Below, piece by piece: positions 1-64,000 of a stretch of 64,000 nt of DNA. Each line of letters starts with the position of its first letter. The stretch's first letter is position 1. Made by a program: the position numbers and the translations under genes. The DNA comes from Chloracidobacterium sp. N. GTDB lineage: Bacteria > Acidobacteriota > Blastocatellia > Chloracidobacteriales > Chloracidobacteriaceae. The notes beneath the pieces were generated by a model. The model saw only the letters and a program-made list of their open reading frames with translations. It was not told where the DNA came from and searched no databases. The stretch is from the NCBI RefSeq assembly GCF_018304765.1, contig NZ_CP072642.1, positions 2,509,819 to 2,573,818 of the forward strand, given 5' to 3'.

Positions 1-237
1 CCAGGCCAGACGGCGGCCATCGAGTCCCAGTACGAGGATGATGTCGGAAGCGCCGTCAAAGATTTCCCGGTAACGCAGTTCGCTTTCGCGCAGGGCCTGA
101 ATCGTCCGTCCGGCTTCCTGCAGGGCCGCTTCAAGCTGGGCGATGCGCTGCTGCGCCGCCGCCAAAGCCATGTCTCCGGCTGGCAGCGGCTCACACTGAC
201 CTTCAAAACCGGTTGCCGTCCCAGCTTCGTCCATCAT
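1..237 (-). CDS. PAS-domain sensor protein, N-terminal part only (cut by window edge)
   Basis: Reading the minus strand from the ATG at 237 gives 79 codons running off the window. An N-terminal stretch with a short predicted coiled coil (residues ~25-50, rich in A, Q, E and L) leads into ELRYREIFDGASDIILVLG, a typical start of a PAS domain, so this is probably a PAS sensor kinase or diguanylate cyclase. The output domain lies outside the window and cannot be named. The start lies four bases after the stop of the DUF427 gene, so the two may be co-transcribed; an in-frame ATG at 234 is an equally possible start. Confidence 0.6.
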   Translation of the reverse strand, partial: MMDEAGTATGFEGQCEPLPAGDMALAAAQQRIAQLEAALQEAGRTIQALRESELRYREIFDGASDIILVLGLDGRRLAW

Positions 238-241
238 CGGC

Positions 242-559
242 TTACGCGCGCTCTTCCACCGTGGTCAGACGGTCGCCAGCGTAGAAGCCATAGCGCCCCG
301 CAATCTGCTCGTAGCCCGGTTTTGGGCTTGGATACACCCAGGCCACCTGCGGCGTCGCATGTGCGCCGTCGTCAAAGTTCACCCAGTTGCACGTGCCTTT
401 GTAACCGCACGTGTAGGTGTTGGCCGTCACCTTGAGCACGTCCTGATTGACGGCCGCCGGCGCAAAATACCAGTTGCCTTCAAAGGCAAGCACCTGGTTG
501 GGATCATCCGTTGTGGCAAGCACAGTTCCCGTCGCGCGTTCCTTGATTGTCACCCGCAT
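242..559 (-). CDS. DUF427 family protein
   Basis: A 105-residue product if started at the ATG at 559. The frame is open further upstream to 691, but that extension looks unlike the family. The sequence has the layout of the small beta-rich DUF427 domain: an N-terminal strand region (MRVTIKERATGTVLATTDD), a central TYTCGYKGTCNWVNF segment like the TxCPYKGxA motif of the family, and a C-terminal AWVYPSPKPGYEQIAGRYGFY. The biochemical role of DUF427 proteins is not established. It sits immediately upstream of a PAS sensor gene on the same strand. Confidence 0.75.
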   Translation of the reverse strand: MRVTIKERATGTVLATTDDPNQVLAFEGNWYFAPAAVNQDVLKVTANTYTCGYKGTCNWVNFDDGAHATPQVAWVYPSPKPGYEQIAGRYGFYAGDRLTTVEERA

Positions 560-816
560 ATTTTGACACCACTGACTGAACCTACGGTTTCGGGAACGGC
601 CGTCTGCCGGCCGCAAAACATCGTGATAGTAACACTTGAAGGCGTTCTGGCGCTGGTTGCGTTCCGCATCATAGCGCGATTTGCCGCTCATGCCAGCACG
701 GGCAGTCCGAACATCTGGCAGCAGCGGCTACCCTCGTGGCAACGTTTGGCGTACAGTTACGCCCACTCACGGACCGTCCACAACGGTCACTGGCAGTCTG
801 GAGGTTGCGCTGCACG

Positions 817-1305
817 ATGACGGACCCGGCTTCAACGTCACCCCCCGCACCGGTCGTTTTTCGCCAGACCTTTCTTTTTGTCGGGCTGTGGTATGGGTTG
901 GCTGTGGTGCTCACGCTGATTCTGGTTGTTCTGGGTGGCATTGTGGAAGCCCTCATCTGGACGCGCCTGGCTCCGGCTGTTCCCTTTCTCACGATTGGCC
1001 TCTGCCTGGTGCCCTTTGGCGTGGCGCTGTGGAAACATGCCCACCAGTGGGCTGAAACCTACACGCTGACACCGGACAAAATCGAAATCAGCACCGGGAT
1101 TTTCTCCAAAACGGTACGCAACATCCCCCTCTCCAAAGTGCAGGACGTGACCGTGGAGCAGACGCTGCTGCAACGCCTGTTCGGGTTGGGCCATGTGATT
1201 GTGGACAGCGCCTCCGCGACAGGAAACATCACCCTGCGGCATATTCATCAACCGCGCCTGGTGGCGGATCAGATTCTCCAGCGTGCCGGAGTCCCACACC
1301 CATGA
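817..1305 (+). CDS. Membrane protein with bacterial PH domain (bPH2, YdbS/YdbT-like)
   Basis: About 162 residues from the ATG at 817, preceded by GGAGG at 800-804. Two hydrophobic helices (residues ~18-45 and ~50-72) are followed by a soluble domain containing YTLTPDKIEISTGIFSKTVRNIPLSKVQDV, summarised here as the hallmark of bPH2 domains: short strands followed by an IPLxKVQDV-type motif. Such proteins are inner-membrane proteins of poorly known function. The stop overlaps the start of the next gene by four bases (ATGA), so they are translationally coupled. Confidence 0.75.
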   Translation: MTDPASTSPPAPVVFRQTFLFVGLWYGLAVVLTLILVVLGGIVEALIWTRLAPAVPFLTIGLCLVPFGVALWKHAHQWAETYTLTPDKIEISTGIFSKTVRNIPLSKVQDVTVEQTLLQRLFGLGHVIVDSASATGNITLRHIHQPRLVADQILQRAGVPHP

Positions 1306-2435
1306 CGCAGGTATGGTGCTCGCGGCAGAGAGACGGTCTGCGGTGGTGCGTGGTGTGGGGCTGGCTGCTCCTCAGCAGCGTCACGGCACTTTCCGGGCCG
1401 GCGGCTCCAGGGCAGCGCGTCATGCGCGACGAAACCGCCGGACGGCCGTTTCCCACCCGCGAGTTGGGCATCCGCCAGAGCTTTTCGCCAGACGCGCCGT
1501 GGCCGGCCGACATTGCAGCCGCTGATGAGCGTGCTCTGGCACGGGAATTTGGCGTGACCTGGCTGCACCGCGGCCGGCGGGAGGGCATCACCTTTGTGCT
1601 GTACCGGTGTCCGAACCAGGGACGCGCCATGGGACTGGCCAGGCTGATTGGCGGCGAGGCCCTGGGCGACACGGTGCTGACCGTCGCCGCCGGTGACGAC
1701 ACAGAAAAACGCGCTGCCGTCCGGTCTTTTCTGCGGGACAAACTCACGGCCTGGCAGGCGACGCTTCCGCCGGAAGAAACCGACCCACGTCCGGTCGTGC
1801 TGCGCAAGCTCCCCACGCAGGCCCTCCAGCCCGACACGGAGCACTATGTGGTCGGGACACTGGGACTGGCACGTGCCAATTGGTTGCCGGCCCCGGCTCT
1901 GCTGACGCCGCCGGGCAGCGCCTTTGCCTGGGCCGACTACACGCCCGCCGCGCCCTTTGATCATTTTCTGGTGGCGGAATATCCCACGCCACAGGACGCC
2001 ACCGCTGCGCTGGAGGCCGCCCGGCCACTGGCTTCCACAACCTGTCTGGTGGCACGCCGGGGCAATTTCATCGTGATTGCCGACGGCATCCGGGACATGC
2101 TCCGCGCACAGGCGGCGGTGGAGCGCGTCGAATACGACTATGTTGTACGCTGGTTAGGGGAGCCCCCACCCCGTTTTGGCACGCCAGCCCGAACGCCGCA
2201 ACAGGACATTCGCAACGTCGGCCAGCTTCTGATCAGCATTGCTTCCTTCGTCGTCCTCGCCGGGTTTGGCATGGTGCTGCTTGGCGCGGTCGCCGGCGGG
2301 GCATTCTTCTACTGGCGCCGACAGCGGGCCGGCGATGGCTTCATTGCGGCCGACACGATGCTGCGGCTCGATCTTCACGAAAGCCGGACGCTGCCCGACG
2401 CCGGGAGGGCGTCCGTCAAGCGGTTGACCGATTGA
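1302..2435 (+). CDS. Exported or membrane-anchored protein of unknown function
   Basis: 377 residues. The N-terminus has a hydrophobic segment (WCVVWGWLLLSSVTALSG) that reads as a signal peptide or anchor, and a second membrane helix lies near residues 312-340 (SFVVLAGFGMVLLGAVAGGA) with a short basic cytoplasmic tail. The roughly 270-residue region between would face the periplasm. I do not recognise its fold. It overlaps the bPH2 gene by four bases and the following hydrolase gene by four bases, so the three form one operon. Confidence 0.6.
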   Translation: MTQVWCSRQRDGLRWCVVWGWLLLSSVTALSGPAAPGQRVMRDETAGRPFPTRELGIRQSFSPDAPWPADIAAADERALAREFGVTWLHRGRREGITFVLYRCPNQGRAMGLARLIGGEALGDTVLTVAAGDDTEKRAAVRSFLRDKLTAWQATLPPEETDPRPVVLRKLPTQALQPDTEHYVVGTLGLARANWLPAPALLTPPGSAFAWADYTPAAPFDHFLVAEYPTPQDATAALEAARPLASTTCLVARRGNFIVIADGIRDMLRAQAAVERVEYDYVVRWLGEPPPRFGTPARTPQQDIRNVGQLLISIASFVVLAGFGMVLLGAVAGGAFFYWRRQRAGDGFIAADTMLRLDLHESRTLPDAGRASVKRLTD

Positions 2436-3385
2436 CCACCCAACCAGAGTTTGTATTTGCCACCGAAAAGTTCTGCCGCCATCTCGATGAGCTTGCCGCA
2501 CGGGAACGGCGTGAAACTGCCCCGCTCCAACTGGCGGTCCTGGCCACGATGCGCGAGTTTGCCAGCCGGGCCCGGTTTATCCGGCTGGGCGGTATCCGGC
2601 ATCACGCCTATGAGTACGGCCCGGTGGACGGCCCTGCCGTGATGCTTCTGCACGGCTGGGACTGTTCTTCCTACTGGTTCTATCGGCTTGCCCCCGCGCT
2701 TGGGCAGCACGGCTTCCGGGTCATTGCCTTCGACTTTCGCGGCCATGGCTTTTCCGACGCCGATCCACAGGATGACTACACCCTGCCCACCCTGGCGCAG
2801 GATACACTCCGCCTGGCTGACCTGCTGGGCATCCAACGCTTTCACCTGGTGTCGTTTTCGCTCGGTTCGGCCGTGGCGCTGCTGGTCGGCAGGCTGGCGC
2901 CGGAGCGCGTCGGACGCCAGGTGGTGATGAACTTTGGACTCTTTGACTACAGCGCGCTGCGGGCGCAGCTTTTGCCTCCCATTCTCAAGACGATCTTCGA
3001 CACCCTTCGGCGCATCCCTTCAAAAACCCTGGTGTATCGCTACGTTTCCCTGACACTTGCGCAACGGGAAGTTACGTGGTGCGACGTTGAAATGGGATTC
3101 ACCAGCCTGGTGTACTGCCATTCCCAGGCCGCTTTTTTAGCCGTTACCGACCTGGTCCGCCAGGAACGGGTGGCACAGGTGCAACAAGCCACCGGACAGG
3201 CGCATCCGACGCTGGTCATCACGGGCGAATTTGATCCCGTCGTTCCCTTTGCCGACAGCTTACGGCTGGCCCAGACCATCCCGGTGGCCCGCCTGCACAT
3301 TCTGCTGCGCACCGGACACCTGGTGCTGTTTGAGCGGCCGGACGACATTGAACGGCTGACCGCCGAGTGGCTGGCGGCTGACTGA
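2432..3385 (+). CDS. Alpha/beta-hydrolase fold protein
   Basis: 317 residues, started from the TTG at 2432 that overlaps the previous stop. It has the oxyanion-hole motif LLHGWD, the FDFRGHGFSD strand-turn typical of hydrolases, a nucleophile elbow SFSLGS (Ser-x-Ser-x-Gly rather than Gly-x-Ser-x-Gly), a late acid in GEFDPVVPF and a catalytic-type His in RTGHLVLFE. The triad therefore appears complete. The substrate cannot be told; esterases, haloperoxidase-like and MhpC-like enzymes share this layout. Fourth gene of a plus-strand operon that continues into the ABC-2-like permease. Confidence 0.8.
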   Translation: MTTQPEFVFATEKFCRHLDELAARERRETAPLQLAVLATMREFASRARFIRLGGIRHHAYEYGPVDGPAVMLLHGWDCSSYWFYRLAPALGQHGFRVIAFDFRGHGFSDADPQDDYTLPTLAQDTLRLADLLGIQRFHLVSFSLGSAVALLVGRLAPERVGRQVVMNFGLFDYSALRAQLLPPILKTIFDTLRRIPSKTLVYRYVSLTLAQREVTWCDVEMGFTSLVYCHSQAAFLAVTDLVRQERVAQVQQATGQAHPTLVITGEFDPVVPFADSLRLAQTIPVARLHILLRTGHLVLFERPDDIERLTAEWLAAD

Positions 3386-3410
3386 GGCACCGTTGGCGCG
3401 GAGCCTACCC

Positions 3411-4250
3411 ATGAGAGACGATCTGCGTGGCATCATCGCCCTGACGGCACTGACCTTCCACGAAGCGCGCCAGCGCAAGGTGCTTCTGCTGGCCTTTCTT
3501 CTGGGTCTTCTGTTTTTGGGGCTGTTCGCGTGGGGCGCGCACGCCACGGCCCGGCAGGCGGACGACCTGCCGCCGGCCATTGCCCGCATGCAGTTGAATT
3601 TTCTGACGCTGGCCGGGCTGTACGTCGTCAACTTCCTCGTTGCTGTCACCGCTGTGGCGCTGCCGGTGGACACGCTGTCGGGCGACATGGCTTCGGGCAT
3701 CATCCACACCCTGCTGACGAAGCCGTTGCACCGTGCGGCGATTGTCATCGGCAAGTGGCTGGGCTTTCTGGTGCTGCTGACCCTGTACTTCGGCTTCATG
3801 GCCGGCGGCGTCCTGAGCGCGACGTGGCTGCTGGCCGGGTACGTCCCACCCGGCGTCCCCACGGCCTTTCCCCTGATGTGGCTGGGAGCCGTGGTGCTGC
3901 TGACGATGACCATTGCCGGCGGCACACGGCTTTCGACACTGGCCAACGGCGTCGTCATCTTCGGGCTGTACGGTATTGCCTTCATCGGCGGCTGGATGGA
4001 ACGCATTGGCACGGTTCTGGGCAACGCGACGGCGCGGAATCTGGGCATTGTCTCAAGCCTGCTCGTGCCGACCGAAGTGATGTGGCAATACGCAGCAACC
4101 TTCATGCAGCCCGCCCTGCTGCGGCAGGCGGGACTGACGCCCTTTTCGGCAGCTTCCACACCGTCGCCGCTGATGGTGACCTGGGCCATAGGCTGCATTG
4201 CCGTCAATCTGGCGCTGGCCATGTGGTGGTTTGCCCGGCGCGACCTGTGA
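3411..4250 (+). CDS. ABC-2 type transporter permease-like membrane protein
   Basis: About 279 residues from the ATG at 3411 (GGAG at 3400-3403; a TTG at 3393 is the alternative). There are six hydrophobic helices, with a large hydrophilic loop after the first. The segment SGDMASGIIHTLLTKPLHR between helices 2 and 3 matches the intracellular motif of ABC-2 permeases such as those of the NosY/Ccm type. No ATPase gene lies next to it here, so the partner must be encoded elsewhere. It follows the hydrolase gene by 25 bp. Confidence 0.7.
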   Translation: MRDDLRGIIALTALTFHEARQRKVLLLAFLLGLLFLGLFAWGAHATARQADDLPPAIARMQLNFLTLAGLYVVNFLVAVTAVALPVDTLSGDMASGIIHTLLTKPLHRAAIVIGKWLGFLVLLTLYFGFMAGGVLSATWLLAGYVPPGVPTAFPLMWLGAVVLLTMTIAGGTRLSTLANGVVIFGLYGIAFIGGWMERIGTVLGNATARNLGIVSSLLVPTEVMWQYAATFMQPALLRQAGLTPFSAASTPSPLMVTWAIGCIAVNLALAMWWFARRDL

Positions 4251-6088
<1,838 letters not shown>

Positions 6089-6275
6089 CGGACAGGCCTT
6101 CCGGGCCGCGGCCCATTGGCTGCAAATTCGCTCCAAATGGCTGTTGCACCGGGTGAAGCCAAAGGCTTACCGTGACGGTTTGCAGGCCGTGTCGGTTTGC
6201 AGAACCTTCACCCCCGTGCCTGATGCAGCCAGCCTGCGTCTTCACTGTGTCTGTTTTTGGAGGAAAGTAACCCTG

Positions 6276-7172
6276 ATGCCTGATACCCAGCAGCATGAGA
6301 TGCGACTCAAAACCGGTCTGGCGGAAATGCTCAAAGGCGGCGTCATCATGGATGTCGTCAACGTCGAGCAGGCGCGCATTGCTGAAGAAGCCGGCGCCGT
6401 GGCCGTGATGGCGCTGGAGCGCGTCCCGGCCGACATTCGCCGCGATGGCGGGGTGGCGCGGATGTCCAACCCGCGCATGATCCGCCAGATTATGGAGGCC
6501 GTCTCGATTCCCGTCATGGCCAAGGTACGTATCGGACATACCGCCGAGGCCCAGGTGCTTGAAGCCCTTGGGGTGGACTTCATTGACGAGTCGGAGGTCC
6601 TCACTCCGGCCGACCCCTATCACCACGTCAACAAGTTTGCTTTCCGCGTCCCGTTCGTCTGCGGGGCGACCAACCTGGGTGAGGCGCTGCGCCGCATTGG
6701 CGAAGGTGCGGCCATGATTCGGAGCAAGGGGGAAGCCGGGACGGGCAACATCATCGAGGCGGTGCGCCACCTGCGGGAAATCCGCCGCGACATCCGCCTG
6801 CTGACCGTTCTCGACGAAGACGAGCTGATGGCCGAAGCCAAGCGGCTTCAGGCCCCCTATGAACTCGTGCGCTACGTGGCGCAGCACGGCAAGCTGCCGG
6901 TACCGCTCTTTGCCGCCGGCGGCGTCGCCACTCCGGCCGATGCGGCGCTCTGCATGCAACTGGGCGCTGAAACTGTGTTCGTTGGTTCGGGCGTCTTCAA
7001 ATCCAATGACCCGGCCCGCTTTGCCCGCGCCATCGTCAAAGCCGTGACGTTTTATCAGGACCCGGCCAAGGTCCTGGAAGCCTGCGAGGAAATCGAAGAC
7101 GGACAGCCCATGCGCGGGCTGGCAATTGAAACCCTCCCGGCCGAACAGGTGCTTGCCGCGCGCGGCTGGTAG
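6276..7172 (+). CDS. pdxS: Pyridoxal 5'-phosphate synthase, synthase subunit PdxS
   Basis: 298 residues from the ATG at 6276, with GGAGGA at 6259-6264; an upstream in-frame extension to 6024 has no homology-like content. The TIM-barrel synthase makes PLP from ribose 5-phosphate, glyceraldehyde 3-phosphate and ammonia. Very conserved blocks are present: [44 protein letters not shown] with the Schiff-base lysine, and [10 protein letters not shown]. Its glutaminase partner PdxT is encoded about 31 kb away. Two inverted repeats follow the stop. Confidence 0.98.
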
Positions 7173-7186
7173 CCAAACCTTCCTGA

Positions 7187-7210
7187 CCGTCTGCGAACCA
7201 CCGCAGACGG
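7187..7210. terminator. Hairpin just after pdxS
   Basis: A perfect nine-base inverted repeat (CCGTCTGCG, loop AACCAC, CGCAGACGG) begins 14 bases after the pdxS stop. No T-run follows, so alone it is not a classical intrinsic terminator; it may protect the 3' end of the pdxS transcript. Confidence 0.5.
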
Positions 7211-7227
7211 CATTGGACATCCATCCC

Positions 7228-7275
7228 GGACGTTGCCTATGCTGTAAAAGCTTCCCGGCAACGTCCTTTTGTTTT
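7228..7275 (+). terminator. Intrinsic terminator-like hairpin between pdxS and the dnaE C-terminal gene
   Basis: A perfect ten-base inverted repeat, GGACGTTGCC (7228-7237) and GGCAACGTCC (7257-7266), with a 19-base loop, is followed by TTTTGTTTT. This has the shape of a Rho-independent terminator on the plus strand. It lies only 12 bases upstream of the chosen start of the dnaE fragment, so it would separate that gene from pdxS transcription or act as an attenuator in its leader. Confidence 0.6.
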
Positions 7276-7287
7276 GGGATGCCTGCG

Positions 7288-7407
7288 ATGTCACTGCGTG
7301 AAATCAGAATTACCCGTGTGACACCGGTCGGCCCGGCGCCAACCTACAACGTGACCATGCGGGCACCGCTGCACAACTATTTTGTCAACGACCTTCTGAC
7401 GGCCAAC
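7288..7407 (+). other. C-terminal split-intein segment (IntC) within the dnaE fragment
   Basis: Forty codons from Met to the terminal Asn (AAC at 7405-7407). Features of intein C-termini: block-F-like HNYFVND, a C-terminal Asn for cyclisation, and a Ser at +1 (7408-7410) as nucleophile. The penultimate residue is Ala instead of the usual His, as in cyanobacterial DnaE inteins. Compared with E. coli FNKSHSAAY, the junction falls between K and S; the cyanobacterial DnaE intein instead precedes CFNKSHS, so the insertion point here is four residues further along. Confidence 0.8.
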
Positions 7408-8604
7408 AGCCACTCGGTCTGCTACGGTGTGCTCGCCTACCGCACGGCCTATCTCAAGGCACACTATCCGGCGCACTTCTGGGCGGCGGTGCTAACCAGC
7501 GAGCTGAACGACAGCGACAAGGTTGCCCGTTACATCGAGCGGGCGCGGGCGCAGGGCGTCGAAATTCTGCCGCCGGATGTCAACATCAGCGAGCACGGTT
7601 TTACGGCGACCGAGGGCCGGATTCGGTTTGGCCTGATGGCCATCAAGGGCATCGGGGAAGCCACCGTGGATGCCATCCTGGAAGCGCGTGAGCAAAGCGG
7701 CCCGTTCCGCTCGCTGTTTGACTTTACCGAGCGGCTTGACCCCAAGGCGCTCAACCGGCGGGTGCTGGAAAGTCTGGTCAAGTCCGGCGCACTGGACGGC
7801 CTGCCGGGGACGCGCGCCCAGAAGTTTGCCGCCATCGAAGCTGCACTCGAACATGGACTACAGGCGCACCGCGATGCCGTCGCGGGACAGGTCTCCCTGT
7901 TTGACACACTGGCGGCTGACTCCGACCAGCCCCCGGAAACTGAACTGCCCAGGGTTCCCGACTGGACGGCCAAGGAAAGCCTGGCCGGCGAAAAGGCCAC
8001 CCTTGGGTTCTACCTGACCGGCCATCCCCTGGCCGGTTTCCGTGAAGCCCTGGCGGCGCGCAAAAGCCTGTCCTACGCCCAACTGGCCGGCCAGCCGTCG
8101 GGCGATACGGTCAGCATGGGGGGCGTCATCAGTGACTTCACCGTGAAAAACACGAAGAAAGGCGACCGCTTTGCCGTCTTCAGCCTCGAAGACGAAACCG
8201 GGAGCATCGAGGTCATTGCCTGGCCCGAAACCTTCAGGCGGCTGGGCGAGCAGGTCACGGATGGGGTGGCCGTACTGGTCACCGGCCGGCTGGAAATCGA
8301 AGACGGCAAAGCGACCAGAATCGTGGCCGAAGCAGCCGAACCGCTGGAAGGGCTGCGGGAGCGGCATGCCAAAAGTGTCATGCTGCGTTTTGCGGCGGAC
8401 GCACTCGACACCGCACAACTCGAAAAGCTCCGTGAGGTGCTCGACCGCCATCGCGGAGAACGCCCCCTGATCTTCGCGCTCTCTCTGCCGAATGGTGTGG
8501 AAGCCCGCCTTCGCGCGCACCACACCTTCAGCGTGCGGCCCTCACCGGCGCTCGTGGAAGAACTGCAAGCCGGCTTCCCCGGCTGCACCGTTGTGCTTCA
8601 GTGA
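7288..8604 (+). CDS. dnaE: DNA polymerase III alpha subunit, C-terminal fragment with N-terminal split-intein (IntC) segment
   Basis: 438 residues from the ATG at 7288 (GGGA at 7276-7279; an in-frame ATG at 7279 would add three residues). Residues 1-40 are a C-terminal intein piece: a TYNVTM strand, a block-F-like HNYFVND, and a terminal LLTAN. The next residue, Ser41, starts ordinary DnaE sequence (SHSVCYGVLAYRTAYLKAHYP), followed by the HhH region (IKGIGEATVDAILEA), GFYLTGHPL, and an OB fold (VSMGGVISDFTVKNTKKGDR). Upstream DnaE domains are absent; pdxS and a terminator precede it. The host polymerase must therefore be assembled from two genes, presumably by protein trans-splicing with an N-terminal half encoded elsewhere. 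Confidence 0.9.
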   Translation: MSLREIRITRVTPVGPAPTYNVTMRAPLHNYFVNDLLTANSHSVCYGVLAYRTAYLKAHYPAHFWAAVLTSELNDSDKVARYIERARAQGVEILPPDVNISEHGFTATEGRIRFGLMAIKGIGEATVDAILEAREQSGPFRSLFDFTERLDPKALNRRVLESLVKSGALDGLPGTRAQKFAAIEAALEHGLQAHRDAVAGQVSLFDTLAADSDQPPETELPRVPDWTAKESLAGEKATLGFYLTGHPLAGFREALAARKSLSYAQLAGQPSGDTVSMGGVISDFTVKNTKKGDRFAVFSLEDETGSIEVIAWPETFRRLGEQVTDGVAVLVTGRLEIEDGKATRIVAEAAEPLEGLRERHAKSVMLRFAADALDTAQLEKLREVLDRHRGERPLIFALSLPNGVEARLRAHHTFSVRPSPALVEELQAGFPGCTVVLQ

Positions 8605-8638
8605 ATGAAGCGCGCCGTTTCTGGACGCAGGTTTGCTT

Positions 8639-9538
8639 ATGACATCCCAGGTTGCCTCGCCCCAGCCCGAACCGGCAGCACTGACCCCTGAACCGGCAGC
8701 GTCGGCCGTCGCGCCGGAGCTGCCGCCGGAATTCAACAGCATCATCAACCTTCAACTCCCGGTTGAGGACGGTGTTCCCCTGGAAAGCGTCTGGCATCGG
8801 CTGCAAATCAATCTGCTTGACGACTGCCTGCACCAGCACTGGCGTGGGCGGACGGACTTTTTCGCCAGCGGCAATATGTTTGTCTATTACAGCCTGCAAC
8901 AGGTGAAGACGATGGACTACAAGGGGCCGGACTTCTTCGTGGTGAAGGATGTGGACGGCTCCTTCATGCGTGGGGCGTGGGTGGCCTGGGAGGAAGGCGG
9001 ACGGCTCCCGGATGTCATTGTCGAGTTGCTCTCGCCTTCAACCCAGGCGGCCGATCTGGGTCAGAAAAAACAGCTCTACGAGCGGGTCCTTCGGACGGCC
9101 GAGTATTTCTGCTACGGCCCCGATCCGACGTTTGGCAAAACGCCGACCCTTCAGGGCTGGGGGCTTGTCCACGGGCAGTACGAAGCCATCGAATCCGATG
9201 CCCGTGGGTGGCTGTGGAGTAACCAGCTTGGGGCCTGGCTCGGTGAATGGGAAGGGCAGTACCACGGGATGCAGAACCGGTGGCTGCGGCTTTACGACTC
9301 CACGGGGCAGCTTATCCCGACCCGGGCCGAAGCGGCGGAAGCCGAAGCTGAACGTGCGCAGGCCGAAGCCGAACGTGCCCAGATGGAAGCCAGGCAGGCC
9401 CGCGACGAGGCGGAAGCCGAACGCGCCCGCGCTGAAGCCGCCGAGGCCCGGGCCGCCGCCCTCGCAGCGGAGATAGAGCGTCTGCGGTCCGGTCTGAAGG
9501 GAACGGACCAGGGCGCCGGCCCTGACGAGCCGGCTTAG
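8639..9538 (+). CDS. Uma2 family protein (putative restriction-endonuclease-like fold) with C-terminal coiled coil
   Basis: 299 residues from the ATG at 8639. The central part has Uma2/DUF820 signatures: GPDFFVVKDVDG, RLPDVIVELLSPST, and a KKQLYERVLRTAEYF helix, a PD-(D/E)xK-like arrangement. Residues ~230-290 are a long charged heptad-like helix rich in EAERAQAEAERAQ repeats, a predicted coiled coil often found behind Uma2 domains in cyanobacteria. The cellular role of this family is not established. It ends in a four-base convergent overlap with gyrA. Confidence 0.8.
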   Translation: MTSQVASPQPEPAALTPEPAASAVAPELPPEFNSIINLQLPVEDGVPLESVWHRLQINLLDDCLHQHWRGRTDFFASGNMFVYYSLQQVKTMDYKGPDFFVVKDVDGSFMRGAWVAWEEGGRLPDVIVELLSPSTQAADLGQKKQLYERVLRTAEYFCYGPDPTFGKTPTLQGWGLVHGQYEAIESDARGWLWSNQLGAWLGEWEGQYHGMQNRWLRLYDSTGQLIPTRAEAAEAEAERAQAEAERAQMEARQARDEAEAERARAEAAEARAAALAAEIERLRSGLKGTDQGAGPDEPA

Positions 9539-11985
9539 TCCGCCCCGGACTCCTCCCCGGACGACTCCACCAGGCTCGCATCCACCACCCGGTCGTCTTC
9601 AGCCAGGGTGATGATCTTGACCCCCTGGGCATGGCGTCCGGTTTGCCGGATTTGGGCCACATCCACCCGGACAATCTGCCCCTGCTGTGTGATGACCATC
9701 AGCTCATGGCTCTCCCGGACAGGAAGCACCTTGACCACACCGCCGGTTCGCTCCGTGACATGCAGCGTGAGCACCCCCTTCCCGCCCCGGTGCTGAACGG
9801 GATACTCCGTGATGGGCGTCCGCTTGCCGAGGCCCAGTTCAGACAGGGAAAGAATCTCTTCGGTTCTCCCGACGACGGACATCCCCGTGACGTAATCGTT
9901 CTCCTCCAGCCGGATGCCAATCACGCCGTGCGCCGGGCGGCCCATCGGGCGCACGTCACTTTCGTTGAAGCAGATCGCCTGACCGCCAAAGGTCGAGATG
10001 AGAATGTGCTGGTTGCCGTCGCTCTTCTGGACGGCAATGAGTTCGTCATCCTCCGCCACGCCCATGGCAATGAGACCGTTGGAACGGATGTTGGCGTATT
10101 CCGACAGTTCGGTTTTCTTGATCATCCCCCGGCGGGTCACAAAGACGATGAACTGCCCCTCCGCAAATTCACGCACCGGGATGGTTCCGGCCACCCGTTC
10201 CCCTTCCGGCAGTTCGATCAGGTTGACGATGGCCCTACCGCGCCCGGCCGTGGCGGCATCGGGAATTTCATGCACTTTGATTTTATAAACCTGCCCCTTG
10301 GCGGTGAAAATGAGCAGAAAGCTGTGCGTTGAGGCCGTGTAGAGGGATTCGACGACATCCTCGGCTTTGGTCGTCATTCCCCGCCGTCCCATGCCGCCGC
10401 GTTTTTGTGTGCGGTAGGCCGAAACCGGTGTGCGCTTGATGTAGCCGCTGCGCGTAATGGTGATGGCCACGTCTTCATCCGGGATGAGGTCTTCAATCGT
10501 GAAATCCGTGCCTTCATCCACAATCTGGGTCCGGCGGGGTGTGCTGTACGCCTTCCGCACTTCCTGTAGTTCCTGCACGATGACCGCCCGGAGCCGGGCT
10601 TCCTTTTCCAGAATCTCCCGCAGTTGGGCCATGTGTTTGAGGAGATTTTCATACTCGTCCAGCAGCTTCTGGCGCTCCATTCCGGTCAACCGCTGAAGCT
10701 GCAATTCGAGGATGGCCTGCGCCTGGACCTGGGTCAGGGCAAAGCGCGTCATCAACCCCTCGCGGGCTTCGGCGCCGGACTTGGCCCCGCGAATCAGGGC
10801 AATGACCTCATCCAGGACATCCAGGGCTTTCCTGAAGCCCTCCAGAATGTGCGCCCGCTGCTCGGCTTTGCGCAGCTCAAAGGCCGTCCGCCGCCGGACG
10901 ACCTCACGCCGGTGCTCGATGAAGTGGCGCAGTATCTCCGCCAGGTCGAGAATCTGCGGCTGTCCGTTGACGATGGCCAGCATGATGATGCTGAACTTGC
11001 TCTGCATTGGCGTATGCTTGAACAGGTTGTTGAGCACCACCTGAGCAATCGCGCCACGTTTCAACTCGATGACAATGCGCATGCCTTCCCGGTCGCTTTC
11101 ATCCCGCAGGTCGGCAATGTCCTCGATTTTTTTCTCGCTGACCAGTTCGGCAATCTTTTCGAGCAGACTGGCCTTGTTGACCTGGTAGGGCAACTCGGTC
11201 ACGACAATCGCCTGGCGCTCCCGTTCCCCCTTGCCGGCGACGTAATCAATCGCCGCCCGGGCGCGCATCGTCACCGAGCCACGTCCGGTCAGGTAGGCAT
11301 CCCGAATGCCCTTGCGCCCACATATAAAACCGGCCGTCGGGAAATCCGGCCCCTGGACAAAGGGCAGCAGGTCTTCCACGGTGGCGGATGGATGGTTGAC
11401 GAGATGGATGGTGGCATCGAGCACTTCGGCCAGATTGTGCGGCGGGATGCTGGTGGACATCCCGACGGCAATTCCGGCCGCGCCATTGACCAGGACGTTC
11501 GGAAAACGGGCCGGCAAAACCACCGGCTCCAGCAGTGAGCCGTCGTAGTTTTCCCGAAAGTCAACCGTTTCCTTTTCGATGTCGGCCAGCAGCATCCCGG
11601 CGATGGGCGCCAGACGCACTTCGGTGTAACGCATGGCCGCCGGCGCGTCGCCATCCACGCTGCCAAAGTTGCCCTGCCCGTCAATGAGCGGCACGCGCAT
11701 GGAAAAGCTCTGGGCCAGCCGCACAATCGTGTCATACACCGGCTGGTCGCCGTGCGGGTGGTATTTACCAATGGCATCCCCCACCACGCGCGCACTTTTC
11801 TTGTATGGCTTGTCGTGGGTGTTGCCCAGTTCGTGCATCGTCCACATGACGCGCCGCTGCACGGGTTTGAGGCCATCGCGGACATCCGGCAACGCCCGGC
11901 TGACGATGACCGACATGGCATAGTCGAGGTAACTCCGGCGCATCTCATCTTCGATGTTCGCCGGGATGATTTTTTGTTCTGTCAT
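9535..11985 (-). CDS. gyrA: DNA gyrase subunit A
   Basis: 816 residues. The breakage-reunion domain has the catalytic tyrosine Y120 (in AAMRYTE) and the region HPHGDQPVYDTIVRLAQ. The C-terminal beta-pinwheel carries a GyrA box, QHRGGKG, which identifies gyrase rather than topoisomerase IV. The positions equivalent to E. coli Ser83 and Ala84 are Gln81 and Pro82, while Asp87 is kept as Asp85. The tail ends in acidic residues (SSGEESGAD). The 278 bp upstream hold no gene I can support. The stop overlaps the convergent Uma2 gene by four bases. Confidence 0.98.
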   Translation of the reverse strand: MTEQKIIPANIEDEMRRSYLDYAMSVIVSRALPDVRDGLKPVQRRVMWTMHELGNTHDKPYKKSARVVGDAIGKYHPHGDQPVYDTIVRLAQSFSMRVPLIDGQGNFGSVDGDAPAAMRYTEVRLAPIAGMLLADIEKETVDFRENYDGSLLEPVVLPARFPNVLVNGAAGIAVGMSTSIPPHNLAEVLDATIHLVNHPSATVEDLLPFVQGPDFPTAGFICGRKGIRDAYLTGRGSVTMRARAAIDYVAGKGERERQAIVVTELPYQVNKASLLEKIAELVSEKKIEDIADLRDESDREGMRIVIELKRGAIAQVVLNNLFKHTPMQSKFSIIMLAIVNGQPQILDLAEILRHFIEHRREVVRRRTAFELRKAEQRAHILEGFRKALDVLDEVIALIRGAKSGAEAREGLMTRFALTQVQAQAILELQLQRLTGMERQKLLDEYENLLKHMAQLREILEKEARLRAVIVQELQEVRKAYSTPRRTQIVDEGTDFTIEDLIPDEDVAITITRSGYIKRTPVSAYRTQKRGGMGRRGMTTKAEDVVESLYTASTHSFLLIFTAKGQVYKIKVHEIPDAATAGRGRAIVNLIELPEGERVAGTIPVREFAEGQFIVFVTRRGMIKKTELSEYANIRSNGLIAMGVAEDDELIAVQKSDGNQHILISTFGGQAICFNESDVRPMGRPAHGVIGIRLEENDYVTGMSVVGRTEEILSLSELGLGKRTPITEYPVQHRGGKGVLTLHVTERTGGVVKVLPVRESHELMVITQQGQIVRVDVAQIRQTGRHAQGVKIITLAEDDRVVDASLVESSGEESGAD

Positions 11986-12263
11986 AACGCCACTTCAGAA
12001 AACAAAGTTGAACCAGCCTGGAAAAACATCATCGGCTCAGACGCAGGGCAGACTGGCGCATCTGTCAGAGGGGCAGCCGCCAGGCCAACTGCCCGACTTG
12101 TCACCACTGCGCTGGCTTCAATGGCTTGCTTCACACCTCGGCGAACTGGCTCGGCAAACTGCTGAAGCAACCCACGATCACTCACACCTGTACTCCTTGA
12201 GTTTGATGGGATACGCCTTTCCGTGCCCGTCTGATCCGCACGGCACAACCCAAACTGCAGGGA

Positions 12264-13448
12264 CTACCCTAGCCGCTCGATGAGGGCGCGGATGTTTTCG
12301 ACGCCACGCTGCAGGTTGTCGAGCGAATTGGCGTAGGAAATCCGCAGGTAGCCCCCGGCTCCGAAAGCCGAGCCGGCCGTGACAACGACATGCGCTTCTT
12401 CGAGCAGACGTTGGGCAAAGTCCACATCGCGCAGCCCGGTTTTTTCCAGAACGGCCGAAATGTCGGGAAAGGCATAAAAAGCCCCTTCCGGCATCCGGCA
12501 CCGTACCCCCGGCAGGGCCGCCAGCGCCGGCACGATCCAGTCCCGCCGCGTGCGATATTCCGCCAGCATGGCAGCGACCGAATCCTGGCTGCCACGCAGG
12601 GCCTCGATGGCGGCCCACTGGGCAAAGGTCGTCGGATTTGAGGTCGAATGGCTCTGCACCTTGGTCATCTCAGCCACCCAATCCGGGTGCGCCAGAGCAT
12701 AGCCAATCCGCCACCCCGTCATGGCGTAGGTCTTCGACAGCGAGCCGGACACCAGCACCCGCTCCCGCAGCGCCGCCGGCAACGCTGCCGCCGAAAACGG
12801 ACGCCCCGGCGGATAGACAAACCGGTAGTAACACTCATCCGAAATGAGCCACAGGTCCCGTGCGGCGCACAGCTCGGCAATCTGGTGAATGTCCTCCGGC
12901 GCGATGACCGCCCCCGACGGATTGGAGGGTGAGTTGAGGATGACGACTTTGGTACGTGGCGTCAAAACGCGCTCCACCATCGCAGCCGTCAGCCGGAAAT
13001 CGTGCTCGTGCGTCGGAATGAAGACGCTGACGCCGCCGCAAAAGGCGACGATTTCGGGAAATGTCACCCAGTAGGGCGCCGGAATGACCACCTCATCCCC
13101 CGGATTGACCACACTCACCAGGGCATTGAACAACGTCTGCTTCCCGCCGGCTGACACGATGACGGCGCTGGCGGGATAGGTCGTTCCCGTCTCGCGCGCC
13201 ATGTAGTCCACAATGGCCTGCTTGAGTTCGGCAATACCCGAAGCTGGCGTGTAGCGCGTCTTGCCTGTTTCGAGCGCCTGGATGGCTGCCCGGCGGATGT
13301 TCTCCGGGGTGTCGAAATCCGGTTCTCCGGCCCCCAAGTCAATCACCGTATGCCCTTGGGCGCGAAGCCGGGCCGCCGCCGCCGTGGCGGCCATGGTTGA
13401 AGAAGACTGCATGTGATCGAGCCGCAGGGCACGCCGAAACACCACCAT
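12264..13448 (-). CDS. Class I PLP-dependent aminotransferase, aspartate/prephenate type
   Basis: 394 residues from the ATG at 13448, preceded by GAGG seven bases away; a TTG at 13454 is less likely. The fold-type I layout is clear: LGAGEPDFDTPENI, GKTRYTPASGIAELK, the NSPSNPSGAV loop, and the PLP lysine in SGSLSKTYAMTGWRIGY. The closest known group is the Thermus/Rhizobium aspartate aminotransferase (AspC, subgroup Ib), some of which also act on prephenate for arginate-pathway phenylalanine and tyrosine synthesis. The exact substrate cannot be settled by reading. Confidence 0.88.
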   Translation of the reverse strand: MVVFRRALRLDHMQSSSTMAATAAAARLRAQGHTVIDLGAGEPDFDTPENIRRAAIQALETGKTRYTPASGIAELKQAIVDYMARETGTTYPASAVIVSAGGKQTLFNALVSVVNPGDEVVIPAPYWVTFPEIVAFCGGVSVFIPTHEHDFRLTAAMVERVLTPRTKVVILNSPSNPSGAVIAPEDIHQIAELCAARDLWLISDECYYRFVYPPGRPFSAAALPAALRERVLVSGSLSKTYAMTGWRIGYALAHPDWVAEMTKVQSHSTSNPTTFAQWAAIEALRGSQDSVAAMLAEYRTRRDWIVPALAALPGVRCRMPEGAFYAFPDISAVLEKTGLRDVDFAQRLLEEAHVVVTAGSAFGAGGYLRISYANSLDNLQRGVENIRALIERLG

Positions 13449-13587
13449 AGCCAAGCCTCAGACAACCTTGTTTTGCAACTGCACAGACTGCAGATTGTGA
13501 CCGAAAACCCACGTGGTGTCGAGTCAGGGCATCGCACAGGGCTTCATTTCCGACGCCCCGTGTTGATCACGACGAGGATGCCACCGG

Positions 13588-13629
13588 CAAAAAACGGGCG
13601 GCGGTGAATGGAAACCATCCACCGCCGCC
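13588..13629 (-). terminator. Rho-independent terminator of the repeat-protein gene
   Basis: GGCGGCGGTG and ATGG (13597-13611) pair with CCAT and CACCGCCGCC (13615-13629) across one mismatch, with an AAA loop. On the minus strand the stem is followed directly by a run of six T (A-run at 13589-13594). It lies about 95 bases downstream of the stop of the minus-strand repeat protein. Confidence 0.75.
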
Positions 13630-13724
13630 GTACTCTTCAGACCTGCCCGGTGACATCAATCAAACCGGCCGTTGCCGCGTCCCTGCTGCCAACCCCACTC
13701 ACGATTGCCGCGCCAGTCGGGACC

Positions 13725-14471
13725 TCAGTCATTGCCGCGTCCGCGTCCCCGTGGTCCGCGTCCCCGTCCGGGTGCGCCACGCAGATCGTTGTACCCCTGC
13801 TCATAGCCGGCGCGATAGCCATCACGGAAGCCGCGCCGGTAGTTGCCATCATGCCGCCACTCACGCTGGAAGCCCTGCATGGCGTTCTCATAGGTTGCAT
13901 TGCGGAAGTTCGGCCGGAATCCCTGGCGGCGGTCCTGGCGTCCCTGTTCAAAACCAAGCTGAAATCCGATGTCCCGCCCGCGCTCGCGTACCCACTGCTC
14001 CGAAGGTGGGCGGCGATTGAAGCGCGGGTCACTGACGCCCCACGGGTCCCAGTTTTGCGCCACAGCCGGTTGTGGTCCGCGTCCCCGTCCGCGTGCGCCA
14101 CGCAGATCGTTGTACCCCTGCTCATAGCCGGCGCGATAGCCATCACGGAAGCCGCGCCGGTAGTTGCCATCGTGCCGCCACTCACGCTGGAAGCCCTGCA
14201 TGGCATTCTCATAGGTTGCATTGCGGAAGTTCGGCCGGAATCCCTGGCGGCGGTCCTGGCGTCCCTGTTCAAAACCAAGCTGAAATCCGATGCCCCGCCC
14301 GCGCTCGCGTACCCACTGCTCCGAAGGTGGGCGGCGATTGAAGCGCGGGTCACTGACGCCCCACGGGTCCCAGTTTTGCGCCACAGCCGGTTGCGGTGTT
14401 CCAGCCAGAAACAACACACCAAACAACACGGCGCTCCAGATGAAGATTCGGCTTCGCAGGGTGGTCATCAT
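13725..14471 (-). CDS. Secreted Arg/Gly-rich protein with two near-identical 107-residue repeats
   Basis: About 248 residues from the ATG at 14471, which has GGAGG eight bases upstream. A signal peptide (WSAVLFGVLFLAGTPQPAVA, cut near AQ) is followed by two copies of a 107-residue unit and a GRGRG-type tail. Each unit starts at PQPAVAQNWDPWGVSDPRF and contains many aromatic residues between Gly and Arg (FRDGYRAGYEQGYNDLRG). The second copy repeats even the signal-peptide cleavage region, so the duplication copied the end of the signal peptide. I do not recognise a family. The opposite strand is also open for 320 codons, but it lacks a signal peptide and an RBS. Confidence 0.7.
   Translation of the reverse strand: MMTTLRSRIFIWSAVLFGVLFLAGTPQPAVAQNWDPWGVSDPRFNRRPPSEQWVRERGRGIGFQLGFEQGRQDRRQGFRPNFRNATYENAMQGFQREWRHDGNYRRGFRDGYRAGYEQGYNDLRGARGRGRGPQPAVAQNWDPWGVSDPRFNRRPPSEQWVRERGRDIGFQLGFEQGRQDRRQGFRPNFRNATYENAMQGFQREWRHDGNYRRGFRDGYRAGYEQGYNDLRGAPGRGRGPRGRGRGND
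13751..14392. repeat. 321-bp tandem duplication inside the secreted-protein gene
   Basis: Copies 13751-14071 and 14072-14392 differ at only about five positions that I could see (for example GGGTGC versus GCGTGC, and GATGTC versus GATGCC). The length is a multiple of three, so the frame is kept. Near-identity including synonymous sites points to a recent event or ongoing conversion. Confidence 0.9.
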
Positions 14472-14851
14472 CGCGTTGTCCTCCACGATCAAAGATGTTC
14501 ACCTGCCATGGAGAATAACCCGCGTGCCACAGCCCGGACATGGGCGTTTTTCAGGCGTTTTTCGGGTTGACCGGCGGGTTCCTCCACCGTCTTGCCCAAA
14601 TGACTAACCCATATCGTGCAGCGCCGTTTGGACGGACACCCCAAACCGTCACCGGCCAGCCAGCCGTTGTCTGGCAGCATGTTCAGAGCAGGATGCAAAA
14701 AAACTGACTTTGTGCCCTTCTACAGCATCCAACCGCACTGTGTTGGCATACGCTGCCGGAAGTTCCGGGAGCACCCGGCCGACCAAAGGAAAGGCGACTG
14801 ATGACAGACTCCGCCGGGCTTTCGGGCCATTATTCCGTGAGGAAAAGCCCT
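14472..14851. promoter_or_regulatory. Divergent intergenic region between repeat protein and esterase genes
   Basis: 380 bp that should hold promoters for both flanking genes. I see a ten-base direct repeat, GGCGTTTTTC, at 14543-14552 and 14554-14563 with one base between, and a TTGACC at 14567-14572, but no convincing -10 partner. No open frame in it has coding character. Confidence 0.35.
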
Positions 14852-15805
14852 ATGACCTTCCGTTTCATCCTGTGGCTCAGTTTGTGTGGGTTGGTGAGCG
14901 GCTGCCTCACCGCCCACCCGGCGCAGTCCCAGGCCCTGCCCAATCTCACCCGACACACCCTGTCACACGGCGGTCTGACACGTACCTACCACCTCCACCG
15001 GCCCAGCCGCCTGGCCACGACGCCCGCGCCAATCGTCTTCGTGCTGCACGGCGGCGGCGGCGCTGGCGCTGAAGAGCTGGAACGCCGCCTTGGTTTTGCC
15101 CGGCTTGGCGAACAGAAAGGCTTCATCACCGTCTATCCGGCCGGCGTGGACGGGCAGTGGAATGACGGACGTGGCAAGACCTTCCGCCGCGCACGCGGCA
15201 ACACCGACGTGGACGATGTCGGCTTCTTCCGGGCGTTGATTGACCACCTCGTGAAAACCGGGCAGGCGGACCCACAGCGCATCTATGCCACCGGCTTTTC
15301 CAACGGCGGCATGATGACCTACCGCCTGGGCATCGAGCTGGGCGACAGGCTGGCCGCCATCGCCGCCGGGATAGCCAACCTGCCGACCCGGTGGCGCGAT
15401 ACCACGCCGCCGCACCCGCTGCCTGTTCTCATTATGAACGGTACGGATGACCCGATGATGCCCTGGAACGGCGGCGAAGTACGGGTTCTCGGACGGGGCT
15501 ACGGCACAGTGCTTTCAACCCGGGAAACGGCTGATTTCTGGCGCCGGGCCGCCGGACTGCCGGAAGAGCCAGCCGTGGAACGCCTCCCTGACCGCATACC
15601 GGATGACAACTGCCGGGTGGAGGTGCGCCATTGGGCCGGCCGGGACGCGGCCCGTGAAGTCGTGCTCTACGCCCTGCTGGGCGGCGGACACCAGATACCC
15701 GGCGGCCAAACGCCCAAAGCCCCCCGTCTTGTCGGCAACCAGTGCATGGAGATTCAGGCCACTGAAGTCATCTGGGAGTTCTTTGCCCGCCATCGCCGCC
15801 GGTGA
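14852..15805 (+). CDS. Poly(3-hydroxybutyrate) depolymerase / LpqC-like esterase lipoprotein
   Basis: 317 residues from the ATG at 14852 (GAGG at 14838-14841). The N-terminus is a lipoprotein signal: a hydrophobic helix ending VSGC, so it is probably lipid-anchored. The catalytic core follows the esterase-PHB-depolymerase family: LHGGGGAGAEE (oxyanion hole), ATGFSNGGMMTYRLG with nucleophile Ser in GFSNG, NGTDDPMMPWNGG with the acid, and GGGHQIPGG with the His. Known relatives act on short-chain polyesters or feruloyl esters; the substrate here is unknown. Confidence 0.82.
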   Translation: MTFRFILWLSLCGLVSGCLTAHPAQSQALPNLTRHTLSHGGLTRTYHLHRPSRLATTPAPIVFVLHGGGGAGAEELERRLGFARLGEQKGFITVYPAGVDGQWNDGRGKTFRRARGNTDVDDVGFFRALIDHLVKTGQADPQRIYATGFSNGGMMTYRLGIELGDRLAAIAAGIANLPTRWRDTTPPHPLPVLIMNGTDDPMMPWNGGEVRVLGRGYGTVLSTRETADFWRRAAGLPEEPAVERLPDRIPDDNCRVEVRHWAGRDAAREVVLYALLGGGHQIPGGQTPKAPRLVGNQCMEIQATEVIWEFFARHRRR

Positions 15806-15913
15806 CAGAGCCGGCACCCGGGCCGGACGCCAACCCGCTTTCCGGCTTGTTCTCCGGCCGGCGGATTTGCAGCATGGACACCAGACCCATTCCGCAAGGC
15901 AGGTGGCCGTCCC

Positions 15914-16444
15914 GTGGTGCACGTCGTCAACCGCCAACGCCATGAACGCCTTGACCGCGCCGGACTGGCGCAGCTTGCCCAGGCAACGCTGGAAGCCGTC
16001 CTCGGCCCCCGTCTCGCGGCTGCCGTGGACGTCAACCTCGTTTTCATTGGCGACACCGCCATGCGGCGGCTCAACCACACCTACCGGGGCGTGGATGCCC
16101 CAACGGATGTCCTGTCTTTCGTTCACCTGGAACTGCCTTCACCCTACACCCACCGGCCGGCCCAGCGTGAAACCTGGTTTTTCAGCCAGCCGGCAACGGG
16201 TCTCAATGGCGAACGTCCGCTTTTGGGCGAAGTCATCATTTCCACACCGACCGCGCGGCGCTATGCCGAACGCCATGCCTTGACATGCGCGGAAGAAATC
16301 CAAAGACTCGTCATCCATGGCATCATTCATCTGTGTGGGTACGACCATGAGACCGATACCGGGCAAATGACGCGCCTGGAACGTCGGCTTCGGCGGCGCT
16401 TCCTGCCTGCCGCCACAAACGCGCTGCCGGCTCATCAGCCGTGA
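15914..16444 (+). CDS. ybeY: Endoribonuclease YbeY (rRNA maturation factor)
   Basis: 176 residues from the GTG at 15914. The zinc-binding signature HGIIHLCGYDH is present near residue 135, and APTDVLSF in the first half is the other conserved block. YbeY is needed for 16S rRNA 3' maturation and ribosome quality control. An insertion of about 20 residues between the two blocks (around PYTHRPAQRETWFFSQPATG) is longer than in E. coli. It is followed 42 bp later by the CorC-type gene, the usual neighbour of ybeY in many bacteria. Confidence 0.93.
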   Translation: MVHVVNRQRHERLDRAGLAQLAQATLEAVLGPRLAAAVDVNLVFIGDTAMRRLNHTYRGVDAPTDVLSFVHLELPSPYTHRPAQRETWFFSQPATGLNGERPLLGEVIISTPTARRYAERHALTCAEEIQRLVIHGIIHLCGYDHETDTGQMTRLERRLRRRFLPAATNALPAHQP

Positions 16445-16486
16445 GCCGCACACCGGCGCACCGGGTGGAGTAATGTACGTCGCTCT

Positions 16487-17770
16487 ATGGAGTATGAGCT
16501 AGCCTTTGCGCTTCTGACCATTGGCGGCCTGTTTTTCCTGGCTCTCGTCGAAAGCGCCCACGGCTCGATTTCTGAAGTCACCCTCCGCTCACTGGCTGCC
16601 GAGTTGCCCGATCCTTCGCCGCAGCGCGCCTTTCTGCGCCATCTGCTCAGCCACCGGCTGGATTTCTGGTTGAGTCTGTCGCTCGGTCTCCAGTCGGGAA
16701 CGCTCATCCTGACGGCGCTGGCCGTTCTGCTGGCCGATCGTTTTTCCTCGCCATGGGCATTGCCCGTGGCACTGGTCACGACGCTGTTTCTGGTCATCCC
16801 GGCCCGCCAAATCCTGCCGCGCATCCTTGTCCAGAATCAGCCCGAAGCCTATCTGCTCCGGCTGCTGCCCTGGTTTCGGTTGTACTTCCAAGCCGTCCAG
16901 CCCCTCGTCCGTCCCATGCGGCAGCTTATCCAGTGGTTTCGCATCGAGCCGGAGCGCAGCCTGGTTCCTGACTCGACGCCCCCCACCGAAGAGGAGAGCA
17001 TTCAGGCGCTGATTGATGTCGGCGAAGAAGCTGGCATCATCGAGGAAGACGAAGGCGAACTCATCCAGTCAGTCATCGAGTTCAGCGACACAGCCGTGCG
17101 CGAAATCATGACGCAGCGCCCGGAAATCATTTCAGTTCGTGCGTCAGCCACTGTCCGTGAAGCCAGTGAAACCATGACGCGCGAACGGCACTCGCGGCTG
17201 CCGGTTTTCGAGCAGGACTCCGATGACATCGTGGGTTTTGTCTTCATCCGGGATGTCCTCGATTGCCTGCTCAACGGACGCGACCAGGAGCCGGTACGCA
17301 ACATCGTCCGCCCGGCCTACTTCGTCCCCGAAAGCAAGAGCATCGCCGATCTGCTCGAAGACATGCGCAAGTCCGCCATGCAGATTGCCCTCGTCATTGA
17401 CGAATACGGCGACGTGGCCGGACTCGTCACCATTGAGGACATCCTCGAAGAAATCGTCGGCGAAATCGAAGACGAAGACCAACAGTCAGAAGAAGCAGAA
17501 GTGCTTCAGGAAACCGATGGCGCGTGGCTGGTGCGCGGCAATACCGAAATTCGCAAGATCGAACTCGTCACGGAGCGCGAGCTGTCCGGCGACGACTTCC
17601 AGACGGTCAACGGCTTCATTGTCTCCGAGCTGGAGCGCGTGCCTTCGACGGGCGAACACTTCATCGTCCGCGGGCTGGAAGTTGAAGTCCTTGAAAGCGA
17701 CGGGCGCGCCATCCGCCGCGCGCGGCTGCGCAAAGCCGCCCCCACGTCACCAGCGACTGAAGAAACTTAG
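16487..17770 (+). CDS. CNNM/CorC family membrane protein (DUF21, two CBS domains, CorC_HlyC)
   Basis: 427 residues. Three or four membrane helices in residues 1-130 form the DUF21 part; two CBS motifs follow at ~200-320 (SVRASATVREASETM and KSIADLLEDMRKSAMQ), linked by the conserved REIMTQRPEIISV and IEDILEEIVGEIEDE. The C-terminal ~80 residues are the CorC_HlyC transporter-associated domain (VNGFIVSELERVPSTGEHF). Family members take part in magnesium or cobalt efflux. The last 24 bp overlap the convergent rsmD gene. Confidence 0.9.
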   Translation: MEYELAFALLTIGGLFFLALVESAHGSISEVTLRSLAAELPDPSPQRAFLRHLLSHRLDFWLSLSLGLQSGTLILTALAVLLADRFSSPWALPVALVTTLFLVIPARQILPRILVQNQPEAYLLRLLPWFRLYFQAVQPLVRPMRQLIQWFRIEPERSLVPDSTPPTEEESIQALIDVGEEAGIIEEDEGELIQSVIEFSDTAVREIMTQRPEIISVRASATVREASETMTRERHSRLPVFEQDSDDIVGFVFIRDVLDCLLNGRDQEPVRNIVRPAYFVPESKSIADLLEDMRKSAMQIALVIDEYGDVAGLVTIEDILEEIVGEIEDEDQQSEEAEVLQETDGAWLVRGNTEIRKIELVTERELSGDDFQTVNGFIVSELERVPSTGEHFIVRGLEVEVLESDGRAIRRARLRKAAPTSPATEET

Positions 17771-18298
17771 CGTGGATTCACCCTGCTGGACGGCGCGGAA
17801 GCGGCGCAAGTCGCCAATCGTTTCCACCACGGCATGCTTGGCGTGGTGCTCGACGATGAACCAGCCGTCCTCGTCCAGAAGCGGCTGGGTTCCCAACAAC
17901 TCAAACAGCGGATCGTACAGCGGTGAAGCGTAGGGCGGGTCACAGAAGATAAGATCGAAGCGCCGCCCGACCTGGATGAACTGTTTGACGGCGCTGACGG
18001 CATCGCGCTGGACAACTTCCGCTTCCTCACCGATGCCGCACCGCGCCAGGTTTTCCACCAATGCCACCAGCGCGCGGCGCGAGTGTTCCACGAAGGTTGC
18101 CCGCGCCGCCCCCCGGCTGAGCGCCTCGATGCCTACCGCGCCCGAACCGGCGCACAAATCCAGAAACGTCGTGTCGCCGATGCGCGGAGCGAGGATGTTG
18201 AACAGGGTCTCGCGCAACCGGTCAGACGTGGGACGCACACGCAAACCCGGTTCACTTCGCAGGCGCCTGCCTTTGTGAATCCCCGCGATGACACGCAT
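17747..18298 (-). CDS. rsmD: 16S rRNA (guanine(966)-N(2))-methyltransferase RsmD
   Basis: 183 residues. Typical RsmD order: MRVIAGIHKGRRL, RPTSDRLRETLFNIL, the SAM-binding LDLCAGSGAVGIEALSRGA, and the catalytic FCDPPYASPLY. It methylates G966 of 16S rRNA. Its 3' end overlaps the CorC-type gene, tail to tail. Confidence 0.95.
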   Translation of the reverse strand: MRVIAGIHKGRRLRSEPGLRVRPTSDRLRETLFNILAPRIGDTTFLDLCAGSGAVGIEALSRGAARATFVEHSRRALVALVENLARCGIGEEAEVVQRDAVSAVKQFIQVGRRFDLIFCDPPYASPLYDPLFELLGTQPLLDEDGWFIVEHHAKHAVVETIGDLRRFRAVQQGESTLSFFSRW

Positions 18299-18388
18299 AA
18301 GCTACTCGGCCGCCAAGACCAAACCGACGGCGTTCCAAAACCGTTGCCCGTGGGCCATCGGCAAGCATGCCGCGCCCGGAGACCGGCT

Positions 18389-19072
18389 TCAAGCCACGAC
18401 CGGCGTCAGTTGACCACGTTCCAACCGCCAGACCTGCTGACAGGTGGCGGCCAGCCGGCTGTCGTGCGTGACAAGCACCAGCGTCAGACCCTGGTCGCGC
18501 TGAAGTTCATGGAGCAGACCGAGAACGTCAGCCGCTGTCCGCTCATCGAGGTTGCCGGTTGGCTCGTCGGCCAGCAGCAGCGGCGGCGCATTGGCCAGCG
18601 CCCGCGCCAGCGCCACCCGCTGACTTTCCCCGCCGGAAAGCTCTGCCGGCAGGTGATGCTGGCGCTGCTCCAGACCGACGCGCTCCAGCAGCCGCCGGGC
18701 CCGCCGGCAGCTTTCATCCCATCTGACGCCGGCCATCCGCATCGGCAGGGCGACGTTTTCCAGGGCCGTGAACTCCGGCAGCAGGTGGTGGAACTGAAAG
18801 ACGAAGCCAATGCTCCGGTTCCGAAAGCGCGCGCGCTCCGTTGGCGACAGTTCCCACAGGGACGTGCCGCCAATGCGTACTTCACCGGCCGCTGGCGCAT
18901 CGAGGCCGCCCAGAACGTGCAGCAGCGTGGACTTTCCCACGCCCGACGCGCCCACAATGGCGGCCGCCGCTCTGCCTTCCACCGCCCACGACAGGTTTTC
19001 AAAAACCACGAGCGGCGGCTGTCCGGGCGACGCTGGCGGATAGCGGTAGGTCAGTTGGTGGACGGTGAGCAC
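18389..19072 (-). CDS. ABC transporter ATP-binding protein, LolD/MacB type
   Basis: 227 residues from a GTG at 19072. Walker A is GASGVGKSTLL, the signature motif LSGGESQRVALARAL, and Walker B LLLADEPTGNLD. The stretch IGFVFQFHHLLPEFTALENV is characteristic of the LolD/MacB/FtsE group, which energises lipoprotein release or mechanotransmission. No membrane partner (LolC/LolE) lies beside it here, so the specific system remains open. typA starts upstream on the same strand with a 60-bp gap. Confidence 0.85.
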   Translation of the reverse strand: MLTVHQLTYRYPPASPGQPPLVVFENLSWAVEGRAAAAIVGASGVGKSTLLHVLGGLDAPAAGEVRIGGTSLWELSPTERARFRNRSIGFVFQFHHLLPEFTALENVALPMRMAGVRWDESCRRARRLLERVGLEQRQHHLPAELSGGESQRVALARALANAPPLLLADEPTGNLDERTAADVLGLLHELQRDQGLTLVLVTHDSRLAATCQQVWRLERGQLTPVVA

Positions 19073-19132
19073 GGCTGACAGAACATGACGGCTGGACTCC
19101 GGCCGGGCCCGACACCGGGTAGGCGCTGCCGG

Positions 19133-20944
19133 TCATTCCTTGCGTTTGGGGCGCAGGTTGGATGCCAACACCCGCTTACGCAGACGAATGGACTTGGGCG
19201 TGACTTCAACCAGCTCATCCTCAGCAATGAACTCCAGGGCCTGTTCAAGCGAAAGCTCCCGCGCCGGCACGAGCCGGATGCCTTCATCGGCCGTCGAAGC
19301 CCGCATGTTGGTGAGCTTTTTCTCGCGGATGACGTTCACATCCAGGTCATTTTCACGGGAGTTCTCACCCACGATCATGCCCTCATAGACGGGCGTGCCG
19401 GGCTTGATGAACATTTCGCCGCGCTCCTGCAGGTTGTAGAGCGCATAGGCCGTCGCCTCGCCGGCGCGGTCGGCCACCAGGACGCCATTGAGCCGGGAAG
19501 GAATCGGCCCCAGCCAGGCGTCCCAGCGCAGAAACATCGTGTTGAGCAGGCCCGTGCCTTTCGTATCGGTGAGAAACTCGGAGCGGAACCCAATCAGTCC
19601 CCGCGAGGGCACTTCAAACTCCATGCGGACGCGGCCCGTGCCGTGGTTGATCATTTTGGTCATCACGCCACGCCGCCGGCCCATCGCCTCGGTGACGACG
19701 CCCACGAAGGTGTCGGGGCAGTCCACCACGGCCAGCTCAATCGGCTCCTTGAGGGTTCCCTGTTCGTGGCGCGTCACCACTTCCGGCTTGGAAACCTGAA
19801 TTTCATAGCCTTCGCGGCGCATCTGTTCGATGAGGATGGCAAGCTGCAACTCCCCGCGGCCCGTCACCTTGAAGGCATCGGGTGAGTCGGTGTCCTCGAC
19901 GCGGATGGAAACATTGCCCAGCAGTTCTTTTTCCAGCCGTTCCCGAATCTGGCGCGAGGTCACATACTTCCCCTCACGTCCGGCAAAGGGCGAGGTATTG
20001 ACGCCAAAGACCATCGAGATGGTGGGTTCGTCAATCTGAATGAGCGGCAGGGCCCTGGGCTGTTCGGCATCGGCAATGGTTTCACCGATGTTGATGTCGG
20101 GCACCCCGGCCACGGTGATGATGTCCCCCGCTCCGGCGCGCTCACATGGCACGCGCTTGAGGCCCTCAAAGGTGTAGAGCTGCGTGATGCGGTGCTTCTC
20201 GACCGAGCCATCCCGCTTGCACAGGCTGACCGCCTGCCCGGCCGTCAACTCACCGGCGACGATGCGGCCAATCCCCAGACGGCCCACATACTCGTCATAG
20301 CCGATGTTCGTCACCAGCACCTGCAGGGGGTCCTCCCGCCGGTCAATCGGCGCCGGGATGGTTTCAACAATCTGCTCAAACAGCACCCGCAGGTCAGAAG
20401 CGTCATCTTCCGGCCGCCGCTTGGCAATCCCATCGCGCCCAATCGTATAGACAATCGGAAACTCAATCTGTTCCTCGTTGGCGTCAAGGTCAATGAACAG
20501 GTCATAGACTTCGTTGACGACTTCCTGAATGCGCGCATCGGGGCGGTCAATCTTGTTGATGACGACAATGGCCTTGAGATTGAGTTCGAGGGCTTTGGAA
20601 AGCACATAGCGCGTCTGCGGCAGCGGCCCTTCCGAGGCATCCACGAGCAGGATGACGCCGTCCACCATTTTCAGAATGCGCTGCACCTCACCGCCAAAAT
20701 CAGCGTGTCCCGGCGTATCCACGATGTTGATTTTGACATCGCCATAACGCACGGCCGTGTTTTTGGCCATAATCGTGATGCCGCGTTCGCGTTCGAGGTC
20801 CAGGTTGTCCATGACGCGCTCGGCCACTTTTTCATTGGCGCGGAAGGTGCCTGACTGGCGCAGCATGGCATCCACCAGCGTGGTCTTTCCGTGGTCAACG
20901 TGGGCAATAATGGCGACATTACGCAGATCGGCGCGGGTTTTCAC
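19133..20944 (-). CDS. typA: GTP-binding translational GTPase TypA/BipA
   Basis: 603 residues from a GTG at 20944, which has GAGG eight bases upstream. Motifs: G1 AHVDHGKTT, switch ERGITIM, G3 [13 protein letters not shown]4 NKIDRPDAR. The domain V and C-terminal sequences ([27 protein letters not shown]) are specific to BipA. It binds ribosomes and helps 50S assembly and stress adaptation. Usual length. Confidence 0.97.
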
Positions 20945-21184
20945 AGCATCTACCTCATCTCAGGCTTCAGCCGTCGGGCATCCGGCTGGAAAGTTCAAAA
21001 AAGGGCGTAGGCTAGCGCACTTCCACCGAAAACGGCTACCAGACTTTCCACGAAAGGCGCTGCCGGCAACGTCTGTCGCGCGAAGCCGGCTTGGTGACTT
21101 CCGTATCAGCGCGGTAGATTGTGCCCCTGTGGGTGGTGGGCGGGGCGGAGGGTTCAATACACCGGTTTGAGCGAGGCAGGACCA

Positions 21185-22363
21185 ATGACCGAACGCATTG
21201 CCGTGGCGATGTCAGGGGGCGTGGACAGTTCCACTGTGGCGGCCCTGCTGGCAGAGCAGGGGCACGACATCATCGGTTTCTCCATGCAGCTTTGGAACCA
21301 GCGCCGCATCAACGTGGATGCCGACGGCAATCCGCTGCCGTCCCGGTGCTGCTCCCTCGACGACCTCTACGATGCGCGGGCCGTGGCCGAGGCGCTGGGC
21401 ATTCCTTTCTACGTCCTCAACTTCGAGGATGACTTCGAGACCCGCGTGGTACGGCCGTTCGTCGTGAGCTACCTCAACGGCAACACGCCCAGTCCGTGTG
21501 TGGCCTGCAACAGCCGGATGAAGTTTGACACCCTCGTGGCGCTGGCCCGGGATGTCGGCGCGGCGAAAGTCGCCACCGGACACTACGCCCGCGTGCAGTT
21601 CAACACCACGACCGGACGCTGGGAACTGCGCAAGGGCCGCGATGCCCGCAAGGACCAGTCCTACTTCCTCTTTGAACTCACCCAGGAGCAGCTTGCCAGT
21701 GCGCTGTTTCCGCTGGGCGAACTGTCGAAGGCTGAAACGCGCGCCATTGCGCGCCGCCATGGTCTGCCGACCGCCGAAAAGGCCGAAAGCCAGGAAATCT
21801 GCTTCATTCCCGACGGCAACTATGCCCGGTTCATCGAACGCTATCTTGCGGAAGCCGGTGGTACGGTTGCCGGCGAGCCGCAGTCTCCGGTAGCGCCGCG
21901 GCTGGTTCAACTTGGATTGCGTCGCAACCTGCCGCAACCGGGCGAGATTGTCACCACGGACGGACGCGTGCTTGGACGGCACAACGGCATTCATCGCTAC
22001 ACCATCGGCCAGCGCCGCGGCCTTGGCGTCACGGCCGGCGACGGCCGCCCGCTCTACGTCGTCGGCCTCGACGCCGCCCGGGGGCAGGTCATCGTCGGGC
22101 CCGAAGAAGCCCTGCCGGGCAAAACCCTGATAGCCACGCGCGTCAACTGGATTGCCCTGCCGGAGCTGACGGCTCCCCGCCGCTGTGCCGCACGCATCCG
22201 CTACCGCCACGAAGAAGCGCCCGCGACGCTTCACCCGCTGCCCGACGGCAATGTGCAGGTGGTTTTCGACACTCCACAAAAGGCCATCACGCCGGGACAG
22301 GCCGTGGTGTTTTACGACGGTGAGCTGGTGCTGGGCGGCGGCTGGATCACTGCACAAGACTGA
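21185..22363 (+). CDS. mnmA: tRNA-specific 2-thiouridylase MnmA
   Basis: 392 residues from the ATG at 21185; the upstream open extension to 21119 is not family-like. The PP-loop is [14 protein letters not shown]. The two catalytic cysteines are in SPCVACN and [11 protein letters not shown]. It thiolates U34 of Lys, Glu and Gln tRNAs. In the Thermus type MnmA there is no TusE-dependent loop difference that I can judge here. Confidence 0.96.
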
Positions 22364-22523
22364 AACACCTGCGCTGCCGGGCAGAGGTTTCAGGGACAAC
22401 CGCGCCACGGATGGACGAAGACCCGGAAAAACCTTTCAGAGTGTAAGATTTTTGTTGCCTGGCGGGAGACGGCTGTTGCAGAGTCAGAAATCTTCAACGA
22501 CGCATAGGTTTCAAACAAGCGCC

Positions 22524-22976
22524 ATGGCAACGACCTCGACAACCTGTGTCTGGCTGCACGGCGACGGGCTGTCTCCCTATGATGCTGCGTTGCAGGCCTA
22601 TCCGGCCGCGCCGGTCATTTTTGTCTTTGATGAACCGCTGCTGACGGAAGGCTATCACCTGACGTTCAAGCGGCTGTTTTTCATCTACGAGTGCATCGTG
22701 GACCTGTACGAACGCATCCCGAATCCGGTCAAGGAACTGCGGCGCGGAAACGTCGTCGAGGAGGTGCTCGACTTCTGCCGGACGCACAGGGCCACGCATC
22801 TGGCCGTCACAGAGACCTATGCCCCACGGTATCGGGAGTTCGTGCGCCTGTTTGAGCAGCAGGGATTGAACGTGCAACAGTTTCCAAAACCCAAACTCGT
22901 GCCGTATAGTGGGATTGCGCCCAAACGCTTCATGTCTTTCTGGAAGAACATCGAGCGGGCGGCCTTTCGTGACTGA
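22524..22976 (+). CDS. Small protein resembling the N-terminal alpha/beta domain of DNA photolyases
   Basis: 150 residues from the ATG at 22524. The start CVWLHGDGLSPYDAALQAYP and VIFVFDE resembles the antenna-binding domain of photolyase/cryptochromes (WxRxDLRxxDNxAL). A central pair of helices (FKRLFFIYECIVDLYERIP) and a VLDFCRTHRATHLAVTETYAPRYREF segment correspond to the domain's Rossmann-like layout. There is no FAD-binding half, and the length is about a third of a photolyase. It is either a stand-alone domain, as known in some cyanobacteria, or a relic; the reading frame is intact. Confidence 0.6.
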   Translation: MATTSTTCVWLHGDGLSPYDAALQAYPAAPVIFVFDEPLLTEGYHLTFKRLFFIYECIVDLYERIPNPVKELRRGNVVEEVLDFCRTHRATHLAVTETYAPRYREFVRLFEQQGLNVQQFPKPKLVPYSGIAPKRFMSFWKNIERAAFRD

Positions 22977-23027
22977 AGCCATTGTGATGTGCCCGCGTGC
23001 CATCTTCATTCTGACTCCTGGTTGACC

Positions 23028-23912
23028 ATGCCTCTCGCACGCCTTCTTCACCGCACCACGGCCAAGCATCCGCGCAGCCTCAAGCAACGGGATGCACTCA
23101 TCGAACTGACGGCTGACCTCATTGAGCGGGCCAACCTGGAAGTCAAGGAAACCTACCGTTTTCAGATTGACCGGCAGGACATCGTGATTCCCAATCTGCC
23201 GGATGATTTTCACGGATTCACGATTGCCCAGCTTTCGGACATCCACCACAGCCCGTACCTCTCGCTGGAGCACCTGACTGAAGCCGTGACGGAAACCAAT
23301 GCGCTGCGCCCGGATGTCATCGTCCTGACGGGAGACTACGTCACGCACACGGCGCGCTATGTCGAGCCGTGTGCTGAGTGTCTGGGCGGGCTGCGGGCAC
23401 GTTTCGGCGTCTTCGCCGTTCTGGGCAACCACGATGTCTGGGTTGGAGCCTCTGCCGTCACCCAGGCTTTCGAGCGGCACGGCATCCCGGTACTGCACAA
23501 CACCAACCTTCCGCTCTACATCGGTGGACGGTTCATTTACCTGTGCGGCCTCGGCGATACGACGACACGCAACCACGACCTCGTTGCGGCCCTCAAGGGC
23601 ACCCGCCGCCGGGACGTGCGCATCCTGCTTTCACACAATCCCAACATCATCAAGGAAGCTTCACTCGCCGAGTGTGATCTTGTGCTGTCGGGACATACGC
23701 ACGGCGGGCAGGTCAAGCTGCCGGTCATTGGTGCCCCGATTTCCTACAACCGCCACGGCAAGCAGTACACCCGTGGCTGGGCGCAGATGAAAAAGACCCA
23801 GATTTATGTCAACCGTGGGCTGGGAACAATCTTTCTGCCGATTCGCTATCAGTGCCCACCGGAAATTTCCCTGCTGCGGCTTCTTCGGACGCCTGACCAA
23901 AGACCAACCTGA
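23028..23912 (+). CDS. Calcineurin-like metallophosphoesterase (YaeI/LpxG-like)
   Basis: 294 residues from the ATG at 23028. The metal-binding motifs are all present: QLSDIHHSP, VLTGDYV, VLGNHDVW, LLSHNP and LSGHTHGGQ. The closest relatives by layout are YaeI phosphodiesterases and LpxG-type UDP-diacylglucosamine pyrophosphatases, but there is no clear N-terminal membrane helix. Substrate uncertain. The next gene starts 10 bp after its stop. Confidence 0.85.
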   Translation: MPLARLLHRTTAKHPRSLKQRDALIELTADLIERANLEVKETYRFQIDRQDIVIPNLPDDFHGFTIAQLSDIHHSPYLSLEHLTEAVTETNALRPDVIVLTGDYVTHTARYVEPCAECLGGLRARFGVFAVLGNHDVWVGASAVTQAFERHGIPVLHNTNLPLYIGGRFIYLCGLGDTTTRNHDLVAALKGTRRRDVRILLSHNPNIIKEASLAECDLVLSGHTHGGQVKLPVIGAPISYNRHGKQYTRGWAQMKKTQIYVNRGLGTIFLPIRYQCPPEISLLRLLRTPDQRPT

Positions 23913-23921
23913 ACCAACTCC

Positions 23922-24641
23922 ATGACGCACGGACGACCACGACAACGCGGCGCCGAGCGGGGAAGCGGATTTCAGGAAGCGATCAACCATACCAACGAAG
24001 CGTATGAGAAACTCGGACGGGCGTGCATTACACGCAAAGCCATTCCGGGAAAATACGTTGTGCCCATCGGTATCCGTCGCCGGGGGCTGGCAGTGCCGCT
24101 TCCTCCCTCGCTTGCGCCCCTGAAAACCGGGGATGCCCTCACCACCACGGCATTTCGGCAGGCGCTGGCCGCCGGCCGGGAAGGCGACCCGCGCGCGTTC
24201 ATCCCGGAATCGCGCGGCGAACCGGATTACGGCGGGGTTGTGGCCCCGCACGGACGGGGCATCTTCTACGATGCCAAGACCACCAGGCGCGACCTGCTGG
24301 ACTTCGACAACCTGCACCCCCACCAGGTGACATTTCTGGAAAGAATGGCCGCCTGTGGGGCCATTGCCGGGTTTCTCGTCGAGTTCGCCAAACACGGAGC
24401 GGTTTTTTTCATCCCCATTCAGATGGTCACGCTCTTTCGCGCCGCCCGTCGCCGCAAGAGCATTCCCTACCACGTCTGCGCCGCGCACCTCACACCGGTC
24501 CGGGCCGGGCGCGGATTGGTCATTTACGACTACCTGCCAGCCATCGAGCAGCAGGAACAGCGGTATGGGCCGGACTACGCCTGCCTGTGCTCCAGCATCA
24601 AAGGTGCGACACCCTCCCTGACAGCCCCAAGGCACGAGTGA
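23922..24641 (+). CDS. RecU-like Holliday junction resolvase
   Basis: 239 residues. RecU-type signatures can be followed through the chain: RGSGFQEAINHTNEAYEKLG at the start; ACITRKAIPGKYVV; the nuclease core DYGGVVAPHGRGIFYDAKTT giving D...DxK; and LHPHQVTFLERMAACGAIAGFLVEF. RecU resolves Holliday junctions and is best known from Firmicutes, where RuvC is lacking. A C-terminal tail of ~20 residues after CLCSSIKG is unlike the family. Confidence 0.75.
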   Translation: MTHGRPRQRGAERGSGFQEAINHTNEAYEKLGRACITRKAIPGKYVVPIGIRRRGLAVPLPPSLAPLKTGDALTTTAFRQALAAGREGDPRAFIPESRGEPDYGGVVAPHGRGIFYDAKTTRRDLLDFDNLHPHQVTFLERMAACGAIAGFLVEFAKHGAVFFIPIQMVTLFRAARRRKSIPYHVCAAHLTPVRAGRGLVIYDYLPAIEQQEQRYGPDYACLCSSIKGATPSLTAPRHE

Positions 24642-24689
24642 TGACCCCGCACCAGTTCCCCGCCTGCCGGAAAAGCGAAGCTAAAGCCG

Positions 24690-25067
24690 ATGCCGAAGCC
24701 ACTCATCCTCATTGCCGACGACGAAGAAATGCTGTGCGAGCTGTATGCCGAACTGCTTCAGCCGCACTATGAGATTGTTCTGGCGCACAATGGCACAAAA
24801 GCCAGGGAGAAAGCTCTTTCCACGCCGGGTCTGTGCGGCATCCTGATGGATGTCCAGATGCCCGGCATGAACGGCCTGCAGGTTGCCAGGGAAGTTCTCG
24901 TCAAACGTCCCGAAGTGCGGATCATCATCATGTCCGGCACGGACGTGACCTACCGCGTACGGCAGATGTTTGCCTCTGAACAGGTGGCTTTTCTCGTCAA
25001 GCCCTTTGAGCTGGAAGCTCTGCTGTCGCTGGTAAAACAGCATTTCAACCCGCCGGTCCCGGAGTAA
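24690..25067 (+). CDS. Single-domain response regulator (CheY-like)
   Basis: 125 residues, receiver domain only. The acidic pocket is ADDEE (residues 9-13), the phosphorylation site is the Asp in LMDVQMPGMNG, the switch Thr is in IMSGTD and the Lys in LVKPF. There is no output domain, so it must act by protein-protein contact. The cognate kinase is not adjacent. Convergent with the unknown gene downstream, 18 bp apart. Confidence 0.92.
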   Translation: MPKPLILIADDEEMLCELYAELLQPHYEIVLAHNGTKAREKALSTPGLCGILMDVQMPGMNGLQVAREVLVKRPEVRIIIMSGTDVTYRVRQMFASEQVAFLVKPFELEALLSLVKQHFNPPVPE

Positions 25068-25085
25068 ACCGGAGTAAAACCATGC

Positions 25086-25910
25086 TCAGCGGTCAAACCC
25101 CACAATCAGCTCCGGCATTTCGGCGGCCAGAATCCGTTTGACCAGCGAGAACTTGTGTTCCTGCCACCGCTGCTGGAACACCTTGACGGTCGGTGCTTCC
25201 GGCGTGGCGTAGGTGGGATCAAATAATGGATTGCTGCCGCCAAAGGACAGCCCATCGCCAGCGCGCCGGATGTAGCCGCCACCCACCGTAAAAAACTCGA
25301 CGATGAGTTCATCAGCCTTTTCACCCAACTGGTTTTCGATGAGCTGGCGCAGGCGTCCCAGGGCCGGCGTGGTTTCTGTCGTCTGACTCGGCAGCACAAC
25401 CAGAAACAGGTGATCAGCCAGAATGACCAGGAGAAACCGCAGGGTGGCTTCGCCGGGATGAGTCTTCATAAGCCGGAGCAACGCCTGCCGGTCATCGGGC
25501 GGCAGCGAGGGGAAATCCTCCATGGCCTTGTCCACGTCGAGACGGAACATTTCCGTGCCATCGAGGTGTTTCTCCACCTGGTCGCGCTTCATCACCTGCA
25601 CGGTGTTGCCCTCGGCCCCATAGCTCTGCGACAGGTCAAACATCATGCTGTGCAGGTTGGACAGAACGCCGGGAAAGCTCAGCAACAGGTCGCGCTGGCG
25701 GATGTTGGGCATGGCGCTCTCGAACATCGTCCGCAGGACCATCGTTTCGCGCACAACGTCGCGCAGATCGCCCCGGCGCAACAGCGTACCGACCTTGAGA
25801 AACGACATCGGATCGTCGAGACGCTTGCCCAGGAAATCCACGTAGAAGCGATTGAACAGCTCAATATCCGCTTCGGTAAGAGGTGAGTCACTGGCCTGAC
25901 GGTGTTCCAT
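25086..25910 (-). CDS. Uncharacterised protein
   Basis: 274 residues, no signal peptide and no membrane helix except a short hydrophobic patch (LRFLLVILADHLFLVVLPS). The N-terminal part is mostly helical and acidic, with FLGKRLDDPMSFLKVGTLLRRGDL; the C-terminal part contains GGGYIRRAGDGLSFGG and ends with basic helix residues. I do not recognise a family. Codon use is like its neighbours, so the frame is probably real. Confidence 0.55.
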   Translation of the reverse strand: MEHRQASDSPLTEADIELFNRFYVDFLGKRLDDPMSFLKVGTLLRRGDLRDVVRETMVLRTMFESAMPNIRQRDLLLSFPGVLSNLHSMMFDLSQSYGAEGNTVQVMKRDQVEKHLDGTEMFRLDVDKAMEDFPSLPPDDRQALLRLMKTHPGEATLRFLLVILADHLFLVVLPSQTTETTPALGRLRQLIENQLGEKADELIVEFFTVGGGYIRRAGDGLSFGGSNPLFDPTYATPEAPTVKVFQQRWQEHKFSLVKRILAAEMPELIVGFDR

Positions 25911-26077
25911 AGTGAATCTGGTCGTACTTCAGGACATTGCCCTTTGAAAGCCGGGGCCTGCCGAAGAAAATGTGCAACCACACGATAAAAACAGCGTGAA
26001 GATAGGAACATCATGGTAATCATCCACTCCGGGAGTGTCCATACGGGATGTGGTGGCATCAGCGACACAGCAGCGTG

Positions 26078-27094
26078 ATGTATCGGCGCTGGACTCCACA
26101 CGGGTGGAGTCTCCTGCTTGCTGTGTGTCTGACCGGAATGTGTCTGACTGGAACGGCGTGGGCGCAGGAAAGCCGACGGCCCTTCGCCGAAGATGAAGAG
26201 GCGCAGACCCGCCTTCAGCGCGGGATTTCACTGTATCAGCAAAATCAGTATGCAGCGGCGCTGGAAGTGCTCGAACCGCTCGTCGTTCACCATCCTGAAC
26301 AGGCGGTCGCCTATCGAATGCTCGGTTTGTGCTACCTGCAACTCAAGCAGTACCAGCCGGCCGCGACGGCGCTCCGCAAGGCGATTGAACTGACACGTGC
26401 CCAGGAAAAACGGGAGGATGCCGTTGCCCGCCTGGCACTGGGCAGGGCGCTGTTTCTGGCCGGAGACCCGGCAGCCGCCCTCCCCGAACTGGAATACGCG
26501 GCGCAGCGCCCCGAAGCCGACGCCGCAACCCTGACGCTGCTGGGCTATGCCTACTACCGGCAGGGCAACGAAGCCGCCGCACGGAAAACCCTGCTCCAGT
26601 CCGTGGCGCGGGACGAGCGGCAGGCCGAGGCGTGGCGGCTGCTGGCCGAACTTGATGTTCAGGCGGTCACGGCGACCCCGGACGACCCGGCCGCCGTCAA
26701 ACGCGCTCAATCCAGTATCGAGAAAGCCAACCGTTTCGAGCCGGCCGTCGCAACCGGACTGCGTGGGCGACTGCTCGTGGCCCAGCGCCAGTTTGCCAGG
26801 GCCATCCCGGAACTCGACCGCGCCCTGATGACCCAACCTGATGATGCGGCGCTCGTGTTTGCTCTGGGGCTGGCGCTGTCCCGCGAGGGGCAGCTTGAGC
26901 GCGCCACAACCACACTGACCAGGGCGACTTCCCTGTTGCCGCAGGAAGCCGGCGTCTGGCGGGAGTTGGGTTACGTCCACGAACGTGCCGGGCGTACCGA
27001 AGCGGCCATTGCCGCCTATGAAAAGGCCGCAGCGCTGACCAACGGCCAGGATGCCTTCGTCACGCGCGCCTTGGAGCGGCTCAAAACGCCTTGA
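26078..27094 (+). CDS. Periplasmic tetratricopeptide-repeat protein
   Basis: 338 residues from the ATG at 26078 (an ATG at 26048 adds ten). A signal peptide ending TAWAQ is followed by about eight TPR units, for example RLQRGISLYQQNQYAAALEVLEPL, recorded here in shortened form, and AVAYRMLGLCYLQLKQYQPA. Each has the usual small and aromatic positions. It ends with AIAAYEKAAALTNGQDA. A scaffold for an envelope complex is the natural guess. Convergent with the HEAT-repeat gene five bases later. Confidence 0.8.
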   Translation: MYRRWTPHGWSLLLAVCLTGMCLTGTAWAQESRRPFAEDEEAQTRLQRGISLYQQNQYAAALEVLEPLVVHHPEQAVAYRMLGLCYLQLKQYQPAATALRKAIELTRAQEKREDAVARLALGRALFLAGDPAAALPELEYAAQRPEADAATLTLLGYAYYRQGNEAAARKTLLQSVARDERQAEAWRLLAELDVQAVTATPDDPAAVKRAQSSIEKANRFEPAVATGLRGRLLVAQRQFARAIPELDRALMTQPDDAALVFALGLALSREGQLERATTTLTRATSLLPQEAGVWRELGYVHERAGRTEAAIAAYEKAAALTNGQDAFVTRALERLKTP

Positions 27095-27099
27095 ACCGC

Positions 27100-27714
27100 T
27101 TATGCCTCCTCGCCGGGCGAGCCATTCCAGATCAGGCGGAGGGCTTCCAGGGCATCGGCGCGCACCAGCTCGTTGTCATCTTTCACCACCGCCCGCCGCA
27201 GCGGACGGATGGCTTTCGGATGCCGGATGCGGCCCAGTGAACGGGCCGCGCCGGCGCGCACGAGGTAATCCACATCACCGGCCAGCAGGGGAATCAAAGC
27301 ATCCACGGCGCGCACGTCTTCCAGCTCCCCAAGGGCAACAGCGGCGGCATAGCGTACCCAGTGGTGGTCATCGCCCAGCATAGCCAGCATCGTCTCAAAG
27401 TTCGGCTTGTGGCGCAGCCGTCCGAGCGCCAGCGTGACTGAACTCCGCACCAGTGGATCAGCATGTTGCAGGTCAGGCAACAATGCCTGGGCCGTCGTTT
27501 CGTCGCCCAGTTCGCCAATGGCATCAGCCACAGCCACCCGCACCCACCAGTCCGGGTCCTGCAAAAGCGGCAGAAGTTTTGGCAGGGCAGATACTTCTCT
27601 TTGCAACCGCAACGCTTCCACCGCATGCAGGCGAACTTGGGCAGACGCATCCGACAGTTGCTCGATAAGCAACTCCACAGATGGAGACGAGGAAGAATCG
27701 GTGGCGTGACTCAT
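27100..27714 (-). CDS. HEAT-repeat / PBS-lyase-like repeat protein
   Basis: 204 residues of HEAT-type alpha repeats, five to six units of about 31 residues: DASAQVRLHAVEALRLQ, DPDWWVRVAVADAIGELGD, ADPLVRSSVTLALGRLR, DHHWVRYAAAVALGELED, DVDYLVRAGAARSLGRI. Such proteins act as scaffolds; in cyanobacteria some are phycobilin lyases (CpcE type), but bilins are not expected here. No catalytic residues can be named. Confidence 0.82.
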   Translation of the reverse strand: MSHATDSSSSPSVELLIEQLSDASAQVRLHAVEALRLQREVSALPKLLPLLQDPDWWVRVAVADAIGELGDETTAQALLPDLQHADPLVRSSVTLALGRLRHKPNFETMLAMLGDDHHWVRYAAAVALGELEDVRAVDALIPLLAGDVDYLVRAGAARSLGRIRHPKAIRPLRRAVVKDDNELVRADALEALRLIWNGSPGEEA

Positions 27715-27716
27715 AC

Positions 27717-27764
27717 AGGCGATGACCGTTACAGGCTATGACCGTCCGAGGCGATGGCGACCGG
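27717..27764. repeat. Imperfect 16-bp tandem repeat, three units
   Basis: AGGCGATGACCGTTAC, AGGCTATGACCGTCCG and AGGCGATGGCGACCGG follow one another directly upstream of the HEAT-repeat start at 27714. The last unit is more divergent. It lies where the promoter or leader of that gene should be. Confidence 0.5.
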
Positions 27765-27936
27765 TCCAACCGGACTGATAGCCGCATCGGCAATTCATGG
27801 TGTGTTGACGTTCGCAGAAAGCAAAACTTACACTTTATGCTGCTTTGTGAACAAGCACCCGCCGCCTGCCGGCGACCGCACCAGAGCCAACCACCCGCAG
27901 CTCTTTATTCGCTGTGAAATCTTCTGACAAAGCCAC

Positions 27937-29367
27937 ATGACGACAACGTACCTGGCGCGCAGACAACCCGGCTTCGCCCTTACCCGACGGGAGAAAGTCA
28001 CCCGCTGGATCGCGGTCATCCTGGGTTTTTGTCTGGTGGCGGCATTGGTCAGCGCCGGGATTCTGCTCTACATCCGGTATCCGTCGGCCCTGGGTAAGCT
28101 GGATGTGGTGACAACCCCACCGGGCGCTGAAATCTGGCTCGATGGGCGGCGCGTGGGCACGTCCCCCTGCACGATCGAACGGGTGGGCTTCGGCTTGCAT
28201 ACACTGCGGGCGGCCCACGCAGGGTTTCTGCTGGCAGAACGCGAAATCCTGGTTGAGTCAGGCGAGCAACCGGAAGCTGTCAGCTTCGTCCTGCAACCCA
28301 TCAAGGCCGACCCGCCACCGGCGCGCACCAGTGGCAGCGCCCCAACGGAGCGGATAGCTGAGTTCATGCAGCGCGCGGCGGAAGCCTTTCAGCGCGGCGA
28401 CTGGGTGACACCGGCCAATGACAACGCGCTGTACTACGCCGACGCGGTGCTGCTCATTCAACCAGATAACGAGCCGGCGCGCGCCATGCGCACCAGGGTG
28501 CAAAACGCCCTTGTGCGGCAGGCTGAACTGGCTGCCGGCCGCGGCGATCTCGCCACGGCCCAGTCCACCTACCACCTGCTGCTCAACCGCTTTCCCAGCG
28601 ACGAACGCAGCCAGGCCGGCATAACGCGCATTGCCGACCTGATTGATGCCAACCGGGGGCAGGCCACACGCTTTCTCGCCCTGGCAGAAGCAGCCTTTGC
28701 GGCCGGGCGCTATCTCGATCCGCCCCACAACAACGCCTACTTTTACCTCTCGCAGGTCCTGGCGCATGAGCGTGGGCATCCGCAGGCGCAGGCCCTGCGG
28801 GCGGAAGTCCGCCGGCGCGTGCAAGCGCAGGCCGAAGCATGGGTGGAGGAAGGCGCGCTGGAACAGGCCGTTGGCGAATACCGGCGGCTGGCACGCCTTT
28901 TCCCGGAAGACCGGACATTGCTCTACCGCGCCGGACAACTTGAAAGGCAGCGGATGGCTGACCGGTCACTGGCGGTCTCGGCCGTGTCGGTGCCGGCAGT
29001 CCGTCAGACGCCAGGGACTCGTTCCGAAACCACCGGAACCCTGCGCTTTTCCGCTACGGGTCTGGTGTTCGCCGCCCCACGTGGCGCGGAAAGTCTTTCC
29101 CTGGCAACGGAAGACATTGCCGGGTGGCGTCTCCTCCGCAATGAGCTTGCCGTGACCACGACCACCGGCGCCGTGTATCGGTTCACCGGACGCGACCTCA
29201 AACACGGCGTCACCCTCTGGCAGACGCTGCGCCGGGCCCCACGCCCGGCTTCCCCACCATCCGAACAGGAATCTTCGCACACCCCAACCACCAACCCGAA
29301 TGAATTCACACGACGACAACAACCGACTCCCACGCCCGACGGACAAACTCACCGCTTTCCTCAGTGA
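27937..29367 (+). CDS. Membrane-anchored PEGA-domain protein with TPR-like region
   Basis: 476 residues. One membrane helix (residues ~25-48) is followed by a PEGA domain (LDVVTTPPGAEIWLDGRRVG then SPCTIERVGFGLHTLRAA), a helical TPR-like region with repeated EAFQRGDWVTP and AAFAAGRYLDPPHNNAYFYL segments, and a C-terminal beta-rich domain of ~90 residues. The polar C-terminus is low complexity (Pro, Thr, Ser, Gln). PEGA domains are seen in surface-layer and signalling proteins. The last 68 bases overlap the AmgK-like gene in another frame. Confidence 0.78.
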   Translation: MTTTYLARRQPGFALTRREKVTRWIAVILGFCLVAALVSAGILLYIRYPSALGKLDVVTTPPGAEIWLDGRRVGTSPCTIERVGFGLHTLRAAHAGFLLAEREILVESGEQPEAVSFVLQPIKADPPPARTSGSAPTERIAEFMQRAAEAFQRGDWVTPANDNALYYADAVLLIQPDNEPARAMRTRVQNALVRQAELAAGRGDLATAQSTYHLLLNRFPSDERSQAGITRIADLIDANRGQATRFLALAEAAFAAGRYLDPPHNNAYFYLSQVLAHERGHPQAQALRAEVRRRVQAQAEAWVEEGALEQAVGEYRRLARLFPEDRTLLYRAGQLERQRMADRSLAVSAVSVPAVRQTPGTRSETTGTLRFSATGLVFAAPRGAESLSLATEDIAGWRLLRNELAVTTTTGAVYRFTGRDLKHGVTLWQTLRRAPRPASPPSEQESSHTPTTNPNEFTRRQQPTPTPDGQTHRFPQ

Positions 29368-30409
29368 CCACTTCCCAGCGGCGATTCTCTCCATCGAACC
29401 CCTCCTGGGCGATGCGTCAACCCGCATGTACTTCCGCATTCGCCGGGAGCAGGAAACCTTCATTGCGGCCGTCTATGCCGAACCGTTTGATGTCACGACC
29501 TTTGCCTATCTGGATGTCACCCGGCTGTTCCAGTCGGCCGGCATCCCTGTGCCCCAGGTGTTCGTGGTGGACGGCCGCCGGGGCGTGGTGCTCCAGCAGG
29601 ATGTTGGCGACTGGCGGCTTCAGGATGTTCTCGCAGCCCAACCGGAAGCGGCCCGCCGCGTGGACTACGACGTGGCGCTCCACCTGATTGTGGACATCCA
29701 GAAAACAACCCCACTGGCCCAGGCCTGCAACTCTGTTGCCTGGCGGCAGGCGTTCGACGACGAAAAGCTGTTCTGGGAAATGAACTACTTTTTCCGCAAC
29801 TACGTGGAACGGTATTGCGGCTGGGCGTTGCCGGCGGAGCAGGAAGCTCTGGTACTGGGTGAACTCTTTGCCCTCACCTACCGTCTGGCGCGGGTTCCGC
29901 GCGTTGTCTGTCACCGCGACTACCACGCACGCAACCTCATGCATCACGCCGGACGGCTCTGGGTCATTGATCATCAGGATGCCCGTATGGGGCCGGCCAC
30001 CTACGATCTGGCCTCGCTTCTGGGCGACCCCTACGCGGCACTGGACGAGGACTTTCAGGCCACACTCAGGGAGCGGTTCTGGCAGCTCCACCAAGCCGCC
30101 TTTGGCGCGCAATACTACGCCTCCCGCCGCCAGTTCGAGCAGGAATACCAACTCATGCTGGTGCAACGCCTGCTCAAGGCCATTGGGACCTATGCCTATC
30201 AGTTCGCCGTGCGCAACAATCCGGTTTATTTGGGCTACATCCCGATTGCCCTGCGCACGACGGCCCGTGCTCTGGAAGGCATTGCCGACCTGCCCATGGT
30301 GAAGTGGCTTGTCGAGTCGGCTATCGAGCGCGAGGCGCAACGGGCTACCGCTGCGCCGGAAGTGTCCTCTACGGCAATCCTCTCCACAACACCTCTGGCC
30401 GGTACGTGA
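29300..30409 (+). CDS. Aminoglycoside-phosphotransferase-like sugar kinase, AmgK type
   Basis: 369 residues. The start LLGDASTRMYFRIRREQE is typical of AmgK and relatives. The catalytic loop is VCHRDYHARNLMHH and the metal-binding Asp is in VIDHQDARMGPATYDLAS. AmgK phosphorylates N-acetylmuramate or N-acetylglucosamine at the anomeric carbon in peptidoglycan recycling. The partner MurU nucleotidyltransferase is not in this window. The start overlaps the PEGA gene by 68 bases; a later start is possible but would remove the first strand. Confidence 0.82.
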   Translation: MNSHDDNNRLPRPTDKLTAFLSDHFPAAILSIEPLLGDASTRMYFRIRREQETFIAAVYAEPFDVTTFAYLDVTRLFQSAGIPVPQVFVVDGRRGVVLQQDVGDWRLQDVLAAQPEAARRVDYDVALHLIVDIQKTTPLAQACNSVAWRQAFDDEKLFWEMNYFFRNYVERYCGWALPAEQEALVLGELFALTYRLARVPRVVCHRDYHARNLMHHAGRLWVIDHQDARMGPATYDLASLLGDPYAALDEDFQATLRERFWQLHQAAFGAQYYASRRQFEQEYQLMLVQRLLKAIGTYAYQFAVRNNPVYLGYIPIALRTTARALEGIADLPMVKWLVESAIEREAQRATAAPEVSSTAILSTTPLAGT

Positions 30410-30433
30410 AACAGAACCACGCACCGGCCAGAG
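30393..30433. terminator. Strong inverted repeat around the AmgK-like stop codon (convergent genes)
   Basis: CTCTGGCCGGT (30393-30403) pairs with ACCGGCCAGAG (30423-30433); after one A/C mismatch CGTG pairs with CACG, leaving a nine-base loop. The stop codon TGA (30407-30409) sits at the top of the stem and loop. It lies between convergent genes and could stop transcription from both sides, although no T-run follows on either strand. Confidence 0.55.
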
Positions 30434-30478
30434 ACAAAGGGCATCCGATTGGGCGCATCCGGTTTGGGAACCAGCCCT

Positions 30479-31048
30479 TCAGCGCTGCGCCGTGGCTTCC
30501 GCCGCCGGCGGTTCAGTTGGCGTCGTTGTGCCGGAAGGAATACCCGCCGTGATGGGCGCTGCGTCCGTGCGCTTCTTCTCGAAGCGCCGGATGTATTCGA
30601 CCAGATAGTTGATCTGCTGCAGGGTCAGCTTGTCCTTGTAGGCCGGCATGACCTTGCCCTTGCCGTTGACAATGGAAGTGACCATCCCCGGTGATGAGTT
30701 ATTGGCCTGCCAGCCGGCATCATGGAAGTTCGTGGCATTGATGGCTTTGTTGCCTCCACCGTTGACCTGATGGCATCCGGCGCAGGCCGCGTAGTTGCGG
30801 GTTTGCAGCTCGGCCAGCATCGCCTTGTAGTGGGCGATTTCATCCGCCGGCGTGTCTTTGGGAAGACCGTCCGTTGAGCCTTCGTACAGCACTTGCGCCT
30901 CCCGCAGATAGGCCGGGGCCGTACGCGAAGCGGCGATGGAAGAACTCCCCAGACGCGGTTCACTGGCATTGCGCGCGCCAACAAAACACCCCGTGGCCAT
31001 CACTGCCGTCAGGCCCAGCAGGGCGACTGTTTTCACTTTGTCCGTCAT
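30479..31048 (-). CDS. Monohaem cytochrome c lipoprotein (second copy)
   Basis: 189 residues from the ATG at 31048, preceded by AAGGAG at seven bases. A lipoprotein signal ends ATGC (Cys21). The haem motif is CAGCH (C89, C92, H93) and the likely sixth ligand is M134 in VMPAY. It shares TNF-DAGW-NNSS and NGKGxxMPAY spacing with the adjacent cytochrome, so the two are paralogues. As a lipid-anchored periplasmic cytochrome beside reaction-centre genes it is a candidate electron donor to P840-type centres. The C-terminus is a Pro/Thr/Ala-rich tail. Last gene of the phototrophy cluster. Confidence 0.85.
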   Translation of the reverse strand: MTDKVKTVALLGLTAVMATGCFVGARNASEPRLGSSSIAASRTAPAYLREAQVLYEGSTDGLPKDTPADEIAHYKAMLAELQTRNYAACAGCHQVNGGGNKAINATNFHDAGWQANNSSPGMVTSIVNGKGKVMPAYKDKLTLQQINYLVEYIRRFEKKRTDAAPITAGIPSGTTTPTEPPAAEATAQR

Positions 31049-31167
31049 GATCGTACTCCTTGTGCAAGCCTCCGGGTCGTAAGGCATAAGCCACGCTTCC
31101 TGCCGGGTGTCAACCGGGGATTCCCGGCACACGCGCCCCGTTTGACCACTGGGGGACCACGCCAGCA

Positions 31168-31833
31168 CTAAGGCTTGTTCTGGCGCTCGGCCACCATGCG
31201 CTCAACATCGCTCAGGGTCGGCAAACCATTACACTGCCTTCCCTTGAAGGCGCGCAGATAGGCCACCAGGTAGCGAATCTGCTGGGGACTCAACTGGTTG
31301 TAGTAGGCCGGCATCGCGCCGCCGCCGTTGCCAATCCCCTTGCCGTTGTAAATCGAGGAATAAATCCCGCCGTCCGAGTTGTTTTCCTGCCAGCCGGGGT
31401 CGGTGAAGTTCGTCGAGCGTGGCACGTTCCCACAACCGTTGTGCCCGTGGCAGCCGACGCAGTTGTTCTGAAAGAGCGCGCGTCCTTCGCGGTAGATTTC
31501 AACCGGATCACGGTACATTTCGCCCTCATCCAGCACCACCCGCGCCGGCGTGCCCAGGGGGGCATTGCCGGCCACGTCCTGCTCGTTGACCTGTTGCAGG
31601 TTGAGCGGTGTCACCCGGTCACGCAACGCCGCGGCTTCGCGCGCGCCCGGCGTGTTCTGCGCCACACTTTCGCGCCGGATGTCCTCGGCGGTCTTGAGGG
31701 TTGATGTCTGGTTCTGAAGCGGCATCGGTTCCTTCGGGTAGCGGGTTTCATTCGGGTCACGCGAACCGACGAAACAGCCACCGACCAGAAGCGCCAGGGC
31801 GCCGCCAAGGACAATGATTTTGATACTTTTCAT
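31168..31833 (-). CDS. Monohaem cytochrome c lipoprotein (first copy)
   Basis: 221 residues from the ATG at 31833 with GGTGGAG just upstream. The lipobox is VGGC (Cys20), and FVGSRDPNET after it matches FVGARNASEP of the paralogue. Haem attachment is CVGCH (C125, C128, H129); the probable axial Met is M174 in GGAMPAYYNQL. Residues 25-110 form a long linker without clear fold, which would hold the haem domain away from the membrane. Two extra Cys (C133 in NGCGN and one in RQCNGLP near the C-terminus) could form a disulfide. It starts 42 bp after the Get3d-like gene. Confidence 0.87.
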   Translation of the reverse strand: MKSIKIIVLGGALALLVGGCFVGSRDPNETRYPKEPMPLQNQTSTLKTAEDIRRESVAQNTPGAREAAALRDRVTPLNLQQVNEQDVAGNAPLGTPARVVLDEGEMYRDPVEIYREGRALFQNNCVGCHGHNGCGNVPRSTNFTDPGWQENNSDGGIYSSIYNGKGIGNGGGAMPAYYNQLSPQQIRYLVAYLRAFKGRQCNGLPTLSDVERMVAERQNKP

Positions 31834-31875
31834 GGTCTCCACCTCACACAAGTCGCGGGACGCCATCACGACAAA

Positions 31876-33138
31876 TCAGGCACTGGCCGGGGAACGCCGC
31901 AGCCGTGTCAAACGGGGGGGTTCAGGTTCACGCGCCCGTTCACGAAAGGTCACGGTGAGCAGCTCGCCGTCGGCGACATAGCCCACCATGTCAGAGTTCG
32001 ACAGGATTCTCGGCAGCGAAACACTGCGGGCAATCCGGCCGACGCACATGTACAGGTCCATGCCTACCCGCTGGACCTCGATGTGCTCGTTTTCGGTCAG
32101 GAACGGAATCCGCACGACGAAACGCCGGATGTCCGGGTCATCCGTGGGCCGGCGCTCCTCGACCCACATGTTTTTCTTGCTGTAGAGCACCTGCCCCATG
32201 TCGGTTTCCCCGAACGCCTTGGCGCCGACCTGGCGCAGGGCTTCGACCCCCAACGGCTCACAGGGTTCCAGAAACAGCCTGAAAATCGGCAACGGGGCAA
32301 ACGCTGACTCAATATCTTCGAGATACCGCCCGTGCAGCTTGGCCCAGTAATCGAAGTAGCTGCCAAGCTGCGCCCCGTGCAGTGCATCACCCACGGGGTA
32401 AATCTTGTTGACGACGACGGCATCAATCGTCAGACCGTAGATGTGGGTGAAGGTATAAGCCCGCTTGCTTTCGAGAATCGAAAGCTTTTCCGGGTTGATC
32501 ACCAGGCGCAAGGTGACGTTTTCTCCGGTCAGAAACGCGCTGACCTGGTTCATCGAATCCAGCAACTGGTTGACTTCATTGAAGAATTCCGGGTCAGGCC
32601 CATTCGACGAACCAAACGGCTTCATCATCGAGGACATCCCCTGATACACCCGAAACAGCTTTTTGCCGGTGCTTCCGCCGACGATGAGTTCGGGGTACGC
32701 CAGCAGCCGCAAGGTGTTGCCGGTGGGCGAAGTGTCGAGGATGACCACATCCCACTGACCCGACAGCGCCTCGCGGTGGAGGCGTACCAGGGAGAAAATC
32801 TCATCGAGACCGGGCTGCGTGGAAAGCTCCGAGGCCACCGAGGAGCGGATACCCCGTTTTTCGTAGCTTTCAGACACGAACTTCTCGAAGTTGCCCATGT
32901 TGCGCCTGGCTTCGTAGAGCGTGTCGATTTCGAGGCCAAACAGGTTTTCGGCAATGGGGGTCGGCTCCGTCCGCGAAAGCGACACCTGAAAGACATCCCC
33001 CAGCGAGTGGGCCGGGTCGCTGGAGATGACCAGCACCCGCTTTCCAGCCGCTGCCAGGGTCACGGCGGTGGCCGCCGAGACGGTTGTTTTGCCTGTCCCC
33101 CCCTTGCCGGAGTAAATGATGACTCGCGTGTTCGTCAT
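31876..33138 (-). CDS. ArsA/Get3-family ATPase with C-terminal alpha-crystallin (HSP20-like) domain, Get3d type
   Basis: 420 residues from the ATG at 33138 (AAGGGA upstream); the frame stays open upstream over fmoA but that part is a shadow. Deviant Walker A is SGKGGTGKTT (residues 10-19), with SSDPAHSLGDVF and the switch DTSPTGNTLRLL (135-146). Residues ~338-398 (IEVQRVGMDLYMCVG, SVSLPRIL, ADGELLTVTF) match an HSP20/alpha-crystallin-like domain, as in the Get3d branch described from phototrophs. No CxxC zinc motif is seen. Lying between fmoA and the cytochromes, it may chaperone pigment-protein or membrane subunits; that role is inference. Confidence 0.85.
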   Translation of the reverse strand: MTNTRVIIYSGKGGTGKTTVSAATAVTLAAAGKRVLVISSDPAHSLGDVFQVSLSRTEPTPIAENLFGLEIDTLYEARRNMGNFEKFVSESYEKRGIRSSVASELSTQPGLDEIFSLVRLHREALSGQWDVVILDTSPTGNTLRLLAYPELIVGGSTGKKLFRVYQGMSSMMKPFGSSNGPDPEFFNEVNQLLDSMNQVSAFLTGENVTLRLVINPEKLSILESKRAYTFTHIYGLTIDAVVVNKIYPVGDALHGAQLGSYFDYWAKLHGRYLEDIESAFAPLPIFRLFLEPCEPLGVEALRQVGAKAFGETDMGQVLYSKKNMWVEERRPTDDPDIRRFVVRIPFLTENEHIEVQRVGMDLYMCVGRIARSVSLPRILSNSDMVGYVADGELLTVTFRERAREPEPPRLTRLRRSPASA

Positions 33139-33177
33139 GATGTCCCTTTCCGGTGTATGCAGCCGTTTGCCCTGACA

Positions 33178-33198
33178 CACCGGGACGAAATACCGGTG
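33178..33198 (-). other. Small hairpin between fmoA and the Get3d-like gene
   Basis: CACCGG and CCGGTG form a six-base stem with a nine-base loop, in the 70-bp gap after the fmoA stop. No T-run. It is the third inverted repeat in a junction of the phototrophy cluster and the weakest of them. Confidence 0.35.
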
Positions 33199-33208
33199 AT
33201 GACACCCA

Positions 33209-34306
33209 TCAACCAAAGAAAATGTCGAAGGGTGAGTAACTGCCCTTGCAGATACCCTCCGCCCAGGCTTTGTAGCGCCCACCCGTGAAGACCCGGACGT
33301 TTTCCGCCACCCGGTCCCATTCAAAGCTGTTGGCCGTCTCGACGAACTTCTTGCCCTTCGGAATCGAAACCTTGAAGCGAATGGCCAGATCGGCCGGCTC
33401 GGAGTTGACGGCAATGCCATGGTGGGCCAGCGGGACGAGCGGATGGTTGAGGATTTTGCGCTTGCCACCCTCGATGGGCACGGTGAAACCCGGCAGTTCG
33501 ACGAAGAGCTTGACTTCAACGCCCTGCACGCTGGCGTTGAAGTTCCCCTGCAGGCGGGCCACCCGTCCGCCCTGATTGACCGGTTTGCCCAAGCCATCAA
33601 TGGGGAACAGTTCGAGCCAGCGACTGATGGAGTCCACAATCCCTGTGCCGCCGCCGGCAAACCGGAAGTCAATGCGCGATTTCTCGCCACCCTCGACTTC
33701 CGAGAAGTAATACACGTCAATGTTGTCGAGGCTCTGTCCGGTTTGCTCCAGCGCGTTCCACAGCGGCCCGATCAGCCATACATCCTTGATGTAGTCGCCA
33801 AAGTTGGGCGAGTTGCGGAAGGCGTCCTGCATCTCCAGCCAGGTGTCAATGACTTCCTCGCTGTCGAGCGGCACGCGCACCGACAGGTCGTGAAAGAGGT
33901 TGCCGCACAGCAGGCGCTGTTTCCGCGCGATGATGTTGTCGTCTATCGCTTTCGACCGCCAGTACCGCAGACAATCCACAACGCCTTCAAACTCAAAGCG
34001 GTGTGAGAACTTGCCGACCGTAATCTTGCCATCCCCGGCGGCCACCCGGCGCGTCGGTGACTCGTTGGCAATGTCGGATTCCCCTTCCACCCGGCCCAGA
34101 ATGCCATCCACGATGGATTGCCCAAAGAAGGTGAGCCGGACAACATCATCCTCAATCTTTTTGGCTTCGAGCTTCAGCTCGCCGTCAATCGGCAACAGAG
34201 GCGAAGCCGATGGTACATTGGAAATTCGGGCTTCGGCCCGCAGCGTTCCCCAACCCGTGGCATCTAGGTCGAGGTCGTAGTTTGAAGTGGTGAGTTTGCT
34301 TGCCAT
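33209..34306 (-). CDS. fmoA: Fenna-Matthews-Olson bacteriochlorophyll a protein
   Basis: 365 residues, AGGAG eight bases before the ATG. This trimeric antenna protein carries bacteriochlorophyll a and passes energy from the chlorosome baseplate to the reaction centre. The histidine ligands known from Chlorobaculum FMO have clear equivalents: H102 (KFSHRFEFEG), H139 (GNLFHDLSV), H288 (ILNHPLVP), and H295 and H296 (LAHHG). The segment VDSISRWLELFPIDGL and the end WAEGICKGSYSPFDIFFG also match family hallmarks. The gene lies 268 bp after pscB with an inverted repeat between. Confidence 0.98.
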   Translation of the reverse strand: MASKLTTSNYDLDLDATGWGTLRAEARISNVPSASPLLPIDGELKLEAKKIEDDVVRLTFFGQSIVDGILGRVEGESDIANESPTRRVAAGDGKITVGKFSHRFEFEGVVDCLRYWRSKAIDDNIIARKQRLLCGNLFHDLSVRVPLDSEEVIDTWLEMQDAFRNSPNFGDYIKDVWLIGPLWNALEQTGQSLDNIDVYYFSEVEGGEKSRIDFRFAGGGTGIVDSISRWLELFPIDGLGKPVNQGGRVARLQGNFNASVQGVEVKLFVELPGFTVPIEGGKRKILNHPLVPLAHHGIAVNSEPADLAIRFKVSIPKGKKFVETANSFEWDRVAENVRVFTGGRYKAWAEGICKGSYSPFDIFFG

Positions 34307-34442
34307 ACAGCGGTCTCCTGCGGGAGGAACTCAAAGAAGGAAATCTCGGCTGACAACCGACATCAGCCCTCGGCCCCGGTTCTGCGACACGGGGCGGAGT
34401 ATCAACACTGGCAGGGGACGCAAAGGGCGGAAGCCTTGTTTT

Positions 34443-34471
34443 CGGACGTGGCTCCCATCCGTCCACGTCCG
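34443..34471 (-). other. Inverted repeat in the pscB-fmoA spacer
   Basis: CGGACGTGG and CCACGTCCG form a perfect nine-base stem with an 11-base loop, within the 268-bp gap between the two genes and about 140 bp before the fmoA start. There is no T-run, so it looks more like a transcript-stabilising or processing element, or an operator, than a terminator. The rest of the gap holds no gene I can support. Confidence 0.5.
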
Positions 34472-34574
34472 CAGTCGCCGTCAGGTGTTACCATCGGGTG
34501 GCTGCGGACGACTCCGGGGTTGAGGTCTCACGGCATTTGAAGCCGCTTGGGGAGGTTTACACTTCCAGTGTACT

Positions 34575-35096
34575 TCACAGGATTGAACCAATCCGCGACA
34601 ATTCGCTGCGTTGACGCCAGTAGGGCTCATCCACCATCTCGATGTGCAGGTAGTCCTCCATGTACTGCGTCCGCGACACTCCGCCTTCCGTAAAGACGAC
34701 GGCATCGGTCGGGCAGGTGCCGGCCACGAAGCACAACGAACAACTGATGCACCGGGCCTGGTCAATCCAGTAGGTTTCACCACCATCGAGCACGGCTTCG
34801 ACATCCCGTGGCAGAATGGCATTCACCTTGGGCGGACATTCATCCGTGCAGAAGCCGCACCCGATGCACAGCTCCTCGATGATGGTGTAAATCTGCCGCT
34901 CGCGCTTCCTTTTCGGTGCGGCCGTTTTGGGACGCGACAGGCGATTCGGCGGCCCCGGAATGGGCGGTGGCGCGGCCTTGGCCGGCGCCTTGGCGGCCGC
35001 TTTGGCCGGAGCTTTGGCGGCTGTTTTGGCGGATGCCTTGGCCGGCGCTTCCGCCGGCGTGCCATTGGTCGTTTCTGCTTTTTCCTCTGCTGCCAT
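34575..35096 (-). CDS. pscB: Type I reaction centre iron-sulfur subunit PscB (FA/FB)
   Basis: 173 residues from the ATG at 35096 (AAAGG upstream; a GTG at 35114 is the alternative). Residues ~15-65 are an Ala/Lys/Pro-rich extension, as in Chlorobium PscB, followed by two [4Fe-4S] motifs: C77, C80, C83, C87 (CIGCGFCTDECP) and C116, C119, C122, C128 (CISCSLCFVAGTCP). These correspond to FA and FB, the terminal acceptors that take electrons from FX and reduce ferredoxin. It lies 174 bp downstream of pscA. Confidence 0.97.
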   Translation of the reverse strand: MAAEEKAETTNGTPAEAPAKASAKTAAKAPAKAAAKAPAKAAPPPIPGPPNRLSRPKTAAPKRKRERQIYTIIEELCIGCGFCTDECPPKVNAILPRDVEAVLDGGETYWIDQARCISCSLCFVAGTCPTDAVVFTEGGVSRTQYMEDYLHIEMVDEPYWRQRSELSRIGSIL

Positions 35097-35227
35097 GGTG
35101 ACTTTGCCTTTCACACCGTGAAAATGACGGAGAGTTTTTTCAAGCTCCGTGTTGAAAAAATGTCCACAACCGTCACCAGCGGCAATGTGAACTTTGTTAC
35201 ATGCTTCGGCACAGGGCCGGGAAAGAG

Positions 35228-35260
35228 CCGGCGGATGACGGACAGACGGCCATCCGCCGG
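35228..35260 (-). other. Inverted repeat just after the pscA stop
   Basis: CCGGCGGATG (35228-35237) and CATCCGCCGG (35251-35260) form a perfect ten-base stem with a 13-base loop, starting ten bases after the pscA stop on the minus strand. The bases that follow are CTCTTTCC, not a clean T-run, so it could be a partial terminator or a 3'-protecting structure between pscA and pscB. Confidence 0.55.
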
Positions 35261-35270
35261 TTTCGGCTGC

Positions 35271-37868
35271 CTACCGGTTCTGGAAGAAACCATCGGCAAA
35301 GTAGAGGAACACCAGCACAAAGGTTCCGGTATAGAAGAACACCGTACCCCACAGCTTGGCGGTGGCCAGGTTCGAGACCGGGAAGCGTACTTCCTGGAGG
35401 GTCTTGATGCCCAACCGTTTGCCCACCAGACGCACCCAGCGGCTCTGGATGTCACCTCCTTCTGCCCGCGAGCCGCGATCCTTGAACCAGAGCGCGAAGC
35501 TGACAAACCAGATGAGGTGACCAAGCAGCAGCATGGCCGTCAGGTGATTGTCGGTCCAAATCCAGGTTGTTTCGTTCCACATGTAGAGGAACACCCCGCC
35601 CGTGTGACTGATGTTGTGCGTGAGGTAGTAGGCTTCATTGCCCCGCGCCATCATCGTCGCAATCCAGCCGCCATCCAGATACCAGGCAATGGCCGAGAGC
35701 GGCTTGATGGAGAACAGGATACAGAACCACAACTGGTCCTGAATCGAAACGCCGCACGTACCGCCCTTGACCGGCCCGATGCACGGGAAGTCCGGCGACT
35801 GTTTCCGCCACTCAAAGTCGCGGTACCACGGGCTTTGATAGTTGTGGAAGGCAATGCGCAGCAGCGGAATGAACCCGAACAACCAGCCGCCGATCATCAG
35901 CCAGAAGAAGATGGCGTCGTTGATCTCGCCATCGCGGTGCTGATCACGCAGGTTGGAATAAAGCACGGCCGGCGTGCTGGCCAACCGCTCGTTCCATTCG
36001 AGCATGCTGGCGTGCACCTTTTCGAGTTCCGGGCGGAACTTGTCCAGCTCGGCCTGGGCCTTGTTCTTCGCGTCTTCCGTCTGGGCTTCGTCAAGCTGGT
36101 TGAGCAGGCTCACCGCCTTGAGATGCGCAGCCAGGTAGGCTTCATCGGCCTTGCGGGCCGCTTCAAAGGTCTTCTGGTTCTGGAGATACCAGATGCCCTT
36201 GTCCACCCAGAACAGGGGGTTGACCTTGCGCAGGAAGTGCGTCCAGCTTCCCCACTGCACGGCATACAGTTTCGGCTGCCCCCATTCCGGCTTGTAGTTG
36301 ATTTCCTCGATGGTCGTGAAACTGTAGGTTGGAGACGACCCGATGCCGAGTTCTTCATTGAGGATGCGGTCGCCAACCTGGAGGTTACGTGCCTTGACCA
36401 GCTTGGCGGTTCCGTCCGGGTTCTTCACCCAGTCTCCGCCGGCCGTGGGGTCCCACGGATTCTTCGGACGAAACACCCGGTAGCCGACATTCCCCGCCTC
36501 ACCGTCCATCTGAATCGCCCGGTAGGAACGGAACTGATAGATGCCGAAGTTGAGGTCGAGCTCTGAACCGGTGTTCCAGCAGATCATCCCATAACCGAAC
36601 ACTACGGTCACGAAACTGACGAACATGGTCGTCCCGACAATCTTGGTCTGGAGGTCGGGATTCTGGAACCAGGTGATGAACTTCGAGCGCGCCTGCTTGT
36701 ACGCGCCGGAAATGTTCAGCCCATGCAGGTACTGCCCGCCGTGGAAGACGCCCGCCGCCACATAGAGCAACCCGACCTGCACGTGGTTGAACGTGATCAT
36801 GTTGTGAATCATCCGACCGGGATTGACGATCTTCTTCCCGTAGATGATCACGTTCATGTCATTGAGCATCAGGTACGACGGGTGATTGCGCAGCGCCAGG
36901 AAACCAACGATAGCCAGCGCAAAACTCACGTACCCAATCGCCGTCAGGTGCACGTGGAAGACAGCCTTGGTGTCTTCCAGGTGCGTAATGTTGATGCTGC
37001 GCGGTGGGCGATACCACCAGTAAGCCCCCAGGGCCACAAACAGCACCCCCCAGACGAAACACATCGTGGTTTCGCCGTTGATGGTGTTCATCGGGTGCAT
37101 GACCTGGTTGAGGTAGGGGTCAAACCAGCCATAGGGGAACTGTGCCTGTTCAATGGGCATCAGCCCGTTGGGCGTCATCACCTGTGCCGGCTGAAGCGGA
37201 ACTGGCGGCTTGTCCAGCACAAACCACAGCACAAAGCCCCAGATGAAAAACAACAACCCGATGTACACCGTGTGTGGGCTCAGGGCGTCGGCGTAGGTGC
37301 GCCGCAGAATGGGCCAGGGTGTATTGGCAAAGCTCCCCCACGGCAGCCCGACCTTGTACCACGGCCCTTCCGGCGTGAACCACTTGATCTGGCACAGTCC
37401 CTTGAGTCCGGGGACGTAGGGCAGCAGCCAGAAAATTTCACCGATGGTGGCGCCCCCCCGCGCCCCGTAGTAGTGGGCAGCGCCGGCATAGACGAGCCAG
37501 AGTCCCAGGCCAATGTGGAAGCACCCCCAGCCAAAGAGCCGGAAATCGGTCATTGTCAGGGGATACTGTCCAAAAAACGGGAGCTTACTGGTGCTGAACT
37601 CACCAATGAGCGGCAGCCACACCCTCTGAATCTGTTCTGTGTCGTACGGGTCGTAAATCCCCAGTGAAATGAGACGTGGACGCAGCGTGAGATTCACATA
37701 CCCGTCGTTCCACATCGTCATACTGGCGAAAAAGTACGTCCCAATCAGACATGCCAGCCCACCAATCAACATCATGTGCGCACCGAAAATGCGCTCTGGT
37801 GGCATCGGTAGTTCCAGTTTCTGGTACCACCGCTTCACCCCGTTGGCGTAGGACGAAAAGCTAGCCAT
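35271..37868 (-). CDS. pscA: Type I homodimeric photosynthetic reaction centre core protein PscA
   Basis: 865 residues from the ATG at 37868, with GAGGGAG six bases upstream. Eleven membrane helices are spread over the chain (six antenna-type, five core-type). The FX-binding loop PCIGPVKGGTC carries C696 and C705; each monomer of the homodimer supplies two ligands to the inter-subunit [4Fe-4S] cluster. Histidines in helices (HVHLTAIGYVSF, FNHVQVGLLY, HNISHTGGVF) are candidate pigment ligands. A hydrophilic stretch of ~160 residues around 480-640, partly coiled-coil-like, makes it longer than Chlorobium PscA (about 730). Confidence 0.98.
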   Translation of the reverse strand: MASFSSYANGVKRWYQKLELPMPPERIFGAHMMLIGGLACLIGTYFFASMTMWNDGYVNLTLRPRLISLGIYDPYDTEQIQRVWLPLIGEFSTSKLPFFGQYPLTMTDFRLFGWGCFHIGLGLWLVYAGAAHYYGARGGATIGEIFWLLPYVPGLKGLCQIKWFTPEGPWYKVGLPWGSFANTPWPILRRTYADALSPHTVYIGLLFFIWGFVLWFVLDKPPVPLQPAQVMTPNGLMPIEQAQFPYGWFDPYLNQVMHPMNTINGETTMCFVWGVLFVALGAYWWYRPPRSINITHLEDTKAVFHVHLTAIGYVSFALAIVGFLALRNHPSYLMLNDMNVIIYGKKIVNPGRMIHNMITFNHVQVGLLYVAAGVFHGGQYLHGLNISGAYKQARSKFITWFQNPDLQTKIVGTTMFVSFVTVVFGYGMICWNTGSELDLNFGIYQFRSYRAIQMDGEAGNVGYRVFRPKNPWDPTAGGDWVKNPDGTAKLVKARNLQVGDRILNEELGIGSSPTYSFTTIEEINYKPEWGQPKLYAVQWGSWTHFLRKVNPLFWVDKGIWYLQNQKTFEAARKADEAYLAAHLKAVSLLNQLDEAQTEDAKNKAQAELDKFRPELEKVHASMLEWNERLASTPAVLYSNLRDQHRDGEINDAIFFWLMIGGWLFGFIPLLRIAFHNYQSPWYRDFEWRKQSPDFPCIGPVKGGTCGVSIQDQLWFCILFSIKPLSAIAWYLDGGWIATMMARGNEAYYLTHNISHTGGVFLYMWNETTWIWTDNHLTAMLLLGHLIWFVSFALWFKDRGSRAEGGDIQSRWVRLVGKRLGIKTLQEVRFPVSNLATAKLWGTVFFYTGTFVLVFLYFADGFFQNR

Positions 37869-38253
37869 AAGCAACTCCCTCTACAGAGGACTTTCTCACC
37901 AACCACATCGGCCGCATGGGGACGCCATGGGCTGCCTGTGGTGTCGTCAGCAACTTGACTTACGGGGACGTCGAAGCGGGGACGGAAACAATCCAGGACG
38001 GCGCGAGCGCGCCTGATTGCAGTCCTGCTGCCGTCGCCCGTTCATCCTGGAATCAGTGCGTAAAAAGTATCGGTGGCGACCGGCGGAGAAGCTTGGACTG
38101 TGATGGTTTCAACCTACTTTGACCGTCAACCAAGGTCAAACATTACTTCAGTGTCAGGCTTTGTCTGACGGGCTGACTGGGCTTTCGGGGTTCTGCCCCG
38201 GAGTCTGCGCTGGATTGGTCACAGCCCGGCCGCCGTGCTAGGCTTCCCAAGCT
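37869..38253. promoter_or_regulatory. Divergent pscA/pdxT intergenic region
   Basis: 385 bp without a gene I can support. It must hold the leader and promoter of the phototrophy cluster on one strand and of pdxT on the other. Besides the palindrome listed separately, GTCAG and CTGAC form an inverted repeat at 38152-38168. TTGAAA occurs on the minus strand at 38112-38107, but without a good -10. Confidence 0.45.
38118..38140. promoter_or_regulatory. Palindromic operator candidate TTTGACC-N9-GGTCAAA
   Basis: A perfect seven-base inverted repeat with nine bases between, in the middle of the divergent pscA/pdxT region. Each arm contains a TTGACC that could serve as a -35 hexamer, one for each direction, so a dimeric regulator bound here could control both transcripts. 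On the minus strand a TAGGTT lies 17 bases further (38116-38111), a weak -10. Confidence 0.4.
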
Positions 38254-38835
38254 ATGAATGACCGGCAAACCATTGGCGTCCTCAGCTTTCAAGGTGACTT
38301 TGCGGCCCATGCCGAGGCGCTCCGGCGGGCCGGCGCGACCCCGCGTTTCGTGCGTCACATTGCGGACCTCGCCGACCTGGACGGGCTCATCCTGCCGGGT
38401 GGGGAGAGCACGACCATGCTGCGCTTTCTCCAGGCCGAGCCATGGTTTGCGGCGATACGGGAGTTTGCGGCAGCGGGGCGACCGCTGCTGGGCACCTGCG
38501 CCGGGGCCATTCTGCTGGCGCGCGTTGTCACGCACCCGGCGCAAACCTCACTCGGCCTTGTGGACATGACCGTACGACGCAACGGCTACGGGCGACAGGT
38601 GGACAGCTTTACCACCACGCTGACCATCCCGCGACTGGGACCCGACCCGCTTGAACTCGTCTTCATTCGCGCACCCATCATCGAGGCCGTCGGCCCCGGC
38701 ATCGAGGTGCTGGCCACCTGGGGCGATCATCCGGTGTGGGTTTGCCAGGGACAGATTTTTGCGGCCACCTTCCACCCGGAAATGACGAACGACGCCCGCA
38801 TCCATCAGTTCGTCTTTGGCTTGAACCGGCCCTGA
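38254..38835 (+). CDS. pdxT: Pyridoxal 5'-phosphate synthase, glutaminase subunit PdxT
   Basis: 193 residues. Class I glutaminase: LILPGGESTTM, nucleophile Cys in LGTCAGAILLA, and the His-Glu pair in FHPEMT. It hydrolyses glutamine and channels ammonia to PdxS, whose gene lies about 31 kb upstream. The start is the ATG at 38254; no strong RBS is seen. It is transcribed away from pscA. Confidence 0.96.
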   Translation: MNDRQTIGVLSFQGDFAAHAEALRRAGATPRFVRHIADLADLDGLILPGGESTTMLRFLQAEPWFAAIREFAAAGRPLLGTCAGAILLARVVTHPAQTSLGLVDMTVRRNGYGRQVDSFTTTLTIPRLGPDPLELVFIRAPIIEAVGPGIEVLATWGDHPVWVCQGQIFAATFHPEMTNDARIHQFVFGLNRP

Positions 38836-38852
38836 GCGCCCGCACGGGCGCT
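38835..38852 (+). terminator. Hairpin at the pdxT stop
   Basis: AGCGCCCG and CGGGCGCT form an eight-base stem (two-base loop as drawn, more likely six pairs with a larger loop) directly on the pdxT stop codon. No T-run follows. Confidence 0.45.
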
Positions 38853-38860
38853 TGAACCAT

Positions 38861-38899
38861 TCAGGAAAAAACAAATGGCACGCGGTAGCCGCGTGCCAT
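38861..38899 (-). terminator. Rho-independent terminator of the tRNA-Leu gene
   Basis: ATGGCACGCGG (38875-38885) and CCGCGTGCCAT (38889-38899) form an 11-base stem with a TAG loop. Read on the minus strand it is followed by TTTGTTTTTTCC. It lies about ten bases after the tRNA 3' end. Confidence 0.85.
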
Positions 38900-38908
38900 G
38901 GTTACGGG

Positions 38909-38991
<83 letters not shown>

Positions 38992-39028
38992 ATTGTTAGA
39001 TTCTGTCCGCCCACTATATGCCCCGGCC

Positions 39029-39059
39029 GGGGGTGAAATCCAGAAAACCTGGCACCCCC
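39029..39059 (-). other. Interrupted hairpin overlapping the secG stop
   Basis: On the minus strand GGGGGTG-CCAG pairs with CTGG-CACCCCC, with four unpaired bases on one side. The stem begins on the last base of the secG stop codon and ends about 38 bases before the tRNA. No T-run; it may insulate the two transcripts. Confidence 0.45.
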
Positions 39060-39550
39060 TACTGATTTTTCCCTAGTGTTTCCGGCGGGCTGCCAGCCTT
39101 TTGCCCGCCCTTTGATTCGGGTTGGGACTGGGCTGGCTTGGCGTCTTTGTTTTCCTTGTTTTCCTCTTTGGGCTTGTCCTCGCTTGCGGCTGGAGCCGCC
39201 CCGGCGGGGGTCTCCGTCGCGCCGGCATCTTTCTTTTCTTCCGGCTTCGATTCCTCTTTCGGCTGCTCGGTCTTGGGCGGCGGTGGGGTGTCTTTGATCC
39301 CCGAAGCCACCGAACGCGGCAACAGCACTCCCGGAATGGAAAAGGTGAACGCCAGCACCATGAACAACCCGCTCAGGACGAACGTCACCCGTTCCAGGGG
39401 CTTTTGTGCGCCGCGCGGGCCGAAGGCGGTTTGGCTGCCGCCACCAAACAGGGCGATGTCGCCCTTGCCGGGCTGAAGCAGCACGACGCCGATAAGCAAC
39501 AGGCAGACAAGGGCAAAGAGCGCATACAGCGCGTAAGCATACCAAGGCAT
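39059..39550 (-). CDS. secG: Preprotein translocase subunit SecG
   Basis: 163 residues. Helix 1 ([21 protein letters not shown]), then the SecG loop [23 protein letters not shown], then helix 2 ([21 protein letters not shown]). SecG is an accessory membrane subunit of SecYEG. The ~80-residue C-terminal tail is acidic and Lys/Pro/Glu-rich ([16 protein letters not shown]), longer than in E. coli. It lies 79 bp after tpiA on the same strand, a common pairing. Confidence 0.94.
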
Positions 39551-39629
39551 GTCCTAAGACTTCACTCCACGACTCAACATTACCGCTTCTTCGATCCGGC
39601 ACGTCCGATCGGGCACGGCACGCGCCTGC

Positions 39630-40406
39630 CTACGCCGATGCCACCTGCGACCGTTGTATGAGCTGGGCAAAGCCGTCCGGCGCAAGACTGGCACCGCCGA
39701 CCAGCGCTCCGTCCACATCGGGCAGGGACGTAAACGCTGCGATATTGTCGGCGGTCACGCTTCCACCATACAGAATGCGCAGGGCCGCCGCAGCCGGGGC
39801 GTCGAAACATTCCTCCCACGTGGCCCGCAGGTGCCGGTGCATCGCCTGCGCCACTTCCGGCGTGGCGGCCCGGCCGGTGCCGATTGCCCATACCGGCTCA
39901 TAAGCCAGCACTATACGAGGGGCCTCGTCTGGTGTCAACGTACCGGCAATGGCCCGGAGCTGCCGCTCGACGACGGTCAGCGCCGTTCCGGCTTCGCGTT
40001 CGTCCAGCGTCTCGCCCACACAGGCCACAGGCAGAAGTTGGGCATCGAGGGTACGTCGCACCTTGGCCGCCACGATGGCATCGGTTTCGCCGTAGTAACG
40101 GCGCCGCTCGGAGTGCCCGACGATGACCCCGTAACAACCCACTTCCCGGAGCATTTCGGCTGCCACTTCTCCGGTGAAGGCCCCGGTTGGACCTTCGGTG
40201 GCGACATCCTGGGCCAACACCCGGAGGGTGCTCCCCTTGGCAGCCGTTGCCACGGAAGAGAGCGCCGTGAAAACGGGCGCAATTCCGATCTCAACGTCCG
40301 TCACCTGTGCGACCCGGGGAAGAAAGGCGGTGACATAAGCGACGGCCTCCGCGACCGTCTTGTGCATTTTCCAGTTTCCGATGATGAGAGGGGTACGCAG
40401 TGCCAT
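39630..40406 (-). CDS. tpiA: Triosephosphate isomerase
   Basis: 258 residues. Active-site lysine in IGNWKMHKT, catalytic His in VIVGHSERR, catalytic Glu in LAYEPVWAIGTG, and phosphate-binding LYGGSVTADN. It interconverts dihydroxyacetone phosphate and glyceraldehyde 3-phosphate. The normal length and all catalytic residues are present. Confidence 0.97.
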   Translation of the reverse strand: MALRTPLIIGNWKMHKTVAEAVAYVTAFLPRVAQVTDVEIGIAPVFTALSSVATAAKGSTLRVLAQDVATEGPTGAFTGEVAAEMLREVGCYGVIVGHSERRRYYGETDAIVAAKVRRTLDAQLLPVACVGETLDEREAGTALTVVERQLRAIAGTLTPDEAPRIVLAYEPVWAIGTGRAATPEVAQAMHRHLRATWEECFDAPAAAALRILYGGSVTADNIAAFTSLPDVDGALVGGASLAPDGFAQLIQRSQVASA

Positions 40407-40713
40407 GGGACCTGAACATAAAGAGACTCACTGGCGACACGTCATTGACGAGCCGACGGGTTCGTGGGATGACTTTAGCGTGCGCCCCCAAAATGACCAA
40501 GCAAAACCGAATCGAGGGAAAGCACGAAGCAGCACATCAGACAGGACGGGTTGGGATGGAAGTCGGCAACTTTTCACACTTTCCAACCGTAAGCCAGGCT
40601 CAGGGCGTCGGGGCGTGCATCCGGCACCGGAAATTTGGATCGGCGTCAACCATGTTTTCTTTGCGGAGACCGCCCGCCACGGGCTGACCACCACGACTTG
40701 GGGAGAAACCACG
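40407..40713. other. Intergenic region between tpiA and the PLDc_N peptide gene
   Basis: 307 bp between divergent genes. Upstream open extensions of the following gene lack coding character. I see no convincing promoter, tRNA or repeat; GGGGAG at 40700-40705 is the RBS of the next gene. Confidence 0.3.
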
Positions 40714-40899
40714 ATGATTCGTTACACCTTCTGGCTGCTGACCACCACCCTGTGGATTATTGCCCTGGCCGATGCACTGCGCAGCGGTGGCACACTTGGC
40801 CGCAAAATTGTTTCCGTCGCGCTCATTGTCGCGTTTCCGGTCATCGGCTCGCTGGTTTACCTCTTTATGCTCCGGGACTGGGCCCAGGGGCGAGCCTGA
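40714..40899 (+). CDS. Small membrane protein, PLDc_N (phospholipase D nuclease N-terminal) type
   Basis: 61 residues from the ATG at 40714 (RBS GGGGAG). Two membrane helices, FWLLTTTLWIIALADAL and IVSVALIVAFPVIGSLVYLF, with the pattern W-I-x-x-L-x-D then P-V-I-G-x-L-V-Y that marks PLDc_N domains, which occur alone as short membrane peptides or at the N-terminus of cardiolipin synthases. Function of the stand-alone form unknown. Confidence 0.75.
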   Translation: MIRYTFWLLTTTLWIIALADALRSGGTLGRKIVSVALIVAFPVIGSLVYLFMLRDWAQGRA

Positions 40900-41077
40900 C
40901 ACCGCGCCCACCACATCCAGCCTGCTGCCGGGCCGGCATCACACGCCAGCGTCAACGCCACGTGTGTCGGACAGAGTCCACGCGGCCGAACCGGCGGCCA
41001 CGTCCCGGACGTTCCGGGGCGGGGGGGCTGTGCCCGGGCCGGCCCTGAAACCACAGAACTGTTGACCGGAAAGCGGC

Positions 41078-41105
41078 TTGCCCGATGTAAGGTTTTGGCT
41101 ATAAT
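41078..41105 (+). promoter_or_regulatory. Sigma-70-type promoter for the FHA/kinase/phosphatase block
   Basis: TTGCCC (41078-41083), 16-base spacer, perfect TATAAT (41100-41105). It lies 60 bases before the start of the FHA gene and is the clearest housekeeping-type promoter I found in the window. Confidence 0.6.
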
Positions 41106-41165
41106 CGGTGACTGCTTTGGCTTCTCGACAATCATCCACAGCAGTTCAAGATGAGGTCAGGTGCG

Positions 41166-42071
41166 ATGATACGTTGCCCGCAGTGCGGTACGGACAATCT
41201 CGACGGCTCTGAGTACTGCGACGAGTGCGGCTATCAGCTTTCCGCCATGCGTGGTGCGCCCGCGTCAGGTGTGACACCTCACGGTGGTGGGCCATCCGCT
41301 CCACCTCGAACCGCACCACCCGCTGCAGTCCCGCCGCGCGACCAGGTTCCCTACGGGGCGGCCTCCCTGGCTGGCGGGCCGGAACCCAAGATGACACCGC
41401 TGGGAATGGCACCGGCCGATTTTTCGCCCCCGCCGCCGAACGTTCCTTCGGTTGCCATGGCGCCGCAACCCTATCCTGCCGCGCCACCGGCAGCCGATGT
41501 CTTTGCTGTAGCGCCGCCACTGTTTTCGGCCGGAGCCAGTGCCCCGTCCTCCATGACGCCGCCAGCACCGCCGGTTCCACCACCGATGCCGGCTCCGCCG
41601 GCCATGTCGTCACCGCCGGTCACGCCGGCCCCTCCTCCGGTGGCGGCTGTTCCGACAGCCAGCCATCCCGCCCCTCCCCAGAAAACGCCTACGCCCGGTT
41701 CACCGCCACCGGCGACATCCTCCACGTCGTCCTCGGTGCCACGCGCCAAACTGGTCATCCAGCGGGGTGGAACGGTTGGCAAGGAGTTCCTGCTGACCGA
41801 AACGGAGTCCAATATCGGGCGCTGGGATGCGGACGGGGGTATCTTTCCGGATGTTGACCTTGATCAGGATGACCCGGAAGCCAAGGTTTCGCGCCGCCAT
41901 GCCCGCATCGTCTGCCAGGATGGGCAGTATGTCCTCGAAGACCTGGGCAGCACGAATGGAACGTTTGTCAACCGTGGACGACGCCTTCTGCCTGGCAACC
42001 GGCATCCACTCAACGACGGTGACGAAATCATCGTCGGCAAGACGTTTTTGAAGTTTCACTACATTCGCTGA
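41166..42071 (+). CDS. FHA-domain protein with N-terminal zinc ribbon
   Basis: 301 residues from the ATG at 41166 (an ATG at 41151 is possible). The start CPQCGTDNLDGSEYCDECGY is a double CxxC zinc ribbon. Residues ~35-190 are Pro/Ala-rich and unfolded. The C-terminal ~110 residues form an FHA domain: SNIGRWDADGG, SRRHARIV, LEDLGSTNGTFVN, all the residues that bind phosphothreonine. A reader protein for the kinase encoded next. Confidence 0.88.
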   Translation: MIRCPQCGTDNLDGSEYCDECGYQLSAMRGAPASGVTPHGGGPSAPPRTAPPAAVPPRDQVPYGAASLAGGPEPKMTPLGMAPADFSPPPPNVPSVAMAPQPYPAAPPAADVFAVAPPLFSAGASAPSSMTPPAPPVPPPMPAPPAMSSPPVTPAPPPVAAVPTASHPAPPQKTPTPGSPPPATSSTSSSVPRAKLVIQRGGTVGKEFLLTETESNIGRWDADGGIFPDVDLDQDDPEAKVSRRHARIVCQDGQYVLEDLGSTNGTFVNRGRRLLPGNRHPLNDGDEIIVGKTFLKFHYIR

Positions 42072-42136
42072 TTCCCTGTCGCGCCCGGCCGCCGCAGGGG
42101 ACAGGGTGATTTGCCTGCCACCGCGTTGCCAACCCC

Positions 42137-43471
42137 ATGGTGAACCAAAAACAACTCGCGCCGGAGACCATCCTTGAAGGACGCTACCGCATTGTCAAAC
42201 GCATTGGCGGGGGCGGCATGGGCAGCGTCTATCTGGCGTATGACCAAAAATTCGGGCCAGCCAACGACAAGACCCGCCGGGCCGTGAAGGAAATGTACGA
42301 CCTGTTCACGGACCCTGCCCAACGTCAGAAGGCCATCGAGGATTTCCAGCGCGAGGGGCAACTGCTTGCCAGCCTGGAACACCCCTCCATTCCCACCGTC
42401 TATGATTACTTCGTCAACGATGGCAAATACTACCTGGTGATGAAGTACGTGCCGGGGGGGGACCTGGCCAGAAAGCTCAAGGAAAGTGATGCGGGCTATA
42501 TTGACGAGCGAACCGTGACCGAGTGGGCCATTCAGGTCTGTGATGTCCTTGATTACATCCACAACCAGAACCCACCCGTCATCTACCGCGACCTCAAACC
42601 GGCCAACCTCATGCTTGATGACACCCGGACGCCGCCGCGTGTCATGCTGATTGACTTTGGCATTGCCCGTTTCGTGTCGCCCACCCAGAAAGGGGTCACC
42701 GCCATTGGGACCATGGGGTACGCCCCACCCGAACTGTTTTCGGGGCAGGTCGAACCACGCTCAGACCTCTACTCCCTTGGGGCGACGATGTTTCACCTGC
42801 TGACCGGGGCCGACCCGCAGGACAATCCGCTCCTGATTTTCGACTTTGACCGTAACCCGCGTCCGCGCGACATCAACCCTAAACTGACCGCGGGCATTGA
42901 GACGATTGTCATGAAGGCCGTCGCGCACAAGGCGCAGGACCGTCCGGCTTCGGCGGCTGAAATGAAGCGCATGCTGGAAGAGCATCTGCGCCGGCTCGAC
43001 AGCCCGCCCATGCCCAATCTCGATTTGACCTTCTGCATTGCCTGCGGTGGCAGTATTGCGCCGGACGATGCCTTTTGCCCCCACTGTGGCGCAGCCCAAG
43101 GACAGGGAGGTGGTGGACGCAAGGCAACCCCCAACCGCCAGATCGCCCGCCTCCAGGTGCTCGATGGGCACGGCAGCCCCAAGGCCGCCTACGAACTCAT
43201 CAAAGATACGATGCTGCTGGGACGGACCGACCCACATACCGGCAACTTCCCGGAAATCGATCTGACCCCGCACGATGCCGAAACCAAGGTTTCGCGTCGG
43301 CACGCCCGGTTGTTTCAGGAAGGTGGGCGGTTTTTCATTGAAGACCTGTCGAGTGTCAACGGTACGTTCCTGAATGGCAACGTGCGGCTGATACCCAAAA
43401 CGCCACATCCCCTGCAAGACGGTGACGAGCTCAAACTCGGTGAAACGCGCGTGCGCTTCACGATCCGATGA
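42137..43471 (+). CDS. Serine/threonine protein kinase with zinc ribbon and FHA domain
   Basis: 444 residues. Kinase domain ~1-275: glycine loop IGGGGMGSVYLAYD, RRAVKEMYDLF with the ATP lysine, catalytic loop VIYRDLKPANLML (Tyr replaces His of HRD), LIDFGIARF and APPELFSGQ. Then a zinc ribbon CIACGG...CPHCGAAQ, and an FHA domain (~330-444) with SRRHARLF and SSVNGTFLN. There is no membrane helix, so it is cytoplasmic. It may bind its own or its neighbours' phosphothreonines. Confidence 0.93.
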   Translation: MVNQKQLAPETILEGRYRIVKRIGGGGMGSVYLAYDQKFGPANDKTRRAVKEMYDLFTDPAQRQKAIEDFQREGQLLASLEHPSIPTVYDYFVNDGKYYLVMKYVPGGDLARKLKESDAGYIDERTVTEWAIQVCDVLDYIHNQNPPVIYRDLKPANLMLDDTRTPPRVMLIDFGIARFVSPTQKGVTAIGTMGYAPPELFSGQVEPRSDLYSLGATMFHLLTGADPQDNPLLIFDFDRNPRPRDINPKLTAGIETIVMKAVAHKAQDRPASAAEMKRMLEEHLRRLDSPPMPNLDLTFCIACGGSIAPDDAFCPHCGAAQGQGGGGRKATPNRQIARLQVLDGHGSPKAAYELIKDTMLLGRTDPHTGNFPEIDLTPHDAETKVSRRHARLFQEGGRFFIEDLSSVNGTFLNGNVRLIPKTPHPLQDGDELKLGETRVRFTIR

Positions 43472-43526
43472 CTGAGACGCGGCCCCTGCCCGTTGTTCGC
43501 TCGCAGGGTAGCCATGGCCAGGCTGC

Positions 43527-45233
43527 ATGACGTCACGCAAGCTACCCCCGGCGATTCATGTCCGTCCACCATCGGGGGCGTCTTTTGAAGTGCCGCTCAG
43601 GAGCGTCCGGCTGACGATTGGGCGGTCGTCACGCAACGACATCTGCCTCAACGACCCCTTCGTGTCACGTCTCCACGCTGAAATCCGGCGTGACGGCGAG
43701 TTTTTTGTTCTCTACGACAGCGGCAGCGCCAACGGCACCTATCACAACGGACAACGCATCGAGTCGAGCGCGGCGCTCCACTTTGGCGATGTCATCCGCA
43801 TTGGCGAAACCGAGCTGCGGGTGGCGGACGGACTGACCACGTCCTCCGGCTCCTACAAAACACCGCCGGCCTTTCGCTTCACTGAAGGTGGACAAAGTGC
43901 GCCGACCGAAATTCTCGCCTTCCCCAAGGGCAAGGATTTTCTCCCGGGGCCGGACCAACTCGTGGCCGTAACCACGCCTCCCATGGCGCCTCCGGCCACC
44001 CAACGGCTGGCGACACCCAACTGGTTGCCGATCTTCAGCAAGGTCGTGGAAACCCTGTCCATGGATCAGTCTCTGGAAGAAACCCTCGACACCATCCTGG
44101 GACTGGCGTTCGAGGCCATTGCCCCGGAGCGTGCGTACCTCCTGCTCCGGGATGAGCACGGACAGCTTCAGCTACAGGCCCACCGCACCACCCAACAGAC
44201 GGCACATCTGGAGGTGATGCTTCCATGGTCCATCCATGCCCATGTGCTGCAGGATGGAAAACCCATTCTGGTCAGTCATGCGCGGCACGAGGGGCCGCAC
44301 GGCGCCGACACCCCGGCCGCCTCGCTCATCGCGGCCCCCCTGCTGGCCGGAAGCGAAGTGCTGGGCATGCTGTATATGGACAGCCCCTTCACGCCAGCCT
44401 ACTTTGGCCAGAATGCCCTCGACCTGCTGACCACGATTGCCCGTGTGGCCGCCATCAAAATCGAAAACACCCGTCTGCTTGAGGCCCGCCTCGAAAAACG
44501 TCGCTTTGAAGAAGAGCTCCAGGTCGCCAGCGAAATTCAGCTCAGCCTGCATCCGACCCGCCCCCCGCAACTGGCCGGCTGGGACATCGCCGGACTCAGC
44601 TTTCCCTGCCGTGAAATCGGCGGGGACTACTACGACTTCATTCCCCGTGGTGACGACAAGCTCCTGCTGGCCGTCGGCGACGTGTCCGGCAAAGGCATGG
44701 GGGCGGCGCTGATGATGTCGAGCGTCCACGCGGCGCTGCGCGCCCAAGCGCAGACGGCGCGGACGCTGGCCGACATCGTCGCGGCCGTCAATGATTACCT
44801 GGTCGAAAATTCCCCCGAAAACAAGTTTCTCACCCTGTTTTGCGCGGAACTCGACCCGGCCACCGGCATCCTCCACTACACCAGCGCCGGTCATGACCCG
44901 GCTCTGCTCGTGCGCGCGGATGGCACCTATACCGAACTTGCGGCCCAGGGGATTCCCCTTGGGATTCTGCCCAACATCGCACCGGCGATTCACCAGGTCA
45001 GTCTGTTGCCCGGCGATGTGCTTGCCATCTACACCGACGGCCTGACCGAAAGCCTGAACGAACAGGGCGAAATTCTGGGACTGGAACGACTTGCCCAAAC
45101 CATCCTCAAACACCGGGGCCTCAGTGCCTCGCGCCTGCGCGATCGGGTGGAGGAAGCCGTGAGCCGCTTTGTCGGACGCGCACCCACGGCGGATGACCTG
45201 ACCCTGCTGCTGCTGCGCCGCCTTCCCGCCTGA
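43527..45233 (+). CDS. FHA-GAF-PP2C (SpoIIE-type) protein phosphatase
   Basis: 568 residues. FHA domain at ~1-100 (IGRSSRNDICL, SRLHAEIR, SGSANGTYHNGQ), GAF domain ~165-330 (ERAYLLLRDEHGQL, ASLIAAPLLAGSEVLGMLYMD), then a linker helix EEELQVASEIQLSLHP and a PP2C/SpoIIE domain with GGDYYDF, VGDVSGKGMGAALMM, and STDGLTE-like YTDGLTES. Metal-binding Asp residues are present. A ligand- or redox-sensing regulator of phosphoproteins, next to the kinase and the FHA reader. Confidence 0.92.
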   Translation: MTSRKLPPAIHVRPPSGASFEVPLRSVRLTIGRSSRNDICLNDPFVSRLHAEIRRDGEFFVLYDSGSANGTYHNGQRIESSAALHFGDVIRIGETELRVADGLTTSSGSYKTPPAFRFTEGGQSAPTEILAFPKGKDFLPGPDQLVAVTTPPMAPPATQRLATPNWLPIFSKVVETLSMDQSLEETLDTILGLAFEAIAPERAYLLLRDEHGQLQLQAHRTTQQTAHLEVMLPWSIHAHVLQDGKPILVSHARHEGPHGADTPAASLIAAPLLAGSEVLGMLYMDSPFTPAYFGQNALDLLTTIARVAAIKIENTRLLEARLEKRRFEEELQVASEIQLSLHPTRPPQLAGWDIAGLSFPCREIGGDYYDFIPRGDDKLLLAVGDVSGKGMGAALMMSSVHAALRAQAQTARTLADIVAAVNDYLVENSPENKFLTLFCAELDPATGILHYTSAGHDPALLVRADGTYTELAAQGIPLGILPNIAPAIHQVSLLPGDVLAIYTDGLTESLNEQGEILGLERLAQTILKHRGLSASRLRDRVEEAVSRFVGRAPTADDLTLLLLRRLPA

Positions 45234-45268
45234 GCCGGTTTCCCACGCCCGTCCACCGGAAGGTTGAC

Positions 45269-45286
45269 CGGGCCGGAACCGGCCCG
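45269..45286. terminator. Bidirectional hairpin between the phosphatase and the hydrolase genes
   Basis: CGGGCCGG-AA-CCGGCCCG, a perfect eight-base palindrome arm pair in the 55-bp gap between convergent genes. No T-run on either side. Confidence 0.5.
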
Positions 45287-45288
45287 AC

Positions 45289-46125
45289 TCACGGGCGGTA
45301 GGCCGGCAGCGATTCCGTCCGAAAGAAGTTCTGGAGCAGCTCGGCGCACTCGTCAGGGTATTCCAGGGTTGGCAGGTGACCGGCCTCACGCACCGTTGCC
45401 GTCTGTCCCCGCTGGATGCAGTCAAACATATCCCGGTGGGTTGTGGGTGAAAGCACATCATCCAACGCCCCCCGCACCAGCAGGATGGGCAGGGGAACCT
45501 GCCGCAGGGCCTCCCAGAACCGCAGGCGGATGACGACATCGCGGATGGATTGCGCCAGTCCATAGGCAGCGCGGGGGTCGGTCGCCGCAAAGTCTTCATA
45601 GAGCTGCGTCCGGTGCGGTTCGGGCACCCGCCGGTAGCGCCACAGCAACAGTTGGCGCACATAGGGCAGGGTGGCGGCTTCCTGCAAAAGCACCCGGGCC
45701 TGGGTCCAGAGCAGGTCTGTCTCGGCCTCCCGGTCGCGGCCCGTCGGGGGAGGAAGACACTCCGTGCCAATCAGGGTCAGCGAGGAAAAGTTTTGCGGGC
45801 GCTCGCGGGCGGCCAGCAGACTGACCACCGCCCCGGTTCCCTGCCCGACGACGTGGGCATCCCAGCCCTGGACATAGCGCAGCACGGCGTGGAGGTCGGC
45901 CACGGCGTCCTCGACCTCAAAGGTCGTGCCGAGGGCGGTGGCCAGCGAGCGCCCGGTGCCCCGTGGGTCGTAGAGCACACACCGATACGACCGAGACAGG
46001 CGCTTGACCAATGGCAGCCACATCTGACACGTTGCGGCCCAGCCATTGACAAAGATGATCGGCAGGCCCCTGTCGCCAATGACCTGCACATACAGTCGGA
46101 CACAATCCGTATCAAGAAAAGGCAT
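45289..46125 (-). CDS. Alpha/beta-hydrolase fold protein
   Basis: 278 residues. IIFVNGWAATCQMW takes the place of the HG motif (NG instead of HG), VLYDPRGTGRSL is the next strand-turn, VVGQGTGAVVSLL is the nucleophile elbow with Gly where Ser is expected (GQGTG), and GALDDVLSP and EAGHLPTLEYPDE hold the acid and His. With no Ser at the elbow the usual triad is incomplete, so it may be a non-hydrolytic member or use a different nucleophile (Thr follows directly). Confidence 0.75.
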   Translation of the reverse strand: MPFLDTDCVRLYVQVIGDRGLPIIFVNGWAATCQMWLPLVKRLSRSYRCVLYDPRGTGRSLATALGTTFEVEDAVADLHAVLRYVQGWDAHVVGQGTGAVVSLLAARERPQNFSSLTLIGTECLPPPTGRDREAETDLLWTQARVLLQEAATLPYVRQLLLWRYRRVPEPHRTQLYEDFAATDPRAAYGLAQSIRDVVIRLRFWEALRQVPLPILLVRGALDDVLSPTTHRDMFDCIQRGQTATVREAGHLPTLEYPDECAELLQNFFRTESLPAYRP

Positions 46126-46208
46126 CGTGGCTGTCGGGTTGGCGTCCGCCGCCAGTTGGAAATGGCTCCTCCCCGGTTGGGGTGCTGTTCAGACAGGAAC
46201 TACATGCA

Positions 46209-47213
46209 ATGTTGGAACGAAAATTTGAGATTCGCATCCCGGCGTCAACGGCCAACCTGGGTCCGGGATTTGACACCATGGGCCTGGCTCTGGGTCTCTA
46301 CCTTCACGTCCGGGGACAAATCCAGCCGGCGGGCCAGCCTTGGCGGCTGTCGGTTGGTGGGCAACATACCGCGGGCATTCCCCTCGATCCGGCAGACAAT
46401 CTCATCTGCCGTGTCGCACGCCATACGGCAGCCGGGGCCTATGTCAATTTACCTTCTCTCGACCTGCACATCAGCAACGACATTCCGCTGGGCAGCGGTC
46501 TGGGAAGCAGCGCCGCCGCCATTATTGCCGGGGTGTCGCTGGTGGAAGCCGTAACGGGGATGGAGTTCGCACAACCGGAACTGCTGCGGCACGCCATGGT
46601 GTTTGAAAACTATACGGATAACCTCGCCCCGGCCCGCTACGGTGGATGGATTACCTCTTGCGGGCGCGCGCACGGCACCCCCATTCTCTTTCATCGCACG
46701 TTCCCTGCCGACATCCATCTGATTATTGTTACGCCGGACTTTGCGCTTCCCACCGAGCAGATGCGGGCCATCCTGCCGGACGCCATCCCCCGCGCCGAAG
46801 CCATTTTCCAGATGCAGCACGTGATGATGTTTGTGGGGGCGCTGGAACATCACCGCTATGAGTTGCTGCGTGAAGCCATGCGCGATCACCTGCACCAGCC
46901 CTACCGTGCGCCGTTCGTGCCCGGACTGGCGGAAATCCTCGAACTCAAACAGGACGGACTCTGGGCAACGGCGCTCAGCGGCGCCGGGCCGTCCGCACTG
47001 GCCCTGGCTTCACATAACCAGGAGCGCATCGCCACGGCCATGCAGCAGTGCTTTGCCGCACATGGCCACCAGTCGGTGGTGTATTACCCGCGGATTGATA
47101 CCATCGGGCGCACGATTCGCTACCTGCGCCCGGACGAAGACCTTCGCGCACCCACATCGGAGGCCCCGCCCCGCTCCCTCCGGGTGGGACAAGCCACAGC
47201 CGACAGGGACTAG
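46209..47213 (+). CDS. thrB: Homoserine kinase
   Basis: 334 residues from the ATG at 46209 (AGGA upstream; the frame is open from a GTG at 46182). GHMP kinase layout: RIPASTANLGPGFDTMGLAL, ATP loop IPLGSGLGSSAAAIIAGVSL, and C-terminal ALSGAGPSALAL. It phosphorylates homoserine in threonine synthesis. A four-base convergent overlap with the STN-domain gene. Confidence 0.93.
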   Translation: MLERKFEIRIPASTANLGPGFDTMGLALGLYLHVRGQIQPAGQPWRLSVGGQHTAGIPLDPADNLICRVARHTAAGAYVNLPSLDLHISNDIPLGSGLGSSAAAIIAGVSLVEAVTGMEFAQPELLRHAMVFENYTDNLAPARYGGWITSCGRAHGTPILFHRTFPADIHLIIVTPDFALPTEQMRAILPDAIPRAEAIFQMQHVMMFVGALEHHRYELLREAMRDHLHQPYRAPFVPGLAEILELKQDGLWATALSGAGPSALALASHNQERIATAMQQCFAAHGHQSVVYYPRIDTIGRTIRYLRPDEDLRAPTSEAPPRSLRVGQATADRD

Positions 47214-48613
47214 GGCAGACGCGCCAGAGCTTCCTGCACCTGGGTGCGCCAGAAGGCATCCGTCTCTTTTTCGGTCAGCTTCAGAACGTTTTCATAGCTG
47301 CGGCGCGCGTCGGCATAGTTCCCCAGAGCGGCCTGGATACGCGCCAGATTCCACTGCACACCGGTTTCCAGGGCCGGGTCTGACAACTGGCGGATGGCAG
47401 TGAGTGCCTCACGCTGGAGTTCCAGCGCCTTTTTCAGGTCGCCGGACTCGCCATAGACCATCCCCATCCAGGCCAGCAGGGCGATTTGCAGACGCGCTGA
47501 CCGGGCTCCGCGCTGGACACTGCGCCCCGCCTCAATGGACTGCTGGGCTTCAGTGCGTCGGCCGAGCGTCCCCGCACAGCGTTCCAGCCAGACCGCATTT
47601 TCAACGACCCCACGCGCCCCGTCATCCAGCTTTGTGTAGGCATCGAAGCCAAGGTCAAAAGCCTGGTAGGCCGTTTCCATGTCCCCCAGCCGGAAGAACA
47701 GCCGCCCGGACAGCGTGACGAGCATCGCATCCAGTTCCCGGTCAATGAGGGAACGACTGCTCAGATTGGTGCGTGCGGTGGCTTGTCTGAAAAAGTCCAG
47801 TCCGGCTGCCGCAGCGCGCCGGGCGGTCTCCGGGGATTTCCCCTCCAGTGCGTCCAGGTAGGCAAGGCTGACCTCAGACAGCACAACGGCCCGCTGGTTG
47901 CCGGCGTTTTGGCCGAAATCACGGGCGCGCTGGAAGGCCTCCCGCGCCCTGGCGGTCTGCCCCAGATCGAGATAGGCCGCGCCGAGCATATAGAGCGCTG
48001 TAGCCTCACGCCCGGCGTATTCAACCTCATCGAAAATACGGGTAGCCCAGGCAAAGCGCACCAGCGCCAACCGCGAGTCATCCGGGTTGGCCAGAAAGAA
48101 ATACCCGATCCCTTCGCGGAAGAGGCGTTCGGCCTCGATGGCACGGGACGCCGGGTTGAGCGTGGTGATGTTGACCGGCACCGGGGGAAGCCCCGCCAGA
48201 AGCTGGCCGAGCTTGCCGGGCCCGGTCGCCACCGGCGTCAACCGGCGGGCAATCACCAGCCGCCCCACCTCTGACCAGGTCGCCTGAAGCTGATGACGGG
48301 CCAGGACGACATCCAGAACCTCGTTCCACGGCTCCTCGTTGACGACCACCGTATCGGCGACCCGCTGCCACTGCTGCGCCTCTGGAAACTCGAAGCGGAG
48401 ACCCGCCTTGGCCAGAATGCCCTGAATGACATCCGGGAGCGAACAGCTCTCACATTTGAAACTAATCCGTGCCCCGACATAGCCGGGGTCGCCATAGCGC
48501 AGCTTCGGCTTGGGGGCCGAGTTGGGATCCGCCGGGGATTGTGCCAGGGAAAGTGTCGTCAGCAGGCAAAGCCAGAGGCCAAGTAAGCGCAGATAAGCCA
48601 TGAGTGAATTCAT
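47210..48613 (-). CDS. Exported STN-domain protein with TPR repeats
   Basis: 467 residues. Signal peptide MNSLMAYLRLLGLWLCLLTT (shortened) cut near SLAQ. Residues ~45-125 form an STN/secretin short domain (ISFKCESCSLPDVIQGILAKAG, VVVNEEPWNEVLDVVLARHQ) as in secretin and TonB receptors, with two Cys close together. The rest is helical repeats of TPR type (YMLGAAYLDLGQTARAREAFQ and later units). No secretin pore domain is present, so it may be an adaptor in the periplasm. Confidence 0.78.
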   Translation of the reverse strand: MNSLMAYLRLLGLWLCLLTTLSLAQSPADPNSAPKPKLRYGDPGYVGARISFKCESCSLPDVIQGILAKAGLRFEFPEAQQWQRVADTVVVNEEPWNEVLDVVLARHQLQATWSEVGRLVIARRLTPVATGPGKLGQLLAGLPPVPVNITTLNPASRAIEAERLFREGIGYFFLANPDDSRLALVRFAWATRIFDEVEYAGREATALYMLGAAYLDLGQTARAREAFQRARDFGQNAGNQRAVVLSEVSLAYLDALEGKSPETARRAAAAGLDFFRQATARTNLSSRSLIDRELDAMLVTLSGRLFFRLGDMETAYQAFDLGFDAYTKLDDGARGVVENAVWLERCAGTLGRRTEAQQSIEAGRSVQRGARSARLQIALLAWMGMVYGESGDLKKALELQREALTAIRQLSDPALETGVQWNLARIQAALGNYADARRSYENVLKLTEKETDAFWRTQVQEALARLP

Positions 48614-48668
48614 GTTTTTTTGTCTCGTGGTGTCTCTTGTCCCGTGTGTGATGGCCGAGGGGGCCCGT

Positions 48669-50000
48669 TCACGAGAAAAGATACATCAGAAGGGCAACGA
48701 GCAGGACCAGGAAGACCACAACCGCCGCCACCACCCAGCGCAGCCAGAGTTGACTGTCGGCTGATGACTGCCCGTAGGTGGCCAGGCTGCTTCCGTCCCA
48801 GGCGGTGCCCGCGGTCGGCGGTGGGGCAGCCGGCAGCGGCGGTGCCAGCGAAGGTGATGGCGACGGCACAGGCGCGGACGGCACAGGCGCGGGAGATGGA
48901 GGCGTGGAGGCTGGACGACGCTCAACCGGGCGTTGTCTCACGGTGGAGGGAGGCGGGACAGGTGAGGCCGCCAGTGGCGGGGCGCCGTTGGAAGGCGTGA
49001 GGGAGGCATCCAGAATTTTCTCGACCAGCGGCGTGACCGGATCAAATGACGGGCTGACCAGCCGCGCCACCCGCGCCAGCTCCTCTGCAAACTCGCGGGC
49101 GCTGGCCGGGCGGTCGGCCTTGGACTTCGCCAGGGCGCTCATCACAAGGTCATCCAGGGCCTTTGGGATTTCGGGATTGAGTTTGCGCAGGCTGGGCGGG
49201 GGTTCATTCGCGTGGAGCAGGGCCACCGCCACCGGTGTTACCGCCGTGAAGGGCACCTGCCCGGTCAGCATCTCGAACAACACAATGCCCAGCGAATAAA
49301 TATCCGAACGGGCGTCCAGTTCCTGCCCGGTGCACTGCTCCGGCGACAGGTAGTGCGGCGAACCGATGATCATCCCCTGACGGGTCAGCGGCGGGCCGCC
49401 CTGCGAGGTATCGGTCACAATCTTGGCAATGCCAAAATCTATGACTTTGACGAAGTAGGACCCGTCGGGCTGGGGCGACAGAAAGATGTTTTCCGGTTTG
49501 ATGTCGCGGTGGATGACGCCGCTGCGATGGGCGGCTTCAAGCGCCCCACACACCTGACGGGCAATGGCAATGGCCGTGGCATAGGGGAGCTTTTTTTCGC
49601 GTTCGAGGACCTTGCGCAGCGATTCCCCCTCGAACAGCTCCATGACGATGTAGTTGATCTGGTCTTCCGTAACGCCAAAGTCTGTCACGGCAATGGCATT
49701 CGAGTGCCGGATGCGGGCCATCGCCTGGGCCTCGCGCTGGAAGCGCGCCACCGAAGTGGCATCGGAAACCAGCGACGGATGCAGCACCTTGATGGCCAGA
49801 TGGGTGTCCATCAGCACGTGCCGCGCGCGATACACCGCCCCCATCCCGCCCTCACCAATCTTGGCTTCGATGCGGTATTTTCCATCGAGCGTCTGACCGA
49901 TGAAAGCGTCCTGTTCGATAGTTTCCAAAGCGCCGCCATCAAACGGACAAAACCGCATCTGGTCATGGAATTCCTTGCCACAGATGACGCAGCGCTTCAT
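48669..50000 (-). CDS. Serine/threonine protein kinase with C-terminal membrane anchor
   Basis: 443 residues from the ATG at 50000; an upstream in-frame extension to 50084 looks non-coding. The first residues CVICGKEFHDQMRFCPFDG form a zinc ribbon; the kinase domain follows: IGEGGMGAVYRARHV, VIHRDIKPENIFL, VIDFGIAKI. A Pro/Ser/Ala-rich linker of ~100 residues leads to one membrane helix at the C-terminus (WVVAAVVVFLVLLVALLMYL). No external sensor domain: the chain ends right after the helix. Confidence 0.93.
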   Translation of the reverse strand: MKRCVICGKEFHDQMRFCPFDGGALETIEQDAFIGQTLDGKYRIEAKIGEGGMGAVYRARHVLMDTHLAIKVLHPSLVSDATSVARFQREAQAMARIRHSNAIAVTDFGVTEDQINYIVMELFEGESLRKVLEREKKLPYATAIAIARQVCGALEAAHRSGVIHRDIKPENIFLSPQPDGSYFVKVIDFGIAKIVTDTSQGGPPLTRQGMIIGSPHYLSPEQCTGQELDARSDIYSLGIVLFEMLTGQVPFTAVTPVAVALLHANEPPPSLRKLNPEIPKALDDLVMSALAKSKADRPASAREFAEELARVARLVSPSFDPVTPLVEKILDASLTPSNGAPPLAASPVPPPSTVRQRPVERRPASTPPSPAPVPSAPVPSPSPSLAPPLPAAPPPTAGTAWDGSSLATYGQSSADSQLWLRWVVAAVVVFLVLLVALLMYLFS

Positions 50001-50173
50001 AACCGTCGTGCCTGGAGCGTGGGAGGGAGGGGCAACGGAACGACCGTTGCGAAACATCAACCGCCGATGTGCAGAACGTGTCAAACTCTACAGAAGCCAT
50101 CTTTCGCTTGTCAAACAGACTCTCGGCGCACCGCACCACCCCACTGGCGGGGGGAACATCATCACCATTAGCA

Positions 50174-50827
50174 ATGTGGCAGTGGATTCGTCAGGCGTGG
50201 GAGCGCAGTGAACAGGCGCTCGACATACTCGCCCAACTTCACCGGGACAACACGCTGGCGCGCCTGGCGGCCGGGGAAATCCGCGTGGATGAGACCCATC
50301 TGAACAAGGCGCTGGCGACGACACCCATGCGCGGCGTGCGGGAGGTCACACTCCAGACCCAGGAGGGAAGCTTTACCATCTCGGCCCGCAGCGAACGGTT
50401 TTTCCTCGCCCGGGTCAGTGTCCCGCTGCGCATCGAGCACGTCACCTTCACGCGCTATCGCCGGCGCATCTATCTCGCGCCAGCCGGCCCGGTGGCCGTC
50501 CAGGGCACACAACTCTGGCAACGGGCCGCCGCCCACCTGCTGACCCTGCTCTTTCACCACGTGCTGGGCGAGGCGCATGCCCTGCGCGAGGCCGGCGACC
50601 CCTCGGCCGGGCTCCACTTCGACGGGCGCGGACTGGAAGTCAACCTCAACCAGATTCCCGAAATGCGGGTGGCGCTCAATCTGGAATACACGCTGGCCGG
50701 ACGGCGACTGCGCCCACTGCATTTTGTTACCGTGGACTCGATTACCCCCGTTCCGGGGCACTTTCTTGTCCGCACCTCGGTCAACTGGACAGAATTGACC
50801 GAGGCGCTCCGGCGTCCGACGGTCTGA
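50174..50827 (+). CDS. Uncharacterised protein
   Basis: 217 residues from the ATG at 50174. No signal peptide or membrane helix. The middle is beta-rich and basic (RGVREVTLQTQEGSFTISARS, VSVPLRIEHVTFTRYRRRIYL), and the end has VDSITPVPGHFLVRTSVNW. I do not recognise a family. It is divergent from the kinase gene 173 bp upstream and followed 29 bp later by the methyltransferase gene. Confidence 0.6.
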   Translation: MWQWIRQAWERSEQALDILAQLHRDNTLARLAAGEIRVDETHLNKALATTPMRGVREVTLQTQEGSFTISARSERFFLARVSVPLRIEHVTFTRYRRRIYLAPAGPVAVQGTQLWQRAAAHLLTLLFHHVLGEAHALREAGDPSAGLHFDGRGLEVNLNQIPEMRVALNLEYTLAGRRLRPLHFVTVDSITPVPGHFLVRTSVNWTELTEALRRPTV

Positions 50828-50856
50828 TATGGTCCACGTCGCAGCCCACCAACCCC

Positions 50857-51726
50857 ATGCTCATTGACACCATCACCAGCCGCAGCAACCCATTTGTCAA
50901 ACGCTTCGTCGCCGCCCGCGAGGGACGTGATCGGCACGTCATCTTCATTGAAGGTGTACGGCTGGTCGAGGAAGCCCTGCGCAGTCACCTCGTCTTTGAA
51001 GCCATCGCGTACAGCCCACGGCTGTGCGACACCCCGCGTGGCGCACAACTGCTCGCCGACCTGCAACCGCAGCCCTGCCGGGGCGCCATGCTGACCGAGG
51101 CCGTCATGGCACATATCAGCGATGTGGAAACGCCGCCGGGCATCGTGGCGCTGGGACGCCGTCCGGTGTCCACCCTGCCGGACAGCACCGCCCACCCGAC
51201 GCCACTGTTCATTCTGGCGGATGGCATCCAGTCCCCCGGCAACCTGGGCGCGCTGATTCGTACCGCCGAAGCCGCCGGCGCGACGGCAGCCCTGGTGACC
51301 GTCGGCACCGTGGACCCCTTCCAGCCCAAAGCCCTGCGGGCCGCCGCCGGCTCAGCCTTCCGGCTGCCCATCATCGCCGGACCCGACGTGGGCGATGAAC
51401 TGCGGAAGCTCCACCGGCAGGGCGTCCGCCTGGTTGCGGCGGACAGCCAGGGCGACACCCCCTATGAGGCTTTCGACTGGTGCCAGCCGGTGCTCATCTG
51501 GCTTGGGTCGGAAGGCCACGGCCTGCGCTCGCTGACCGATGAATGGCAGGCCCAGCTTGCCGCCCGCCTGGTGATTCCCATGGCCGGACCGGTTGAATCC
51601 CTGAATGTTGCCGTGGCCGGCGCCATCCTGCTCTACGAAGCCCGGCGACAACGCCAACCGGCTGCCGGGTCTCCGCCACCTGCCCCTCAGCAACCTCCGG
51701 CCGGAGGGACGACCGATGCGCCGTAA
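50857..51726 (+). CDS. SpoU/TrmH-family RNA 2'-O-methyltransferase
   Basis: 289 residues. SPOUT motifs: GNLGALIRTAEAAGATAAL, WLGSEGHGL and IPMAGPVESLNVAVAGAILLYE. The N-terminal ~90 residues (NPFVKRFVAAREGRDRHVIFIEG) form the substrate-binding domain of the RlmB/TsnR-type group, so 23S rRNA or tRNA ribose methylation is likely; the exact site cannot be told. The last 11 bases overlap the next gene. Confidence 0.88.
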   Translation: MLIDTITSRSNPFVKRFVAAREGRDRHVIFIEGVRLVEEALRSHLVFEAIAYSPRLCDTPRGAQLLADLQPQPCRGAMLTEAVMAHISDVETPPGIVALGRRPVSTLPDSTAHPTPLFILADGIQSPGNLGALIRTAEAAGATAALVTVGTVDPFQPKALRAAAGSAFRLPIIAGPDVGDELRKLHRQGVRLVAADSQGDTPYEAFDWCQPVLIWLGSEGHGLRSLTDEWQAQLAARLVIPMAGPVESLNVAVAGAILLYEARRQRQPAAGSPPPAPQQPPAGGTTDAP

Positions 51727-52627
51727 GCTCATCGTCAATGCCGACGACTTCGGGATGTGTGTCGGCGTCAACACCGGCATTCTCCGCGCCCACCAGACCG
51801 GCATCGTGACGAGTACCACCCTCATGGCCAACGGGCTGGCCTTCGATGACGCCGTGGCGCGTCTCCGTGATGCGCCCCGGCTGGGCGTCGGCATCCATCT
51901 CGTTCTTTTGGGAGGCCAACCGGTTGCTCCGCCGTCTGACGTGCGCAGCCTGCTCGGTCCCGATGGCACCCTTCCCAACGACTTCGGCCTGTTCCTGCGC
52001 CGCCTCCTGCGCCGGGAACTCCGCCCGGCGGAAATCGAAATCGAGTTCCGCGCCCAGGTGGAAAAAGTCCTCGCCGCCGGGCTGCAACCAACCCATCTGG
52101 ACAGCCACAAACACACGCATGCCCACCCACAGGTGCTGGACGTGATGCTCCGGGTCGCCGAAAGCTACGGCATCCGGTCTGTGCGGCAGCCGCACGAGCG
52201 CCTGACATTTGCTCCGCTGGCCGGGCTGCGTCCCGGTCAAACCCTGACCTTCATCAAGCAGAAAGCCAGTACGCTGGCGCTGACCCGCTATGCGGCCGAC
52301 TTCCGGGCGCGGCTGCGGACAGCCAGCGTCCGCACCCCGGATGCCTTCTTCGGCTTTGCCCACACCGGATTGCTCAATCCCGCCCTTATCTGCTATATCC
52401 TTCGCCTTTTGCCCGTCGGGACGAGTGAACTGATGTGTCACCCGTCTGAGATGGATGATACCCTGCGGCACTACCCGACCCGCCTCAAGGCATCGCGCGT
52501 CCGGGAACTCGCCGCCCTGACGGATGCCCGGGTGCGGGCTGAAATCACCCGGCAGAACATTCAGCTCGTGAGTTTTGCCCATCTCGATCACTGTGACGAA
52601 CCGCGTACGACCGACCATGCTCGATGA
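51716..52627 (+). CDS. YdjC/ChbG-family carbohydrate deacetylase
   Basis: 303 residues from the ATG at 51716 (GGAGG upstream). Metal and catalytic residues: IVNADDFGMCVGVN, VGIHLVLLGG and LDSHKHTHAHPQVL. The family deacetylates N-acetyl groups on chito- or other oligosaccharides; related HpnK proteins act in hopanoid pathways. It overlaps both neighbours (SpoU, then GT2), so the three are an operon. Confidence 0.85.
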   Translation: MRRKLIVNADDFGMCVGVNTGILRAHQTGIVTSTTLMANGLAFDDAVARLRDAPRLGVGIHLVLLGGQPVAPPSDVRSLLGPDGTLPNDFGLFLRRLLRRELRPAEIEIEFRAQVEKVLAAGLQPTHLDSHKHTHAHPQVLDVMLRVAESYGIRSVRQPHERLTFAPLAGLRPGQTLTFIKQKASTLALTRYAADFRARLRTASVRTPDAFFGFAHTGLLNPALICYILRLLPVGTSELMCHPSEMDDTLRHYPTRLKASRVRELAALTDARVRAEITRQNIQLVSFAHLDHCDEPRTTDHAR

Positions 52628-53636
52628 AACCGACCAACTCCCGCCGCCGGAAATTTCGGTTGTCATCCCGATGCACAACGAAGAGGGCAGCGTCGAAAAG
52701 CTCTACGAACGCCTGTGCGCCGTTCTGGAAGCCCACTACCCCTCGTTTGAAATCATCTTCGTGGACGATGCCAGCCGCGACCGGACGTATCAGCTTCTGA
52801 CCGACATTGCTGCCGGTGATTCCCGGGTGACGGTCATCAAACTCAAGCGCAACTTCGGACAAACCCCCGCCCTGGCCGCCGGTTTCGATTACGCCCGGGG
52901 CGACATCATCGTGTCCATGGACGGCGACCTGCAGCATGACCCCAGCGATTTGCCGGCTCTGGTGGAACCCATTTACGCCGGCTATGACCTGGCCAGCGGA
53001 TGGCGGCACAAGCGGATTGACAACCTTGTGCTGCGCCGCATTCCCTCACGGGTGGCCAACTGGCTGATGGCCAAGCTGTCAGGCGTTGAGCTGCACGACT
53101 TCGGCACGACCTTCAAGGCCTACCGGCGCGATACCATCAAGCGCATCCGGCTGTATGGCGAACTCCACCGGTTCATTCCGGCCCTGGCAAGCTGGAATGG
53201 CGCGCGCATCATCGAAGTCCCCATCAGAAACATCAACCGCGAGGACGGGCAATCCCACTACGGCATCTCACGGACCTTCCGGGTGCTGTTTGACCTTGTC
53301 ACCGTGCGGTTTCTGCTCAAGTACGTCACCCGCCCCCTGCACTTCTTCGGCATGCCGGGACTGCTCAGCCTCTTTGTCGGGATCGGCATCTGGGTGGTGC
53401 TCGCCGCCAAGAAGCTCTGGACAGGCGGCGATGTTTTCACGGTTCATGCCCCCTGGATGATGATGGGCACGCTGTTGATTCTGGCCGGCATCCAGCTTTT
53501 TTCGACGGGCCTGGTCGCCGAGTTGCTGGCGCGCACCTATTTTGAGTCACAGGGGCAGCCGATTTACACCGTTGAAAAGGTGGTGCACCATCCCTCGGCG
53601 CGTCCGCCGGCTTCGGCTACCGCGCTTCGCACCTAG
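52617..53636 (+). CDS. Family 2 glycosyltransferase with two C-terminal membrane helices
   Basis: 339 residues from the ATG at 52617. [20 protein letters not shown] starts a GT-A fold; metal/donor motifs are [11 protein letters not shown] and [10 protein letters not shown]; then two helices, [20 protein letters not shown] and [20 protein letters not shown]. This is the bactoprenol-phosphate glycosyltransferase type (DPM1/ArnC/GtrB-like). Together with the overlapping deacetylase it may modify an undecaprenyl- or lipid-linked glycan. Confidence 0.9.
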
Positions 53637-53728
53637 CCTCCCCCCGGACGGGGCGCACCGGTGAGACGTGCTTCGTCACCACCGATGTTGACCGCTTCCG
53701 CCGGCCAACCGCAAATCCTGTGGGCGCC

Positions 53729-54802
53729 ATGTTCGATAAACTGAAAGCAATTGAAGAAAAATACGATGCTCTCACGGCACAGCTCAGCGACCCGGATGTG
53801 GTGGCTGATGCGGCGCGCTACGCCAAGCTGGCCAAGCAGCACAGCGAACTGACGGAAGTCGTGGAGAAATTCCGGGAGTACCGCACCATTGACGCCAACC
53901 TGGCCGGGGCGCGGGAACTGCTCAGCGAAGCCGATGACGCCGAAATGCAGGCCCTGGCGCGGGAGGAAATTGCGCTGCTCGAAAAGCAGCGGGCGGAATG
54001 CCAGCTCGAACTGGAGCGCCTGCTCACGCCCAAGGACCCCAACGACGGCAAGAACGTCCTGCTTGAAATCCGGGCCGGAACCGGCGGGAACGAGGCCTCG
54101 CTTTTTGCCAGCGAGCTGTTGCGCATGTATCTGCGCTATGCCGAACGGCAGGGCTGGCGGGTGCAGATTCTGGATGAATCCCTGTCGGAAGTCGGCGGCC
54201 TCAAGGAAGGGGTGGTGCTCATCGAAGGCGCACGGGTCTATTCCCGTCTCAAGCATGAGTCCGGCGTTCACCGCGTCCAGCGGGTGCCGGCCACGGAATC
54301 GGCCGGGCGCATTCACACCTCGACGGTGACGGTGGCCGTCCTGCCTGAAGCCGAAGAGGTGGACATCGAAATTGACCCAAAGGACGTTCGGATTGACACG
54401 TTCTGCTCTTCGGGACCTGGAGGGCAGTCGGTCAACACCACCTACTCCGCCGTACGGCTGACCCACCTGCCCACGGGGGTCGTCGTCTCCATGCAGGACG
54501 AAAAATCCCAGATCAAGAACCGCGAAAAAGCCTTTCGGATTCTCCGCGCCCGGCTGCTCGATCTGGAGCGGCAGAAGCAGCACGAAGCCATTGCCGGCGA
54601 ACGCCGCGCTCAGGTGGGGACCGGTGAGCGCAGCGAAAAGATTCGCACCTACAACTTCAAGGAAAATCGCATCACCGACCACCGCATCGGACTCACCCTG
54701 CACCAACTCGACACGGTGATGGAGGGCGACCTGGACGGACTGCTCGATCCGCTCGTGGCCCACTTCCAGGCGCTCAGGATGCAGGCCGAAGCCGCCGCCT
54801 GA
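53729..54802 (+). CDS. prfA: Peptide chain release factor 1
   Basis: 357 residues from the ATG at 53729 (an in-frame GTG lies at 53720). The stop-recognition motif PAT is in [11 protein letters not shown], which separates RF1 from RF2 (SPF). The catalytic GGQ is in [10 protein letters not shown]. It terminates at UAA and UAG. Normal length. Confidence 0.97.
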
Positions 54803-54818
54803 AGTTCTCCGGCAGAGC

Positions 54819-55262
54819 ATGGTCGCAACGCCCCACCCAACCACGACGCTGGTGGTCGCTGCCGTCTGTGTGGACGGCCCGCACGTCCTGCTGACACAAC
54901 GGCTGCCCACCGGACGGTTTGCCAACCAGTGGGAATTTCCCGGTGGCAAACTCCACTGGAACGAAGCTCCCGAGGCTGGACTCCGGCGCGAACTGGACGA
55001 AGAACTCGGCGTGCAGATTGCCGTCGGACACCCCCTGCACATCATTCACTATGCCGTGGATGCCCGGCAGGCCTTCGCCGTCATGTTTTACTGGGCGCGC
55101 ATCACCGGCGGCGTCCCGGCCTTGCGTGGCGTTCAGGCCGCCTGCTGGGTGCGGCCGGAAGAGATGACCACGTTGGACATTCTGGCCCCCAACCGCCCGG
55201 TGGTTACCCGCCTGTGCCAACTCGCGGCCCGCCCCGGTGGGCTGTGTCCGCAGTTCGATTGA
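54819..55262 (+). CDS. Nudix hydrolase, MutT-like
   Basis: 147 residues. The Nudix box runs from GGKLHWNEAPEAGLRREL through DEELGV and has the G-x5-E-x7-R-E-x2-E-E-x-G pattern. QWEFPGGK and TLVVAAVCVDGPHVLL are typical of 8-oxo-dGTP pyrophosphatases. Lies 16 bp after prfA. Confidence 0.88.
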   Translation: MVATPHPTTTLVVAAVCVDGPHVLLTQRLPTGRFANQWEFPGGKLHWNEAPEAGLRRELDEELGVQIAVGHPLHIIHYAVDARQAFAVMFYWARITGGVPALRGVQAACWVRPEEMTTLDILAPNRPVVTRLCQLAARPGGLCPQFD

Positions 55263-55318
55263 GACAGTCCGGCCGGCAGCGCCGGCGTCCGGCCGGGGCG
55301 CGGATGGTGTGCAGGGCA

Positions 55319-57595
55319 TCAGGCCGACGAAAGGGTGTTCCCCGGGTCCGGCTGGTCCGGCACTTTCCAGAAGCCGCTCGGACGGGGTCGCCCAAGGGCT
55401 TCACTTTCGACCACGCAGACGCGATTGCGTCCATTTTGCTTGGCGCGGTACAGCGCGCGGTCAGCCAACTCCAGAAGCTGCTTGGGCCCGCTGGTGTCCG
55501 AGGGCAGGGCGGCCACCCCCAGGCTGACGGTCAGGCGCCCGCCGGGCTGCGACTCCCGCCCGGCAAAGGGATATTCGGCCACCCGCCGCCGCAGCCGCTC
55601 GGCCAGCACCGCCGCCTGGCTCTTGGGGGTGTTGGGCAGCAGCACCACGAACTCTTCGCCACCGTACCGCGCCAGAACATCACTGCGCCGGAAACAACGT
55701 TCCATCAACCGGGACAGGTCTTTGAGCAACTCGTTGCCGGCTTCGTGGCCATTGGTGTCGTTGAAGTGCTTGAACCGATCTACATCAAGCATGATGATCG
55801 ACAGTGGGTGTCCGCTTCGTTCTGCGAGTTCAGCCTCACGGGTGAGTTTTTCCAGAAAGTAGGCGTGATTGAACAGGCCCGTCAGTCCGTCGGTGATGGC
55901 CCGGTGCCGGGCACTGTGATAGGCCCGCAGCATCGCTTCAAATTCACGCTTCTGGGCAATGAGCGCCTTGACGCGCATGAGGAGTTCCCTGCGGTTGATG
56001 GGCTTGGTGAGGACATCCGTCGCGCCGACTTCCAGCCCGCGCAGTTTCTCCGTGGTCTCCGGCGAGGCCGTCAGCATCAGGACCGGCAGATAGCGGGTGG
56101 CCTCGGTTTGCTTGATGAGGCGACACAGTTCGTAACCATCGGTCATCGGCAGGGAGGCATCGAGGAGGACGACATCCGGCAGCCGTGTGGCTGACTCGAA
56201 GTAGTTGGCATGGAGCATGGCCGCCGTGTCGTTGCCGGACGCCACGACAAGCTGCGCCCGGAGATTTTCGCTCTCCAGAATCGTGCGCAGAAGATTGCCG
56301 CTTTCGGCACTGGCATCCACGATGAGCACCTGGGACATTTCCAGTTGCGAGGCGGACAAGCGGTGTGGGAGACGGAAAATCAGACGGCAGCCCTGCGTGG
56401 CGTCGCCCTCGACCGTCAGGGTCGCGCCGTGGAGTTGCAGGATGCGATAGGTCACACTCAGCCCCAAGGCAATACCACGGGAGGGCACCTGGCTGGCCGC
56501 GTTTTGCAGGGCACGATAGGTGGCCAGCCGCTGCTCGGCCACGATGCCGGACATATCATCCTGAAGGGTGATGACCAGGCTCTGGACATGGCTGGAAACA
56601 CGCTGTAACTCACCGGTCAGGCGCAGCATCCCACCCCGTGGGATGTACCGGAGAGCGTCGTCCAGAAGCTGGGAAAGGGCTTCGTACAGCCGGGCTTCAT
56701 CGCCCACAATCATGCCAGCCGCCGGATCGAGCCGGACTTCCAGCCGGACCTGCCGGCGCTCCGCCAGGGGTGCAAAGGCCGACTGGACGGACTGAAACAG
56801 GCGCGCCGCCGAAAATTCACGAATATCCAGGGCATCCCCGCCTCGTTCGAGCCGAACCAGGCGCATGAGATCATCCACAATGTGGAGCAACGCCTGTCCG
56901 CCAGCTTCAATGTGGCGCAGAAAACTGCGCTGGGTATCGGTCAGTGGCCCATAGGTGGCATCCTGCAGCATCTCGCAGTAACCCAGCACCGTCGTCAACG
57001 GAGCGCGCAGCTCGTAATCCACGTTGGCAATGAACTTTTCGCGGTCGCGGATGGACTGCTCACCCAACTCGGTCAACCGCTCGATGGCATGCCGCGCCGC
57101 TTCCAGTTGGCGGCTCATCTCCACCACCTGGGCTTCCGCTTCGGTCAGGCGGGCGCACCATCCGCTTTCACGGATGAGAAACGACCAGGACAACTCCTGT
57201 CCGGCCAGGGCGGCTTCCAGTTGCTCATCTGCCGCCGACTCCACCAGCAGGACGCCACACAACAACTGATCAAGGGTAAACCGCCGCAGCAGCAGCGTCG
57301 TGCTGTCAGCCACCGCAAAGGGAAAGCCGGGCAGCGCAGCACGTGGCGCGCAGACCAGAAGATTCGCCTGAATGGCGTTGAGCCGTTCGGTCAGCGTTGT
57401 TTCAAGGGTCTCACGGGCAAACTCCTCGTAGCCCACCGAGGCCAGCAGACGAAACCGCTCATCATCAAAAAAAGCCACAGCCAGCGGCGCCCGCGCCAAG
57501 TGGACAGACAGAGACGTGGTTGCCTGCTGCAGGCGGTAGATCAACGTCGGCGTGAGTGATTTGGAAACCCAGGTCTTCAATGTCTTCAGGGACAA
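55319..57595 (-). CDS. GAF-(degenerate histidine kinase)-REC-GGDEF diguanylate cyclase
   Basis: 758 residues. A GAF-like N-terminal region (~20-150), a HisKA-like segment whose phosphoacceptor is Tyr194 (NVDYELRAPLT instead of SHELRTPLT), and an ATPase-like fold with weak N box (LLDDALRYIP) and G1 box (DDMSGI). Then a receiver domain (Asp479 in VVLLDASLP, Lys531) and a GGDEF domain with intact GGEEF (645-649) and an I-site R636-x-x-D639. It makes c-di-GMP; the kinase part looks inactive and may be a sensor-transmission module. Confidence 0.9.
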   Translation of the reverse strand: MSLKTLKTWVSKSLTPTLIYRLQQATTSLSVHLARAPLAVAFFDDERFRLLASVGYEEFARETLETTLTERLNAIQANLLVCAPRAALPGFPFAVADSTTLLLRRFTLDQLLCGVLLVESAADEQLEAALAGQELSWSFLIRESGWCARLTEAEAQVVEMSRQLEAARHAIERLTELGEQSIRDREKFIANVDYELRAPLTTVLGYCEMLQDATYGPLTDTQRSFLRHIEAGGQALLHIVDDLMRLVRLERGGDALDIREFSAARLFQSVQSAFAPLAERRQVRLEVRLDPAAGMIVGDEARLYEALSQLLDDALRYIPRGGMLRLTGELQRVSSHVQSLVITLQDDMSGIVAEQRLATYRALQNAASQVPSRGIALGLSVTYRILQLHGATLTVEGDATQGCRLIFRLPHRLSASQLEMSQVLIVDASAESGNLLRTILESENLRAQLVVASGNDTAAMLHANYFESATRLPDVVLLDASLPMTDGYELCRLIKQTEATRYLPVLMLTASPETTEKLRGLEVGATDVLTKPINRRELLMRVKALIAQKREFEAMLRAYHSARHRAITDGLTGLFNHAYFLEKLTREAELAERSGHPLSIIMLDVDRFKHFNDTNGHEAGNELLKDLSRLMERCFRRSDVLARYGGEEFVVLLPNTPKSQAAVLAERLRRRVAEYPFAGRESQPGGRLTVSLGVAALPSDTSGPKQLLELADRALYRAKQNGRNRVCVVESEALGRPRPSGFWKVPDQPDPGNTLSSA

Positions 57596-57691
57596 GCCAC
57601 CACCCCCTCAACCACAGCGCATGGGCGCTTCCCCCGCTGGACGGCACAGAGCCGGGACCGGCTGCAAGGCTGAACTGGCGCTTGCTGCGCA

Positions 57692-58807
57692 TTATGCCGA
57701 CGGCTGGGAGCTTGCCGCAAGCATCCCGCAGGCGGCGAAAATGTCCCGCCCGCGCGGGCGGCGGAGATAGGTCGGCAAGCCCTTCGCCCGCAGCAGCGCC
57801 TGAAAGCGCAGCACCCGCTCCGGCGGCGGCGGTTGAAAGGGAAGTCCCGGCACGGGATTGTGCGGGATGAGGTTGACCTTGGCCGCTTCCCGGGCCCGCA
57901 GTGGCGCCAGCCAGCGCAGCAGTGCCCGCGCCTGCTCATCCGCGTCATTGACGCCACCCAGCAGCACATACTCAAAGGTGATCCGCTCGCCCGGATGCCG
58001 TGGAAACATCAGGCACGCCTCACGCAAGGCTTCCAGCGGGTAGGTCAGGTTGACCGGCATCAGCCGCGCCCGCAAGTCATCGGTTGCCGCCGTCAGCGAA
58101 ACCGCCAGGCGCGGACGGTCCGGCTCGCGTCCCAGAGCCATGATCCGGGGAACAATCCCAACGGTTGAAAGCGTCACGCGCCGGGGGACGATATGCAGCC
58201 CTTCCGGGTCCGCCAGGACACGGAGCGCGTGGAGCACATGGTCGTAGTTGAGCAACGGCTCCCCCATCCCCATCAGCACCAGATTGATGCCAGCCGGACG
58301 CGGTTGTTGCCGGCGATGGACAGCATCCCGCAGCACGTACAAAACCTGCGCGACGATTTCGCCCGCCGTCAGATTCCGCTGCAACCCCAGGGTCGCTGTG
58401 GCGCAAAAGGCGCAGCGCATCGGACAGCCCGCCTGCGAAGAAAGGCACAATGTGATCCGTCCACCATCGGGAATCCAGACGGTTTCAATGGCATGCCCGC
58501 CGCGTACGGTGAACAGGTAGCGGCGTGTCCCATCCGCAGCCTCAAACACTTCTGTCAGCGACAGCGGCCGCAGATCAGTCCCGGCGGCCAGCCCGGTGCG
58601 CAGCGCACGGGGCAGCTCCGGCACGTCTTCCAGTGTTTCGACGAGCCGCCGGTGGAGGGCCTGGAAAAGCTGCCGCCCGCGATACGCCGGCAGCCCACGC
58701 TCCACCATGAAGGCGCACATCTGCTGGCAGGTGAAGCCCAACAGGTCGTGGCCCGCCACGGCGACGGATGCAGATGACACAGGCGCCGACAACCTCCCTT
58801 CAATCAT
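57692..58807 (-). CDS. rlmN: 23S rRNA/tRNA adenine-C2 methyltransferase RlmN
   Basis: 371 residues. Radical-SAM CxxxCxxC is in SQAGCPMRCAFCATATLG; the methyl-carrying Cys is in FAACGML near the C-terminus; GEPLLNYDHVLHALRVL and TLSTVGIVP are typical. It methylates A2503 of 23S rRNA and A37 of some tRNAs. Confidence 0.95.
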   Translation of the reverse strand: MIEGRLSAPVSSASVAVAGHDLLGFTCQQMCAFMVERGLPAYRGRQLFQALHRRLVETLEDVPELPRALRTGLAAGTDLRPLSLTEVFEAADGTRRYLFTVRGGHAIETVWIPDGGRITLCLSSQAGCPMRCAFCATATLGLQRNLTAGEIVAQVLYVLRDAVHRRQQPRPAGINLVLMGMGEPLLNYDHVLHALRVLADPEGLHIVPRRVTLSTVGIVPRIMALGREPDRPRLAVSLTAATDDLRARLMPVNLTYPLEALREACLMFPRHPGERITFEYVLLGGVNDADEQARALLRWLAPLRAREAAKVNLIPHNPVPGLPFQPPPPERVLRFQALLRAKGLPTYLRRPRGRDIFAACGMLAASSQPSA

Positions 58808-59135
58808 GGCTTCAACCCGGATTCCACGTGCACGGGCAACAGCCTATCAAAGCATGCCTGTGACTACTGACCAAGCCGGTCCCGTGCCCGGACGGCAGCC
58901 GCCCAAAACATCCGCCCTGGGCTGGAAAGCGTACGCGCCGAAGCACAAAGTACGTTAGCCTACGCACAGGACGACCGCCGCTGGCTTACATTTGTAAAAA
59001 AATGTTTTGACCTGCCCTCCGGTCGGTCATCCACCAGAACCGACAGAGCAGCTTTACTGAGTCTTGTGCTTTCCTTGGCGGCTGTTTCCTTGACCGTTAT
59101 GCTTTCCTTGCCTTTCTGTCCAGGGTGAAACGACG
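58808..59135. promoter_or_regulatory. Intergenic region between rlmN and a small CxxC protein
   Basis: 328 bp between divergent genes. ACATTT-GTAAAA-AAATGT (58988-59005) is a small AT-rich inverted repeat, and TTGACC stands at 59007-59012. No -10 matches well. No coding frame I can support. Confidence 0.35.
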
Positions 59136-59327
59136 ATGCCGACGCGAGCTTTCTGCGACTGCTGTGACGAACCGACCCGGCAGCTTTTCGACATCACGCG
59201 CATCCCGGAACTGGCTTCCGTGGTACGCCAGTTTGGCTACCGGGCCGTGTGTCAGGCTTGCTATGACAATCTCTTTGAGGAACTCGAACGCGAACGGGAA
59301 CGCGAGGAAGAAGACGTGGATGCCTAG
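59136..59327 (+). CDS. Small CxxC zinc-ribbon-like protein
   Basis: 63 residues. CDCCDE at residues 8-13 and CQAC at ~39-42 form a pair of CxxC knuckles about 30 residues apart, with an acidic Glu/Arg-rich helix at the end (ELEREREREEEDVDA). Size and spacing suit a one-zinc structural domain. No family name can be given. Confidence 0.6.
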   Translation: MPTRAFCDCCDEPTRQLFDITRIPELASVVRQFGYRAVCQACYDNLFEELEREREREEEDVDA

Positions 59328-59411
59328 CCTGGCCCCGCGCCGGGTGCCCGTTCGCCATCCCGCGAATCGCTGAAACCGGCGCTATCAAGCCCGGCGCAAG
59401 GTCTTGAAACC

Positions 59412-60569
59412 ATGAACGAACGAGCTGAAGTCGTCATCATCGGTGGCGGCGTGATCGGATGCAGCATTGCCTATTTTCTGACTCGGCACGGGTGCCGCGA
59501 CGTGCTCATTCTCGAACGTGAGAACTTTCAGGGCAAACACTCCACCGGACGGAGCGCCGGCGGTGTTCGCCAGCAGTTTGCCACCCCGGTCAACATCCGC
59601 ATGTCGCGGTTTTCGATTGATTTTTTCACGCACTTCGAGGAACTCACCGGACAGGACCCCGAATACCGGCGCTATGGCTACCTGTTCATTGCCACCGAGC
59701 CGGCCCACGTGGACTACCTGCAACAGAATCTGCGCGTCCAGCAGGCGGAAGGTATCCCCGTGGAGTTTCTGACCCGCGAAGACATTGCCAAACTCGTCCC
59801 CCAGCTTTACGTCGAAGACGTACTGGGTGGCACCTACTGCCCGACGGATGGCTTCGTTGACCCCTACAGCATCATGCAGGGCTTCAACCGCAAGGCCCGC
59901 GAACAGGGAGCGCGCATCGAACTGGAGACCGAAGTGCTGGATTTCACCGTGGAGCACGGACGAATCACGGGTGTGGTCACGAACCGGGGACACATTGCAA
60001 CGCCGGTAGTGGTCAACGCCGCCGGGGCCTGGTCGCATCTGGTCGGACGCAAACTTGGCGTGGACATCCCCATCCGTCCCACCAAGCGGCAAATCGTGAC
60101 GACCGAACGCTTCGATGAACTGCCCCGCGAATTGCCCATGCTCGTGGATTTGAGCACCGGCTGCTACATGCGCAAGGAAGGCGACGGCGTCATGCTGGGC
60201 TGGGCCGATCCCGACGAGCCGGAAAGTTTCGATACGACCTTCAACCCGGACTTCATTGACGCCATTATCGAACGGGCGCTTCCGCGCGTGCCCTGCCTGG
60301 AAAACGCCGCGATCAACCTGCGCCGCTGCTGGGGCGGACTTTACGACATCTCGCCCGATCACCACGCCATCGTCGGCCCGGTGCCGCAGGTGGCGGGCTT
60401 TTATGTCTGCACCGGCTTCAGTGGGCACGGCATCATGCACTCGCCGGCCATGGGAACGGCCATTGCCGAAATGATTTTGTTCGGCGAATCCCGTACCCTC
60501 GACGTGAAACCGCTCTCCATCGAACGCTTCACCACCGGCGAACTGCTGCACGAAACGGCCGTCATCTGA
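59412..60569 (+). CDS. FAD-dependent oxidoreductase of the DAO/sarcosine oxidase type
   Basis: 385 residues. FAD-binding IIGGGVIGCSIAYFLTRHG, STGRSAGGVRQQF, and late GGLYDISPDHHAIVGP and FSGHGIMHSPAMG. The family oxidises secondary or tertiary amines such as sarcosine, proline or glycine. Substrate not inferable. Followed six bases later by the SDR gene. Confidence 0.88.
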   Translation: MNERAEVVIIGGGVIGCSIAYFLTRHGCRDVLILERENFQGKHSTGRSAGGVRQQFATPVNIRMSRFSIDFFTHFEELTGQDPEYRRYGYLFIATEPAHVDYLQQNLRVQQAEGIPVEFLTREDIAKLVPQLYVEDVLGGTYCPTDGFVDPYSIMQGFNRKAREQGARIELETEVLDFTVEHGRITGVVTNRGHIATPVVVNAAGAWSHLVGRKLGVDIPIRPTKRQIVTTERFDELPRELPMLVDLSTGCYMRKEGDGVMLGWADPDEPESFDTTFNPDFIDAIIERALPRVPCLENAAINLRRCWGGLYDISPDHHAIVGPVPQVAGFYVCTGFSGHGIMHSPAMGTAIAEMILFGESRTLDVKPLSIERFTTGELLHETAVI

Positions 60570-60575
60570 CGCCCC

Positions 60576-61316
60576 ATGGCCCCTACCTACGCCATCTTTG
60601 GCGCCACTTCGGGCATTGCGCGGGCGGTCACTGCCGAACTGGCCCGGCGCGGCACCACCCTGGTGCTCGCCGGACGCAACCTGCCTGAAGTCGAACGCAT
60701 TGCCGCTGACACTCACCTGCGCTACGGCGTTCCAACCCACAGCCTGGCGTTTGACGCCTGTGATCTGTCCAGCCACGGCGCAGTCTGGACGGCGGCCGTG
60801 GCCTGTACCGGCCGCCTGGATGGCATCCTCGTGGCTTTCGGAACGCTGACCGACCAGAAACAGGCCGAGCAGGATGTTGCCGCTGCCGAAGCCATGCTGG
60901 CCTCGAACTATGTCGGCGTGGTGTCGCTGGTGACGCACGCCGCCAACTACTTTGAAAAGGAACGCCGGGGCGTCATCGGCGTGATCTCCTCTGTGGCCGG
61001 CGATCGCGGACGCCAGAGCAACTACATTTACGGCTCAGCCAAAGCGGGCGTCACGGCCTTTTGCCAGGGGCTGCGGCAGCGACTGTTCAAAAGCGGCGTA
61101 CGGGTCGTCACCATCAAGCCGGGGATTGTGGACACGCCGATGACCTACGGGATGAAGCTCCCCCCTCTGGTTGCCAGACCGGAGCGCGTCGCGCGGGACA
61201 TTGTGCGCGCCCTGTACCGCGCCGACGGCGACATCTACACCCCGTTTTTCTGGCGCTTCATCACGCTGGTCATTCGGATGATTCCCGAACCCATCTTCAA
61301 ACGGCTCTCATTATGA
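60576..61316 (+). CDS. Short-chain dehydrogenase/reductase
   Basis: 246 residues. NAD(P)-binding FGATSGIARAVTAELA, catalytic Ser in ISSVAGDRG, and YIYGSAKAG with the Tyr-Lys pair (Y-x3-K as Y...SAK). The C-terminal ITLVIRMIPEPIFKRL is like the decaprenylphosphoryl-ribose reductase (DprE2) group, but that name is not certain. It overlaps the VanZ-like gene by ATGA. Confidence 0.85.
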   Translation: MAPTYAIFGATSGIARAVTAELARRGTTLVLAGRNLPEVERIAADTHLRYGVPTHSLAFDACDLSSHGAVWTAAVACTGRLDGILVAFGTLTDQKQAEQDVAAAEAMLASNYVGVVSLVTHAANYFEKERRGVIGVISSVAGDRGRQSNYIYGSAKAGVTAFCQGLRQRLFKSGVRVVTIKPGIVDTPMTYGMKLPPLVARPERVARDIVRALYRADGDIYTPFFWRFITLVIRMIPEPIFKRLSL

Positions 61317-61837
61317 CCGATTCCTGGCCTCGCTGGTGGTGGCTGCTGCTCCCCATCAGTTGGATGGCGGCGATTTTTGTGTTTTCAAGCGACTGGCTTG
61401 CCTGGCGGAACACCGCGCCGGTGGCCTATGGCTGGCTGCGGTGGTGGCTGCCCAACCTGGGGGCGGCGCAGCTTGAAAGCCTGCACCTTCTCCTGCGCAA
61501 GCTGGGACACGTCACTGAGTATGCGCTGCTGGCCGTGCTCTGGTACGTGGCCTTGCGCCGGGCCCACCGGTGGCAGGCGTGGCAGGCCGGACTGGGCGCG
61601 GGCGTGGTTTCCATCCTCTATGCCGCGCTGGACGAATGGCGGCAGACGTTCACGGCGGAACGCAGCGGAAGCCTTGCCGATGTGCTGCTGGACAGCCTCG
61701 GCGTCGGGCTGGCCATCGGCAGCATTGGACTGCTCTATGTGGCGCGGAAGCTGCGGGAGTGGCGGCGGTCTTACCTGGTTCAGCGCAGACGCTGGCGCAG
61801 GCGTCCGAGATATTCGTACATAGCCCGCTCGGACTGA
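61313..61837 (+). CDS. VanZ-like membrane protein
   Basis: 174 residues from the ATG at 61313. Four membrane helices, with KLGHVTEYALLAVLW and YAALDEWRQTFTAERSGSLADVLLDSLG, the VanZ family hallmarks (the conserved DExxQ and DxxxN/D sites). Function unknown in most bacteria. The last 58 bp overlap the convergent ElyC-like gene. Confidence 0.85.
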   Translation: MTDSWPRWWWLLLPISWMAAIFVFSSDWLAWRNTAPVAYGWLRWWLPNLGAAQLESLHLLLRKLGHVTEYALLAVLWYVALRRAHRWQAWQAGLGAGVVSILYAALDEWRQTFTAERSGSLADVLLDSLGVGLAIGSIGLLYVARKLREWRRSYLVQRRRWRRRPRYSYIARSD

Positions 61838-62550
61838 TGCAGCCCGGCGCCGCTCGGATAGATGTCGCCCGGCGTCCATACGCCATCTGATCCTGCGGCC
61901 TGAAAGTCGGTCGGCGCCGGCAGCGCGTGCAGGCCCTGCTTCCGGCAGGCTTCCAGCGCGCGCGGCATGTGCGCGGCCGAAGTGACGAGCAGAAACGAGT
62001 CCTGTCCGACGAGTCCGGCCACGGCGGCCACTTCCTCGACGGTATTGCGCCCCACGGGCTGGACGGCAATCCGTTCGGGGGAAACACCAAGGGCGCAGGC
62101 GGCGTCCCGCATCACCTCGCCGGCCGGGCGTGGCGTGAACACGGCTCCGCCGGATGTTACCAGCCGGGCCGCCGGCAACAGGCGGTGCAGACGGATGCCT
62201 TCGACGAGCCGCCGCAGGGAGGCGTCCGAAAGACATTCCGTAGGCGGCAGGTGTTCATCACCGCCCACGCCGCCCCCCAAAACGACAACCCAGCGGATGT
62301 TGTGGGCATCCGGCGGCACTTCGCCCCGTGGGGCAAACGTGACCTGCCCCTGCTCCAGGGGCGTCAGCAGGGCATTGGCCGTCCAACCGTGACCGGCCAC
62401 CACCAGAACCACGGCGGCCACCGTCACCACGGCTTTGCCTGCCCGTTGCCAGCGGGAAAACCACAGCAGCCCCAGTCCCACTCCCAGCCCCATCAGCACG
62501 AGGGACAGCGGAAACAACAGCGGCGCCAGAAACTTTTCGAGAGCGAACAC
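61780..62550 (-). CDS. DUF218/ElyC-SanA-YdcF family membrane protein
   Basis: 256 residues. Two N-terminal membrane helices, then the DUF218 domain: VVVLGGGVGGDEHLPP, ARLVTSGGAVFTP, VGRNTVEEVAAVAGL and FLLVTSAAHMPRALEACRKQG. ElyC acts in envelope integrity in E. coli. Convergent overlap with the VanZ-like gene; the glmS stop is three bases before its start. Confidence 0.88.
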   Translation of the reverse strand: MFALEKFLAPLLFPLSLVLMGLGVGLGLLWFSRWQRAGKAVVTVAAVVLVVAGHGWTANALLTPLEQGQVTFAPRGEVPPDAHNIRWVVVLGGGVGGDEHLPPTECLSDASLRRLVEGIRLHRLLPAARLVTSGGAVFTPRPAGEVMRDAACALGVSPERIAVQPVGRNTVEEVAAVAGLVGQDSFLLVTSAAHMPRALEACRKQGLHALPAPTDFQAAGSDGVWTPGDIYPSGAGLHQSERAMYEYLGRLRQRLR

Positions 62551-62553
62551 ACA

Positions 62554-64000
62554 CTATTCCACCGTCACGCTCTTGGCGAGATTGCGTGGCTGATCCACGT
62601 CGCAGCCGCGCCGTACGGCAATGTGGTAGGCCAGCAACTGCAACGGCACCACGGCCAGCACGGCGGAGAGCAGTTCACTTGTGGCCGGAATGGGAATGAC
62701 ATACTCAGCCAGCCCGGCAGCCTCGGTATCGCCTTCCGTGACAATGGCGATGACACGCCCATCGCGGGCTTTGACTTCCTGCAGATTCGACAGCGTCTTT
62801 TCGTACCGCAGCTCGGAAGCCGCATTGCCAACTTCCCGGGGCATCACCATGACAACCGGCAGGCGCTCGTCAATGAGCGCGTTCGGTCCGTGCTTCATTT
62901 CCCCGGCTGGAAAGCCCTCGGCGTGAATGTAGCTGATTTCCTTGAGCTTGAGTGCGCCTTCCAGCGCAATGGGAAAGTTCACGCCGCGGCCGAGGTAGAG
63001 AAAATCTGACGCCCGGAAAAACTCTCTGGACAGTTCGGCAATGGCCGCGTCCTGCTCCAGCGCAGCTTCCAGTTTGACCGGCAGGGCCAGCAGTTGTTCG
63101 ACGTGCTTCATCACGGCCGTCGGCGATAATGTCCCCCGGCACTGCCCCAGATGCAGTGCCAGCAGGTAGAGCGCCACGATCTGGGAAGTAAACGCCTTGG
63201 TGGAAGCCACCGAAATTTCCGGCCCGGCATGGGTCAGCAGGACGCCGTGGGCTTCGCGCGCGGCCATCGAGCCGGGCACGTTGCAGATGGCGAAGGTGTG
63301 GCAGCCACGCTGCTTGGCTTCGCGCAGCGCTGCCAGCGTGTCGGCGGTTTCGCCGGACTGCGTGATGACAACGACCAGCGTCTGCGCATCGAGCAGCGGA
63401 TTGCGGTAGCGGAACTCACTGGCGTAGTCCACCTCGACCGGCAGGCGGGCCAGTTCTTCGATGAGGACTTTCCCAACCAGCGCCGCGTGCCAGCTCGTCC
63501 CACAGGCCGGAATCACGATCCGGGTGAATGCCTGCCAGTCGGCGTCGGGAATGTCCGTCGGATCGAGATACACCCGCCCTTCATCCAGGCTGACCCGCCC
63601 GGCCAGGGTTTCCCGGATGGCGTGCGGCTGCTCGTGAATTTCCTTGAGCATGAAGTGCTTGAAGCCACCCTTCTCGGCCAGGACAGGGTCCCAGGTGACG
63701 CGCTGCACCGTCGGCGTCACCGGCCGCCCGGCAAAGTCCGTGAAGGTGACTTCGTTGGCACGTACAACGGCCACCTGCCCGTCTTCGAGAAACACCACCT
63801 CCCGGGTGTGCTGGAGAATGGCCGTGACATCGGAAGCCACGAAGTTTTCCTCCTGCCCCAGCCCGACAATCACCGGCGGGCCAAAGCGTGCCGCCACAAT
63901 CGTGTCCGGCTCGTCGGCTGCAATCACCGCCAGGGCGAACATCCCCGAAAGCTCGGCAATGGCCTGCCGGACGGCATCCGCCAGCCCCAGACCCGCCTGC
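62554..64000 (-). CDS. glmS: Glutamine-fructose-6-phosphate aminotransferase, C-terminal ~480 residues (cut by window edge)
   Basis: The frame runs off the window, so the N-terminal glutaminase domain is missing here. Two SIS domains are present: the first with [20 protein letters not shown] and [17 protein letters not shown], the second with [20 protein letters not shown] and [19 protein letters not shown]. The end [12 protein letters not shown] is the highly conserved GlmS C-terminus. It starts amino-sugar synthesis for cell-wall precursors. Confidence 0.97.

Follow-up and report, generated by a model that had tools for sequence, protein, structure and literature searches.

The closest described systems are the split DnaE inteins of cyanobacteria (Ssp, Npu), which are reportedly the subject of Wu 1998 and Caspi 2003; in these bacteria the split dnaE consists of two unlinked genes and the +1 residue of the intein is Cys (CFNK). 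A second kind, said to have been described in Dassa 2009, comprises the 'fractured genes', which combine split inteins with an endonuclease gene that stands free. Fractured genes are mainly phage genes and typically carry Vsr-like endonucleases. The genus Chloracidobacterium, in which we detected a split dnaE, has a phototrophic life style and includes thermophiles. Only the rir1-b intein is listed for C. thermophilum (PMC4071816), and the splits mentioned in the available part of a 2013 survey are in cyanobacteria (PMC3919608). For the passage from a continuous gene to two distant genes, neutral intermediate steps were proposed, with no examples in the excerpt of that source (PMC3403396). Among the literature matches listed, none reports a split intein from Chloracidobacterium or from any other acidobacterium; an earlier notice is possible.

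We analyzed a stretch of 64,000 nucleotides of Chloracidobacterium sp. N (the window), which contains the gene for the C-terminal part of DnaE, dnaE-C (ORF 7288-8604, ATG at 7288, stop at 8602-8604, 438 aa; Table 1). As the initial annotation had stated, this gene begins with a 40-residue IntC-like segment ending in LLTAN, followed by Ser: residues 1-40 read MSLREIRITRVTPVGPAPTYNVTMRAPLHNYFVNDLLTAN and the next ones SHSVCYGVLAYRTAYLK, a conserved DnaE motif. The DnaE profile NF004226 matched from residue 40/41 on (E 1.7e-100), and the part past IntC aligns with the C-terminal third of DnaE profiles, with domain matches to HHH_6 (6.4e-32) and to the OB fold (4.8e-11). This C-extein also contains a clamp-binding-like motif, found once per C half in all 16 sequences compared. 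The alignment to NF005616 (PRK07373), which we take to be the profile of the cyanobacterial DnaE C-half, starts at residue 6 and includes the IntC part, so that the first 40 residues appear to be IntC-like and not a random leader. The MSLRE start is common to the seven genomes of the genus. There is an in-frame TTG at 7126, upstream of the ATG; G001 has no equivalent, and its upstream frame is closed 13 residues before MSLRE.

Table 1. Positions of the features at and upstream of dnaE-C (window coordinates)
Feature	Position	Strand	Remark
pdxS (presumed), upstream neighbour of dnaE-C	6276..7172	+	no part of the polymerase
Promoter-like TGGACA-18-TATGCT directly upstream of dnaE-C	7214..7243	+	match to consensus; function putative
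Inverted repeat GGACGTTGC...GCAACGTCC	7228..7266	+	overlaps the -10-like hexamer
IntC, C-terminal 40 residues of the split intein (MSLREIRITRVTP...HNYFVNDLLTAN)	7288..7407	+	
C-extein, C-terminal part of DnaE, 398 aa	7408..8601	+	first residue is the +1 Ser of SHSVCYG
QVSLF in the C half, which we take to be the beta-clamp binding motif	7888..7902	+	clamp-binding-like

The profile search of the whole genome (G000, two contigs, 3.7 Mb) detected the partner gene, dnaE-N, on the same contig (C1:1086317-1089040; L002:2318-5041), as expected from the initial annotation, which had proposed a search for an N-terminal gene ending in an IntN with Cys or Ser as its first residue. It lies 1.43 Mb before dnaE-C along the contig, or about 1.2 Mb away in the opposite direction should the contig be circular. 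The 907-aa product comprises DnaE 1-765 (PHP, palm and finger domains), reaching FADYAFNK at residue 765, and then an IntN of 142 residues in total with Cys first, CVTGEATLRDAV...CTLDHKFY...LPLQEILARGLALY, in which a conserved core of about 110 aa is followed by a variable tail. The proposed check with intein HMMs gave 36.3 bits for TIGR01445 (intein N-terminal region; cut-off 24.5), though PF14890 stayed below its cut-off (20.7 bits, cut-off 35.8). IntN and IntC are thus located on separate genes, each fused to a part of one host protein. The same search found no complete second dnaE: the genome has one match to PF07733 (catalytic domain) and one to PF14579 (C-terminal HhH), and PF07733 is likewise single in all 14 genomes with a split dnaE and in G009. 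Since the clamp-binding-like motif, HhH and OB fold are in the C half, neither half would be a processive polymerase alone. A second intein_Nterm match in this genome (G000:C2:671556-671762, minus strand, L112) is in a 1591-aa ORF and may correspond to the rir1-b intein of C. thermophilum (PMC4071816).

Genes split by mistake are common in assemblies, and the initial annotation had named a false join at about 7.2 kb as a danger; the dnaE gene could then be a single one, broken by an assembly error or a frameshift. We consider the probability of this explanation negligible. The halves are unlinked in seven of seven genomes of the genus (G000-G006): far apart on one contig in the three two-contig genomes (G000, G001, G005) and on different contigs in the four drafts. 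The presumed pdxS adjoins dnaE-C in the window and in all six other genomes, and in 4 of these 6 one and the same regulator gene, NtrC-like by eye, follows dnaE-N. The intein code at the break is also unlike the product of a frameshift. We rejected an assembly error, a frameshift and the presence of another complete dnaE.

The upstream region was described in the initial annotation as pdxS and a terminator, not the rest of dnaE. The gene content agrees with this; the terminator is doubtful, as the inverted repeat overlaps a conserved promoter-like pair. This pair was found once, compared to 0.0 expected in shuffled sequences, and TGGAC and TATGCT are present in all seven genomes of the genus (alignment judged by eye). 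According to the alignment, 6/7 genomes retain the inverted repeat, G001 through a compensatory change and G003 with a single mismatch, and G005 has lost it. The terminator scan has no entry for it, although the loop exceeds the length that the scan permits. The repeat was also sought as a shared operator, and it was absent at dnaE-N with no other exact copy of the pattern in the genome. It may be the pdxS terminator or an operator. Elsewhere in the window, 13725-14492 (minus strand) encodes a 255-aa putative secreted protein (by eye) with two near-identical halves of about 100 residues each, an internal tandem duplication; the counterpart ORF in G003 is shorter, about 170 aa.

Of the residues expected in a class 1 intein, all 16 sequences have Cys1, CTxxH (block B), the C-terminal Asn and Ser+1, and HNY is likewise invariant; the penultimate residue of IntC is Ala, not His. 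Most inteins have Asp in block F (YD); here all 16 sequences have the block F His (HNY) and Asn at the Asp position (YN for YD). Both intein halves are under purifying selection: dN/dS was 0.04-0.23 for the IntN core, compared to 0.20-0.70 for the IntN tail, 0-0.20 for IntC in 7 of 8 pairs and 0.04-0.25 for the exteins, all for pairs with a finite value. These ratios were calculated by the Nei-Gojobori method (own script), omitting saturated or zero dS, distant pairs being saturated, and excluding the N-extein of G025-G033, which is spoiled by the second intein of G033.

The charges of the two halves are opposite, with the same signs in all 15 members of the class (IntN -8 to -17, IntC +2 to +5; -11 for the IntN core and +2 for IntC in the window genome), and those of a contiguous form from Chloroflexi (L072) are +1 and -2. 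Charge segregation is given as a conserved feature of split inteins in the excerpt of PMC11923092. The AlphaFold model of the L072 intein, produced from aligned IntN and IntC rows with the window IntC among them, has a HINT fold (pLDDT 83.3; Foldseek 1e-10 to 6frg) and resembles NpuDnaB (4o1r: Z 21.7, rmsd 1.4, 135 aligned) and NpuDnaE (4kl5: Z 20.1, rmsd 1.7, 132 aligned). This model supports the HINT fold for the intein family, not directly for the window pair. The single-sequence model of the same intein was poor (pLDDT 39), and the aligned one was preferred.

Alternatively, the halves could form a non-covalent two-subunit polymerase, with the intein pieces inert or serving as a docking device only. 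The block F Asn in place of the usual Asp could point this way, and splicing is predicted here from sequence. We consider this alternative quite improbable, because the other catalytic positions tested are invariant in 16/16 sequences over a large divergence while the IntN tail drifts, and because contiguous forms exist at the same site, where the polymerase would retain an insert of 160 or 176 aa if the intein were not spliced out.

We favor, with high confidence, the reading that Chloracidobacterium DnaE is made as two proteins from distant genes, which would be joined by intein trans-splicing between FNK and SHS; the reaction and its necessity are predicted from gene anatomy and conservation. 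Protein 1 (907 aa, about 101 kDa, DnaE 1-765 with IntN) and protein 2 (438 aa, about 48 kDa, IntC with the DnaE C-part) would find each other through the acidic IntN and the basic IntC, which would fold as one HINT domain. Cys1 would then attack the K-C bond, the chain would pass to Ser+1, the last Asn of IntC would cyclise, and a native FNK-SHS peptide bond would join the DnaE halves. The anatomy fits such class 1 trans-splicing, with a native FNKSHS DnaE of about 129 kDa as the predicted product.

The intein is an allele other than the cyanobacterial one, since the junction is four residues off and the +1 residue is the native Ser of FNxSHS. In the alignment of the G009 protein with PDB 1zde, the cyanobacterial intein is located directly after FAEY and the Blastocatellia one after FADYAFNK; the cyanobacterial arrangement, Y/CFNKSHS with Cys at +1, is replaced here by FNK/SHS with Ser. 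Both the four-residue offset and Ser instead of Cys as the nucleophile had been proposed in the initial annotation, and both are borne out, the latter in all 16 sequences. Of the two options left there, an independent fracture or a different intein allele, the different allele is correct: 15 of the 162 class genomes have the intein at this same site. In the PDB, the IntN profile matched DnaE inteins best (7qil, 3e-11; 4lx3, 7e-11), followed by DnaB, gp41-1 and RecA inteins.

The pattern scan over 84,980 species, with one genome per species, so that genomes very near that of the window may fall outside, detected 10 loci: nine in Blastocatellia or other Acidobacteriota and one, the contiguous form, in Chloroflexi. 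A pattern scan of the viral_contigs set detected, at its sensitivity, no relative of IntN or of the endonuclease described below, and a phage origin was rejected. In another genome of the phylum (G058), a 1659-aa DnaE2-like ORF (L085, by eye) contains an intein starting after DYGFPE, at an apparently equivalent position; inteins may thus favor this site in DnaE and DnaE2-like polymerases alike, as a hot spot.

The 15 genomes with this intein, among the 162 of the class, show five states; G008, a fragmented genome in which dnaE-C was not found, was left out. Unlinked halves, the first state, are those of Chloracidobacterium. In the second state (G033, G025, and G501, G502 and G498, whose loci are L068, L070 and L071) the halves are adjacent, with a free-standing LAGLIDADG_3 gene between them (Pfam E 1.9e-13 and 1e-10 for the two genes tested). 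This endonuclease gene starts within the end of the IntN gene, in a different frame, and its stop overlaps the start codon of IntC. The endonuclease model had six matches in the 162 genomes: the five strong ones are all at dnaE split loci, and the sixth, weaker one (G450, 6.6e-22) was not placed in a gene. The model had no match in the seven Chloracidobacterium genomes. The endonuclease dN/dS was 0.21 (L068-L070) and 0.10 (L068-L071), the third pair being saturated, and no PDB sequence matched at E 0.01.

In the third state (G014), only 69 bp separate the endonuclease ATG from the stop, reading MPRTAWNKRLTPEIEERI-TRYL; the G025 endonuclease gene is 744 bp longer. This remnant shares 42 of 54 bases with the start of the G025 endonuclease gene, against 31 to 40 with the other four genes and at most 26 in 2000 shuffles, and 14 of 15 bases at its end (7 to 11 for the others). 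In the fourth state (G007), the halves are adjacent with a Uma2-family gene between them (PF05685, 9e-15). A Uma2-family gene (PF05685, 2.5e-14) also directly follows dnaE-C in the window (8633-9538); this gene is matched downstream of dnaE-C in 2/6 other genomes of the genus, so the coincidence is probably due to chance. In the fifth state (G009), one 1670-aa ORF contains a contiguous 160-aa mini-intein. Its linker aligns with the G014 endonuclease remnant over 71 bases (3 of 1000 shuffles as good; 78 to 716 of 1000 for the other four endonuclease loci), and the mini-intein keeps split-type charges. G009 may therefore represent a re-fusion, a reading that is no more than suggestive. The dnaE genes of G007, G009 and G033 (L043, L044, L045) hold a second, longer intein just before TYQEQ / VYQEQ, that is, two inteins each, one split or mini and one long, the latter long enough (by eye) for a built-in endonuclease.

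From this series in the relatives we propose, with less certainty than for the splicing, that an IntN-LAGLIDADG gene-IntC cassette fractured dnaE at FNK/SHS in Blastocatellia, that the endonuclease gene was afterwards lost or replaced, and that a rearrangement in the Chloracidobacterium ancestor could have moved the halves apart for good. The IntN tails of Chloracidobacterium and G007, read by eye in three frames, showed no remnant of the homing endonuclease, so an endonuclease-bearing ancestor of these two is suggested by the relatives only. The absence of a remnant in these tails would also agree with a convergent fracture, in which a contiguous mini-intein of the kind seen in G009, a member of the same family (f1), gave rise to the Chloracidobacterium split independently of the endonuclease-bearing forms of families f3 and f4; the intein tree leaves the order of events unsettled. 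We regard the convergent fracture as unlikely. In the extein tree (without G021, G029, G040, G017 and G043, where the site was not recovered, and without L072, a long branch), G009 is the sister of G007 (98/98), next to Chloracidobacterium, and G007 is split at the same place. The G009 linker resembles the G014 remnant, though not the other four endonuclease loci, and its charges are of split type, unlike those of the Chloroflexi form.

The proposed cassette may have changed hosts. In comparisons between families, IntN and IntC each show more similarity than the exteins adjoining them (50% over the last 100 residues, 43% in the C part). Within f3, in contrast, the similarity of IntN falls below that of the N-extein. 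This pattern suggests that the intein came to be shared more recently than the dnaE gene. The IntN of G033 has 77% identity with the IntN of L068 and 65% with that of G025; the corresponding values are 63% and 84% for the N-extein, 71% and 87% for IntC, and 60% and 68% for the endonuclease. In the intein tree, poorly resolved overall, G033 groups with L068-L071 (93/92). The f2 genomes (G010-G013) and G016 are without this intein and were placed between f1 and f3 with modest support (tree with G010-G012 and G016). A movement of the cassette between families, with losses, is held with low to moderate confidence and is suggestive only, because the AU test did not reject the tree that keeps the family of G033 together, as the species grouping does (p-AU 0.134), and only IntN puts G033 nearer to L068 than to G025.

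A wider proposal is that the IntN-LAGLIDADG gene-IntC cassette is a mobile element homing into dnaE at FNK/SHS, breaking the gene on arrival and jumping between families, and leaving permanently split (Chloracidobacterium), refilled (G007), scarred (G014) and re-fused (G009) genes. We put it forward as a tentative and somewhat doubtful possibility, weakened by the IntC and endonuclease identities, which lack the transfer signal of IntN. If true, naturally split inteins would have a general origin in gene fracture by a homing cassette, and not in contiguous inteins that split slowly; the cyanobacterial DnaE split perhaps arose in this way too.

Split DnaE inteins are widely used in protein-ligation tools and, in the portions of the literature examined, were described only from cyanobacteria. 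Chloracidobacterium and its relatives appear to be a second bacterial group whose replicative polymerase depends on trans-splicing, and a source of new split inteins with a native Ser +1. The relatives provide candidate intermediates (endonuclease between the halves, remnant, replacement gene, contiguous form, dispersed halves), and the order of events is therefore testable.

Compared to the cyanobacterial split DnaE inteins, the Blastocatellia intein is located in the same host protein, is split at the usual endonuclease position and has an Ala-Asn end, with an IntN core of about 110 and an IntC of 40 residues against 102-111 and 35-36 residues in the excerpt of PMC2664965. It differs by the insertion four residues downstream, the native Ser +1, the other phylum and the endonuclease-bearing relatives. 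The contiguous DnaE inteins, that of Desulfonema ishimotonii (in the excerpt of PMC6390638) and the second intein of G007, G009 and G033, occur in the same polymerase but are continuous, the latter at another site. Five relatives resemble the fractured genes in that a split intein interrupts dnaE and an endonuclease has its own gene between the halves; here, however, the endonuclease is of the LAGLIDADG_3 type, the host is a cellular replicative polymerase, the genes overlap, other relatives lost the endonuclease or dispersed the halves, and the genus of the window has no endonuclease at the split. Neither split DnaE inteins nor fractured genes are new as kinds. What appears to be new, within the literature examined, is the allele, its host group, the fractured state with a LAGLIDADG gene in a chromosomal polymerase, and the series of states.
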